From Diphasiastrum complanatum (Eukaryota > Streptophyta > Lycopodiopsida > Lycopodiales > Lycopodiaceae): 64,000 nt of DNA. Shown here piece after piece: positions 1 to 64,000 of the stretch. Location: positions 8,139,411-8,203,410 of the forward strand of contig CM055097.1 of assembly GCA_029204225.1 (NCBI GenBank). The letters are read 5' to 3'. The translations under genes and the position numbers were made by a program. The notes beneath the pieces were generated by a model. The model was not told the DNA's origin and searched no databases. It saw only the letters and a list, made by a program, of their open reading frames with translations. The stretch's first letter is position 1. Each line of letters starts with the position of its first letter.

Positions 1-420
1 CTATCATCCAAAAGAGGTCATAAAAAAAGACGAATCCGTGCATTCAAGTAAGTTACAGCTTATTTGGTATTGAATATTGCTTGAACTTTTTGATTCAGTC
101 ATAATCACTAATTTTGTTATTTATTCATTTCAACTTTCTGTTGATTTGCTTATCATATACTGCTGTGAATACTATGAGTGTCCTAATTTCTACTGACATT
201 TTCATGAATATTATGTTTGCAATGCAGATCAGCATTGGTTGTTGAAGACCATTTGGCCGATGAGATTTCAATTGGAAACTCACTAGGCTCTATCTTGACT
301 TCTAAATCTATGAAATCAATGGTAAATAATAACAAAACGAAAAGTGTTAATACTATGAGGCTAATCACGTTTTTGTATTCTTTTATAGGTGCTGAAAGAA
401 GACCATAACATTCTCTCATG
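1..420. other. no gene recognised
   Basis: AT-rich sequence with short open frames only. A possible acceptor (tgcag near 226) precedes about 180 bases of open frame on the + strand. I cannot assign it to a family. It may belong to the decayed element that follows. Confidence 0.4.
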
Positions 421-1620
421 GATATTTAATAGAATATATATCCTGCTACCATAAAAAATCACATGGAGGGAGTTCCACTCAATATTCCTAAAATTGGCAC
501 AATCAACATTGAATGGCATTTAGCAGGAGATCTGAAGACATTAAAATGTATGTTCAATGTATCTCATGGCGCTAACTCTAAACACCCTTGTTTGTACTGC
601 ATGAAAACATCAAAAGACATGACAAGGAGTACATGAATATCAAGAGATCGAGAAGATCCTAATTGGAAACCTGCACTACCGATTCCTCTACGAAATGTTC
701 ATATCTGTACATTGCATGCGAGGTGCGTATTATAGAAAAAATAACATATCTTCACATCTTGTTTGCATGAAATTCCGACCAGAGGCCTCTACAAAGGAAG
801 CTATTTCCAGATTAGAGGATGTGTTGTCCAAAGCAGGCTTACATAAAGGCCACGTTAAAATAAAAAAAGATAACAAGCTATCAGGTTAAACAGGAGATAT
901 TCCATGTTGGAGGATCTAAAGCTCGAAGTTTTTTATCAAATTATTCTGGCAAACAATCTAAGGTTCAATACACAGTTTGGAAAGAAATTATTGCAGCAAC
1001 TCAAGATTTCGAAGAAGAAGGTTCTACTCGTATACACAAAGTAGAAGTTTGGAAAAAGTTAGACATGGTGAAATACTTGAGAAAAGATAAATTTTCAAAT
1101 ACTGATGTTCAAATGATACAGACAACAACCAATGAATTTGTGGATGTAGTTCAAAGTGCATGGGGTATTGATTAAATAACACATTATATGGTAAGATTTT
1201 GATTTTACACTACGATAGACAAATATGTGCAATTAAATTAGATACTTTTGGTACTAATTTAGATTATGTTTTTATGACATGCAGCACATATTACGACATC
1301 ATTCGACATTCTTTGCAAGAAATAGTAGAAGTCTTAGCATATGGTCATGGCAAGGAATGGAAAAATCTCATTGGCAAGCAAGAGCGGCATTTCATAAAAG
1401 TACACAACATGGCGGGACTAGCACAAAAAATAGCTATATACTGCAACTTTTCCAATGGTTTTACAGAAGAATCCAAATTCGTCATAATACAAATCGATGG
1501 ATTATAAAAAAATTTCAAAATCATGCAAATTTATACAAGCCAATAGGCTATAGACGCACAATTAAATTTTGTATATTATATAAAAATATTTACGAAGTAC
1601 AATTCAGTAGTATCTAATCT
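421..1620 (+). pseudogene. decayed transposase-like coding sequence
   Basis: Several broken + strand frames can be followed through this stretch. One near 465-600 reads WHLAGDLKTLK and, further on, HPCLYC. This resembles a region of some eukaryotic transposon proteins in which a WH.AGDLK segment precedes a CxxC pair. A second segment near 1340-1420 reads GMEKSHWQARAAFH followed by STQHGG, again typical of a conserved protein core and not random DNA. Stops and frame changes interrupt it at least four times, for example after MTRST near 635 and near 1170, so no intact protein is made. I do not recognise the superfamily with confidence. It could be one element with the H3/Ulp1-like pseudogene downstream, but nothing in the sequence proves that. 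Confidence 0.35.
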
Positions 1621-3149
1621 GCTTCCGATATTTCTTCCAATAAAAGTTGCAACTTAGAATCATGCAACAATTTTCTTCTTTCGTATGGATCCAATAGCTC
1701 ATAGTTTTCATGCTTACTTAGATCAACGTAAGCAGCATACACTGCAAAATGAGATGATCTAAGCATGGAATTCACTAGCTCCATATCCTAATATTCTAAC
1801 CGCAATAGTTTTCTTTACAAAAATTATTTTATGCACCTTATTGAAATTATGTCCTCCAAAAAAATGAGACAGTGCCTTGATTGCCATAATCATAGATTCA
1901 CCATGATGAAACTTTGAATGGGCAACACTTATCACATTATTCTTGAAGGACTTCAGATAGTGCCCCTGTGCATGATCTCTTGAAAATTCTCCAGCAGAAG
2001 ATCTCTGCCCTCCTCTACGAATTGCGAAATCATCAAGGAAAATTGTTTCCTGAAATGATAAAAAACAAAGTAAGCTCCAGTATATAATCTGACATAACAA
2101 ATCTACTAGTACTTGATAAGAGACAAAAACTTACGCATTCGGCTTTGTCTTCTCTGATTACTATCTCTCCATCAAGATTATGTCCTCCTTTCGATGTCAA
2201 TATTGTCGGTGAATAGACAGTTGGTTGTGGAAACCAAGTTGACTTTGGATTCTACAAAACTCCTCCTCAGAAGGTAGATCATCTTCTTTGTTGCACATTT
2301 CCTCCACAACCATTAATCTTTCCCTGAATAAAACTTATCATTATGTACATCGTCAACACCAGGGAGAAGATCATTAGCATCACAATCAATTACATCCGAA
2401 AATTTATCAAGCTCTTTGCTCAAAATGCAAAGAGTCTCAGCATCAGTGAAGTCAAAAAGATCCGATATATCCGATATTGTCAAAAAGGAATTACTATCTA
2501 TATCATAAGTAGGCAAAGTGATCAAAGATTTATCAGAAGGAGAAAGGGTAGTGAGTGTTCTAGGGCCTATAAAAGTAGCCCTATTTTGAGCAGGATCAAA
2601 ATCAGAACAATCATCTAAATTAACACTCATATCAATAAAAAAAGTATCCATATCTACAATCTTTGATTTTTCAGACTTTGTACCACTAGAAAAAGCTGCT
2701 TCAGAAGTGGAGGGCACAGCCTCCGAATCGTCAGAAATATTTAACAAAAGGAAAAAAAACAAAAGCAGACTGAAAATCAACAAATCTACATTTTTTTATT
2801 ATGAATTGGGCACTCATCTATAGACTTGAAATCATTATGTAACTTGGTAAACATTCTGTCAAGCTTAGCTTTATAGATATGCTTGTCGAGTGCCACCAGG
2901 TCCTGATAATGAATCATGTCCTTATTCTGAGCTCTGAATAGCGGAGTACCGAGCAGGGACTTAAATTTGAGATATATCTCAAAAATGCCTCCACACCAAG
3001 GTCCTCAGTTATAGAAGCTAGAATAAAAAGAAAAGAAGAAAAAAGGGATTTGAAATTGTTCAATCTATAAGTAATACCAAATTCATTAAAAAAAGAAAGC
3101 AAACTGGATTCAAAATTAGACATTTTGAACAAAAATAATAGAACTAAAG
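1621..3149. other. no gene recognised
   Basis: Contains a 113-codon (1759-2100) and a 156-codon (2313-2783) open frame on the minus strand. The second is acidic, rich in Asp, Ser and Thr after a hydrophobic start. Neither resembles a family I know and neither has convincing splice or start context. They may be remnants of transposon accessory proteins. Confidence 0.3.
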
Positions 3150-3930
3150 TTCCAAATATCGCTCTTAGGCGCAAACCGCAGGTCAAACAAGCATGTCAAG
3201 GCAACGTGCGCTCGAGAGAGATATTTGAAGTTGGAGTATCGGATCCGAGCGCAAGAACACCGAGCACAAAAAAAGAGGATGCGAAGTGCGATTGAATGCG
3301 ATAACGATGCAGTATCGGATCCAGGCGCATAATAGTCAACAAAAGGTAATGAGAGCAAGCGGCGCGCTTGAAATCGATATCCGGGAAAGCAATCGTAAAT
3401 TTGCGTGAAAATTCGAGCCGAAAAAGACCTATTTATTAAAAAAAAATCGCACGTGTGGAGGAGTGTCGAAGGAACACGTGTCGACATGTGATTGGTCAAA
3501 AATAAATGCGCCGTACCTAGAATGATTGATCTGACATCTGTCACGTGCGAGAATGACACAAGTCGATATCGGATTCACGCACGTGTCTCAGCCCACGTGG
3601 CCTCATAATTGAGTCATCATTGTCAATACGGACATTCCACGTGGCCTAATAATCTAACAACACGTGTCTTTGCCGTCTTTTCACACGTGCCTCAAAATTT
3701 CAATTTATTTCGCAAAATTTTCGCTTTTAGCTCCCAATATCGCTCTCAAGTGCACTCTTTCACCGTTCAAGCTTCCGCCTTCTCATAGTGCGCTCGAGTC
3801 CGATACCATTGGTAGTGCAATATCGCTTTCGAGTGCGCATCTCTTTTCTTCAAATAATCTGTGTAGATCTTGCGCTCGAAGCCGATATTCAGTTTTGGTA
3901 TCGATCTCAAGCGCCCTTTCATCGCAAATT
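3150..3930. repeat. island of repeated CGCTCGAG / GATATCG-type motifs in both orientations
   Basis: Related short motifs recur on both strands. 'Aatatcgct' followed by a CG-rich word occurs near 3155, 3736 and 3821. 'Gtgcgctcgag' occurs near 3206 and 3788. 'Gtatcgga' plus 'gcgc' occurs near 3238 and 3312. The two groups (3150-3420 and 3720-3920) flank the CACGTG cluster and partly mirror each other, as in the subterminal repeats of a DNA transposon. The local GC content is visibly higher than in the surrounding DNA. Confidence 0.45.
3450..3689. promoter_or_regulatory. cluster of eight CACGTG (G-box) palindromes
   Basis: CACGTG occurs at 3450, 3475, 3542, 3580, 3594, 3638, 3661 and 3684, eight copies in 240 bases where well under one is expected by chance. 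Three are followed by TC (CACGTGTC), the ABRE-like core bound by plant bZIP factors. Two are CCACGTGGCC, a perfect 10-base palindrome. The cluster lies about 300 bases upstream of the start of the H3/Ulp1-like pseudogene, so it may be its promoter or a transposon-terminal regulatory array. Factor binding is an inference from the motif. Confidence 0.6.
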
Positions 3931-3992
3931 CTTTGTTTTCATGCACTTTTGTTTTGTTCAATTTTCTTTTTGTTAATTTTCTTCTTCTGAAA

Positions 3993-5846
3993 ATGATGGC
4001 CAGGTCCAAATCCACCGCCCGTGCCATCACCACTGTACTGCCATCCCATTCCTGTATTCTCCCTGGTACTGGCCGTAGGCATGGCAGGAAGCAGGTCTGG
4101 CTGAAGGAGATCAGAAAACTCCAGAGATCAACTGAATTGTTGATCCCTAGAGCTCCTTTCGGCCGATTTGTTCGGAATGTCACTCTGTCACGGGTTGAAT
4201 GTTCGTTTTGCCATGACAGCCATGCAGGCCTTACAGGGTGCTGCAGATGATTTTTTGTCCCAGTTTTTTGAGGATACTTGTCTTTTGGCAGTGCATGGTA
4301 AACGTGTCACCATCATGCCAAAGGATCTCGTCATTCTCAAAAGGCTTTGGGACAGATATTTTGGTCTGCATGTTGATAATGCCAACACCTTCAGAGACCT
4401 GCCTCTAGATAGAACCAACATGCCTACTACCTCTAGGAGGAAGAGAAAGCAACCTATCCCCAAGAAGGCTGGATCTCGAAGGCCAGCTGCTTCCCTTCCT
4501 CTTGGACGTATCCCAGCCAAGAGACCCCGGGGTCTTCCTGAGCTTTGAGTCAGATGCTAGAGAATCTGAATCGGATCGAGAACCTTCACCCCTTCCTCCT
4601 CCTGTTAATCGTCTAGCTCCTCAGCAGGTTTCATCACCAAAAGTGTTGATTACCCAAGAGGAGCTAGACAAAATAACAGAGAAATCTGTAAATATTGTTT
4701 CCACTTCAATTTCTGCTCCTGTACATAATCTTTTTGTGAGAATTCCATACGATCCAGCCCAGGTTTTTTTTATTCTGACCATTATAATCAATACGAGACC
4801 TACCTAGCTAAGAAAATTGATCTTCTCGACAACTTTTTTGATTTTTTTCTTCCAGATACACGTAGAAGCTTTAGATTAGGTCCCAAATTTTGTGTCGAGC
4901 TAAAAGATAAGACCTCAAAAATTTCAGATGCAATAGTAGAGGCTGGAGTTTCTTTTTTGTAGAATAGTATTAGTTTCGATTCCCATGGTACAGTTTTTGT
5001 AGTTAGTCCATTTTTCATGGGAGTGGTAAAGGCGAAAGAAGCCAATTTTGAGAAGGCTGTCTATTTTATCGAGTGCAGTCCTATGGCAAAATTTCATTTG
5101 ATTCCATATAAAAATAAGTAAGGATTGCTCTTTTGTTTTTGTTGCTTTAATTTGGATTGTTGCATGCCTCATTGCTTTAATAAGAACATAATTTTTTCAT
5201 AATATGAATTTAACGATATTTGTATCTTGGTGGTTGCAGTCGATATTGGACGCTAAACATTCTTTTTGTAAAGATAAATAAGGAGGGAGTATCAAATTTT
5301 CTATGTGTAAAATTAAACTCAGCTGCAAATACACATAGAGAATTTGATTCTCTACTTCATGATGTCGTTCGAAAAATACCGACAACGACAACTTCAATTG
5401 GAGATATAACCATTAAATTTCTCAAGGTATATTCAATTTATCTCTGATATGCATGTATTTCTTTTTTCATTCAAATGTATCGTCATAGCATCAATTAAAT
5501 TTCTATCATAATATTACTAATTTTCGTGCTATATATGCAGTGTGTACAGCAAAATGACGCTTTTAGTTGTGCATGGTCCGTCTTGTACAATACGAAGCTA
5601 TTTTTTGAATGGTATAATTTACAAACGAATGTAGATATTGAAAAGGTAATATTCTATTCATTTGTAGTTCATTTCATTCTGATTCATATTTTATTACTAT
5701 AATTGTTTGTAATTTGCTGATTCTCGTGTTTTGTGATGATAGTTCATCTTGAGCTATATACTCTTGATGATGTATATAGATTTCGGCTTTCAGAAATAGA
5801 TTTTCCTCCTGTTGATGTTCTGAAATCCAAAATTTTGGCCTTCTAA
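3993..5846 (+). pseudogene. histone H3-like (CENH3-like) region joined to Ulp1-like protease region, broken
   Basis: The first part (ATG at 3993 or 3996) reads MARSKSTARA, a short tail, then EIRKLQRSTELLIP and PFGRFVR. After a frame change near 4190 it reads ALQGAADDFLSQFFEDT, then GKRVTIMPKD. These align along the histone H3 fold; the LLIP..PF.R.VR form is closer to CENH3 than to canonical H3. A basic, NLS-like linker (SRRKRKQPIPKK, then KRPR) and an acidic stretch follow. From about 4770 the protein resembles a C48 Ulp1 protease: FHLIPYKN, then RYWTLNIL, KLNSAANTH and QQNDAFSCAW. Exons end at 5117, 5426 and 5645 and resume at 5240, 5541 and 5754 in compatible phases; the stop is at 5844. 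Damage: frame changes near 4190 and 4500-4545, one at an 8-T run (4764-4771), and a TAG at 4960. The expected catalytic His and Asp are Tyr and Asn; the Cys remains. Probably transposon-borne. Confidence 0.55.
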
Positions 5847-6734
5847 TAAGATCGAAATGATAGTTTTGACCTTTTCCTTTTTCGAAATGATCCTCTTGAT
5901 GATGGATGCATCAAAACCCAAGAGTTTTTTGAATATTTTCTTGGCACCCATAATCCATTATCATTTGTCTTGTTGAATAGAAGAACAGAGTCGATTGAGG
6001 AGCACGGCTTCCTTGATGGCGCCATTCGTAATTTGCATGCAAAAATCTGAAATAATGAACTATGAATCTGAAAATTTGGGTAGACAAAAAGCCATGAATT
6101 TGAGAAAAAGTGTTGGCGAAAATTTGAACCACTGATCTATTTGGCGCCACAAATTAACTCTGGTTAACCCTGTTAACCATGGTTTGACAATGCATATACA
6201 TTAATGGTGCATCGATTTTCTCATCTCAACCATCTGTCATATTCATTTTCAATATTTTTGGGTCTCTTCGGGCAATGAGGAGCTGGAAGGGCAGGCCTCT
6301 TGTGCTTTGCCTATCTCCTAGAATGCTCGGAGGCTAGATCGGTAATGGATCTTCTAGGTGATTCTATTATAAGAAAGGGTTGTTGAGATTTGTTTGTTTG
6401 ATCAACTTAATCTTAGCGGAAACTTGGATCCGTGAGAAGTTGATGCAAGGAAGTAAATTCTCTTTGAATGATATATTCTTTTGAAATAATCTCAGATTGA
6501 GATTTTGGTTTCTTATTCTATGAAATAGCACTCTTTGAGAGCTATTTTCTCTTACGTTAGCTGGGCTATAGGATTCTCAATTAAATTTGTAATATTTACA
6601 AAATTTGTAACATGTACAAATTTGGGTGTGTAATAAATGCTATGTATTGAAGCATAGTGGGATTATGTTTTCTTTGTGCAAGTTTTGAATCACCATGTGT
6701 TCATTTGACTGAGTGTAAAAGAGTGTAAATTTGA
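5847..6734. other. no gene recognised
   Basis: AT-rich DNA without a convincing gene. It includes the first copy (6299-6352) of a 53-base direct repeat whose second copy is at 7420-7472. Confidence 0.4.
6299..6352 (+). repeat. direct repeat copy 1 (with 7420-7472)
   Basis: The words 'tttgcctatctcctagaatg', 'ctagatcggta' and 'tggatc' occur in the same order and spacing here and at 7420-7472, with only a few mismatches, 1.1 kb apart in the same orientation. This could be the end of a short retroelement or a local duplication. No flanking target-site duplication was identified. Confidence 0.6.
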
Positions 6735-7040
6735 CTAAGAGTGTAAAAGATCTTGTCACAACCTCATAAGAAGTAAACAAAACTTTGTAAAAGGATTAAA
6801 ATAATGTCGAAACCCTAGTCTAAGCAGTGTAAAAGATCCTGCCAATAACCTCACACAAGAATTGAACAGAACCTTGCAAAAGTGTCAGAAATGCCTCAGA
6901 ACCCTAGCCCCCTTGTAGTTAAAGATCATGTCAACAATCTCACAATGTTATAAGAATAAAACATAACCTTGCACTCTTGTAGTAAACCCTGCAAAAGGAT
7001 GAAAAAATGGAAAACTCTAGCCCACCTGTAGAAGATCCCG
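6735..7040 (+). repeat. about three degenerate tandem units of roughly 90-100 bases
   Basis: Each unit starts with a variant of 'gtgtaaaagatcctgtcaac', continues with 'aacctcacaa', then 'aaccttgcaaaag', and ends with 'aaaccctagcc' or a similar word. Units begin near 6735, 6828 and 6920, and a fourth partial unit follows. They are too diverged to be recent. Confidence 0.5.
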
Positions 7041-7419
7041 TAAACGGCTTAAAAAATGACAATGCAAAATCCCATAGCATTTGTTTTGTTTTGTGAACGT
7101 TGTGTGACTTTAGTAAATTCCTTGAAGCCTTCTTAATTTGGCACACCAATTTTCAGAGGGTCTCCAGTTCTTGGAAATATCCAACCTCTTGGAATTTGAA
7201 TGCTACCTCCTGGCCAGATGATATCCTGCAGTGCTTGTGCATGGCTTATTTGCAGTGCAACAGGTATTGCTTGCTCCTTATGAGAAGGCGGAACACGCCA
7301 GAGTCTGGTATCATCATTCCAGTAGCCAACTGCTCCATGCTCTATATACCCTCACCAATGTCTATGAGGATTTTGGGGGAGTCTTGCAGTCGTTATGTTG
7401 TTGGACTATGAAGCGCTTC

Positions 7420-7472
7420 TCTTGTGATTTGCCTATCTCCTAGAATGCTCGAGGGCTAGATCGGTATTGGAT
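7420..7472 (+). repeat. direct repeat copy 2 (with 6299-6352)
   Basis: Second copy of the 53-base repeat described at 6299-6352. Sequence upstream (7100-7410) has a 70-codon open frame of unknown nature. Confidence 0.6.
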
Positions 7473-10400
7473 CAAGGTTTGGTTGGGATGATTTTGTCTA
7501 CAACATTCTTCCTTGATGTTCTAGGAGCTCTATCTCGGTTGGAGTCTTGGGGTACGTTTTAGCTACACAAAAATTTCAACACAGGCCGGTGAAAAGTTAC
7601 AAGGGCTTGTCAGCACAATCCATCCAATTGGCAAAGATCATTTGTGGAAAGCTACCACAAAGTTTAAGATTTTGAAAAAGCAATTCAATGTTGTACTAGA
7701 GTTTTTGGTCTATATGACAATCTTCCACTCATTTTTCATTTATATTTTATTCTAAGGTTAGTTTTTTACTATTTTCATCTGCAATTCTTGTCTCCCCCCC
7801 TCTCTAGTTATTTTGTATCAGATTGCCTCAGAGGATAACAAAAATGTTTTTGTTTCTCTCATCCTTGTTGGTTTCGTCTAGATTAAGGACTTTGGCTACT
7901 TTTGTGATATTTTTATAAGCCTTCTGCTTTGCTTTATTGCTGGCCTTTGTGCCATTATTAATTATCCTCAAGACATAAATTCAACCTTAAGGTTGATCAC
8001 ATGCAAGACCCCTCTCGTTTCATTCCAATCATGTTCATTCCTTCACCTTCACAAGTAACATAGGCTAGGTTTGTGCCGGAGTACCAACCAACAACACTAG
8101 AGTTAGCATCTGATGCGTTGGTGGATTTTGAACACGTCAATCATTATTGCGCCACCATCGCCACCCTTCCAAATAGCCTCCGCCTGGCCTAAAAGTGTCT
8201 CCGCCCCCCCTTTACACCGACCATCATCCCACCACCCTCATCCAATGTTACAATGTTGCGATGACACAATATAACCTTGTCACCCAAGATCCAACCATAT
8301 GCCATCCTTGCACAATTTTCGACTTCCCTTTCATTGCCTCCACCACCACCATTGATTATCAACAAATTTTGTTAAGCTTCCCCACTTCGACCTGCAGATT
8401 GGGGAAGATCCCACTGTCGACCAAGAAATCTAGTATACTTTCCAAATTGATGACTCCTTTGAATCTCTGCCACAATCCCCATCCATGTTTCATCTTGAAC
8501 ACCATTCTCCACTTCCCCTTCTTGAGCAGCTTGATGACATTCCATCCACTCCATGCGTTCCACTGCACAAGGATGACTCCTATAGAAGACCTACAAAAAT
8601 ATATCAACAGTGGTACTAGCAAATCGTCCAATGACCTCGTTGGATTAGCCGTCCCTCTTCATCGAACAATATCTCTCTATAAGATGGTTGTCAATGGAAA
8701 CTTGTCCACATGCTAGGATGAAGTGCTAGTGGGCCAGTTTAGAATCAAATGATGGAACTTTACTCTATAAATCCATAAACTCTTGGAAATAAGAGTCCAA
8801 ACTCTTTGTCCCCATTTTGCAATTGATAAACTTTTGATATAAATATGAATCTTCTACCAACACAAATGATTTTATGAATGATTCCATGAAAATTTTTCAT
8901 GTAGTGGGCTTTGGTTGCATATCACGCCACCATGATGATTCTTTTCCATGGAAAAATAGAACCATGCTCTCAATTTTCTTAATTCCATGAAGATTGAAAT
9001 AACTATTCAATTTCGTTGACTAGTCCTCAACTACCTCCAATTTCTCTCTTTCTTTTCCCCCAATTACAATTTTGGTTGGAAACCCAATTTCGTTAAGGAC
9101 TATGCCTTGACCTGATTCAACAAAATTTCTATTTGTTGATCCTACAAACTGTTTCGATTCTTCATTTCCATGAGTGCCACACTCAACTGCTGGCAAATCT
9201 AGAGATGGGTCTGCATTGGAGATGTTCCACTCACACTTGCAGTTCAATCAGCCATAAAAATGACCTATTATAGGAAATTGCTATTATCAGTTGATAGATC
9301 AAAAATCTTTTAAACATGAAACTAATTGTGACCTCAAAATTAGACAGATTTAAATCAATAAGGCCATTCATTAATCAAGGCAAATTTGATTAATTAGTAA
9401 AGGGATTTCGAAAACATTGAAACAATTTGAAGTCGTAAAATAATTTGTGTAGCTAAAAGTTTAGATTCTTGTCCAATGTAAACCAAAAAGTGTGAAAATT
9501 GATTTTCATTACCAAAACTTTGTTTCACCGCTAAATAGTTTAGATCGTGATAATTCTATAATGTCCCACATGCGTTAAACCAATATGTAGTGATTTCTAG
9601 TAAAGTAACATCTTTTACATAAATTGGCTATCAAACTGCAAATTTTATTTTTTAATTGGATTTTACAAAAAATATATCCAAGCATGAAATTTCAATGCAG
9701 ATTATTGTCTTACGTTCCAAAAAATACCCAGTGATGCAAAAATGATTTTTCGATAGAGAAAAAACAACCTGCTGCTCACTTTCGACATGCAATCATAAGC
9801 TTATCGAAATTTTGTCAATTTTTACACTATAACTATCGACGATCCTAACTTTGGCTACAGAGCACCAAATTTCATGTTGTGAAGCACATAATAGAGGGAG
9901 ATGAGGTTAGCAAAGAGAGCTTCCATTAGAGGCCAAGCTATCCACACATGCGAGCAACAAAGGCCCAAATAATCTATAGGACGCTTGACACACTTTCTGT
10001 AAGGCTATAACTTGGAAATGACTTGTATGCTTCTAAACACTCATTAGATAAGAAAAGGCCTCTAACTAGTTCAAATATGTAACATATGGATATTAAAAGC
10101 GAAAATCACTTTTTTGGAAGCACTCATGCATGCAACTTCATCGCTTCTGCACAAGCCTCAAGCAACTGAAACATGTATATGATAGCTTGATTCATAGGTC
10201 AAAGGCATACAAAGTTATTTGTATAGGCATCTCTTTCAAAGAGACCAAGGAATCGAAGCACAAAACATTAAAAAAAACATGAAGTTCATAAGTTTTTTGA
10301 GCTTTTTCAACCTTGTTCATCTTCTACAAGTTGAATCTATTATCCACAACTACTACTTCTAATCATCTTAAAGAGTGTGCATGCAAAGTTTACGACACAC

Positions 10401-11445
10401 CCCGATTGTATATATTTCACCAAAAAAGCATATCTTTTTTACCAAATTTTGACTTTTTTCACACATTCTAATGGATCTTAACCTCATGCAAGTGAAAGTA
10501 GACCTTAATTCCCCCAATTCGATCTCATGCATATATTGAAAGCTCTAATTTTGCACCATATTGAATCTTGCTAGTTATTTCTAGTAAAAACCATTAAATT
10601 TGACCAGTTTTGACAAGAAACCCATAGTCTAGATTCAATATCTATGATTTAATTGGCATGCAATTATTAGAACCTGTCATACTGACTGAAAAACAACAAG
10701 TACTTTCCTAAAAATCATCAACATACAATACATTTCATGGAATTCAAGCTAAAACTATGAATACTAATAAAAAATCGTTGAACTTCAAGTGAATTATAGT
10801 TACAATATCCATAACACTGATTTTTAGGCTAAGAACTATCAAGATCCTGATAAACGATATACTTGGAGGTCAATTCCACCACCAAGAAAAAAACAAAGAG
10901 CTATTACCAAAAAGCTGCAAGAAGCAAAAAGCATCTCATAAAGATCGCATATCCCCTACTGCAAAGACCAAAAGGAAAACTTTGGAGCCAAATCCACCCA
11001 ACCCAAGAGAAACTGAAGATCAATCATAATCTGGACGTGGAGTAGGGCAAGTTTCTGTAGGTATATATAAACCCTAGGAATATTTCCTCCAAAACTCTAA
11101 TCCTTTACTGAAATCATAATCATAATCATAATCCTTTACATTTACTATTGATAATCATCTTGACTTTATCAAATAAACCTTACAAATGTGTAAGTTATAC
11201 TTATTATGAAGAGACAATTATATATTATACACGGTAATGTGTGTTTAATATAAATAATAAATATGTATTCTCCAGCTATAAATAATATATATATATATAC
11301 TTTTAGCAATTTTCCAGCATTGCTTTATGCTTGGTAAGGCCCCGAGAACCAGGGCCTTTCCTTACATGTGAAATCAGTTTTTGCTTTTCATAAAGGAAAT
11401 GGAAGCGCTTTTTCTATGCGACCTGTGCACTTGTTTCTTTTTTCA
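7473..11445. other. long intergenic stretch, no gene recognised
   Basis: Four kilobases of mostly AT-rich DNA. It includes a Pro/Ser/Thr-rich 173-codon open frame at 8195-8716 that resembles no family I know, several poly-A/T tracts, and (aatcat)n-like repeats near 11115-11140. No splice-bounded coding exons were convincing. Confidence 0.4.
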
Positions 11446-11492
11446 TTTTTTTACATGTACCTTTCGGGTGGCGGAAGGTGCATGTAAAAAAA
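11446..11492. repeat. imperfect 18-base-arm hairpin
   Basis: The arm 'tttttttacatgtaccttt' and the later 'aaggtgcatgtaaaaaaa' are inverted complements with one mismatch around an 8-10 base GC-rich loop. It lies about 300 bases upstream of the PDF-PPR start codon. It could be a small fold-back element or simply structured DNA. Confidence 0.6.
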
Positions 11493-11770
11493 CAATCACG
11501 GCAAAAAAAGGTTGAGAAAAAAAAGCTTAAATTGTTTTCACATTGACGAAGGTCCGCCTCGTTGGCTGCCCCCAAAGAAGGGACTTCTGCCTCAGACCTC
11601 TGGCCTCAACCGAAGTCCCTTCCCCAGGGAACATCTTGGTGGCATTTACCTCCACCCAAGGAATGTGATCTGAAACCACCCTTGATTTTTAGGGTCTTTT
11701 GGTTTGGAGGTGGGTATTGTCCTTTTACTTTTGATCAATCAAGCAAAACTCACAACGAAGCATATCAGGC

Positions 11771-14700
11771 ATGGCAGCAGCAGGAAGTATAGGCCTTTGC
11801 TGCAACCCAATTCATCAGCATCATCATCGCTTTTTCTATTCTGATCCTTCTCATCATCCTCATAATTCCATAACCATGGCCATGGCAGCACAAACTTGGA
11901 TGACCAGCAGCTTGGAGGAGGAAGGTGACTGCTTGCTCTGCTCTGGTTTTGATTTATGCTGCTATTTCTTCTTCTTTTTCTTCTTAGTAAGGTTTGATGG
12001 GCTACTAGATGCCTGCGTTCTTGATGGGTTTTGGGTTATGCAGGCGAAGCAGCCAGAGTAGACGGGCTGTGGCAGCAGTTCTTCTCGGATCCTTCGCAGT
12101 GGCGGGACAGAAGGTCTGATAAGGTGAGATGTAAACGAACATGCTCGACTTTACAGCTGGGTCTAATCCAGGTTGCGTTGATAAATTTGATTTAGTTTTG
12201 CTTTTGCACAGTTATGGGTTTTTGCAAGAAATTCAGATTGCAGTACTTACACGCTATATGTGATTACGTTCACTAGTGCTTCGTCGCTTAGATTTGTGTG
12301 GATAGCTCAGCAGCTTTTTGTACGCCTGCTTTGATGATGTCAATCGACTCAATTCCAGCATTTGATATCATTTTACCTTGTTTGCTGGAAGCTGTGAATG
12401 CTCATGTTGTACGCTGGTAGTTTTTTCAGAGAAATCCGAGATTTCCCGACTTCACACATAAGACTGCAAAGAAGGCACTATGGATTGATAACAGGGTTAA
12501 TCCTTCTTGGGTACAGGCCAGACTAGCTGCCATGGTACAAGGTAAAGAACAAGGGCAATCCGTTTCTACAACATCTGAAATCTCTGGTATGCTTCTACTT
12601 TTTTCATGCTCCCTTCTTTCATCAGCATTGCCTGGCCGAGGAGACAGATGAATTTGCACTTTGCAGCTATGTTTTAAGCCACATCAAATTCCTTGATCAT
12701 ATTCCACCAAAGTTTTGATCCATGCTTGGGTTTAGGGCATGCAGCCAAAATCAAAATGGAACAGCTTTGGCAGGAGTTTTTCTTAGATCCATCGCAGTGG
12801 TGGAACAACAGATTTATTAAGGTGAGGTTATCCATCTTAACATGCCAATTGAAGATGACTTGTGAACTGAGGCTGTGAGGCTGGTTTTGGACTTATCTCA
12901 GGCTTCAGTTGATTTGGCTAATCACTTATGACTTGTGCCCAGTGAAAAGCTTTTCAATGGTGCTAGGGTTTTATGCATATGAGGCTGATGGTCATTGAAG
13001 TCCTTTTCCCTAAGTTGTAGCTATGTCTGTGATCTGTGTACTGTCATGTAGAAAAGTCCAAAGTATCCGGACTTTAAACATAAGATTACAGATGAGGGCC
13101 TATGGATTGAAGGTTGGCTAACACCTGCCTGGGTTAAACCAAAAATGGCCACAATGGCATTGGGTCAAATACAATCTGGTGGTGGATTGAGATCTTGGTA
13201 AGCTTTTAATCCGTGTGTGGACTGTGGAGCTCTAGGCTCAAGAATTGAGATACATGTCTTTTTTGTTGTTTTCTTCTTGAAGTTCACACTTTGCTTGCAG
13301 GCTGCCCCACTCCTTTTGCATAGGTGATGATGTGAGCAAACTCTGTCAGGAGGGACGATTGACAGAGGCGCTGCACATGGTGGAGCTTATTCTTCAGCAC
13401 AACATCAAACCTCCATTCAACACCTATGGTAGCCTTTTGAAGGGGTGCGTTAGAAGGAAAGCCCTGGTGGAGGGCAAACGAGTGCATGCCCTTGTAGTCC
13501 AAAGTGGACTCGATTCAGACATTTTCCTAGGAAAAGCCCTTGTTGACATGTATGCCAAGTGCGGTAGTGTGTTGGATGCACGCAAAGTATTCAACACAAT
13601 GCCTGAACAAAATGTATTTCTGTGGACTGCTATCATTTCAGCATATGCTGATCACGGACAAGGTGAGGAGGCTTTAAATCTCTTTCAGGAAATGCAGCAG
13701 GCAGGCATAGCACCGGACAAGGTTGCATTCCTTGTTGTCCTAAAAGCTTGTGCCAGGATTGCAGCCCTTGAACAGGGGAAACAGCTTCATTCCGACATAA
13801 TCAGAAGTGGCTTGGAGTCAGATGTGAATATCGGGAACACCCTTGTTGACATGTATGCAAAATGTGGCTCCTTAGAGCATGCACGTCAGGTGTTCTATAA
13901 GATGAGTGAGCGAACTGTGGTTTCATGGAGTGCGATCATTGCAGGATATGCACAGAATGGGCTTGCCAAGGAAGCCCTTGCTCTGTATGAGCAAATGGAG
14001 GAGGAAGGTGTGCAGCCAAACAATGTCACATATGTTATTCTCCTAAAAGTATGTGCCAGCATGGTAGCCCTGGAAAAAGGCAAGCAACTCCATTTAGACA
14101 TCATGAGGAATGGCTTTGATTCAGATGTGATTGTAGGGAACACGCTTGTTGACATGTATGCAAAATGTGGGTGCATAGAGCATGCACGTCAGGTGTTTGA
14201 CAAAATGGCTGATCGAGATGTTGTTTCCTGGAATTCGATGATTGCAGGATATGTAAAATGTGGGTGCATAGAGCATGCACGACAGATTTTTAACAAAATG
14301 AGTGAACGAAATGTGGTTTCATGGAGTGCGATGATTGCAGGATATGCACAGAATGGGCTTAGCAAGGAGGCCCTTGCTCTATATGAGCAAATGAAACAGG
14401 AAGATGTGCAGCCAAACAATGTTACATATGCTATTCTTTTAAAAGCATGTGCCAGCATTGCAGCCCTGGAAGAGGGCAAGCAGCTCCATTCCCACATCAA
14501 AAGAAGTGGCTTTGAGTTGGATGTGATTGTGGGCAGTGCCCTTGTTGACATGTATGCAAAATGCGGGCGCATAGAGCATGCACGTCAGGTGTTCAACAAA
14601 ATGAGTGAACGGGATGTGGTGTCATGGAATGCCATGATTGTGGGATATGCGCAGCAAGGGCTTGGCAATGAGGCTCTCACACTTTTGGAGCAAATGCAAA

Positions 14701-14936
14701 GGGAAGGCACGAAGCCTGATGAGGCCACATATGTTAGTGTTCTCTCTGCATGCAGCCATTCTGGTCTGGTGTCTGAGGGTCGTCATCTCTTTGATTCCAT
14801 GTGCAAAGGTCATGGTTTTACACCAACCATGAAACACTATGCCTGTGTGGTCGATCTTTTGGGCCGTTCAGGGTGCCTTGCTGATGCTGAGGATTTGATC
14901 ACTAAAATGCCGATTCAGCCCGATGTTGTGGTTTGA
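11771..14936 (+). CDS. PDF-motif/PPR fusion protein, copy 1 (C-terminally truncated)
   Basis: Six exons in consistent phase: 11771-11924, 12044-12123, 12430-12586, 12745-12821, 13052-13197 and 13301-14936, giving 749 residues. Exon 1 encodes a His/Ser-rich N-terminus, possibly an organelle transit peptide. Exons 2+3 and 4+5 each encode one PDF motif, the module known from plant organellar ssDNA-binding (OSB) proteins: LWQQFFSDPSQW then NPRFPDFTHK; LWQEFFLDPSQWW then SPKYPDFKHK. Each is split by a phase-0 intron. Exon 6 encodes tandem PLS-type pentatricopeptide repeats, with VDMYAKCG and VVSW.AMIAGYAQ motifs repeated. No OB-fold SSB domain is visible upstream. The reading frame ends at TGA 14934-14936, where copy 2 has a Trp codon; the E/DYW region beyond is degenerate. 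PPRs bind organellar RNA; the role of PDF motifs here is inferred. The gene may be a functional truncated form or a young pseudogene. Confidence 0.8.
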
Positions 14937-15433
14937 GTGACTTTACTTGAGGCGCCTAGAAACCATGGTGTGTGGAAATAGGAAGACTTGCCTTTGATTG
15001 TGCTATGAAGTTGGAACCAGAAAATGCTGCAGCTTATCTGCTGCCTTCAAACATCTACGCAGCAGTCAGCAGGATGGATGAGGTAGCAAAGATGAGAAAA
15101 GAAGTGAAGCATGCACATGTGAAAATGCACATGTGAAAAAAATGCCTGGGTACAGCAGGATGGAAGTTGGCAACCAAGGGCATGCGTTTCTTGTAGGCGA
15201 TGCAAGCCATCCACACAAAGGGATTCTGACCCAATTGGATAGATTGGTGGGTCTGACAAGAGAGGCAAGGTGGGTATATGCCTGCACGTCAATTGTGACA
15301 TGTATTGACATCAAGAAGAACCTTTGGGTGTGCGGTGACTGCCACAATGCCACCAAGATCATCTCACAAATTTGTTCAGGCCTGGATCCACCATGTTAGG
15401 GATGTCTTCTGTGCCTGCAGGGATTATGGGTGA
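14937..15433 (+). pseudogene. degenerate E/DYW tail of PDF-PPR copy 1
   Basis: Recognisable continuation of the PPR gene after the premature TGA. A one-base deletion near 14972, relative to copy 2, breaks the frame in the E region. Further on, MPGYSRMEVGNQGHAFLVGD belongs to the E+ region and NLWVCGDCHNATKI to the DYW deaminase core (the second zinc CxxC). The segment that should carry the HxE catalytic motif is missing, apparently deleted between about 15275 and 15305. The last codons read CACRDYG before TGA at 15431, a mutated form of the family's DYW terminus. The tail is therefore not translated as a working deaminase. Confidence 0.75.
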
Positions 15434-16223
15434 TGGCCTTGGTTGTCAAATGCTCTAGTCCGATCCCTGTGTGATCTTGGCCTGATTCTTGGTTTGATGT
15501 CCCATATCTTTTGTACTTTTGTCTATAAAGTAAGTCGTTCAGAGTAGAAGTTCAACATCGTAATTGGCATGAGGAGTGATAGCGGACAGGTGTTGAATGT
15601 TCATAGGCTCTGAACATCTGTGTTTAGAGCCGTATTCAATTGGCCTAAGGGCCAATCACGCCGGTAGCAGGCCGTGAGCAGCAAGCCTGCTACCATGTAA
15701 AAGCAGCCTTCAATGTAGTTTCAAGAAACGGCAAGTTTATAAGTTTTTACTTTTTTGATCGTAGTCGTGCTCAATGAGGATTTTTTCTCAAATTGAACAT
15801 ATATTTTTCAAGGTTTATTCTATTCATTCCTCTCATACTTTGTATAACATAATGGACCATCAAACTCTGAATTCAAAGTCACAAGCCAAATATTATCAAC
15901 ATATCACGAGAAGCTTGTCTTATGTGCATTCAAATCATTAATAAACAAAAAAACAAAATTGCACTTTAGACCATTTTAAAAGCACAATGCTCAAACTCTC
16001 ACCTAAGATTAACACCTCAGCTTTTAGCAAATCATCATAGTAACTTATTGCTATTGCAGCAAAGCTAAAAAAAAGCCTCACAAGCTACATGCTTAGAAAT
16101 GGATCCATTAGCAAAAGTTGTGGATAGCACACCACAAACTCATCCATAAAATTAGAATTTGTCTCTTACCAGAATCTCAATCGGATACAATCGCAGAGTC
16201 ATCAACATGTGATTTGTACCATC

Positions 16224-16277
<54 letters not shown>

Positions 16278-19200
16278 TGATTTGCTCTCAATATATGATA
16301 GGTCCTTGCTCATAGTCCTTATTTTTCATTTGGCACAAGTCTACATAAAGGGAGGACTTTTGGCAAGGGCATAGATGCATTTGCTCTCAAATGATTCCAG
16401 ATCATCTTATACATATGCTCGTCTATTGTAGATTGTCAAAGCACTTCAGTGCAATATACTTTCTTTTTTATGGTCCTATTCCTATGGACAATGCAAAACA
16501 ATGGGCATTCCTAGTTAGAAAAGTTCCATATTTTTTGAAACATCTAACATGACATGTTCAGAACATTTTTGGAAAATATGAAATTGAGCCATTGCAAATT
16601 AAATTCAGGTATGACATGTGGTAAAGTGCATGTGATGGCCACTTCTTTCAAACATTTGCAAGTCTCTTTCCTAGAATCAAAGACGTATAATTCCAACATA
16701 TTCAAATAAGTGTAAGTGCACCCATTATTGTTTTCTTGGTTTGGACTTCGGACCATTTTTTTTGGCTTGACCTAGAAATGCTTAAAGAACTCAAAGATGC
16801 TACATAAAATTGTGAAGGCAGTGATCAATACTACCTTTTGAATGCATGGCAGATCTCATATGCAAGTCACCTATGGGATTATGCACTTTAGAAATATGGA
16901 TGCCAACCAAACTAAAATTATCTATTTGTATATCGACAAACAAATAGTGTGTCCCACATAACATACAATGGAGGCACAACTCAGGACAGGACTTGCTTTT
17001 CATTTGCTCATTCTTTTAATGCCCTGCCCCTAGGACATGGACCAGGGTCCCCCTGCAAAGCTTGGTTCATAACTTGGCTTAAGGCCTCCTCTCTTTTTTC
17101 AAGGCTCATCTTTTTTTCAAGGCCTCACAAAGCATCATGGGGATCATTTTTTAGAGAAGGATCAACATTTTTTTTGGTGCCTTGCCTTTCTAGCATGGTT
17201 TTCAGCATTTTATATCTCCAGTATTCCATGAACAACACCAACCTACTCTTTCTTTCATCGATGTTTTTCAAGTATTGTCCTATCCATAGTTATTTGAAGC
17301 ATTATCTATAGTGTGAATCAATGTTTTGTATGGCTAGGCTTTTAGGGTATCGTTTATTGAGAAAAGACATGCCATATCAATACGCTCATTGGCCAGTAGC
17401 ATAGTTGTTTTCCTTTGGCATTGCCAACATCAAATTGCTGCTACAATTTGATTCAAGTAGTTAGAGTTTTTTGGGGGTTTGGAAGCATTGGATGAGGCCA
17501 AGAAATCTGTTGAATTTGTTGTTTCTAAGGTTGATTACATGTAATAGAACATATCCATTTGATGATTCCTACATTTGGAATAAATATCAAAAAAATACTT
17601 ACACATAATCAAGATTTGCACAATAATGCTTGCTTTGTAATGCTCACTAGAATAGTTGTTTGCTTTGCTCGGTAAAAACCTTAGTTTCTTCCAAGGGGAC
17701 AAGAATGTCGCATCACTGGTTAGCCATACTGAACCGTGGGTTCTTATACCTCTTTGTAGACCTATGAACTGGCAACCAACTGAAGTGAACTAGCCGAGGT
17801 GTCATACTACACTAGATAATGTGCTAGTGAAGGGACACATGAGAGAGGATATATATATCTCTCACTGCTCCTACTCTTGTTGATTGTCAATTCCCCTTGG
17901 AGGTTGTTTCAACATGCGTACTAAGAAAAAATTGAGTACTATCAACATATTGGAGGAGAGATATATCATGCTTAGACAAAAATGTTTGTATCCAATATAA
18001 GCATAAGCAATATTTGATCAACCACTAAAGTTAATAGCCCTTAAAGAACGTAATTTCACACTACTTTATGATGGTCAACTTATAAAATTGTCTTGAACAC
18101 CCTCCCAAGATCCTACATGCAGTAGTGCTCCAAGTAGGAGGAAGGCCAGTGGCTATCTCGATGGCATAAGAAGAATGTCATGGATTGGTCAAATAGGAGG
18201 CCCAAAGGTGTGCATGTGGCACTCACAAGCTCACATGGTATCATGACTCATTTAAATGCATTTCATTTTTGACCTTTCCAATTGAAAGGTGATTGGTTGA
18301 AAAAAACCTTATAGCACCATTCAACCTTTTAACATGAAGAGTTTCATACTTACCTTTCAAAACACCACCTTAAATAAATTGGACCAATTGTATGTCAAGA
18401 TTCAAATGGGCCAATCATATTGTGGCCCTTCATTTAATACTTACCAACCAAATGTGAAACACGCAACGCCCGTCAACTGGCAAGATTCAAAAAATGGGTG
18501 GCCACTGAAAGAGTCAAGCAAAGAGACTTGTCGATAGTGTGAAACCACCCTTTAATATTCATGTTCAGTTGACGTTATTGATGGTTTTGACTTTCAAAGG
18601 CCATAGCCATGCATTGTAGCTCAAGAATTCCAAGCCTAAGGTTTCCATCTATAAAAAAGTATCAATATTTAGCATTGTTGAACCATCAATACTACAAATG
18701 CTACAAGCACGTGAGGCTATGTGCTCAATTTTTCTTTGTATTGTGGAGTCACCTCCTAAAACGAAACTTTCACTTAAAACTCGAACAACATTTTTAAAAG
18801 TCTTCCCAAGACAATTCTCGTGTGGACAACCAATAAAAAAAGACACATAGCATGTAGAAATTCCAATGGAATGTGCACATGGACAGCCTTTGACGAGTTG
18901 TCACATGGCACAAGACTTTGACCGAGATGTGGATGTGTATGCGGTAGCTCATCTTTGGCTGTATACATACATACATATTATGTCGACAAAACAAAATCTT
19001 TCAAAAAATGCAAAATGAAAATGTCACTCTTGGTCAATATGTGGAAACCACAACAAAACCCAAAAACACGTAAAACTTGCAAAATGTTGAAAGTATCGCA
19101 AAATAAAAATTTGTGCATGCGCATATATGCAGGGAGGCTATAGAACCAAGCCCTGTCCCTGGGATTATGTTGCTCGGGCCCTCAACCTAAAGCTCTCGAG

Positions 19201-19383
19201 CAAGGGTCCTCTGAGCATGAAGGAAGAGACCAACAACCCCCCCCAAAGACATTTAATACTAAAGTGACTCTTCCCTAGAGAGAGCTTCAAATGAAGATTC
19301 CATGTGGCAAGACATAAGTGGATGGGGCGAGTCCACATGATGAAATATAAAAGGGCACTCACATGTCACCCTGCAAGAGCTTT
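15434..19383. other. intergenic, no gene recognised
   Basis: Nearly 4 kb of AT-rich DNA. Apart from the (GA)n tract at 16229 I see no conserved coding segment. The 16949-17311 open frame is Phe/Ser/Leu-rich and looks like noise. Around 18900 the short words 'cacatggcac' and 'catgtggca' recur, related to the tandem array at 19384. Confidence 0.4.
16229..16272. repeat. (GA)n microsatellite
   Basis: Uninterrupted run of about 22 GA dinucleotides. Confidence 0.95.
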
Positions 19384-19468
19384 AAGTGGCCGATGACTTC
19401 ACGTGGCAAGACATAAGTGGCCGATGATTCCACATGGCAAGACATAAGTGGCCGATGATTCCATAGTG
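19384..19468 (+). repeat. 31-base tandem repeat, about 2.7 copies
   Basis: Units start at 19384, 19415 and 19446. Each reads 'aagtggccgatga' then 'ttccacatggcaagacat' with few changes; the third is cut short. The first unit contains ACGTGGC, a G-box-like word. The array lies about 100-190 bases upstream of the likely TATA box of the kinase-ankyrin gene, so it may contribute to its promoter. Confidence 0.75.
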
Positions 19469-19569
19469 AGTTGGCCGCCCCAAACGTCTCTCAACTTTGT
19501 TTGCACATTGCCTCCAAAATGCAAGGATGCCCACATCAAATCATGATTGGTAATCATATAGATTCAAAT

Positions 19570-19579
19570 TATATATATA
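19570..19579 (+). promoter_or_regulatory. candidate TATA box of kinase-ankyrin gene
   Basis: The run 'tatatatata' sits about 210 bases upstream of the first ATG. A pyrimidine-rich leader (ctctcccttttttttcg, near 19600) follows. This is typical of plant promoters, but no transcript start is known. Confidence 0.45.
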
Positions 19580-19784
19580 CAATATAGCCCATCTTTTTCT
19601 CTCCCTTTTTTTTCGTTTTTTCTCAAATCTTTCCTCTTTTCAGTCTATCACTATACAGTAAGAGTCAAACTAGTGCTGCATAGATATAAGATCCAAGCAA
19701 CCTTTTTCTTCTCCTTTCACTCAAGCATTGCATTTCTCAAATACACAATTGGATTGGGCTTTAAGTTCCAGATCTGCTCTCAGC

Positions 19785-22700
19785 ATGCCAGGCGTGGCTG
19801 CTGAACCTCCTTATCATTATGTGGCTAAGTACAGAGAAGCGCACATAGAGGATCCAGATCTTTACGACTTGGATCAACTCCAGCTCCTTGTAGACAATGA
19901 TTCCAAGCAGGTCAAGACTCTGGGCAAAGGAGGCTTTGGCTCAATCCTAGTTGCTCATCTTCCCAAGAGGATTGACACCCACATGAAACCTTATGAGCTT
20001 CTTTCCAGCTTGACAGTGCAGAATTCAGTGTGGCCTTATAACCGTTTTGAGCAGATGGAAGCTCTGAAGAAGGTGGATCCTCCTCATACTCAGGTTTTGG
20101 TGGCAGTGAAGAGGATGAGTGAGTATGCTCCTGAGCTCATGGAGTCTTTGATCAGAGAGGCCTCAAGGCTGAGAAACCTCTGGGTATCACGGAATGTTGT
20201 TAAAGTCTATGGAATTGTGCAGAATCAGGAGCTTGAGAGCCCATGTATTGTGATGGACATTGTCCATGGTTGCAACCTCAATGCATTCATGCGCCCTTAT
20301 TCCATGAGCTCATCAGAGTTTGTGGAAGCTGGCTTCTCCGAGATGGATCGCCATAACCGTCTCATTTGGAAACTGGATCAAACTCTATGGTGGAAGAAGA
20401 AGCTGGAAATTTTCAGGGAGTTGATCTTCTCTCTGATGCTTTGTCACAACCAAGGAATCTTCCATGGAGACCTTAAGGGGGAAAATGTTCTCCTAGACCA
20501 ATTTCTGATTCCGAAGCTGGCAGATTTCGGATTGAGCTTCATGCGAAAGAAAGACTTGGCTTACTTCAAATCTTTCGGTGGATCTCTTTTCTGGGTTTCC
20601 CCAGAAATCTGTGATTCACCTGTACCTCCAGTAGAAGTTTTCAACGATCCTTATCCCTCGGACGTCTATTCTTTGGGGATGATACTTGTAGAAATGTTTC
20701 TGGAGGGGCATCTTCCGGATCAGGACGGAGAGGAATTCCTTATGGATAAGCTTCAAGGTGGATCTCCCATACCACTTAAGTTGCCTCCAAGTTCACAGAT
20801 CTCCGCATCTTTCTTCCAGACACAGATTTTGGGAAGAATGGACGATCTTGTTGAGAAATGCTGCTGTATTGATAGGGAGGACAGATGCTCTTTACAAGAA
20901 TGTCTGGCAGCTGTGGAGGAAATGTATTCATTAATCTGCAATAGCTACAGCAGCCCTCAAAGTGTCCCTCGGAGTCCCCTAGACATAGAAGATGCTTGCT
21001 TTGTTAGCAGTAGCAGCTTTTCAGAAATTCTGACAAAGTTTAGAACCAGATTTCCTGAGGTGCCAGAATGTGTTGTCCTTCAACCATCTAAGAACATGAT
21101 CGTGGACCCCGACGGCTATCTGCTGATTCATTGCTTTTGCAAACTGGATTTTGTGGAAGGAGTTAAATATATTGTTGAGAAGGCTTCTGCATGGGATTCT
21201 TATCCAAGCAGGGATGTTCTTGAGATGGCTTACATTTGTGTTGAAGAGGGCAGTTCGTCCGTTTTAAAGTTTCTGGCTAAAAACTGGAAAGACACTGTGA
21301 GTGAAGAGATTAACCTTGTCCATGAAGCTTGCAATCATGATAGCTCAGAGATTCTCCGATTTCTTGTCTTTGACTTGAACATGGATTTTGACAGTTACTA
21401 TGAGCTAGCGCTGCTGAAGCCAATACACTTGCTGGCGTTTAGGGGTAAAAATGACATGATACAAGTTCTTTTGGAAAAATCCGCCAAAATATCATCATCT
21501 GACCATGTCAAAGGATGTCAGTGTCAACAATGTGTACTGTATGACTATGTCAACACTGTCTGTTATTGGAGCGGCACGCCTGTCAATGAAAGGACACCCC
21601 TGGAATATGCAGTAGAGGGAGATCAAGTACATACGGTTGAGTTTCTTCTGAAGAAAGGAGCAATTGTTGATAGAATTCAATCCATAGAATCCCTGGCATG
21701 TAAATATAGAAGCATTAAAGTTGTTAAGAAACTCCTTGAATTGGGTTACAGCTTTGATCAGAAGCGCTACGGCTTTTTCCATCCCTTGCACATAATATGC
21801 GAAAATGGCCATGAACAACTCCTGGATCTTGTAAAAGGACACATAAAGACCAGAAATGATACACCTGATTACCTGAATGTCAGCCCTCCCTTGCATTACC
21901 TCTGTAGATATGGCAAGACAAAGATGGCCAAAATACTAATATCAGAAATGGGAGCAGACGTGAAGTATATAAACAAGGGCGGGAACACATTCTTGCATGA
22001 GGTGTCCAAAAAAGGGTACAAGGAGATTGCAGAATTGCTTCTCAGCCATGGAGTTGATCCTAATCTAGAGAACAATGATGGGCTGACAGCTTTGGATATT
22101 GCAGTTGAAATGGGGCATTTGGAACTTCAAAATTTACTGTTCAAGGTGGGCGGCGTCAGGGGCAAAGGTCTCAAGCCAACCGAGAACACCCAACAGATGG
22201 AACCAGAATCTCAAAGATGCCAGCTGACAAAAGCAGTTCAAGATGGAAATCTTCAAAAACTGAAGCAAATACTTGCAAAGGAATCACTGATATCAACCCT
22301 CAGCAGTGAAGCTCAATTCGACCTGGTCAAAACATGCTGTCAAAAAGGATATCTAGATATCCTTAGAGTTTTACATGAACACGGAGTGGATATTCATGGG
22401 CAAGTAGATCCATTTGGAATCAAGTCACCTCTTAATTTTGCTGCACAATATGGAAATGTAGATATCATAAAGTTCTTGATAGAGAAAGGGGTGCAGGTGA
22501 ATGTTCAACTTGAACCTAAAGCCAGCACAATATCATCAAGGCCGAAATTGAATTACAGGGAAGCCCTTCATTCTGCAGCAGGTGGGCAGCAAGCAGAAGC
22601 TATGGAGGCCTTGCTGCAAGCAGGGGCTAATCCCAACGCTCTTGATAATTGTGGTACAACGGCTATGGATCGAGCAATAGGTTACAAAAACAAGAGAATG

Positions 22701-22790
22701 ATAAAGTTGTTGATTGAGCATGGGTTTGACACAGGAAAGAGGGATAGAGAGGACCGAACGTACATGAGTAGAATAGCTGATATATACTAG
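19785..22790 (+). CDS. protein kinase with C-terminal ankyrin repeats
   Basis: Single exon from the first in-frame ATG (19785) to TAG (22788-22790), 1001 residues. The N-terminal kinase domain (about residues 40-385) has a Gly-rich loop LGKGGFGSI (46-54), the VAVK lysine at 109, the catalytic loop HGDLKGEN (227-234), ADFG (246-249), a SPE variant of the APE motif, and YPSDVYSLGMILVEMF. The catalytic Asp is preceded by Gly and not Arg, so it is a non-RD kinase; all key residues for catalysis seem present. From about residue 440 to 985 are ankyrin-type repeats, e.g. GNTFLHEVSKKGYKEIAELL and GLTALDIAVEMGHLEL, with a CxCxxC insert near residue 580. No signal peptide or membrane segment is evident, so it is probably cytosolic or nuclear. 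Kinase-then-ankyrin order is that of animal RIPK4/ANKK1; plant Raf-like ILKs have the reverse order. The substrate is unknown. Confidence 0.9.
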   Translation: MPGVAAEPPYHYVAKYREAHIEDPDLYDLDQLQLLVDNDSKQVKTLGKGGFGSILVAHLPKRIDTHMKPYELLSSLTVQNSVWPYNRFEQMEALKKVDPPHTQVLVAVKRMSEYAPELMESLIREASRLRNLWVSRNVVKVYGIVQNQELESPCIVMDIVHGCNLNAFMRPYSMSSSEFVEAGFSEMDRHNRLIWKLDQTLWWKKKLEIFRELIFSLMLCHNQGIFHGDLKGENVLLDQFLIPKLADFGLSFMRKKDLAYFKSFGGSLFWVSPEICDSPVPPVEVFNDPYPSDVYSLGMILVEMFLEGHLPDQDGEEFLMDKLQGGSPIPLKLPPSSQISASFFQTQILGRMDDLVEKCCCIDREDRCSLQECLAAVEEMYSLICNSYSSPQSVPRSPLDIEDACFVSSSSFSEILTKFRTRFPEVPECVVLQPSKNMIVDPDGYLLIHCFCKLDFVEGVKYIVEKASAWDSYPSRDVLEMAYICVEEGSSSVLKFLAKNWKDTVSEEINLVHEACNHDSSEILRFLVFDLNMDFDSYYELALLKPIHLLAFRGKNDMIQVLLEKSAKISSSDHVKGCQCQQCVLYDYVNTVCYWSGTPVNERTPLEYAVEGDQVHTVEFLLKKGAIVDRIQSIESLACKYRSIKVVKKLLELGYSFDQKRYGFFHPLHIICENGHEQLLDLVKGHIKTRNDTPDYLNVSPPLHYLCRYGKTKMAKILISEMGADVKYINKGGNTFLHEVSKKGYKEIAELLLSHGVDPNLENNDGLTALDIAVEMGHLELQNLLFKVGGVRGKGLKPTENTQQMEPESQRCQLTKAVQDGNLQKLKQILAKESLISTLSSEAQFDLVKTCCQKGYLDILRVLHEHGVDIHGQVDPFGIKSPLNFAAQYGNVDIIKFLIEKGVQVNVQLEPKASTISSRPKLNYREALHSAAGGQQAEAMEALLQAGANPNALDNCGTTAMDRAIGYKNKRMIKLLIEHGFDTGKRDREDRTYMSRIADIY

Positions 22791-25322
22791 CTTACAAACA
22801 GTTCAGGAGCTGGAAATCCTTTCCTCCAAGTGAGGACTTCTTTTCCTATGTTTGGAGTCTGGAGACCTTGTGCTTTGAATACTACTCTTAGCTTTAATAT
22901 CTAATCTTCGTGCTTTGCTTGCAAATGATTTTCAATCCTTTGAGCTTTTGGAAACAGATCATTGCAAAATTTGGAACCTGTCTTACTCTAGTGGTTTTTC
23001 TTAACTTCTTTTTGGTGTTTTTTTCTACCTTCAACATGTGCACTTAAGATTTGCTCGACTTTGTCTTCATAATGTCAGTTTCACAGTATCATTATCCTTC
23101 TGCCAATATTTAATCGTGGTAATGGATACTTGATACTCTCTTCCTCTCCTCTCTAGCGTTGAATTTTTCCATGGTATCATATTTCAAAGCCTTTGTTCTT
23201 AGAGCTAACAAGTGGAATCCCATTTCGATATCCACAGAGCAATCGTTTACAATTGTGCAAAAGGCTATACCAAGTTCATGGTGATGGTTGGTATGAGCCT
23301 ATGAAGATCAATATTGACAACAACAACAACATCCATGATAGAGCTTGTTAGCTAGTGATCTTCAACAAACTATTGATGCATCTTTACAAATTCAATCTTG
23401 TCAGGAGATTCAAATGAGAAAATGGTATATCTCAAAAGTTACAGTAATTGACATAGCAACAACTAACAGGTCAAGTTGAAATGTTGTAGAAGAATTGTTG
23501 GTCATATGGCCAGGAAAAGAAAAGAAGAGATGACAAAAGAAAACAAATGGAAATTCAGTGAGGAAATCAAAGATAGAATGAGAACATACAATTGTTTAAA
23601 AAAGAACTCTTAATAATGGTAAAAGGAAGAAGAAAAGGAATATATTTTTATCATTCCAAATGTTAACCAACATGTGATAAGGGCAAGGATGTCAATATTG
23701 ATGATAGAAGAAAGTTGAGAAATTTGTCATTGCCCTAGAAACAAGACTTATTAAGTCACAAATTTGAATAAGTATGCATCTTGGTTTCCAAGGGGGGCTT
23801 GAACTTGGGACCAAAGAAGCTTTTGATGCCAAGTTAACCGATTTAACCCCCTCCAACAATAATGAAGATTTTCAAAATAATTATTTGACCTATCATTCAT
23901 CTCAATTTATTGGTGAAAATATTAATCAACATTTGGATCATTGGAATCCATGGTGCACAAGTGGTTGAGTTTAATTTACTCTCTCTCTCTCTTCCAGAGG
24001 AACAATTTTTGAGTTAGGACTATTAGATAGTAATCCTTTTTCATGAAAGTGTAATAAATGGAAGAATTGTTTCAAAGCTTATATATTCAATTGCTTTCAA
24101 TTTGGTAAAGAGATCGTCTAAAATGTTTTTTTTTAATGATTCTATCATTGATGAAAAGTTTGCATATGGAGACGTTATGACTGATGTGGATATATCATAT
24201 TTTCACAAGGACCCTGTTCATTTCAGCCCTAAAGAGCTGAATTTTCAATGTGAAGAAGTTGAAGATTTCACAAGTAGCCACGAAAGTATAGTGAGAAGGA
24301 AAGCAATGGGCATGAGAGAAGAAGATAACAATGAGTTATGGGAGCCCAAGAAAGTGCTATGAAACCATGTTATCATTATGGCATCGCATAAGAACAATGA
24401 AAAGCAACATGACTATCAAAGAGAATTTCCCAAAATAGGAAACCATACAACCAACAATACAATTGTGGGTATGACCTAAAAAGGAACAGTATCAAGCATC
24501 TTCAACAAAGACACTCATAGAATGGCTATCATAAGCCATAGAATGCTATCAAAGATGCTACTTATAACATTACTTCATGGGCTCTTCAATAAACCTTCTT
24601 GAAAGCTACCAAATCAAGGTTGGCACATCCAAAAAGGCATCTAGCAAATCTCTAGAAAGTACTCATAGAAAAACATAGAATTAATAAGTGGGCCACTAAA
24701 GTGATTGATCAAATTGTGCACCATGATATCATCAATAAGTTCATAAGACATGGTGTGAGATGAAGTGAGCATTTAAAAATACCATAGACAAGCCAAAGGT
24801 AAAATGAGGTCTAGGACTAAGTGATTTTGATTACTGCACATTAATAAGGCCCACTACATTAATGCCTATAGCTTCTATATTCTAGTCTTGCTTTGATAAC
24901 CTATATTTAACAACTTCTTGCTCCTCAGTGATGAGCACAGAAACCCAATCATTTGCAATGCCCCTAGTCTATAATATAGTTTGGCCAATGCATCAGCAAA
25001 AAACTTCAAAAAATAGAGAAATTGGAGTAGAATAAAGACTTGTATTGTCTTCAATAGACCAATGCAAAATCCTCAACCACAACTACCGACCAAAAAGCTA
25101 TAAACCTGTCGATTCTTGAAACAAGCCCAAAATTGAGATTTGAGTTTCCAATTTAACTCCATATTTTCTGTCACAAGGAAAGTAAAAAGGTTACAACAAT
25201 ATTGTACAGAATCAAGCTAAAACCATATAGGAATTGGACTAAAATATGTGACAACCAACGCTGCCAAAACCCAACAAAAACAAGCTTTCTTCCTTCCAAA
25301 CAAGCTAGTACAGCAGTTACGA
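22791..25322. other. 3' flank of kinase gene and intergenic DNA, no gene recognised
   Basis: The first 200 bases are presumably the kinase 3' UTR. The rest holds short open frames (23774-23968, 24102-24362) without family resemblance or splice support. Confidence 0.4.
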
Positions 25323-25789
25323 TCACCAACAATCGGCACAGGAACACAATCTGTCCTTACAACGTCGGACTTCGTTTGCATCCATCACAATGATCTCATG
25401 TCTGAAAAATTTTGAGATGATCTTGGTGGCATTGTGGCAGTCACTGCACACCCAAAAATTCTTCTTCATGCAGATAGGTATCCCAGGGGACGTGTAGATG
25501 AGCCCAAAAGCAAATTTGTCCTTACAACGTCGGACTTCGTTTGCATCCATCACAATGATCTCGTGTCTGAAAAATTTTGAGATGATCTTGGTGGCATTGT
25601 GGCAGTCACTGCACACCCAAAAATTCTTCATGCAGATAGGTATCCCAGGGGACGTGTAGATGAGCCCAAAAGCAATGGCCACCTTCTCACTGGTTCACAC
25701 AAAGCAATCTCCTCCTCGTCCTCCACATTGTGCAGCACAAATGCTCATATCAGGCATGCACCCTGCTTCCTTCATCGACCCCACCAGTT
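25323..25789 (-). pseudogene. degenerate DYW tail of PDF-PPR copy 2, with tandem duplication
   Basis: Read on the minus strand after the stop at 25790, the E+/DYW region continues through several frame changes. One is an extra A in the 'LDKL' region near 25783, the next lies just after MPDMS. Where the family has the catalytic HSEK motif, the DNA reads gaaccagtgagaag: one base of the His codon is deleted. A clean frame resumes with AIAFGLIYTSPG and NFWVCSDCHNATKI. The last 55 codons are then repeated in tandem. The terminus reads CSCADCW in place of a DYW ending. The deaminase active site is therefore lost. Confidence 0.75.
25352..25672 (-). repeat. 165-base in-frame tandem duplication of the DYW C-terminus
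   Basis: The words 'tgtccttacaacgtcgg' through 'gatgagcccaaaagcaa' occur twice, starting at 25352 and 25517, nearly identical. The only length difference I see is a 3-base 'ttc'. A 165-base period equals 55 codons, so the frame is kept across the duplication. The near identity suggests a recent event. Confidence 0.85.
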
Positions 25790-28700
25790 TTATCCAATTC
25801 GGCCCAAAACTCCTTGATTGCCTACAACAAAGGATTGCACTTGATTGTCAAGTTCAATCCAGCAGCACCCAGGCATTTTTTCCTCACCTACATCCTTCAT
25901 TTCTTTTCTTATCTCGGCTACCTCATCCGGCCTGCCAGCTGCTGCATACATGTTTGATAGCAGCACATAAGCTGCAGCATTTCCTGGTTCCAACTTCACA
26001 GCGCAATCAAAGGCATGTCTTCCTATTTCCAAATGGCCATGAATTCTAGCAGCACCAATCAAAGTTATCCATATCACAGCATCAGGCTGAATTGGCATGT
26101 TGTTGATGAAGTCCTCAGCATCAGCCAGGCACCCTGCACGGCCCAGAAGATCGACTATGCAAGCATAGTGTTCCATGGTTGGTGTGATACTGTCACCTTT
26201 ACACATGGAATCAAAGAGATGACGACCTTGATCTACTAGGCCAGAACGGCTGCATGCGGAGAGAACACTAACATACGTAGCCTCATCAGGCTTCATGCCT
26301 TGCCTTTGCATATGCTCCAAAAGTGTGAGAGCCTCCTTGCCCAGCCCTTGTTGCGCATATCCCGCAATCATCGCAGTCCATGACACCACATCTCGCTCAC
26401 TCATTTTGTTGAACACCTGACGAGCCTGCTCTATGCACCCACATTTTGCATACATGTCAACAAGGGCACTATCCACAATCACCTCCGACTCAAAGCCACC
26501 TTTTTTTATCTGGGAACGTAGCTGCTTGCCGAGTTCCAAAGCTGCAATGCTGGCACATACTTTTAGGAGAATAGCATACGTGACATTGTTTACCTGCACA
26601 CCTTCCTGTTTCATTTGCTCATACAGAGCAAGGGCATCCTTACCAAGTCCATTCTGCGAATATCCTGCAATCATGGCAGTCCATGACACCACACTTCGTT
26701 CATGCATACTATCAAACACCTGATGTGCATGCGCCATGCTCCCACATTTTGCATACATGTCAACAAGGGCACTGCTCACCATCTCATCCGATTCAAAGCC
26801 ACTTCTGATGATTTGGACATGGAGCTGTTTGCCCTGTTCCAGGGCTGCAATGCTAGCACAAGCTTTTAAGAGAATAACATATGTGACATGGTTTGGCTGC
26901 ACACCTTCCTGTTTCATTTGCTCATATAGAGCAAGGGCCTCCTTGGCACGCCCATTGTGTGCATATCCTGCAATAATTGAATTCCATGAAACCACATTTC
27001 GTTCACTCATTTCTTCGAACACTTGATGCGCATGCTCTATGCACCCAGATTTTACATATCCTGCAATCATCGAATTCCATGAAACCACATCGCGTTGAGT
27101 CATTTTGTCAAACATCTGCTGTGCATGCTCTATGCAGCCGCATTTTGCATACATGTCAACAAGGATATTTGCTATAACCACATCTGACTCAAACCCACTC
27201 TTAATGATGTCGGAGTGGAGCTGTTTGCCCTGTTCCAGAGCTGCAACTAAAGCACAAGCTTTTACGACAACAACAAATGCAACCCTGTCTGGTACTATGC
27301 CTGTCCATTGCATTTCCCGAAATAGATTAATAGCCTCTTCACCTTGTCCGTGATCACCATATGCTGAGATGATAGCAGTCCATGAAAACACATTGTGTTC
27401 AGGCATTGTGTTAAATACTTTGCGTGCATCAGTCACACTACCGCACTTGGCATACAAGTCGATAAGGGTTTTCCCTAGGAAAATGTCCGAATCAAGTCCA
27501 CTTTCGACAACAAGAGCATGTACTCTCTTGCCCTCCGCCAAAGCTTTCCTTCGAGCACACTCTTTCAAAAGGTCAGCATATGCTTTGATTGGAGCTCGAG
27601 TATTTTGCTTGACCATAAGCTCCACCATAAGCAATGCCTCTTTCAATCGTCCCTCCTCACAAAGTTTGCTCAAATGATCACCATCATAAAAGAAGTTGGG
27701 CGCCCTGCATGATTTGTATAATGAGTTCAAAGAAATATGAAAATGTTTCAATATTGAAACACCAACAACAAAGAAGATATGTCGTGCTCTCAGCCCTGAA
27801 CCCAAAGCTTCATAACACAAACTGGATTTAAACCATACCGCGATCTCAATCCACCAGCAGATTGTAGTTGACCCAATGCTGTGGCTACCTTTGCTCCGAC
27901 CCAGGTGGGGTTCAGCTGACCTTCAATCCATAGGCCCTCATGCGTCCTTTTATGTTCAAAGTCCGGGTACTTTGGACTTCTCTACATAACACTACACAGA
28001 TCAGCAGATATAGCTTCAATTTAGGGCAAATAACTACAATAACCAATCAGCCTCATATATAAGTCCAACACCATCCTCACAGCCTCAGTTTACAAGTCAT
28101 CTTCGATGGGTGTAAAGATGGATAGCCACACCTTGATAAATCTGTTGTCCCACCACTGCGATGGATCTGAGAAAAACTCCTGCCAGAGCTGTTCCATACG
28201 GACTACCTTGGCTGCAAGCCCTAAACCACCATGCATCAGAACTTTAGCACACTATAGTTAAGATGTGGACGTGGATTTGAACACCTCCACAAATTGATCT
28301 CCACTCAGCCAGGCAATGCTGTTGAAGTAAGAAAACATGACATAATGGAAGAATACCAGAGATTTCAGGTAGTGGAAAACCAGATTGCCCGTGTTCTTGG
28401 AATTGTACCATGTCGGCTAGCTTGGCATGTACCCAAGGGGGATTAAACCGATTGTCAATCCATAATGCCTTGTTTGCAGTCTTATGTTTGAAATCCGGAA
28501 ATCTCGGCTTTCTCTGAAAAAAAATACGAGCATGCAGCCTGAGCAGCCATAGCTTCCGCAATACTCGAAACAGCGTTGTTGTTATTGCAATTTGCACCAC
28601 AACATTCCAAAAGCAAACTAAATAGAATATATTGACGCAGCCTGGCTCAGAATAAACTGCAAAGTCCAACATCTTTAATAACTGCCTTGAAAGGAACACA

Positions 28701-29077
28701 TATATACATCTATATCACAAAGTAAAAGTTTTCATCTCACCTTATCAAACCTTTTGTCCCACCACTGCGAAGGATCCGAGAAAAACTGCTGCCACAGCCG
28801 TTCAACTCTGGCTGCTTCGCCTGCAAGCCCCATCCCCATTCCATTCATAGCCAACCCAACCCGCCAGCAGCAGCACGTCCAAAAAATCGAGTAGCACAAA
28901 CACATGCAGAAATATTAGTAGTCCATGACACTTAACCAGCTAACTTATTAAAACACGAGAAGAAGAAATAACAGCAGAGATCAAAACCACGACAGAGCTC
29001 AATTCTCACGTTCCTCCTCCAACCGTACCTATCATCGAACTTTGTGCCGCCATCGCCATCGCCATGGCCATGGCCAT
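25790..29077 (-). CDS. PDF-motif/PPR fusion protein, copy 2
   Basis: Minus-strand exons: 29077-29029, 28820-28741, 28513-28357, 28211-28132, 27981-27839 and 27704-25790, giving 807 residues in a continuous frame. The N-terminus begins with five Met-Ala pairs. Exons 2+3 encode PDF motif 1 (LWQQFFSDPSQWW, then PRFPDFKHK) and exons 4+5 PDF motif 2 (LWQEFFSDPSQWWDNRF, then SPKYPDFEHK). Exon 6 encodes about a dozen PLS-type PPR motifs (DMYAKCG, VVSWTAMIAGYAQ) and an E region, ending at a stop just downstream of VVGNQGVLGRIG. Exons 2 and 3 have exactly the same lengths as copy 1 (80 and 157); exons 4 and 5 differ by one codon. All intron phases match, so the fusion predates the duplication. Likely organellar, binding RNA through the PPRs and possibly ssDNA through PDF. 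The DYW tail beyond the stop is degenerate. Exon 1 needs a donor at 29028, upstream of the homologous site, to stay in frame. Confidence 0.82.
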
Positions 29078-29590
29078 GGGAGGAAGACGACTAGTGTTTC
29101 TTTTCACTCTATTTTGTAGGTTGAATATGTGATCTTCTACGTTTCTTTGTTCATATTGTTTCGTACAACCAAGAATCATATTAAATCATATGAAAAGCTT
29201 ACAAATGAAAAAAATGAAGAAAAAGATCCTTGTATGGTTCAAATTCACCTGGATGGCAATGTTGATCATAAGATTCTTCCTGCAAGGAATTTTCTATTGA
29301 TATGTAATGAATTTAAAATGATTATCTATAATCACACACGTAAACAAGTGCGGATGGCAATAGACACTTACTTGATCTGTGATCATTGTAGAAACTTTGC
29401 TTTGCAGAATCTCCAAAACAGTGTCAATTTGAATCGGGGACCATATGTTAGCTTCGTACCTTCATCCGACAAGTGGCCCATTTTTTTCGCCATCCATCGT
29501 GATTGCGTTTAGTTCGGCACGAGTCACGTCTTTCCAATCATCGATTGGAACCTGTAGTCGAGGGAAAGTGGACATTTAGAAAAAGAAAAT
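29078..29590. other. 5' flank of PDF-PPR copy 2; unassigned open frame
   Basis: Upstream region of copy 2. A 127-codon + strand frame (29129-29512) contains a CxxC pair (LICDHC) but no recognisable domain. It may be part of the neighbouring Helitron or unrelated. Confidence 0.3.
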
Positions 29591-29591
29591 G

Positions 29592-30540
29592 TTACAATGT
29601 TACGAAAGAATAATGATTCTTCGAATATTTCAAGGCATTTATATTTATGTTAGCTATGGTCCCATTGACTATACCATTTGAAATATCCATATTTGCAAGT
29701 ACCATCACCTTTGCTCCTATGTAGTATATCAGAAGTAGGAAGTAGTTTTTCCAACATGTGGTTATTGAAATAGAGCACATCTTCTTCATGAGTGCATATG
29801 ATGGTTGTATTATCGTTTGATATATCAAATATGTCGGACCTAGGAAATACACAACTAGTTTTGTCTATTTCCAATTGTGTTGGCTTTTCAAATCTAATTT
29901 TGTTTAGAAAACGAAGATATTCGGGATCTTTAGCATGTCTAATAGAGTAGGATAGATGCAAGTGTGTTGCAATTTTCCAAAATGGAGAGTTTAAAATATG
30001 ACATATTAAACAAAGTGATTCTGGTTTGTGTTTACAAATGGCTGGAACCTGTGCATGATCATCCACCAAAAGTAGAATATAATTCCAAATAGAGTTCCAG
30101 ATGGATTGTTTTTTACTTGATTTATTTGATGAATTACATATGTTAAAACTTGAGCAGTTAGCATGGATATTTCATCTATTACAATAAATCTTGCCTCGGA
30201 TAATAGTCTATGTCGGAAATCGATTGGTATTAGATTTTTTATGTAAAGTTGATTTATTGGAATTGCAAACAAGTTGTGAAATGTAAATGCCTGTTTTGCT
30301 AATCGGGATGCAGTCGCGCCTGTTGTTGCGGCTAACAAAATTTGTTGTCCCTTTTTGATGCATTTGTAAGTGAGGTATTGTATCAAAAATGTTTTCTCAC
30401 TTCGTGGAGTGCCAAATAGAATAAACAATTCTGATTTTGAGCTTGTAATAATTTTAAATACCTTCTCTTGTTCATCGGTAAGAGATGAATTCAACATGTT
30501 TTCGAATTCAGATTCCAAGGCTAAATCATTTTTGAATCTT
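29592..30540 (-). pseudogene. Helitron-type Pif1 helicase fragment
   Basis: Three overlapping minus-strand frames follow a Pif1-family helicase in order. The start LTDEQEKVF is followed by a degraded Walker A (FGTPRSEKT, where the family has GxGGTGKT), motif Ia ATTGATASRL, Walker B IVIDEISML, then VDDHAQVPAIC and SIRHAKDPEYLRFLN. Near the end, MDISNGIVNGTIANI matches the conserved late helicase segment. Frame changes occur near 30010-30060 and 29700-29850, so it is not functional. With the Rep-like fragment at 38388-39838 on the same strand it represents a RepHel protein of a Helitron split by an insertion. The 5' side ends at about 30540, where copia sequence begins. Confidence 0.8.
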
Positions 30541-31522
30541 GTGAAAGACCAGCAGCCTGTCCATCAAAGACAAATCCATGGCCATGTACACCAAGAAGAA
30601 AGACTATTCCAAGGGCAAGAATCAAGTGCAGCAGCAACAGCAAAAGCCTCACACTCAAAGTGAGCATGGTGGATCACACAAGAAGCTTTTCTGCAGATAT
30701 TGCAAGAGAGCCAATCACGACATTAAGGAGTGTCGCATCCGCATCTACAATGAGACAAAGAAACAACAACAACAACAACAACCAGACTCCTCCAATACAA
30801 TGGAATTCAAAGAGCAAGATACACACTTGTTAATGGCTTACAGCACCAGCAACGAAGACTGTGATAGCTAGTACCTTGACAGCGACACTACCCAACACAT
30901 GACCTCTTGCAATGAATGGTTTACCGAGTATGCAGCTTACAACATAGATCAATTCGTCTACCTCGGAGATTCAATCACCATACGCATTGAAGGCAAAGGG
31001 ACAGTCAAGATCAGATTCAACAACGATCTATCTATTTGTGTTCCCAACGTCCTTCACGTTCCTCAGCTATCAAAGAACCTGTTATCAGTCTCTAAGATAA
31101 CTGATGGGGGTTACAGTGTTACTTTCTCATCTGAGCAGTGTACAATTTCCGAGGAAGATACTACTCTGACTACATGCACTAGAGTCAAAAATCTTTACGT
31201 ACTCTCTAATTCAGTTGCATTAGCTAGTATCTCTCATGAAAATGTAAATGATAATGCTATTATGTGGCATAGTCAATTTGGACACGTGAATTCAAGATCA
31301 CTTTCTTATATGCGCTGTAATAATTTAGTTGATGGATTATATTTTCCTTCTTCGTTAGATAGGAAATCTTTCTTTTGTGAATCATGCAACTATGGCAAAC
31401 ACTCTAGAAGCAAGTTTCCCAAATCACATTCCATCAAAACAAAGCATGTATTGGATCTTGTATATAGCGATCTTTGTGGTCCAATGCCAGTCTTACAAAA
31501 CTTGACCACAAAATATTTTTGA
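30541..31522 (+). mobile_element. Ty1/copia fragment: gag zinc knuckle, protease, GAG-pre-integrase
   Basis: Reads a CCHC zinc knuckle (CRYCKRANHDIKEC), a poly-Gln stretch, and the protease start LDSDTTQHMTSC, in which the usual LDSGAT has become LDSDTT. The LHVPQLSKNLLSVSK motif, GAG-pre-integrase HSQFGHVNSRSL and CESCNYGKHSRSKFP follow, then the first residues of integrase (YSDLCGPMP). It breaks off at TGA 31520-31522. A stop after CDS near 30870 separates gag from pol in this reading. The remainder of integrase and the first part of RT are absent here; an inverted RT/RNase H piece lies at 34085-34690. Confidence 0.8.
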
Positions 31523-31635
31523 CGATCTTTTCGAAAGTCAATTTCTTACTTTTAAACTGTGTCTAGCCACTTTAGGGCGGGCTGGGACCCAATTCTAAGA
31601 CAAATTTGTGCCAATTTTTCTCTAATAACCGGGTT

Positions 31636-33317
31636 TTACATGCTGATTTTTTCAATTATTACAAACTTAAACTTCAATATTAGCCCGATTTTCCATGCGA
31701 AAATATCGGTTAACATTGGTTCTGGAGATGGATTAGCACCTGCTGCTGTTGTTGATTGTAATTCGTGAGGTTTTGGATCTGCAGCTATTGTTGTTTGGTT
31801 TCCTCCTCCAGCCTTGCTTTTTCTTTTTGAAGGCCCCTGCCATAGCACCATCGTCGAATTGCCGCATAGTGTGTTGTCCCCCTAGGGTGCCGAATATATT
31901 GTATCGAAGCTCATTCACGAACCATACCGCTTTTTGGACTGTAAGGGGTAGCTGCTCCCAAGGACCAATGTCAGGTAGGTTTCGTGTGTAGTTAGGATAC
32001 GGCATGTGGTTAAATGGTAGAAAATCAGAAGCAGGGCTAGACGGAGGTGTAGGAAAGGCATGGAGGGGTGATTGTGGATTGAGGGGTGGGGAGAGACTAC
32101 GTGGCAGAGATTGTGGGATTGGGTTAGTGGTGACAGTGGTTGATGGGAGTGCAGTTAGTAATTGTAAGGCAAAATCATCTATGTTGACTGTGGAGTCAAG
32201 TAGAGTGGAGATTTGTACAATCGAGGGCTTTTGTGGAAGTGTGGATGGGAAGCCCGTGTTGAGAGTTAGTGAGGATGTGGAGGTGACAGTAAATGGTGGG
32301 GGTGGTAGTGGGATTGTGAGAGCAAGGGATGGAGAGGAGATTGTCTGTGTGGACGGAATCACGCCCATAGGATCAGAGCCAGAAGTGTTTGCCATTCCGG
32401 AGCTGTCTGCTGCTGTTGCTACTACTTTTTGGCGTTGTTGGGCCTGGTGAAATAAGGCTGCCTACTGCTCTAGGACCTCCTTTGGGACCTGAGATGGTTT
32501 AAGGCTCCCTCCGGATTCAGCATATTCTACCCCAATGTCGCTGGAGAGAATGCTTGTGGGACATCTGCTTCGGTACTGACGGCCTTCCCTTTCTGCTTCT
32601 TAGTAGGTGGGGCTGGTGAGACTGGTTTGCTATCGGTTGGGGGGTGGCTCGCTTTTTTGTGCTTGAATAAACAGCATCCAGCTCCTTGAGGGCCGCCTTA
32701 GACCCCAATTGCTTGGTGACCAACATGTGGAGGAGATACCCACATTTGGTAGTTGATTTGCGGGCTTTCAGGGCTCCGCACAGCTTCTCCGCTACCTTCT
32801 CAACCCACTTATAATTTTGAGTGGGGTCGTCCATGGTGAGGGTGAGACAGAAGAGATCGCTCGGTGGAATTCAATCCATCTTGGTGGTATGTATAGCAGC
32901 CATGGTGACAATGATCTCTGCGGCGGCCCGTAGATGGGGATCCGTCATGAGTCGGATAGCGATCCTTTTGTTGGTCTGGGCAATGGTTTTGTCGTCGTCT
33001 GTCAGAAACTTGGTGAAGTACTTGGCATCATAACTGGTGCCCTTGCCATGGATCGTCTCTCCGAGATTAGGAAAGCCGACACTATGAAGATCCGTCGGAG
33101 AGACATTGATAATAGAATAACTGCCAGTCTTGGTTGTAAGCCGAAAAGTTTGGAACTCATCCGAATAGGTCGAGTAAGCTGCTCGGATGAGGCTCTCGCT
33201 CTGCTGGTCCCAGAAAAGTGTTAGATCAAAACCAAGGTTGGTGAGGATATCCTTGGCCAGTGTGAGCTGCTCGGTGTAATTCTTAAGAGAGATCATGATC
33301 CCCGGCAACGACGCCAA
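31636..33317 (-). mobile_element. gag-like region of a non-autonomous LTR element (inverted half)
   Basis: Minus-strand open frames at 33317-32871, 32834-32517 and 32395-31733 follow directly after an LTR and primer-binding site. The first encodes a predicted globular protein (start MASLPGIMISLKNYTEQL), the third a Pro/Ser/Thr-rich segment with a basic Lys/Arg end (KKKKQGWRRK). I recognise no protease, RT or integrase. Placement immediately 3' of the PBS indicates the gag position of an LTR retroelement. Frame changes separate the parts. Confidence 0.6.
33297..33316 (-). promoter_or_regulatory. primer-binding site of inverted LTR element
   Basis: On the minus strand the LTR end CAACA is followed by TTGGCGTCGTTGCCGGGGAT. 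TGGCGNCGTTGCCGGGGA is the tRNA-complementary primer site common in plant Ty3-type and non-autonomous elements. Confidence 0.75.
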
Positions 33318-34049
33318 TGTTGGAAGTATTTCTAGTGAGTGCGGTGGCTAGATCTACTTACGGGTGTAGTATAGGGATGTAGAGATTCATCCACTTTTAA
33401 GTTTCTACAAAAGCTTCAACAGAAATATGAAGGAATGAGAGCACTAAGGCTTACCCAACTAGTGCCCGAAACGGAAATAAACTAATTAGTAACAACAATG
33501 AAAATCCTTGCTAAGGCTTACCCAACTAGCAAGGTGACTAGACTAATCCTACCCTAAACCCGAAGGGTAATAAAATGAGATTGCGGCTAATACTAAACAA
33601 ATAAGAAATAATGAACATGCCACAATAAAACCGATGGAAAGGAGACAAGAGGAGGCCCGAGCACCTTCCCTCAAGCTATGCACCTTTCCAAGGGAAACAC
33701 AAATGAAATAGAATGATAATTCTAAAAAATAGAGAGCAAGATAGCTTAATCTCAAAAGTGTCATTTACAATGCAAATACCTCTCCTTTTATGGCAAAGAG
33801 GGTCTTCCATAAGTGTCTACTAACTTATGGGACTAATCTGTTTCTAGCCTTCCTAGAACTTCTAACTTAGGATTTAGAACTTCAATTTTCTTAACTAGGA
33901 CAACTTAAGATAAAATATTTCTAATCTTAAGTTTCCTAAGTCTAAGTTCTAAATCTAAGTTTAAGCCATTTTATTATTATTTAAGCTTCTACTCATGGAC
34001 TTACAAAACACATGCCATGGCTTGAAGTTTATTGACAGATACTCATACT
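33318..34049 (-). repeat. LTR (5' LTR of inverted half, lacks its outer end)
   Basis: About 730 bases that are the reverse complement of the LTR at 37159-37963, with scattered substitutions. The inner end (TGTTGG at 33318 on +) is intact and abuts the PBS. The outer about 75 bases, including the terminal TG, are missing, and the copia RNase H fragment follows. Confidence 0.85.
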
Positions 34050-34084
34050 TTTTATACATTCATATACATAGCATCAAAGTTAAC

Positions 34085-34690
34085 AAACTTTGAGGACAGA
34101 AAGCTTTGATCTAAACTTATCAAACTTTTCTCTAATGAGTGGCTTAGTGAAAATGTCAGCTAGTTTGCTCATCTGTACTACAATGAACAACATTAATTTC
34201 TCGACTCAACAGCCTCTCACGTATAAAGTGATACTGAATCTCGATGTGTTTCGTTCTCGCATGGAACACCGGATTCTTTGCCAACTGAATGCCACTTTGA
34301 TTGTCGCTATGTATAATCGTGGGATTTTTCTGTTTCATGCCAACCTCATCCAAGATTTGCCTCAACCATATGGCTTCTTGTGATGCACTACACATTGCCT
34401 TATACTCTACTTCTGTTGTGGATAGAGCAACTGTACTTTGCTTCTTACTAGACCAGGAAAAGCAACTGTCACAAAGCTGGAATACATACCTTGTGGTGGA
34501 TCTACAATCATCATAGTCACCTCCCCAATTCGCATCCACATAGCCACATAACTCAGGTAACCCTCATGCTTCCTGTACACTAAGCCATAATCAAAAGTGC
34601 CTTTGACATATCGCAAAATTCATTTGGCTGCCTTCCAATGCGTTTTCGTAGGTACTGCCATAAACTGACTTATAATACCAACAAGATAGC
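34085..34690 (-). mobile_element. Ty1/copia fragment: end of reverse transcriptase and RNase H
   Basis: Minus-strand reading gives PTKTHWKAAK, LRYVKGTFDYGLVYRK, then DANWGGDYDDCRSTTRYVF. CFSWSSKKQSTVALSTTEVE, IHSDNQSGIQLAKNPVFHAR and TKHIEIQYHFIRE follow. All are hallmarks of copia RNase H. One or two frame changes and a stop in the RT end make it non-functional. The orientation is opposite to the copia gag/protease piece at 30541. Confidence 0.85.
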
Positions 34691-34699
34691 ATATGACTC

Positions 34700-35580
34700 A
34701 GAATCACTTGCTTGCAATGAGAATGTTGTTTGCTTGAGTTCAGTAATTGCAAGTATCTAACTAGTGAATGAATTGACGTAGAGTATGGGTCGATTGTGCA
34801 TTAAAGTGAATCGTTTTTAGCACAAAAAATTCAGTCCGGAATCGTAATATTTTATAAACAGATGCGGCATGGCTAATTAGAACAATGATTGTCTATTTCC
34901 AACTTGTTTAGGAAAAGTGTTAAGTAAATAACTTTGTTTCGTACTGATTTAGAATGTGTTGTACGGAGAGAACCGTAAGTTGGGTAGTTAACGTGTTGAT
35001 GAGTTAGATTTATCAAACGTCTATATGGAATCGTCAAGTTTTTGAAGTGTTTCTTACGTTTTTTCCATTATGAAGCGTATTAATTGGACCCGACCTCTGT
35101 GAAACACCAGAGCGGGCCGTCCACCATCCACGGTTGAAATACACCGCCTTGGTTAAGCGCCACACTAGTCACACACGCCATTGGTACTGTCTAGCAAAAT
35201 ACCTAGACCCGACGGTCGGCGAAAATACCACCGCTTAGCAAACAAAGCGGTGCGTACAACTTGCACCCCACGAGCACATCATAGACAGTAAATCGATTTC
35301 CAGCCCATGCAAGATTTTTTACTAACTGTAAGCCGAATTCAATGGGGAAAGAGATATTAGCAAGATCCTAACGCAAATTAGTGATCTTAAGTTTTACGGA
35401 ACTAGGACCCTAGAAAGCTAGTGAATCATTGCATCAAAAGTACTAGCACCCTCTCCTTACAGTCATACTTCTAAGAGTCTGGAACACTCTCATTGGCTCG
35501 GGAGCACGGGGTAACAGAGGAAGCCCCCGGGATTGGATGTGGTAGGACCTTCGTTACTCACGTAGGGCATAGCCACCATC
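34700..35580. other. unassigned segment between inverted element halves
   Basis: More GC-rich than its surroundings, with no clear open frame. The likely right breakpoint of the inversion proposed for this complex lies in or at the edge of this stretch. Origin not recognised. Confidence 0.35.
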
Positions 35581-35584
35581 AGTA

Positions 35585-37145
35585 GTGGTGTCCCTTGACT
35601 TTTTTAGGACGTTTTGGCTGGACCAATCCCCTGCCGGAAATGGCTCTAACAACCAGCTCCAACTGAAGGTATCCAACATGCAGCAAACCATCGATACCCT
35701 CAAAGCCGAGAAGGATGAGGCTGTAGCAAATTCACAAGCAACACGTTTTGCTATGAAGGAACAGTTGGAAATGGTAGACTTCAACGACTTCGCACCACCA
35801 GCTATCCCTAAGGGAACTGCCATTCCAGTGGTGGCCTATCAAACGTTGGCCCAAGAGCTGAAAGCCACGACGGAGCAACACGCAAAATTACAACAATCAT
35901 ACATTGCCTCCATCGAGGCCCTAAACCAGCACATAGCCACCCTAGAAGAACGCTTAAAGGTTGTTGACCAGTCGACATCGTCGGTTCATGCAGAGCACGC
36001 CCAATTTCATGATTCGGGACACCACTTTGATGGACTTGATGGTGGAGATGGCGCAAGATTTCAACAGCCTCCTCTTGCAACTCAAGGCTCCGCATTTCAA
36101 AGCCAACCCCTGGGGCAAGGAGCTCAAACACCAACCAATCCATCGGGCTCTGGAGGTACTAGCTCCCAACATTTTCTTATCCTTTCCACCACTTCTAACC
36201 CCCTCGACACCACTAACCCCACTTTCATTCCACGACACTTTTCATCTAAATCACAATGCATTGCAGAAGCTAACCTCTCACCTCCTCTATCTCCTGATCC
36301 CGATCCACAAATCGCACATGAGATTGCCTCTGAAGCCCCCACCATCCGGCACATAATTACGCCCACAGAACCAAGCAAGGAGTTGCGCGTCTCTCAGGAG
36401 TTTGCAAAGAAGTACCCAACAACGAAAGAGTGAGGTGGCTACATACTGCCAGATTTGGACCAGTGTCAAACACATAAAACAGCAGTCAAACTCCTGGATC
36501 CACAACCTCTCTGGCACCATGCTCTTCCTACAAAGTAAGACCTCGATGGCACGGTATCTCGAAGCTCCCTCCTACATGCCTACCAATCCTTATTACTATC
36601 CAGTAGCGAGGTGAGAATCGTTTCCTGCCACCAAGGTCAAGAATAGAATCTTTTGGCCTAAGCTTATAGGAGTCGACACCGGCAACTTGGCCGAAGACAT
36701 GGTCACCAACTGCCGAGTCTTCTACCAGAAGCACCATGGCAATCCTGATCGCGATGTCAGATATTTTGCGGATAATTGCGGCCTGGTGGCATTTTTGGCA
36801 GAACTCAGAGGTTTTTGGGATCGAGGGTTACCTCCAATTGCCCTTGACATCAATAAACCCTTGCGCATGCAAGACGACCATATCAACGTTGCAAGGCTCT
36901 ATTATCGTGCTGCACTTACTTCCGCCTTGCACGGATATGGTGGAGCTATGGAAAACCCATAATTTTCTCCAGGGTATGCTCCATTATTACAAACCCATGC
37001 CCTTCCTGAATAAGTTACGGTGGCAAATGTTGGAGGGCATCGGGACGACCATCTACCACTCCCGACAACAACAGTCTCACCTCCAAGAAGCACAAAAAAT
37101 CCAGGACGAAAAGGCGTCGATTGGTGTGGGACCACCAATCCAATA
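35585..37145 (+). mobile_element. gag-like region of the same non-autonomous LTR element (direct half)
   Basis: A 282-codon frame (35585-36433) contains a coiled-coil-like segment (LKVSNMQQTIDTLKAEKDEA, then ALNQHIATLEERLK) and a Pro/Ser/Thr-rich tail. After stops, 36640-36960 encodes a further segment (NCRVFYQKHHGNPDRDVRYF). No pol domains are present. It ends beside a polypurine tract (aaggagggggataa, 37144-37158) and an LTR, so it is the 3' half of an LTR element whose 5' half probably lies inverted at 31636-34049. Confidence 0.6.
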
Positions 37146-37158
37146 AGGAGGGGGATAA

Positions 37159-37963
37159 TGTTAGCAATTGTGCTAACACAAAGAAAATAAAAAAATAATA
37201 AAACTCTGTGGCATGTGTTTCGTAAGACGTATGAGTATCTGTCAATAAACTTCAAGCCATGGCATGTGTTTTGTAAGTCCATGAGTAGAAGCTTAAATAA
37301 TAGTAAAATAGCTTAAACTTAGATTTAGAACTTAGACTTAGGAAACTTAAGATTAGAAATATTTTATCTTAAGTTGTCCTAAGTTAAGAAAATTGAAGTT
37401 CTGAATCCTAAGTTAGAAGATCTAGAAAGGCTAGAAATAGATTAGTCCCATAAGTTAGTAGACACTTATGGAAGACCCTCCTTGCCATAAAAGGAGAGGT
37501 ATTTGCATTGTAAATGACACTTTTGAGATTAAGCTATCTTGCTCTCTATTTTGGAGAATTATCATTCTATTTCATTTGTGTTCCCCTTGGGAAAGGTGCA
37601 TAGCTTGAGAGAAGGTGCTCGGGCCTCCTCTTGCCTCCTTTTCATCAGTTTTATTGTGGCATGTTCATTATTGCTTATTTGTTTAGTATTAGCCACAATC
37701 TCATTTTATTACCCTTAAGGTGTTAATCTAGGATTAGTCTAGTCACCTTGCTAGTTGGGTAAGCCTTAGCAAGGATTTTCATTGCTGCTACTAATTAGTT
37801 TATTTCTGTTTCGAGCACTAGTTGGGTAAGCCTTAGTGCTCTCATTCCTTCATATTTCTGTTGAAGCTTTTGTAGAAACTTAAAAAGTGGACGAATCTCT
37901 ACATCCCTATACTACAGTCGTAAGTAGATCTAGCCACCGCACTCACTAGAAATACTTTCAACA
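37159..37963 (+). repeat. LTR (3' LTR)
   Basis: 805 bases from TGTTAGCAATTG to TTTCAACA, preceded by a polypurine tract. It matches the LTR at 33318-34049 in reverse complement. Inside are two 'ctagttgggtaagccttag' repeats near 37750 and 37820. Confidence 0.88.
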
Positions 37964-38007
37964 ATATTCTACTTTTAGGACGAGAGTTAGAATTAAAGTA
38001 GAACTAC

Positions 38008-38289
38008 TGTGTTACTGTACCGTGGGTCCTATCAGTGGATAAGGACTAGTTGGCCTCGCCACAAGGCGAGTCGACGGGACACGTGTCCCGTCAACGGCAA
38101 CCTGGGCCATGCATGGGTTGTCATAGCAAAAAACTATATGTACATTGTATTTTGGTTTTGAGATATACGGTTGCTACATGAGCTTGGAGTGGAGAGTGCT
38201 TTCTGTCTGTGTTACTATGCTGCATGATCTGTAATCGTGTTTGGAGCAAATCCTAAGTAAAGGGGTATTGACTTTCATTTTTTTCTACA
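38008..38289 (+). repeat. possible solo LTR
   Basis: Starts TGTGTTACTG and ends TTTTTCTACA (TG...CA). It lies between the 3' LTR and the Helitron Rep fragment and contains a strong palindrome. No second copy was found in the window, so this is only a suggestion; it may be the copia LTR. Confidence 0.3.
38056..38092. repeat. two adjacent perfect inverted repeats, one with a CACGTG centre
   Basis: CTCGCC-acaa-GGCGAG (38056-38071) is followed after one base by GACGGGACACGTGTCCCGTC (38073-38092), a perfect 20-base palindrome. Probably part of an LTR promoter. Confidence 0.9.
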
Positions 38290-38387
38290 TCATTGTACAT
38301 ACTCTAGAATTCGTAGAATGTTAAATTTTCCAATTGTATAGGTCTATATGTGTAAACATCAGTTGGGTGAAACATCAATGTATTATT

Positions 38388-39838
38388 TCAACTGATATAT
38401 CTACATCTAAGACTTGGAGGAGATCTATTAACATAATGAACAACCTCACTTCTTTTTATCAAACAAGCAAATGTTATTTCAAGTAGACTTGTTGGCTTTG
38501 TTAAGATTGATGATGTAATTAGCTTCAACATGTTGTTGTCCATGTGTTCCAATCCTATTTGTTTTGCATCCTCTATATTTAGATTCAAATGTCTAGATGG
38601 TTCGGACTTCATAGCATATTTTAGAATGTAGTATGACCAGTTTGTGTTGGAAATCCTTTGTAAGTTCATGTGCACTTTCCAAAGAAAGAGTATAGTTGGG
38701 TGATATGGTACTACATTCCTATCTTCATGTCTAGGTTGATAATATCCAATTTCTATTTTTAGAGCTTAGATGTGTTGGTGATGAAGATAGTTCAAATGGA
38801 AATCCATATTTGCATGGATTTCTTCTGTTGTCTGTATTGTGCAATTTTTTTTGACAATAGTGGATCTATTTTTTAACAACCGAATTGTATAGCTCTCTAT
38901 CAGATTCATTAACAGGCTCCTCAAATTTGTGTAGTTGGTCATTCCATTTTGTTGGAATACATGCAACAATTTCATTTGAAATTGTTTCCACATCCTCTTC
39001 TTCGATCCAGAACATGATATGTGCATGAATTGATCCTCTATTTTGGATCTTATATCGAATCACATGGTCTTTGATCCTGCCCAACAAAAAGTGCTTTGAG
39101 AGCAAATAATCTTTCATAAATCTTTCCAATCGAGCCACAAATAGCATCGCGCACTAAATCGGACAATTTCACCAATCGAAATCCATGTTTATTTGTTGTG
39201 CAATCTTTTCTATTTCAGTGATTTCAAACCATCTTGTTTGTATCTGAATTTTTGTCTGCAGTCAATGTCAAACAAAATTGAGGAAGTTCCCAATGTTCAA
39301 CCATTGTTAGAAGATCTTTTAAATTGCGTCTATGCCAAGATGTTGTGTTTGGAATCTCAGTTGGCAGAGTATATTTTAAAACATGAATGACTATTTGTTG
39401 TTCAGATGCTTTTTTATTCTTTGAGAGATAGTTGATTATATCTCTTTGTAATACTAGTGATGGGACACTACTTGATATCAAAATTGCTTGTCTAATTTGG
39501 TATAAGACTATTATGTAGGGCAAATATAATGTAAAAAGAGAAAAGAAAGAACTTGCTCGCAAGCTAGCATAATGAAGGAAGCTAATATTTCCATCATAAA
39601 ATCCATGAGCAAATGGAAATAAAAAAGGAAACGGGCTTGTTTCTAATATTAAGGTAGGTTCATCATGACACTGATTATTATTTACAAGTTGCATATGTTT
39701 TGAATAGATTTTGTTGTTGTTTCTTAGTTTTACATTTGAATCTTGATAAATATCATGATGGCGTTTGTCATTATGCCTCGATAATGGGGCTATATCTTCT
39801 AGCGGAACATATGATTTTTGGAGGGGATCAACAATCAT
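38388..39838 (-). pseudogene. Helitron Rep-like (HUH) fragment
   Basis: Minus-strand frames in order. The first reads FPFLFPFAHGFYDG and, further on, WELPQFCLTLTADKNSDTNK, as in Helitron-like N domains. The next reads IQNRGSIHAHIMFWIEEED, where HAH is the HUH metal-binding motif of the rolling-circle nuclease. The last reads ILKYAMKSEPS and VHYVNRSPPSLRCRY, as at the end of Rep regions. Frame breaks lie near 39230, 38870 and 38700, so it is inactive. It pairs with the helicase fragment at 29592-30540 on the same strand; the intervening 8 kb are LTR-element insertions. Confidence 0.8.
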
Positions 39839-42800
39839 GGTTTCATATGGAACATTGCCAGAGACAAGGTGATCGATGGATCATAGAGAGATGAAGGCTA
39901 AACTATTGTCAGAAGAATTTTTATCATAGATGGTGTAAAATCATGCAAATAGTGGATTATTTTGCAAGTTTTGTTCTAGCAATCTATGAAGGGACTTTTT
40001 TTTTCCGAGGACTCATTTTCGATATGTAAATGCAATTGCATTATCAAACAATGATTTCCTCATGATCCACCCTTCTGAACAAGATTTGTATCATCTTTTC
40101 ATTTCGATCGAAACATCAACAAAAGTTAGATTTTGGACTAGAAAAGGCTCCAATCGCAATATGCTTTGTATATATTCGGACGATTGAATACACTGTCATG
40201 TATTCTATGTTTATTTTTGACACAACTATTACACATACCATGTTTTCTTTGATTTGTTTTCATATGTATATTTCCATAAAAATGTAATGGTTATCGCGTA
40301 TGGAGGTATATTATCAATTTCTAGTATGTTTTTGTTGCAGATGCGGTCCACGAAAAAAATTGAGCTACCACAGGTGAACAACATTTTATAGATTTCACTA
40401 GATTCATCCCTATTTCCAACCATTGATTATTCATCTCTGAAATTTCCACTCTCGTCTTGTTGAAGAGTCTAAAATTTGTCTCTTTCTTTTTTCAATATTC
40501 TTTGTCTAGCAAGCAAACGTTTGTGTTTCATGGTTGATGTCATGAATGCATTCTAAGAAACAAAAATGGTTGCAAGTAAAATACTTATGTACAATCTATA
40601 TGCAAAAAATGAAGTTTGCAATATGCGTCTTTCAACTAAAAAGTTGCAAAATGAGATAATAAATTTACTAGTTCATGTACTCAAAAGAGGAGGTGGTCTT
40701 TATACAAAGACCTGCAAACATATAAACATATGAAACGATCATTTATGATTGTAGAACAGCAAACAAAGAACAATTCAAGAAAAAATATTTTCAACAGATT
40801 TGAAGTTTTTCCAATTTGATTTTTCATGGTAGAAGGACACATTGCAAAATGTATCATAAGAAATAAATTGTAGCAAGTATTCTAAGAACTTTGAGGGAAA
40901 AAGAATTTTTAACAAAACAATTTAATCAATTGCTAACTTCATAAAACATCAAGGTTGTCGTAATTTTCTTATAAATTCAATGTCGTCAAATATCTATAGA
41001 AAAACATATATCCAAAGCAAACTACATTGCAATGTTTAGCGTCGAGGGTGAAGAAAAGGATGGTTGAAATGTAACACAAGTTATGTATCTGTCGTGGAAC
41101 TTCGTGCATGAGGTATTAGAGCACGATGACTATCTAGAGTTTTATGACTACAATTTAATGTACTTGTCTTTATTCACATTTCTATATCATCTCACTATAC
41201 ATGCATTTGTATCTCTTTCAACATATATTCATTTCAAATTGATGAAATAGTGTCAATCATATGCGAATGATCTTTTTCAAATTGTTACTACAGTTAAAGT
41301 TGTTAGTTTTGTTTTGTTGGCATGTTGCCATGAAGAGGTGGCAATTGTCCTCTTCAAAATTTTCAAGAAGGAGATTATGCCTGTCTCCTTGCAATTTCGC
41401 AGCATGATATTTGAACTTTGAAGTTTGCCAAAGAAAAGATCGTTCGCATCCAATTGAAATTTTTTTAATGTGAAATGGTATAGACTCATGAAGCCTAGAA
41501 ATATTTTTCCATAACTCTATTTCATTATGAAACTCATAAACAACTACTATTCAATGTTATGATTGGCAAGTAAATATCTATCAAGTGTTTCATGCAACCA
41601 AAAGGATATCTATGGAACAATGTTAAAATTCACAATCTAGTTTGGACCATTTTTGGTCACATGCATTGTAATTGGCAATATGGCCATATAAATAGATGCC
41701 ACACATGCCAAATAGCATGAAATGCTTTTCATTAGATCAAAGCAAATGCTTGTGAGCAACCTCTCTCTCTCTCTTATTCTCTTTCACCTCTACTCATGGA
41801 TTGTGTGATTAATGTTAGGTTGATGATAGAATAGTTTGGGGTTAGTGTTAGAGTGAATGTGGTTAGAAAAGCAGCTAAAGTAGCCAACTTAATATAGTTA
41901 GAGCCCTATCCTCGTGGAACTAACACTTTTGACAGGCAGAGGGTGGCTCACGCTAAACTACGACCCTACAAAAAGTCAAGCATCGATGCATTGTTTTAGG
42001 CATACCAAGGCTTGCCAATGTCAGTATAAAGATACTTAGCCTGTGCATAGCAACAAACAGACCATAAAGATTAACAATGTGGATCATTTTGAAGGGACCC
42101 AAGAGCTTTTGAAGTTTGTTTCACCTTGCAACTTCATTAAAAAAATTTCAATTTCAAGGGACCCAAGACCCAAAATTGTTTGAAAAGTGAAGTTTCTTCA
42201 CTATAAAAAAATAGTTCATTTTCTAAAAAGGCCCTTACTTCTACCTCCTTTAACCGTTTTGGACCAAACGAAGGGCTATGGACTCCAAACGAAGGGCACA
42301 TGAACTGTACCTGCAAGTATGGTACCGCAAAAACAGAGTGTTAATTGTGGCCAAGATCCAATCAAAGACAAGCAAAGAGATTAAGAAGTGATTTGTCCTG
42401 TCATGTCACACAGTAGTTCAATCCCAAGGGAACAATGTCTATTAACAAAGTGTCATGCAAGCTTATGATGATAGCCTAACATCTAACAAGCATTAACCCT
42501 AATCATCAAAGATCAATGATGGAAAAAGTGTGTGTGATGTGACCAACGTGGCACCATTTCAAGAGTTGGAGTGTGCTAGATATGTGTGTGTGTGTGTGTG
42601 TGTGTGTACCTTTCACGCAGCTAGATAACATGTATAATTACATATAAAGATGGAGCTTGTCTTGAGATAAAAGCCTATGTGAAGCTATACTTTTGTCCCA
42701 TCATAAAAATGGAATGTTTCTGTTGTCGGTTATGTATTGCCATAACTCATACATGATATATATTTTCGCTTAAAAACTCGAATAAAAAGTCAGGTTGGAG

Positions 42801-44052
42801 AGGTTAGAGAAGGATGGGGGCAATGATGGAGAGAAGGAATTTTTTGGAAGGTAGTGAAGTCACATCATTGTTCGATATTTTTGTTGTTGTAGGTGATTGG
42901 TTATTTTTGCAAGTTATCAACAACTTCTTCAGTATGTTGGGTGCAAAATTTCTAAAGCGAAATTAGGATTTCCAACCTAAAAAATGAGGAATAACTTCAT
43001 AATGAGAGAAAATTCAACTTTTGGAGCTTGTAAATACTATTGTACAACATGACAGAGTGCTCCTTAACATTAGTGGATAATTTTCATCAAATTTTTAGTA
43101 ACATGTGTAGCCAAGTTGACTTAATTGATTCCATACATCAAAACATAACTTATGTAAAAAGAAACATTCTTCAAATCACAAAGGTTAGCTATTGAGTTTG
43201 CATTTTTTTTATACAAAAGCATTGGCCATTGTTATACCTTTGAAAAAAGCTCCCATATCGAGCCCACAACATGCAACATAATTTGCTTGTTTATCAGCAA
43301 CTCTCCTCTTCAAATAATTGTCAATAATTTAATAATATTTGCTATTTTCATCATAGTGGAGACCTTCAAATTCTGAATTTGTATTGTAGACAGTCTCTCA
43401 AAAGACGAGCTAATTGCATGTGAATCCTCTTTTGAATATATTGTAGATGTGTTCATTATGTTGGAAGCTTGAGAAGATGATGCAATGCAATTCGGGACCT
43501 TAAAGATTATAGTAGAAAATGAATATGGAATCAGAAGGACCACATGGGAGCTTACAATATTTGGATAAATAATGTGCGCTTGCCTAGAACAGGATTCAAA
43601 AAGACAATGACAACCATAAAGAAATATCCAAATCATCCAATTCTATAGCTAGAAATAAATTAGATTTTAGATTATAATTGATGCAAACCATTATTTTTAT
43701 TGGTTTCATTTTGAATTAGTGCTTTTATTCTGATTTTGGTTTGGGTATGATTGATTGTTCACTGTATCTCCACGTGACAATTCTAGTTGGATTGTCGATA
43801 TCCTATGCAATTTTTTCTTGATTGGGGTTGAAGATAGAAGAAATTCAACCCTAAAACTCCACTCATTCTGAATCAAAAAACTTCCTCGTGGACTTGGTGA
43901 CATTTGTGGATTCCTAGTACTGCTACAAACAAGCACAACTCTTCTGTTTCATCTTGCTTGATAACACTCTTCTGGTACAAGATTATCCATCTATGTTTTA
44001 CTTCAAGATGTCTGCAACTTATAGGTTGCTCATTCCATTGTCAATCTTAGTT
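39839..44052. other. probable Helitron 5' part and intergenic DNA, no gene recognised
   Basis: AT-rich. Minus-strand frames at 40229-40423 and 41277-41489 could be the poorly conserved N-terminal part of the Helitron protein but show no diagnostic motif. The words 'aagggacccaaga' repeat near 42096 and 42155. The right end of the Helitron could not be located. Confidence 0.3.
42583..42608. repeat. (TG)n microsatellite
   Basis: Thirteen uninterrupted TG units. Confidence 0.9.
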
Positions 44053-44237
44053 GCCCGTGTTCCAGAACGCATTCCGTTCCGGAACGATGCCCTCAAACAA
44101 AAAAAAAAATACGTTTTTTTAACTAAGGATTTAATTCATATAAATAATTAAAATAATTAAATTTATATGAATATCGTTCCTACCAGGAACGTTCCGGAAC
44201 GTACAGAACGTTCCGACCCATTTTGGTCGGAACGGGC
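44053..44237. mobile_element. fold-back (MITE-like) element with GAA/TTC-rich arms
   Basis: About 185 bases bounded by GCCCGTGTTCC on the left and GGAACGGGC on the right. Inward, GGAACGAT (near 44081) pairs with ATCGTTCC (near 44172), and TTCATATAAAT pairs exactly with ATTTATATGAA around an AT-rich centre. The arms are made of GAA/TTC words, including GAACGTTCCGGAACG near 44187. That fits the consensus heat-shock element (alternating nGAAn units). No coding sequence and no clear target-site duplication. Confidence 0.6.
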
Positions 44238-45139
44238 TTCTAAGTTGTCAATAGTCAGCTACGTCTCACATAAGGCAGGTGATAGAGTGAGGAAATGATA
44301 TCCTCCCCTCATAACAGTTTTTGATTTCCATTGTCTGCTTCCCAAAAGCAGGAGATAAACCTATGTGGAACAAATAAATTTTGGGGGCACGTCAACGCAA
44401 GGATTTCTTATCGAATCGGTCTTATGTTGATTGAACTGTATGAAATCGACAGAAGTACCATAAACACCCAGATGTGATATCAGAATTGGCATTCAGATAC
44501 TCTTTAGAAGCATTCTCAACCAATCTGTGAGAACATTATAGAGTTAAGCAGCACAACCAAGTTTACGCATCATTTTCATATGTATCATGAATGAGAATAG
44601 CTAGAAACAGGGTATTACACATGAAAGCTTAACAGATTGGTAGACAGAAACCTTTAGTAAAAGCTAGTGTGCCAGATAAAGACATTTGAAAAACACTCTG
44701 AAAATTGAGCAACGAAGGTCAGTTCTTTTCATGAATGTTGAATGATTAAAGAAGAAGAATGCTTCATAGTGCAGGCCACTCATTTTACTCATGCTGCACC
44801 CATGGGAGTTCGTTGAACAGTAGAATGCCACAGTTAATAGGGATTGACCTCGGCCAAGTGCCTGCTCTTGTTAATTGAACGTATAAGAAATATCACTTTT
44901 AAACCTCTTTAAAAGCCATGGATTTTGAATTGACCTCAAGCACAAATGATTTTCGCTACCTTTGCAAAAGCAAACTCAGCACCCAATACAGTGTGCCGTA
45001 CCCAGTAAAGAGTTCTATTGCCACTTTACATCGAATCATGCAGGTCTGAATCTTTTCCAACTTTTCACCAGTTATGTGGAAATGATCACGTGACAATCCT
45101 CCCTCCAGCTGCTGTAGCATTCATTTCAAAACTCCAATG
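44238..45139. other. 3' flank of RRP15-like gene, no gene recognised
   Basis: Unremarkable AT-rich DNA downstream (minus strand) of the RRP15-like stop codon; it probably contains its 3' UTR. Confidence 0.4.
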
Positions 45140-48100
45140 TTATTCGCTGTCACTTCCATGGGGCAAACTAGTATCACTGTTGACGCCAGTTGCAAATGCC
45201 AAGTGGTCAATTGCAGCATCCTGCAGGATACACAAAAGCCCATGAAAGGTATCAATAAAGTAATACTAAACCAAAAACTACCTACTACTACATTACTAGA
45301 AACAAAAACCATCCACAACAAAGCTCTCTAATCATAGTTGCAAACAATGTTGACAATCTTGAATCGACAAATCAGAAGGTTTTTCAATGGTGTGTATCAA
45401 TTTGCTATCACAAGACTGGTAATCTTAAAAATTTGTATAGGATTTTTGGACATATAACGCATAAACATTTATGCAAGTTCAAACATGCATATCAAAGTTC
45501 AACAAGTCAAGATGTGCTTGTAAGTTTTCAGCCATGATTCTATGAGTGACCAATTGCAACTCTATTACTAACAAAAACAATCCCGGAAGATGAGAGGTTT
45601 AGAGTTGAAACAATTATACATTACAAAGTAGAGGCTTTTGTCAGCTGAAAAGCACACGCACATGCACATATATCTTGGCAATTGAATTCAGGGCCAACAA
45701 CAGAGCCTCGCCAGGACCACAAAAAAAGCAGATTAAATACAAGCTTTTCTTGGGACCATGTAGCTAACATTGATAGCTTTCACAGGTAGTTGCACAGCCA
45801 GCATTGCATCGTAACCCTAAGATTCTCAAATGTAGGTCTCAGACGTTTATCCTGATTGGAGCAAGTATCTTACAACATATGAATCAGTCTAATAGCTTCC
45901 AAAAGCCTTCGCTCTAACTGACTGACCAACAAGTAGGTACTAGATTGTTTTAATCAGGCCAAGGAAAAAAACCATTACTGAATGACCCCACTGAGACTTA
46001 CTCATGAAAATGCAATGCAAAGTTCAGAAATCAATGTCAAAGTAGTACAATCCTCAAGCAATGATAACTGCCAATACTAGAAGATTAAGCAAGCAAATTC
46101 CACAGAAAACAATGTAAAAAGCAATTAAGCTCACCACCTTTTTGTCCCATTCCTTCAACGTTGACCTTCCCAGCATAAAATTATCCTGCAGAACAGTCCA
46201 CCCTGGCTTTTCTCCAGATACAACATCCCTCCGCTACAAAATCACAATCAGATAAGTATGTTCTCAATAAATGTCAACCAGAAAATGCTAAAGCATTAAA
46301 CAAAACTAGACTACATGGCTAGAAATCTGCATGAACACATCTTCTTGTTGAGCAGAACACTAGCTAGTTCAGAACAAGTTTCTCAGAATGTGCCTTTTGT
46401 TTACTTCCTATCGTAGGAAGCATAAATGTCTAAGATAGGTATGGACCCAAAGATATTCTATCCAAACTTGCTTTTATTGTCTTATCCTACTGTTGGGGTG
46501 AACCTCACTTGTGTATCTGTACCAGGGTAATCTACACCTTCACTCTAGCAAGACTTTAAAGTAAAGCCTGTTGAAATATAATACCTGTTTTACCCTAGTG
46601 GCTCTAAGCACTTACATGGTTTTATGTTCTGTATTTGTCATGGGGACAATTTCATTGTAAATACATTGTAGCCCTCTTTGTAAGTTAAAAGAAGTGAGTG
46701 TAAGTTGGGTACCAAGTGTGCATGCCATGTGATAAGACTCAATTTGGTGATGACACCTCAATCGTACCTAATTATGTAAGGGAGGATTCACCCTCAAGGA
46801 GGCCTACGCCCTCCTATAATCAATCAAGCATTTGGTGTTCCAACTTGGTTTCTTGCGGTGCGCAAGCTTCCCATAGCTAGTTTCCTTCAAGCTTTCATTT
46901 GTCGTGTTCATTATTGAGGTTAACATACTTTCCTTAATGTTCATCATGGTATCAGAGCAGGTTATTTAGCCTATGATCTGCGAAAATTTGGAAACTTTAG
47001 ATCATTTTTCAAATTTCAGACTGAGGAGCTTAACTTGAAAGTGGCACACTTTCAATAGAGCGGTCAGTTTTCAGAACAGGAAGCATAGTTGGACAGCTGG
47101 TGATAAGAGGAGCACAGCCATACCAAAATCTTTGGATTCTAAGCAACTTCCCAAAAGTTGGAGAAAGCAGCTTGTGGAGAAGTAGGGCGCACTTTCTGTA
47201 AGGAGATTCGATCAGGGTGCAAAGTGGAACTTGTGCAAGGCATAGCAGGGCCATGCTGTATGGCAAAGACAAGAACAACAGCAGTTGGGTATTAGACAAG
47301 TGGCATAATACCCTAGTTTGGATGAAACCCTAGTTTCTTGAAGCACCTTAGTTCTTGAGTATTTTTCAAAATTTTCTTTTGTTTGATTGAAGAATAAATC
47401 ATGGCTGACTTGAGTGAGAGCTCAGAGTCTACTCAATGAGTCAAGTAGATTGGATGCAACCAATTACAGGGTGTGGAAGTTTCAAATGCAAAACATTCTC
47501 ATGGATAGAGAATGTTGGGACATAGTCACATGGCTTGAGCCTATTCTAGATTCTGAGCCTGAGTTGAAAAATTACATCAAGAGAGGATCAGAAGCACATC
47601 GTATCATCAACCTTTATAAGGTGTGTTGTAGGACCTCGTGAGGCTTGGGAGATAATGAGGTTCACGTATGAGGTAAGGGAGAGCCCTCCCTCATTTGAAG
47701 AATTGTGCGCTTTACTCATGCATGAAGAATTGAGGAGAAAGAACCTTTTTAATAGGGAAGGTAATGATGAGCAAGCATTTGCTTCAAAGAAGAAGACCCA
47801 TTTTTCAAAGGCAAGAAAAAGGGCAAATTCAACGTTGGTGATTCGACACAAAATCTTGAGTAACAGATGGGTCAAATGCAAGTTTTGGATACACAAAGTT
47901 CTGGTCCTTCATCTATGCCAAAAAGAAAGGGCAATTGCGACATATACAATGATTTTGCTTTTGAATGTGGTAAGAAGCAAAGTGAAAGGAAGGCAAGAAG
48001 CAAACAGGTCACTTTGCTAAGAAGGTTGCAAATAGCAACAATGAAGACATTGGACAATTTGAACTCTTCACTGCACGTTGGCAACTCAAGCCATGAGTGT

Positions 48101-50257
48101 TGGTTGGTACAAAGATTCTGGTGCCTCTAAACGCATGACTCCGCATCGAGACTGGTTTGATTCATTTAAAGAAATGAATTGAGGGCATTGTGTATACCTT
48201 GGGGACAACACAACACATCCGGTCAAAGGCAAAGGAACAGTACCTGTGAAACTTCCTTCATGGGAAGTAAACATCATAAAGAATGTTCTATTTGTACCAA
48301 AGTTGGCAAAGAACCTACTGTCGGTTGGGGCCATCACTAAACGAAACATGACAATAGTGTTTCATGAGTCGACTTGTTTAGTGAAGGAAAATGAGCATGA
48401 TGATAGGATCATTGCAAAAGGATTGCAGGAAGGTGGTCTGTATAGGTTTCAGCATACTACCATCCCCACTCAAGAAGCCTATGTTGCAAAAAATTTTGAT
48501 CAGGATAAGTTATGGCACGTGCCACGAGAGATATGGCCAATTGAGTTATCCAAGCCTACAGGTGCTGAAGAAGCATGATTTGGTAACTGGATTAGCCTCT
48601 ATCAAGTCAAGCAATGACTTTTGTGAAGGGTGTGCACTTGGCAAGCAACAAAGGAAAAGATTTTCTATATCAAAAGTTGTCAAGGCAAAGCAAGTACTTG
48701 AACCTATTCATATGAATTTGTGTGGACCAATGCAAACTAGATCTGCAAGAAAGGGCTTTCTACTTCATGACCTTCATCGATCATTTTTCACAAAAGATAT
48801 CGGTTATTTTTTTGAAGGAAAGATCTGAGGCAATCAAGTACTTCAAGATCTTCAAGGCTTTGGTTGAAACCAAACTGGCATGAAAATAAAGGTACTTAGA
48901 TAGATACATATCATGAGAGTTCAAAGATTTATGCAATTCAAGTGAAATCAAGACTATTTGCTACTCCAAATACTCCTCAACAAAATGGTGTTGCTCAGAA
49001 ACAGAACAGGTCCATAGTTGAGTGTGCACGTAGCATTGCCAAACTCTTTCTGGGCTGAAGCCGTGTATACTATTGTATTCTTGTTAAACAGGAAGCAATG
49101 TCAATCAGCCAAAGGTGGGACTACTTTGAGTATTTGGATGTACCAGCTATGCACACATACCCAAGGATGACAGGAATCTGTCAAGTGTATATTCTTAAGC
49201 AAAAGCATACTTATTGTATAATCTTGAGACCCAGAAAAATATTCTGAGTAGAGATGTTGCCTTTGATGAAGACCACGCACCTCAGGTCAAGGAGCATGAG
49301 AACAATACTAAGAGTGAGTATCTTCTAGTTATCGATTCCAGCGAGAAAATCTCAAAGGAGCCCAATCAGGAGACCTTTTTGCCTCAAAAGCAAGAACAAG
49401 AGGAGCACATTGATGAGACGCAAGTGGAAAGTGCAAAGAGGGCTAGAAAGACACATTGGGATACATGGTTACCATCTACATCATCTTCCTCAAAGAGTCT
49501 ACGAAGGTGGTATTCGCAAAAAGTCAAAGATGGACGGATGATGCAAGAAGGTGGATGTAGAAGGGAAGTTGCAAGGAGATCTTACAGGAAACCCATGCAA
49601 CGAGAGAGTCAGGAGACTACCTTTGCGCTTATGACATCTATCTTAGAGTCACACGATTCTACGAAGCTGAGAAGGTAAATGTATGGCAAAATGCCATGCA
49701 AGAGGAGCATGACTCCATTTTGCAATATGAGACATGGAAGCTTATACCTGATGAGAAGCAACCAATAAGTTGCAAATGGGTTTACAAGACCAAGTATTAG
49801 GCAAGTGGCAAGATAGAAAAGCATAAGGGAAGACTTGTTGCAAAGGGATTTGCTCAACATGAAGTGCTTGACTATGATGAGACATTCGCTCTAGTTGCTA
49901 AAATGACATCAATAAGAAACGTGTTGGCAGCAGCAGCCTATTTTCATGGGACATTCAACAACTGGATGTCAAAAGTGCCTTTCTCAGCGGAGAATTGAAG
50001 GAAGAGGTTTACATGGAGCAGCCACAAGGTTCTAAGGCTGAAGGCAAAGAGCATTTATGTAAGCTTAAGAAGGCCTTGTACGGGTTAAAGCAAGCGCTCA
50101 AGGTCTGTGTTTAGATTGCACATCAACAATTTGCTGCTGGAGCAAATTGATGGCATGCACCATTTCCTCCATATTGGCTGCTACCAGGCCCGAGGAAGAT
50201 GGAGCCCGAGTTCCTTCCACAGGTTCTTCCATTTGTGTGTGTGTGTGTGTGTGTGTG

Positions 50258-50296
<39 letters not shown>

Positions 50297-50469
50297 TGTA
50301 GCAAAAAACTAGAGGAAAAACAAAGAAGGTGCAAAAACAGGCTCAGGCAAGCATAGTTTCATCAAATCGCATTTCAATCAACATACCGCTGTTTCAAAAC
50401 AGACCGTTCGAGTCAGATTCTGCTGTTCAAATCGGCCTGCTGGAACCCATGCCCATAGCCCAAGAACTA

Positions 50470-50525
<56 letters not shown>

Positions 50526-53500
50526 CCACCTGAAAAGGTCCAGACTCCAGCATACTATGGTGGGCTGCTTGCTTCAACAGAGAAGTGGGAAGTTCTAACT
50601 TCTAGCGCACTTTTTCGAGCAGATTCTACACAAGTTTGTTGCCAAATTCCAACCCACCTTTCTATCAGATTCTGGCACACTTTTTGGAAAGAATCCAGCG
50701 CACTTTTCAGGCAGACACCAGTAGATTCTTGTTGGCAGACTTCAGCGCACTTTTCTAATAGATTCTAGTGCACTTTTCTGATAGGCTCCAGTGCATTTTT
50801 GTAAGGAAAATAGGGCACATGTCTCTTGCAGATCCAGCACCTCTCTTTAGGGGGAGGGGGTGGTGGTTAGCATTTACTTTTAGGTTGTTTAAACTTTATA
50901 CAGTGCAGACTAGTAGATACTAGACATTGTAAGTTGTAACACTTTCTGATTTGGTATTGATGTTTATGGAATTTGGACAATGGAACTATGGATTCTGGAA
51001 GTTAGAACTATATGTGTCATCATTCATGTATGTACTATGATTTCAAACTTGTTAATGGAGTTTAATTTTAGTAACAAGCATTACTAATTCATGAATATTG
51101 ATTATAGTGTTTAAAATTTAAATGATCTAGATTCTATGGGCATGCCACTGCATGCCACATTATCAACTGTTAGATTTGAACTTTGAACATTCAACAATTA
51201 ACAGCTGCAAGTTTGCAATGTTACTGCATGCTATCAAATTTCAACGTTAGTAGTTACATGAGGCTTGAGCATTGAGTCTTGAGTCTTGACCATCAATGTA
51301 TGTACTATGTGTACATTGTATTAGCATTCATGACATATGTAAACATTAGTACCATGTGGCATGTAATGAAATGTACATTGTGCTATCTAGCACTTTTTTA
51401 TGCCATAGTAGACTATAGAAGCCTAAAAATAAAATCCAAAAAAAAAAAAAACCCTAAAACCATTTTGCCAATTCTTTCCCAGGGTTGCCGATTCGTTCCC
51501 ATTTCAAACCCTTTTTGAAAAAGCATTTCGAAAAGGTCCATGAAACATTGCATGCAAGGATATGTAAGCAAAGGGGCCTTAAGCAACATAAACTTGAAGA
51601 CAAACTTTTGCAAATGAAAAAAAGAGAATGAGCTAATCTGTGAGTACAACCCCTCATCCTCCTTCAAGCACCTACCACCTCGAGCTCCCGATCATGTAAA
51701 AAGGACAGGTGGGGGGGGGACCTTGTGGGTACCAACCTGTACCTCCTACCACCTTAGGGCCTAAGTGGTGGTTTGTCAGGCCGCCACATGTCCCTTGGAA
51801 CTCAAAAGCTTATTTGACTTAGTTAAGCCGAATCCCACTCTTTTCTCCTATGACCTCCTCCTAAGGATGTGCACTCTCCCTTGAAAGTTGCAGGTATATA
51901 AGGAGAAGAGAAGAGGAGATAGTACGGCTTCAGATAGGCACAATACATGTGAAAGGGATTCATCACAGCTATGGATCATTTCTTCCTTTACTTGTTGTAC
52001 TTATAGTACCCTAGTGTAAGGGCTTTTTGATTTTCAAGCAATACTAAATGGAAATATAATATGCTGGAAAGAGGGTACACCTGTAAAGACCACTAGGGAA
52101 AACCCCTAAGATGAGGATAGGAGAACACAATAAGAGAGACTATGGAGCCAAACCGCCCACCAAACCTAGATCAAACCTGGATCTAGCCCCCAAGCCATGC
52201 CAGGTGATAGCAAGAAGAGAAGAGCTCAACTAGTAACCTAAAACCAAGTTGTCGACGGGATAATCTCTACCTCAATATATAGAGAGTAAAGTCCTGTGCA
52301 TGAACTCATGCAATCACATGCAGGTCAACTATAAAGAGGTCACAGCTCTTCATGCAGTCCTCCTGCCTATATCCGTCACACGTACATGCACTACTCCATA
52401 AGTCTCAATTAGAGTGTCTGGGTCCTCTCAAGGTCATTAGTCGCAAAAAGGCCTCGACGTGGAATTAAATCTAGGCATGACCAATAATCTTGAACATTGG
52501 AGGGCCGGCCTACCATATTAGGACTATTCCATGTCCTTACCTGAATATGGCCGTAACATTCTTCCTCCCTTAAACAAGTTTTGTCTTTAGAACGGGAAAA
52601 AGAAAACATGAAATTACTCCTTAAGCTTTCAAGCTTTCCATCTGAACAAGTACTTAGAGATGCAACAATTCTTCAATGGCTTGCCTCTACTCAGAAATAC
52701 TAACTCAAATCCCAAAGATACACTAAGCTATAAATCTTCCAAATGGGTTGATTTTCTCCAAATAAAAGTTCAACGTAACAGAAAGTTAACATGAAGGATA
52801 GATTGAATAGCAACTCTCACCATGAAATTCGTTCGAATTCAATAAACTCTGATGAACTTTCCAAGAAAAAGAAAAAGTCTTTCGCTCAACTTCTACTTCT
52901 ATAACTTATCCAGGGTTCAATATTGCATCATGTTTTAATAGAAACAACATTTGATCACAGGGGAAGCTCAGATCTTCAGATTTTCTTTATCACTTGGCAA
53001 ATATACACAACGTAAATTTACCTTGTTCTCATTTTCATTGGTTACTGGATCTGTTGCTGCATGGGAAGATGTTTTTGTACCACCGGCAGTAAGACCTCTT
53101 AACTCAGCCAAGAAAGCTGCTTTGCTCTGCTTCACTGCACCTGTAACTCCAGCAGACAACCAGCTTCAGTAATATATTTCGTAACTGATACAGACACACC
53201 TCATAGCGTAACATAACCCATGTTCTAGGAAATAGAGGACTTCGCTAGAATTATGCTCATAATCACTTTTCAAACTTAACACTAGGTAAAGAACAAGACT
53301 TCGCTAGAATTATGCTCATAATCACTTTTCAAACTTAACAAGGTAAAATACAAGTACCCCAATCTAGGCACCCAACGATATCATAGGCCATTGGGTGTGT
53401 CGCTATAAGTGACTCAACGAGTAGTGAGGCATGTAGATCCAACGTGCAACTGACCAAGTGAACCGGCAGGGGCCAACGGGCAGTGACTAGGGTTAGCCGG

Positions 53501-56500
53501 CTGGAGACTAAAGTTGACCAAAAAGTCACTTAGGCACGAGAGAGCATGTGGTTGGAAATTCAATTTTAACCTGTTACACCTGTCATGCATGTTAGAACTT
53601 GTTTGGCTAGCCTACACGGATTAGCGGCTACCAATGCATGGACGCCGCATGCCCTAGGACAGGGATAGCAGGTAACTAGCATAAGAGTTTACCTATGGTA
53701 GGGAAGAGATTCATTCTTTCATTGACTAGTTAGTTTCTTGAGGATCTTGGAAAAGAACCTCACATATGGTATCAAAGCATCAGGAAGATTCGTTCTAGAG
53801 AGAGAACAGAGAAAGTGCCAAAAGACGCTGTTTCCTCTCCTTTTTCTTGAGGATTTTGGTGATAGATCATCAAGAAGGGAGAGGGTGATCCAGCGCATCT
53901 TCTTGGAAAAATCCATCACTTTTCCACAAGAAACCAGAACAGCTTGTGAAAAGAATTGGGCACACTTCCCTAGCAGTTTCCAGAGCACTTTGGGTGGCAG
54001 ATTTCAATGTGCTTTGGGAAGGAAATTGGGCACAACTTCTTCAGCAATTTTTTTCAGATCCAGCACTGAATTCCCAGCAATATGAGCAGCAATCTGAGTG
54101 CTAAAATTTCACCAAACTGGCGGTTACCTACCAGCGATTTGGACAGCCTGTTTTCCGAACCTCTGTACCTAAAATTTCAGGGATGTAAGGACTGATACTT
54201 TTCAGCAAATTGGAGGCGACCATGAAATTGAAATTTCATATCTTTGTAGATGATCTAAACTTGCAAAATCCATTCAGTAAACAACATTATGGATGTGTGA
54301 GAGATTTTTTCTGTCTATAGTAGTTTGAAGGCAAGTTTGGTCAAAATTTGTGAAGAGATTGAAGCACTTTTGAATCTCTATCTACTGCTACTCCCTTTGA
54401 GTCCTTTTCGCATGTAACTTGGAGGAATTTTGGGGACCTATTGGGCACTTTTTGCAGACAAACCTTGCTGTGATGTCAGACCTTATATGTATTATATGTA
54501 TATGTATACATACATATGTGTGTGTGTGCATGTGTGTGTGTGTGTGTTTGTCCAATTTGAAGCAAAACATTGAATCTATTTCAAAGTCAAGTTGGGGCCC
54601 AATTGGGAGTTGAAATTTCAGCACGCGAAAGGTCTGGGAACTTGGCATTTTTTTCTAGGATTGGGATCGAGATTGGAGAAGGAATTGATATCATTAGCGC
54701 AGCCACTGTTGGAAGCCTATCAGTGATTTGGGGATCCTTCTACACCTATTTACGGGGCAGCCAACAATAAAATTTAAAAAAGTTTTTCTATTTCTGAAAA
54801 TTAGCTTTGCTACTTTTTTAAACCATTTTGTTTGTGTACATTCATTGTGGGGGTGACAAGTGTAAATATTACTCAGAGAGAAGAGTGAGGTGGTTTTATC
54901 GAAAGAACACGTGAAAATTTTAAGAATAAAGCCCTCATTACCATTTATTGTAGTTTATCACCACACAAGCATGTGGCAAAGTGGCTCGATTCGGAAAAAG
55001 GGCTATGGGCACCTAGTGTTTGCATAGACAAAGTAATCACTATGTTCAGGCTTATGCAGATTTTTACCTTGAAATACTAATGAAAGTTTCTAATGATAAT
55101 CCTTAGTGGATGCGGGTTCACAAATTTATATTTGGCTTGCAATCGTCTTTCACGACACATGATATCACCAGCATCCACCACGTGAAATCATTCCTTCGAT
55201 TTACTGAATTTTTTTACAGATTCCTTATGAACTATGTTGTTAAAGCATTGCCCTTAATGAAATGAATAAGAGTTTTAAAGCTCTCAAGCATTGTGTTTCT
55301 ACGGCTCCAATTTTACATAGTTGATCCTAATAAACAAATTTTTTGTTAGAAACAGATGCTAGTGACTATGTTGTGGCAGCACACTTTATCAAGGCAGTAA
55401 ACCAGTTGCTTTTGAAAGCAAAAAGCTTGATCCTGTTCAGTGTAGGTATTCTACCTATGTAAAGTAACTTCTTAAAATCATTCACGCATTGAAATTTTGG
55501 AAAAACTATTTATATGGTGCCAAATTTTCGATGATGAGCGATCACCATAAAGCCAAGCGGTCGGAACTCATCCAGGAATTCGAGTTCAACATTAAGTATC
55601 GTAAAGATACATTGAATTGTTTAGCCGATGCCTTGAGTCTAATTGAAAAGATTAATCAATTATGCTTTGCTAAGATCCAACCTGATCTATATCTTTCACT
55701 TTGAGTACTTTGTCAGACCGATGGGTATTTCGATCGTATCTGGCTAGATGTTTGGCAGGAAATTCTAGATCTAGTGAAGGCCTTGGGATGCAGAATCCCA
55801 AGAATTCTCAAAATGATAAGGTACTAATCGAATATTCCATAAGGAATGGCTTGCTTTTTCGGAAAGAAGGGTATGTGCGCCCGATAGGGAGAACCTTAGG
55901 GCCCAAATCCTGTAGCAGTGTCATGACAACCCTTGTACTAGTCACCCTAGCATACATGGACATTGGACATTAGCCAAAGATGAAAGGACATGTCAAGACA
56001 TAATGCCAATTAAATAAAGGAAAGAGACTTATAGTTTCGGGTCTTTTACATCCCTTGAAAATTCTCAACAAGAAATGTATTATTAGTAATCAAGACTCCA
56101 ACTTCACTGGTAGACTTTGGCAATTAGTATCTGAAAACTTGAAATGACCCTTAGTCTAAGTTCTTTGGATGCAAACAAAACCTCACCAAACTATGGAGGA
56201 TATGCTTCAAGCATATGTATCTCACAGACAATTTGGTTGGAAAAAGCATCTCCCAATGGTTGAGTTCACACAATAGTGTGAAACGTTATGCCATCAGCTT
56301 CAGTCCTTTTATGCTAATGTATGGCTTTCAGCCATGTTCGCCAAGTTTTGTTGGACTCAAAGATTTTAAGGTGCAAGCTATAGTTGATTTCTTGCAGCTA
56401 AAGCTTTCCTTCTTTCTTCTTTCTCTCTCTCAATATATTGATAACAAGAAGACATAGTTAATTGGGGTCTCTAAGCACGAGAGCATCTGAGGCCTCCATC

Positions 56501-59500
56501 CACAATACGTGAGGATTGGAGCGTGGAATTGTAACAAGATTCATTCATCATCCATAGCTAGCAATCTAGTTGATTTTATTCCATAAGGTAATATATTGTT
56601 GTTTACTAAAACACACGAGAGGAGTGAGAGACGTTTACCAGATTTTACAGGGTTTTGATGGAACTCAGCATACAAGACTGTGACACGTTCTGCGAGTGGC
56701 AAAGGCTCAAGTCACATGTGGGGTGGCATGTTTGTACAAGCCTATTATTGAGTTCATTGGGCATGATATACATGCACGCTATCTCTGGATTCACCTAAGT
56801 GGACAAGGCATTGGTCCAATTAGGGATATCTTTATAGCAATGTGCTATTTTCCACTTATGACATCTTTTTTTGCTGTAGATGTGGATTCCCCATATGTTG
56901 ATCTATCACCTGATATACTCGATATTTAAAGCGAGGTCTTATTCTATTGACTGGCGATTTTCATGCCAGGATTGCCTCACACCAGACAAACATTCATGAC
57001 ATTTCTGATCAATTTTGTATACAGTCTATTGATGCAATGGATCTGGGTGTTCCCAGAATTTATGTTGATGATCTTGTACCCATCACTACTTACGGGGAGC
57101 ATTTACGTCAATTTGGAATAGCCCATGAGCTAGCCATTTTTAATGGCCTATCGTTGTAGGGGATTCACTTACCAGCCTCATAGTGGCGGCCATAGTGTCG
57201 TGGATTATCTCATGGGATCACCCTCTTTCGTTCCATTCATCTCATATTTCCATATCTCCATTGCCACTCTCTCAGACCACTCACACCTCTCTTTCGTCTT
57301 GACCACATTACATGACCTGCATCACATCCTTCTTCCGATCCTAACCGGCCATCTAAATACATTTTTGATCAAACTCACATTCCCTTGTACCAAGAATCTC
57401 TTATGACCTTACTTCATGATTTTTCCCATGATATACCTCTTGAATCTCAAGCTATTTTTTCACCATTGCTTTACAACAGCTGCCTCTCTAGCCTTTCCGT
57501 CCCATCACTCCCATCCCCAAATCTCCTCAACTCGATTAGCTAAACAAACCTAGTATGACTAACTATCATTATTACCACCACCAACCTGTCAACGCACAAT
57601 ACCTTTCTCCTCACCTCCTCTGTGATGCTCGTCGTATTGGCCATTGTGCTCTTCGCACTAAAAAGTGCACCTATGAATGAAGGTAGAAGGCTCATCAACC
57701 TTCTCCTTAGTTCATCCATCGAGGGGCCTTATGGTGTGAATTCACTCCTCGCTCTCCACCTCCTTCACTAATGGATCTTTGCACCTGGACTGTCTATGCC
57801 ACCACCTTGTACACTATCCCTACTAACACTCCCATTATCATTCCCCACGACCTTCTAAATTCCTCTCTTAACGTCTGTTATGGTCCTTGAAGCCATCAAG
57901 AAAATGAGAATGCATTGTGCACATCATGTTAAGAATCTGGAATTTGAGCTCCTTATCCACGCTCCTAATACACTTTCTTCCATACTTCATCTCCTTCAAC
58001 ATACTTACTAGTTTTCTTTGCTTGCAACTTCAAAGGTATCTTTACAGCCTACATGTTTTTTGCGCTAGATAGGGAATGCATGTGAACATTTCAAAGACCA
58101 AAATCATAGTCTTCAACACGTCCAAATCTTCCATGCAAAAGTACTCACACTTTTAAGAAATACCACTTGACATCGTGCCAAGGTTCCATGATTGAGAATG
58201 CAAACTTTAATTGCCACTCATTAAGAATCTACAAAAACATGGTTAATCTATAACTATAAACTCTATAGGTTCATTTCCCATCCATTGAGTAATATTAGAA
58301 AATAATAGCAACTTTGTAAAGCCTAAACTACCATGTTGTATGCCTTCTATAATCACATTCTTCCCTTTGTTACTCTTCTAAGTAGTAAACATAATGTGAT
58401 GTGGTCCTTTCTACTTCTCCAATTGGTGTCATTCGCCATGATACATAATTACTTTGGGACTATATCATCTCCCGACAAGTATATATGTCAGATCTTGCTC
58501 AGCATTAAAAAATGCAATGAGGAAATTAGTAAGCAAAAAACTCACAATCAACGAGTGATTATCCTAAACTAACCATCTAGGACTTTGGCATCTTGGGAGA
58601 AAGTTTTAGAGGTCAATTCAAATGTGAAGTATCATTTTGAAAAGAAGTCTAGACTTTTGGAACTCAAAAGAAAACATCAAAAATCCATCTCAACAAGTTG
58701 AGAATACCTACCAGAAGCTTAAGTTTCCTTAAAAATAGAGGGGAGTGACAAAAGCAACTATTGCAACTGAAATCAAGACAACTCAACAAGTTGTTGTACT
58801 GACCTTTGGAAGTACGGCCAGATAGATTTCCACTAAATTAGCTTGCACTCGTTGAGCCTTGTTCACATAATTGCAAAAGAAGAATCAGACAGTGAGGCAC
58901 TCATAATGTGGATAGACTTTGTAAAAGAAATATGAAACCAAGCACATAACTAGGAGTCTGCTTTGGCACAAAGAAGAACTACTCACCGCATTAAAGAGCG
59001 TTACAACTGATCCAGCAAACATCCAGCATAGTTGTTGACAACATATCATGCAAGAAGAGAAGTATTTGATTCAGCACATAAGCACATCTCTTGGGCAACA
59101 AAAGGAGTTTAGTATAAAACACTATGTTAAATCATGAACACACATCACAAATATGGCATCACATCAAGAACAATACATAATACTATATTAATCAAACAAT
59201 AATCTCCTACAAAACACATCATACAGCCAACATGAGACTTGTATGCAAGCCCTACTACAAAGGAGCATTCAACATTCCTAAAACATCATAAACATCAAAA
59301 GCATAGGTTGTTGAATGACTAATAGAGATCTACTTATACCACTTTGAAGGCCCTTAAGGGAACCTTCAAGAAGCCACTCTTAAAATTAGGGCTAAAATAT
59401 CCCATTTCTATCTAAATTGTGGGTTCCTAGAATTAACTAGATATACTCAGGGCCCAAAACTCAACTATTGTTGCCATAGATAAAATGTCGAATGAGGGAT

Positions 59501-61783
59501 CAATCTAGGCCCTCATAACGTTATACTAATGTCTTCGTTCATTATTCTACCCTACTAACAAAAACCATGCCTTTAGTGTAGCAAGAGATTGAGATGCACA
59601 TAAGTGCTAGCATTACTGTAATTGATGTTGAAAGATAAAATATTGCAAGAATGTGTATGATGAAATGTTACCAGATAATGCCGATGTTGTATAGCCGATC
59701 ACGGAAATGCATATGCTAAATATATAGGTGCTGCAAAAGTATAAATGGCAAACTAATTATGGAGTATGAGATGGATGTCGTATAGCTGGAAGTAGTTGTT
59801 TAATAGGATGTGCACTCTACAAGGTAAATGGATCATAAACATTTTTTTTTGTTTTTTAAATTTGGGATTTTTGTGGGTAATATGGGTATCAAATTAAAGC
59901 TCTAATCAAGGGCATTGCATTTATGTAGGTTGCCAAGTGTTTCGGTTACAGTGTGATCCAGTTTAGGTGCAACAATCCCGGTTAGATTCTATCAATCCCT
60001 ATAAAGTTCTAAAGATCCGTTTCTGTTTCTTTCAGTGATTCTGGATCTAGATACATGTTTCTCATAAACGTTTTTGCCCAGAAACACGTTTTTGGGCAAC
60101 TATGGTACACGTCAAGTATGTGGTACAATAGGGAGCTTATGAAATGTCTCCGAAGCAAAAACCAAAGAAACAAATATATCTAAATACTATAAACTGAAAT
60201 GAACTAAGTGAGATATGCAGAAATATAGCTGCTACGAAAGGTCACGAGAAACTGTAGCACTGTCATCATCTCCTGCTAATGTTGTAGAAAGATGTGATAC
60301 GAGCAACAACACGAGGTAGATCTAGTGCTGCTAATGTTGTCTAGGAGGATGAGAAGTGTGTCTCCTCATGATAAGTCAAGTAGCTCTAATTTCAACACGG
60401 CTCTGATTTGGACTTGAGAACTAACACTTTGTCGAGCTGTCAGACACATATCTCATCACTCGTATCGTAAGTGCAACATATTGTGGATTCTCATAGGCTA
60501 CAAGCGACTGAAGTGTAGTGGGCATGTATCGAAACAAGCAATAGTATCTCCCTCTAATCTTGTAATAGGCAGAGCATTTGAAGATAAAGTGCTCCTCTGA
60601 CTCCACCTCACTCAAAGAGCATAACTAACAAGACCTCCCCACTATTCTAGAACATCCAATCTCAATTGCGAACTGATGTGATGATACACAAAGCTGGCCC
60701 AATATGAAATTGAGATCTTGAATCCAAATATTGTGTTATAAGCAAGAACCCTGCTACATGTAGCTCTAGGAAATGAGTTTGATAATTGTCGGGTTTGACC
60801 CCCCAACTGGCCCCTCCACATGGGATCCAAATATGCTCTATATAGAAAACGTTTAATGTACTGGTGAGTAACTAAAAAGAAATCAATGATAGAAATGCCA
60901 AATGACTCAAGGAGGAGGTCAGATGCTTGAGTTAACCATGACAACTGGTAGCCCTGATCATCAAGATGATGAGAAGAGGTAATTATTATCTATATATATC
61001 TCTAATCTGAAGTCGGAAGCACTTGAACATGCTGAATATAAATGATAAGCAAAAAATGGCACCAAGCTGTATGGGTGGAGCAGCAAACTCAACAAGAATA
61101 ATCTCATGTGGGACGGAGAGCTTAGCTCGAATCATACAAGATAACATGGTAGTCGATAATCTCGAGATACTAGCCCACGATGAAGAGGAGAGACAATTTG
61201 GTGCCTTTCTTTGGAGCGATTGCCTAAGAAAGGGCCTCTTCCTTCTGCTTCTCAATTTGGGTTACCAATTCACGAAGTCTTGTGGTGGTAGACTTTAAAA
61301 AAGCAACCTGCTTGTTATAATTGCCAAGTGACAACTCCAATGATAAAACTTGGGAATGCAACAAACTCTTTTCATTAACAAGGGTAGCAACTACAATTTG
61401 CAATTGCAAAAGTTCTTGTTTCAAGATTTGAAATTCGGACCTAATTGATTGATTCACCAAGAGGAAAATAGTTCTACTTCCTTGGATGGAGTGTAGGGAA
61501 TCACTCCATTCATACTACATAGAGATACTAGCATCGACAATAGTATTGGCATGAGAAGCAGCTGAAGCCTCGACGACAATGGGCAGTAGCAACAGAAACA
61601 GTAGCAGCATTGGCATTCTGCTACGCAACAAGGACAAGTTGTTGCTCCACAACCAACGTAGCATGAATAGGGTTTGTGGGTGGAGGAGGAGGATGGGGGT
61701 TGGGAGGAGGGGGAACGAGAACCCCCGCTGGCACCTCTTCATGCCACAAAAAGGGGGATGGCACGCGTGCGCAGCGCGCACGC

Positions 61784-61856
<73 letters not shown>

Positions 61857-63175
61857 GATTGTTCAAGAAAGATTGAACCGCCTATAGTCAAATGATAAAC
61901 CTCCTTCTCTTAGAGTGCCAGGTTTCGACAATGCTATGTCTTTTGGTGCTTGCGAGCAACTAGCAATGTTATAACCAGACACGGATCATAAATGTGCTCG
62001 CAACCTCAAGGGGCCACCCTTGTAAATATTGCCACAGTACTTGCATGTCTACCTCTTTGTGCCGAAGGTACCATATCATGCCACAATGGTCACTTGACCC
62101 CAAGGAGAATCTCTTACCCTCTCACCATTTCTCAGTAACCAGAGACCTTGTACTATTTAGAAGAGGAAAAACCTAAATTCTTTAGTAAAACACCTAACTA
62201 ATTCCTCAACAATGCTCATCTACAATAAGTGATTTTATATGCAAAGCAAGAATTCTTCAAAAAAAAAACTAAGACAATAAATTAGCGATAAAGCTAAGAT
62301 GGGTAAATTCTATGATCGTCAGTTAGATGGAGTTCGATTGATGGACATTCGACACTTTGCCTTTGTCAAGAACTCTACAGATTGTAATATCATGGCATTT
62401 GGCCTCCTTATTGGGTTTATGAACCTCTGGGGAAAACAACATGGGTCATAATACCAACTTAATTACTTCTATAAGGAGAAATTTAGAAAAGATATACATT
62501 AAAGATTCACCTATACACCTAATTGAGGTGATTGACCAAACAGGTAGAGTCATTCATGCCTACAATACTTTTTTTTGTTGGTTGAGTTACTTTAGGCAAA
62601 CGTGTAAAGAGAATCTTACATGCTATAATGGTCAAGACACTTGGAAACATATGCATAGGCATTAACTGATACTAAAGGAGGAGGTGCCTTTCCTCCTTGA
62701 GGGAGAGAAACTCATTTCAAAGAGATAGAGACTTGCTATTGGGAAAGAGGAGAAACTCGCTGCCAAGGAGAAGAACTCACAACAAGCCAGATAAATTTCC
62801 TTACAAGGAGAACTTGTTGCAAAGATTGAGATCAGTCAAACGGTCTTGTTGCTAGCTTGTAAACCTTTAGTGTCTGAAAAGAGCTATGCACCTCTTATTC
62901 TACTTATTACAAGTACCAATGTAATAAGTACTATCAATGTAGTCAATGTAATGATTATTGGGGATGTATTGCGAGTTGAAGCCTATACTTAAAGGGAAAA
63001 TATGTCAATTAATGAATAAAAGAGACCAAAAAACTCACGTCCTCAAGTCCTACTACAAAAAACACTTTGAAACAAATAGAGAAGCAAACTAACCTCCCTT
63101 AGTGGCCAACCTTATCAACTGAATCTCCTTTGTGTCAATATATGATTGTGGAAGAACATGGCCAACCTCACGAAG
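45140..63175 (-). CDS. RRP15: RRP15-like ribosome biogenesis protein, six exons, partial at 5' end
   Basis: Exons on the minus strand: 63175-63094, 59006-58987 (20 bases), 58857 (or 58866)-58800, 53140-53022, 46233-about 46138, and 45220-45140 (stop TAA). Phases agree at every junction. Exon 1 reads [17 protein letters not shown] and LIRLATKG. Joined with the microexon and third exon this gives the GVV.LFNA and KAQ core typical of RRP15, a nucleolar protein of pre-60S maturation. Exon 4 reads [13 protein letters not shown], exon 5 [11 protein letters not shown] and LKEWDKK, and the last exon an acidic tail ending in SDSE. The N-terminus is missing and presumably lies beyond 64000. Introns reach 6.8 kb and hold antisense retroelements. 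The acceptor of exon 3 is odd: no AG precedes the expected VNK codons, but an in-frame AG lies 9 bases in. I am fairly sure of the family, less of each splice site, and cannot exclude a pseudogene. Confidence 0.62.
46491..46946 (+). repeat. 5' LTR of Ty1/copia element
   Basis: 456 bases from TGTTGGGGTGAAC to TTCATCA, immediately followed by a copia primer site. It lies inside an intron of the RRP15-like gene, in the opposite orientation. No 3' partner LTR is seen. Confidence 0.75.
46947..46958 (+). promoter_or_regulatory. copia primer-binding site
   Basis: TGGTATCAGAGC is complementary to the 3' end of initiator methionine tRNA, the classic copia minus-strand primer site. It abuts the LTR. 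Confidence 0.9.
47401..50103 (+). mobile_element. Ty1/copia gag-pol, decayed and truncated in RT
   Basis: Broken frames follow copia order. Gag: [20 protein letters not shown] near 47450. Protease/GAG-pre-integrase: [30 protein letters not shown]. Integrase: [20 protein letters not shown] near 48970. A variable linker follows. Reverse transcriptase: [29 protein letters not shown]. The sequence ends near 50100 in the RT segment that precedes the YVDD box. At least six frame changes or stops are present. The leader at 46960-47400 contains 'gcgcactttc'-type repeats shared with other loci in the window. Confidence 0.85.
50101..50232 (-). mobile_element. gag start of an LTR element (5' fragment)
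   Basis: The minus-strand frame starts [16 protein letters not shown] and continues [17 protein letters not shown], a helical Met/Gln-rich start such as that of plant LTR-element gag proteins. It ends where the copia RT fragment begins, so two elements are joined tail to tail here. A GT/GA microsatellite sits just upstream of its ATG, in its leader. Confidence 0.45.
50234..50292. repeat. compound (GT)n(GA)n microsatellite
   Basis: GT repeat 50234-50258 followed by GA repeat 50261-50292. Confidence 0.95.
50474..50521. repeat. (GA)n microsatellite
   Basis: About 24 GA units. Confidence 0.95.
50600..50830 (+). repeat. degenerate short tandem array, 'cagattccagcgcactttt' type
   Basis: Seven or eight copies of a 25-45 base unit whose core is 'agcgcacttttc' or 'gtgcacttttct', each preceded by a variant of 'cagattc'. 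Related cores occur in the copia leader near 47030-47220 and in the element leader at 53930-54400, pointing to retroelement untranslated leaders. Confidence 0.6.
50831..53021. other. intron DNA of RRP15-like gene, possible LTR remnants
   Basis: Includes a G-rich polypurine run (50850-50866), a poly-G run near 51711, and a TATA-like 'ggtatataagg' near 51893 followed by purine-rich DNA, as in LTR promoters. No open frame of interest and no paired LTR. Confidence 0.35.
53590..53764 (+). repeat. short LTR followed by copia-type primer site
   Basis: 175 bases from TGTTAGAACTTG to CCTCACA. TGGTATCAAAGC at 53767-53778 is the copia primer site with one change. No pol region follows directly, only a leader-like stretch to about 54780, so this may be a TRIM-like or truncated element. 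Confidence 0.55.
53779..54780 (+). other. untranslated leader of the short-LTR element
   Basis: Contains 'gggcacacttccc', 'gagcactttggg' and 'gtgctttggg', repeats related to the array at 50600, and a mixed (AT/TG)n microsatellite at 54486-54548. No convincing coding sequence. Confidence 0.45.
55300..56460 (+). mobile_element. Ty3/gypsy fragment: RNase H and integrase
   Basis: Broken frames give [12 protein letters not shown], then [20 protein letters not shown] and [14 protein letters not shown] followed by ADALS (RNase H). An integrase zinc-binding-like segment around 55820-55960 ([15 protein letters not shown]) and late integrase [14 protein letters not shown] near 56310 follow. Many stops; inactive. 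Lies in the intron between RRP15-like exons 3 and 4. Confidence 0.75.
56690..58160 (+). mobile_element. LINE fragment: endonuclease and part of reverse transcriptase
   Basis: APE-type endonuclease pieces: [16 protein letters not shown] near 56945, then [15 protein letters not shown] and SDHSHLSF near 57190-57290. A reverse-transcriptase piece after the catalytic box reads [20 protein letters not shown] near 58080-58140. Several frame changes; part of the RT core between them is missing or unreadable. Confidence 0.7.
60421..60944 (-). mobile_element. LINE 3'-end fragment (zinc-knuckle region), opposite orientation
   Basis: Minus-strand frame with [20 protein letters not shown]. This is the ES.EEHFLF.CP.Y..IR signature at the C-terminus of many plant and animal LINE reverse transcriptases. 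The adjoining frame (60642-60944) reads as the preceding region. The orientation opposes the endonuclease/RT fragment at 56690, so it is either a second insertion or a rearranged part of the same one. Confidence 0.6.
61765..61783. repeat. GC-rich perfect hairpin next to a GA tract
   Basis: GCGTGCGC-agc-GCGCACGC: 8-base perfect arms, 3-base loop, almost all alternating purine-pyrimidine. It is directly followed by the (GA)n tract. Confidence 0.9.
61785..61853. repeat. (GA)n microsatellite
   Basis: About 34 uninterrupted GA units, the longest simple repeat in the window. Confidence 0.95.
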
Positions 63176-64000
63176 CTGAAAAACAAGAAAACCCTTGTTT
63201 ATTCCCAAAAAACAAGGTATTTATTAAGCAACACTTGGAATCAACTAAATACATGAACATGGATATAAAGGTCTAAGTTCATACTACATGAACACATTCA
63301 TTCATTGCTTGTACACAATGCAGTCATGAAGATTCTAATAAGGGAAATATTTGCTTGCAATCTATGATCCACAATGAAAGATTTTGTTCATGTGGACTAC
63401 TAAATATATATCAGCTCCAAGCTTCCCAACATGCACAATCTATCTTCTTCACAATTTTCTATGAATCCTCAAAACTAATGAAACCATATGGCTACTTTGG
63501 CTACCTTTGAAATATCTTCAGATTAAAGACCTAAATGATTTCAAAAGTAAAGCCTCTGATTTGTGGTTATCGTAAACTTTGTAAACTTAAAAATGGATCC
63601 ATGAAAGAAATGACCTTTTCATGCCCAAAACCAGTCTCATAAGTTTCAAGTTTTATGATGCAATCAATTTAGGTTGCCCATTTGTTCTCTTACATCTGCC
63701 TAAGTTGCCTAATCAAAGTAACTAAAAACGAAGACACAAAAAGCGCCATGGTAAAAGCTGACCTATAACTAAAATATAAAGAAACAGAGGTTTTTAAATG
63801 TTGTCTCTATCACGGCCATTGTTGTCACGTCCATCTTACAAACCAAAGATCCACAGCCCAACCTATCATAATTTTTGGGTCACATCAACACTTGTATTAA
63901 TTTTCAATGTAAGCAAATCAAAGCACTTAATGCTAAAACCAAAGTTGCACTGCGTTTCTGAAACGCAGTTCAGAAACGCGTTTATGAAATATCAAAAAAA
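63176..64000. other. 5' intron of RRP15-like gene or intergenic DNA
   Basis: No further exon of the RRP15-like gene was recognised before the edge. A perfect 19-base hairpin CTGCGTTTC-t-GAAACGCAG lies at 63950-63968, followed by related 'cagaaacgcg' words. Confidence 0.4.

Follow-up and report, generated by a model that had tools for sequence, protein, structure and literature searches.

Could the PDF motif of OSB proteins and a PLS-type PPR array be parts of one protein, and what would such a protein do? The question was raised by a gene on the forward strand (11771-14936) of the window, which is the whole 64,000-nt stretch of Diphasiastrum complanatum DNA that was analysed. In the accessible parts of two papers, ssDNA binding by OSB proteins is ascribed to their PDF motif (PMC6963530, PMC4166229), and purified OSB proteins are reported to favour ssDNA over dsDNA or RNA (PMC4166229).

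Exon structure of the window gene

Six exons were found in the window gene, with all five introns of the GT-AG type, and the spliced CDS of 2250 nt encoded 749 aa without stop or frame break. Exon 1 (11771..11924, this and all following parts of the gene on the + strand) contained the ATG and a 51-aa N-terminal leader, a possible organelle-targeting region, in a frame open up to a GT donor. The first half of PDF motif A (LWQQFFSDPSQW..) was encoded by exon 2 (12044..12123), whose matches elsewhere in the genome had about 51-88% identity, partial ones included, and the second half (PDFTHKTAKKALWIDNR..) together with a linker was encoded by exon 3 (12430..12586), which had at least 150 genome matches. 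PDF motif B was divided in the same way between exon 4 (12745..12821, first half, LWQEFFLDPSQWWNNR..) and exon 5 (13052..13197, second half, PDFKHKITDEGLWIEGW..), the latter also with at least 150 genome matches and with the fusion donor at its end. Exons 4-5 were a repeat of exons 2-3, with 52% and 39% identity over the aligned parts, and both motifs were split by an intron at the identical position. Intron 5 (13198..13300, 103 nt) separated the PDF module from the PPR exon and would bring an immediate TAA if retained. Exon 6 (13301..14936) encoded the PLS-type PPR array and ended with a TGA (14934-14936) within E1.

An earlier note on this DNA had claimed that the PDF exons splice in frame onto the PLS-PPR exon, and the cumulative exon phases (1, 0, 1, 0, 2) and the junction (13197/13301) were recovered exactly as described there. 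The Pfam search of the predicted protein, which the same note had proposed, gave PF13041 with E 8.5e-100, in 11 stretches of exon 6, and PF01535 in 10; the P-L-S order that places the array in the PLS class was judged by eye from the translation. That no OB-fold is visible was also borne out, since Pfam returned no family at E<=10 within the N-terminal 233 residues. No Pfam PDF profile matched the window protein, and a PDB search gave no relative of the PDF part at E<=10. The two PDF motifs were recognized by alignment with paralogs and OSB-like loci of the same genome, and their label is based on P-D-F-x-H-K, the tryptophans, a length of about 50 aa and published OSB descriptions, OSBs being compared by description only.

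The window contained another family member, a second PDF-PPR gene, on the - strand (25326..28821). It had PDF A at 28821-28741/28513-28358, PDF B at 28203-28132/27981-27841 and a PPR match at 27700-26072, with the frame open until 25793, into the E/E+ region, and its DYW domain (25694-25326) was broken and in part duplicated. Related matches with near-equal scores were located just left of the window (G000:C6:8130188-8132632, + strand). In addition, a simple repeat lay in a chance open frame (RERERE run) at about 16230-16275 (+) of the window, the position being estimated from the translation.

PDF-PPR genes in the genome

The window's own assembly (1.745 Gb, 5176 contigs) was searched, and two arrangements were distinguished. 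For class I, in which PDF exons are spliced to a PPR exon, 68 loci were merged into 54 regions (the window's included) and three were added later, giving 57 regions. These were picked because their PDF or PPR sequence resembles that of the window gene, and there are near-identical pairs among them. PDF exon(s) were found 80-176 bp upstream of a PPR match on the same strand in 57/57 regions, a figure that describes the order of parts in the PDF-PPR family and not in all PPR genes, since the regions were chosen by similarity; at one of them (on C18) the PPR match started deep within the array. The fusion intron had a GT donor in all 57 and an aligned AG acceptor in 47, while the ten without AG at this place comprised some alignment offsets and some possibly broken genes. 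Its length ranged from 76 to 172 nt (n=47, those with AG) and fell into all three mod-3 classes (19, 18 and 10), so that most genes need splicing to keep the frame. The pattern went well beyond what chance would give: for the PDF-internal intron of the 57 regions, AG preceded 91/91 second halves and GT followed 90/98 first halves.

Among 77 PPR matches with an N-terminal part, at least 65 had a PDF match upstream (56 within 400 bp and 9 within 1300 bp); for the other 12 there was none among the matches listed, and 3 of these 12 had one by region inspection or by the PDFKHK pattern. The long frames at three class I loci (L069-L071) were considered as proof of fusion and dropped, because the introns are still there, with lengths of 117-135 nt that are multiples of 3 and free of stops.

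In class II, half a PDF motif and the PPR array shared one continuous frame. Four such loci (L086-L089), picked because the PDF match fell in a long frame, had frames of 867, 653, 924 and 754 aa, with the first PDF half directly upstream. Since both parts lie in a single stop-free frame, the fusion holds here without any assumption of splicing at the junction. A 102-residue junction query gave at least 150 matches, of which 81 spanned PDF and PPR and 79 of these were stop-free, a number that fell to 54 places after grouping of equal bit scores because many were near-identical pairs. In an AlphaFold model of L086 (4-row alignment) the PPR solenoid was confident from about residue 41 to 680, while most residues of the half PDF and of the DYW part had a pLDDT below 50, and no confident PDF fold was obtained.

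PDF-PPR matches often came as equal-score pairs, on the same chromosome or on small contigs (for example C8:2311524/C8:2607393 and C12:40308094/C12:40553815), which are perhaps recent duplications or haplotype copies retained in the assembly.

A one-off chimera was ruled out by this genome-wide family. The earlier note had called the architecture unfamiliar, and this stood insofar as no PDF-PPR protein was found in the open-licence literature in the parts available, a report elsewhere being possible; the single odd gene that it had in view turned out to be one of a large family. The terms OSB and PDF motif did not occur on look-up in the accessible text of PMC9478123 and PMC12548569; the displayed 'pdf' matches in the former were names of files.

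Link to DYW editing factors

DYW hallmarks were present at the C-terminal ends of several family members, namely HSEK, CGDCH or CSDCH and GDYW in L069-L071, and the PG box, HSEK, CxDCH and a terminal DYW in L086 and L087. HxE, CxxC and a DYW end, taken as marks of an intact domain, occurred together in all five (L069, L070, L071, L086 and L087). The terminus of L089 was DCW, and L088 had no DYW in its frame. The family architecture is predicted to be PDF-PPR(PLS)-E-E+-DYW.

The codon pattern of PDFKHK had 326 matches in the genome versus 4 for the reversed control, and at least 87 of the best 150 among 472 first-look DYW candidates had a same-strand PDF match at 0.8-5.5 kb upstream. As controls, PDF positions shifted by 60 kb gave 2 and the opposite strand within 5.5 kb gave 1. 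The PDF match sets were incomplete, so 87/150 is a lower bound; the remaining 63 DYW domains had no PDF among the matches listed, and the motif may be genuinely absent from some editing factors. Both counts contain near-identical duplicates, some of them on small contigs.

Since some members end in an intact DYW deaminase, RNA editing would be the simplest role of the family; in the window copy this enzyme is gone. Intact members, with their OSB-type N-terminal part, probably act in organellar C-to-U editing, the location and the editing being what we infer. They resemble known PLS-class PPR-DYW editing factors in the PLS array and, for intact paralogs, in E/E+, DYW, PG box, HSEK and CxDCH, while PDF-PPR genes add N-terminal PDF motifs and the window copy stops within E1. 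PPR proteins with another added domain, such as PPR-SMR and PPR4 with RRM, are known. These also join a PPR array to a second nucleic-acid-related domain; however, that domain is a different one, and a large share of the DYW genes found here have PDF.

Truncation of the window gene and selection

A tryptophan is conserved in E1 of PLS-PPR proteins, and the TGA of the window gene occupied exactly its position (paralogs: ..DAVIWRTLL..). A decayed E1-E2-E+-DYW relic followed on the + strand (14937..15435, end approximate), with frameshifts, an internal deletion and a PF14432 match (E 9e-7) at 15082-15396. When 14701 to about 15455 was aligned at nucleotide level with three intact-DYW paralogs, each alignment had 13 frameshifting gaps, all 3' of the TGA, the real number of frameshift events being below 13 because a deletion of about 90 nt was split by the aligner into several gaps. 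With E1 cut short by a stop and the relic downstream frameshifted, an intact E-E+-DYW end was not found in the window gene; it is a truncated family member without E, E+ and DYW, in which the PDF and PPR parts are open.

Ten class I C-terminal ends were inspected, with DYW intact in three (L069-L071, which were picked for long open frames) and broken in seven (the window gene, L002 and L004-L008). C-terminal loss was thus repeated around the window gene, with E or DYW broken in 6/6 inspected close relatives. As the second window gene is broken as well, this branch may be decaying.

It is possible, and we hold it as a tentative reading, that the window copy is a mere pseudogene of the family whose product has no consequence. 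The E1 stop, the frameshifted relic and the broken ends of the second window gene and the six close relatives favour such decay, but the 2250-nt CDS and five introns were undisrupted, against several disruptions in the relic of about 500 nt. The loss of E, E+ and DYW with splice sites, both PDF motifs and PPR array kept suggests either an RNA binder without a deaminase or a gene in early decay. The window copy may bind RNA as a PLS-only protein, compete with or assist intact paralogs, or be decaying.

Selection also bears on the pseudogene reading. For exon 5, dN/dS (Nei-Gojobori) among paralogs was 0.40, with 44 of the 54 sequences unique; exon 3, with 27 unique of 32, had 0.28. The window versus the others gave 0.33 and 0.28, respectively, and the window PPR part had 0.25-0.37 against eight paralogs. 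PPR changes private to the window gene, relative to 26 non-redundant paralogs, gave an omega of 0.13 at the strictest threshold (7 N, 4 S), 0.28 at a looser one (18 N, 9 S) and 0.33 at the loosest (34 N, 20 S), all with small counts; the PDF exons had too few private changes for a judgement on selection. Purifying selection has acted in the family and in the history of the window gene. This range of 0.13-0.33 speaks against a mere pseudogene, but the window lineage is in part older than the truncation, so a low omega is no proof that the truncated form functions.

Origin of the PDF module

Two OSB-like loci with a PDF second half, L084 (G000:C13:6164700-6166300) and L085 (G000:C4:14880200-14881600), were identified from matches at C13:6165208 and C4:14880787 to a PDF consensus probe. 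The intron border within the motif was at the same place in both loci and in the PDF-PPR genes, which points to acquisition of the motif along with its gene structure. The SSB profile PF00436 had 12 genome matches, 4 of them above the curated cut-off, and no convincing PDF motif lay within about 1.5 kb of these 12 loci. The PDF motifs of L084 and L085 were 12-53 kb downstream, on the same strand, of SSB-like matches (C13:6218540, C13:6198153 and C4:14868730, all below the cut-off), and these two loci may be genuine OSB genes whose introns are very long. In the accessible part of PMC4166229, the column that appears to be for Selaginella has N.D. for OSB, and a loss in Pteridophyta is proposed. 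In the prokaryotic contigs no PDF relative was found by a scan limited to close relatives.

A tree of PDF second halves, built on a short alignment, included 12 class I genes, 4 class II loci and the 2 OSB-like loci. In class I the A copies grouped together and the B copies grouped weakly (0.704); the OSB-like pair grouped with 0.968, apart from the PDF-PPR sequences, and the class II copies were placed next to A, not as a single clade. The window gene shares with OSB proteins the PDF motif of about 50 aa, and its two motifs are within the one to three of OSB. Unlike OSB proteins, it has no OB-fold or SSB-like domain in Pfam, and its PDF motifs are N-terminal and fused to PPR.

Proposed role of the PDF-PPR proteins

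We favour, with a probability of roughly 0.7, the reading that the window gene belongs to a PDF-PPR(PLS)-E-E+-DYW multigene family, of which intact members would edit organellar RNA with the PDF motifs adding a single-strand grip. The PPR array would pick the organellar RNA and the C-terminal DYW would deaminate a cytidine. PPR arrays bind RNA with their N-terminal repeats toward the 5' end, so the PDF module would contact the strand 5' of the PPR site. There, one or more N-terminal PDF motifs would give sequence-independent single-strand binding, which could provide extra affinity or keep the factor near nascent transcripts. The PDF module is most likely such a supplementary grip on RNA, a target that we infer, like the organellar location and C-to-U editing. 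One point may tell against it by analogy, as OSBs, the only proteins with measured PDF binding in the literature found and in the parts available, prefer ssDNA.

In a bolder reading, much of the editing machinery of this lineage would have been remade by fusion of a module of the ssDNA-binding type to PPR-DYW, and deaminases would be tethered at strands opened by transcription for co-transcriptional editing in the nucleoid. This appears unlikely. In the extreme case, if true, the PDF tether could put a programmable deaminase onto organellar ssDNA.

Still less probable is a nucleoid factor connecting organelle DNA maintenance with RNA, as the earlier note had proposed. The published ssDNA-binding role of the motif in the accessible OSB papers and the purifying selection on the PDF exons of the family would be consistent with it, but Pfam gave no OB-fold, the setting of the family is RNA editing, and the two OSB-like loci were set apart (0.968) in the tree of short PDF halves.

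Two adjacent genes, a PDF-only protein ending at the intron-5 TAA and a separate intronless PPR gene, are very unlikely: retention of intron 5 would give a 205-aa PDF protein (..GLRSW-stop) and an in-frame ATG stands between the preceding stop and the first repeat in 13/56 regions, but such an ATG is absent in 43/56, the window included, the exon-5 frame stops within 55 codons in 53/56 regions if the fusion intron is retained, the PDF-PPR spacing is 80-176 bp in 57/57 regions, and the 79 stop-free frames contain both parts together. As judged from reading frames and splice sites, the PDF-to-PPR fusion in the window gene is real.

The usual description of an editing factor is one of PPR repeats with E/DYW. 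With at least 87 of the best 150 DYW domains downstream of PDF motifs in this genome, the PDF module would be a regular part of the editing machine in this lineage. The many natural fusions, with and without DYW, make it possible to ask if a generic single-strand binder aids PPR targeting or couples editing to transcription, and PDF-PPR fusions may possibly be of use for engineered PPR editors.
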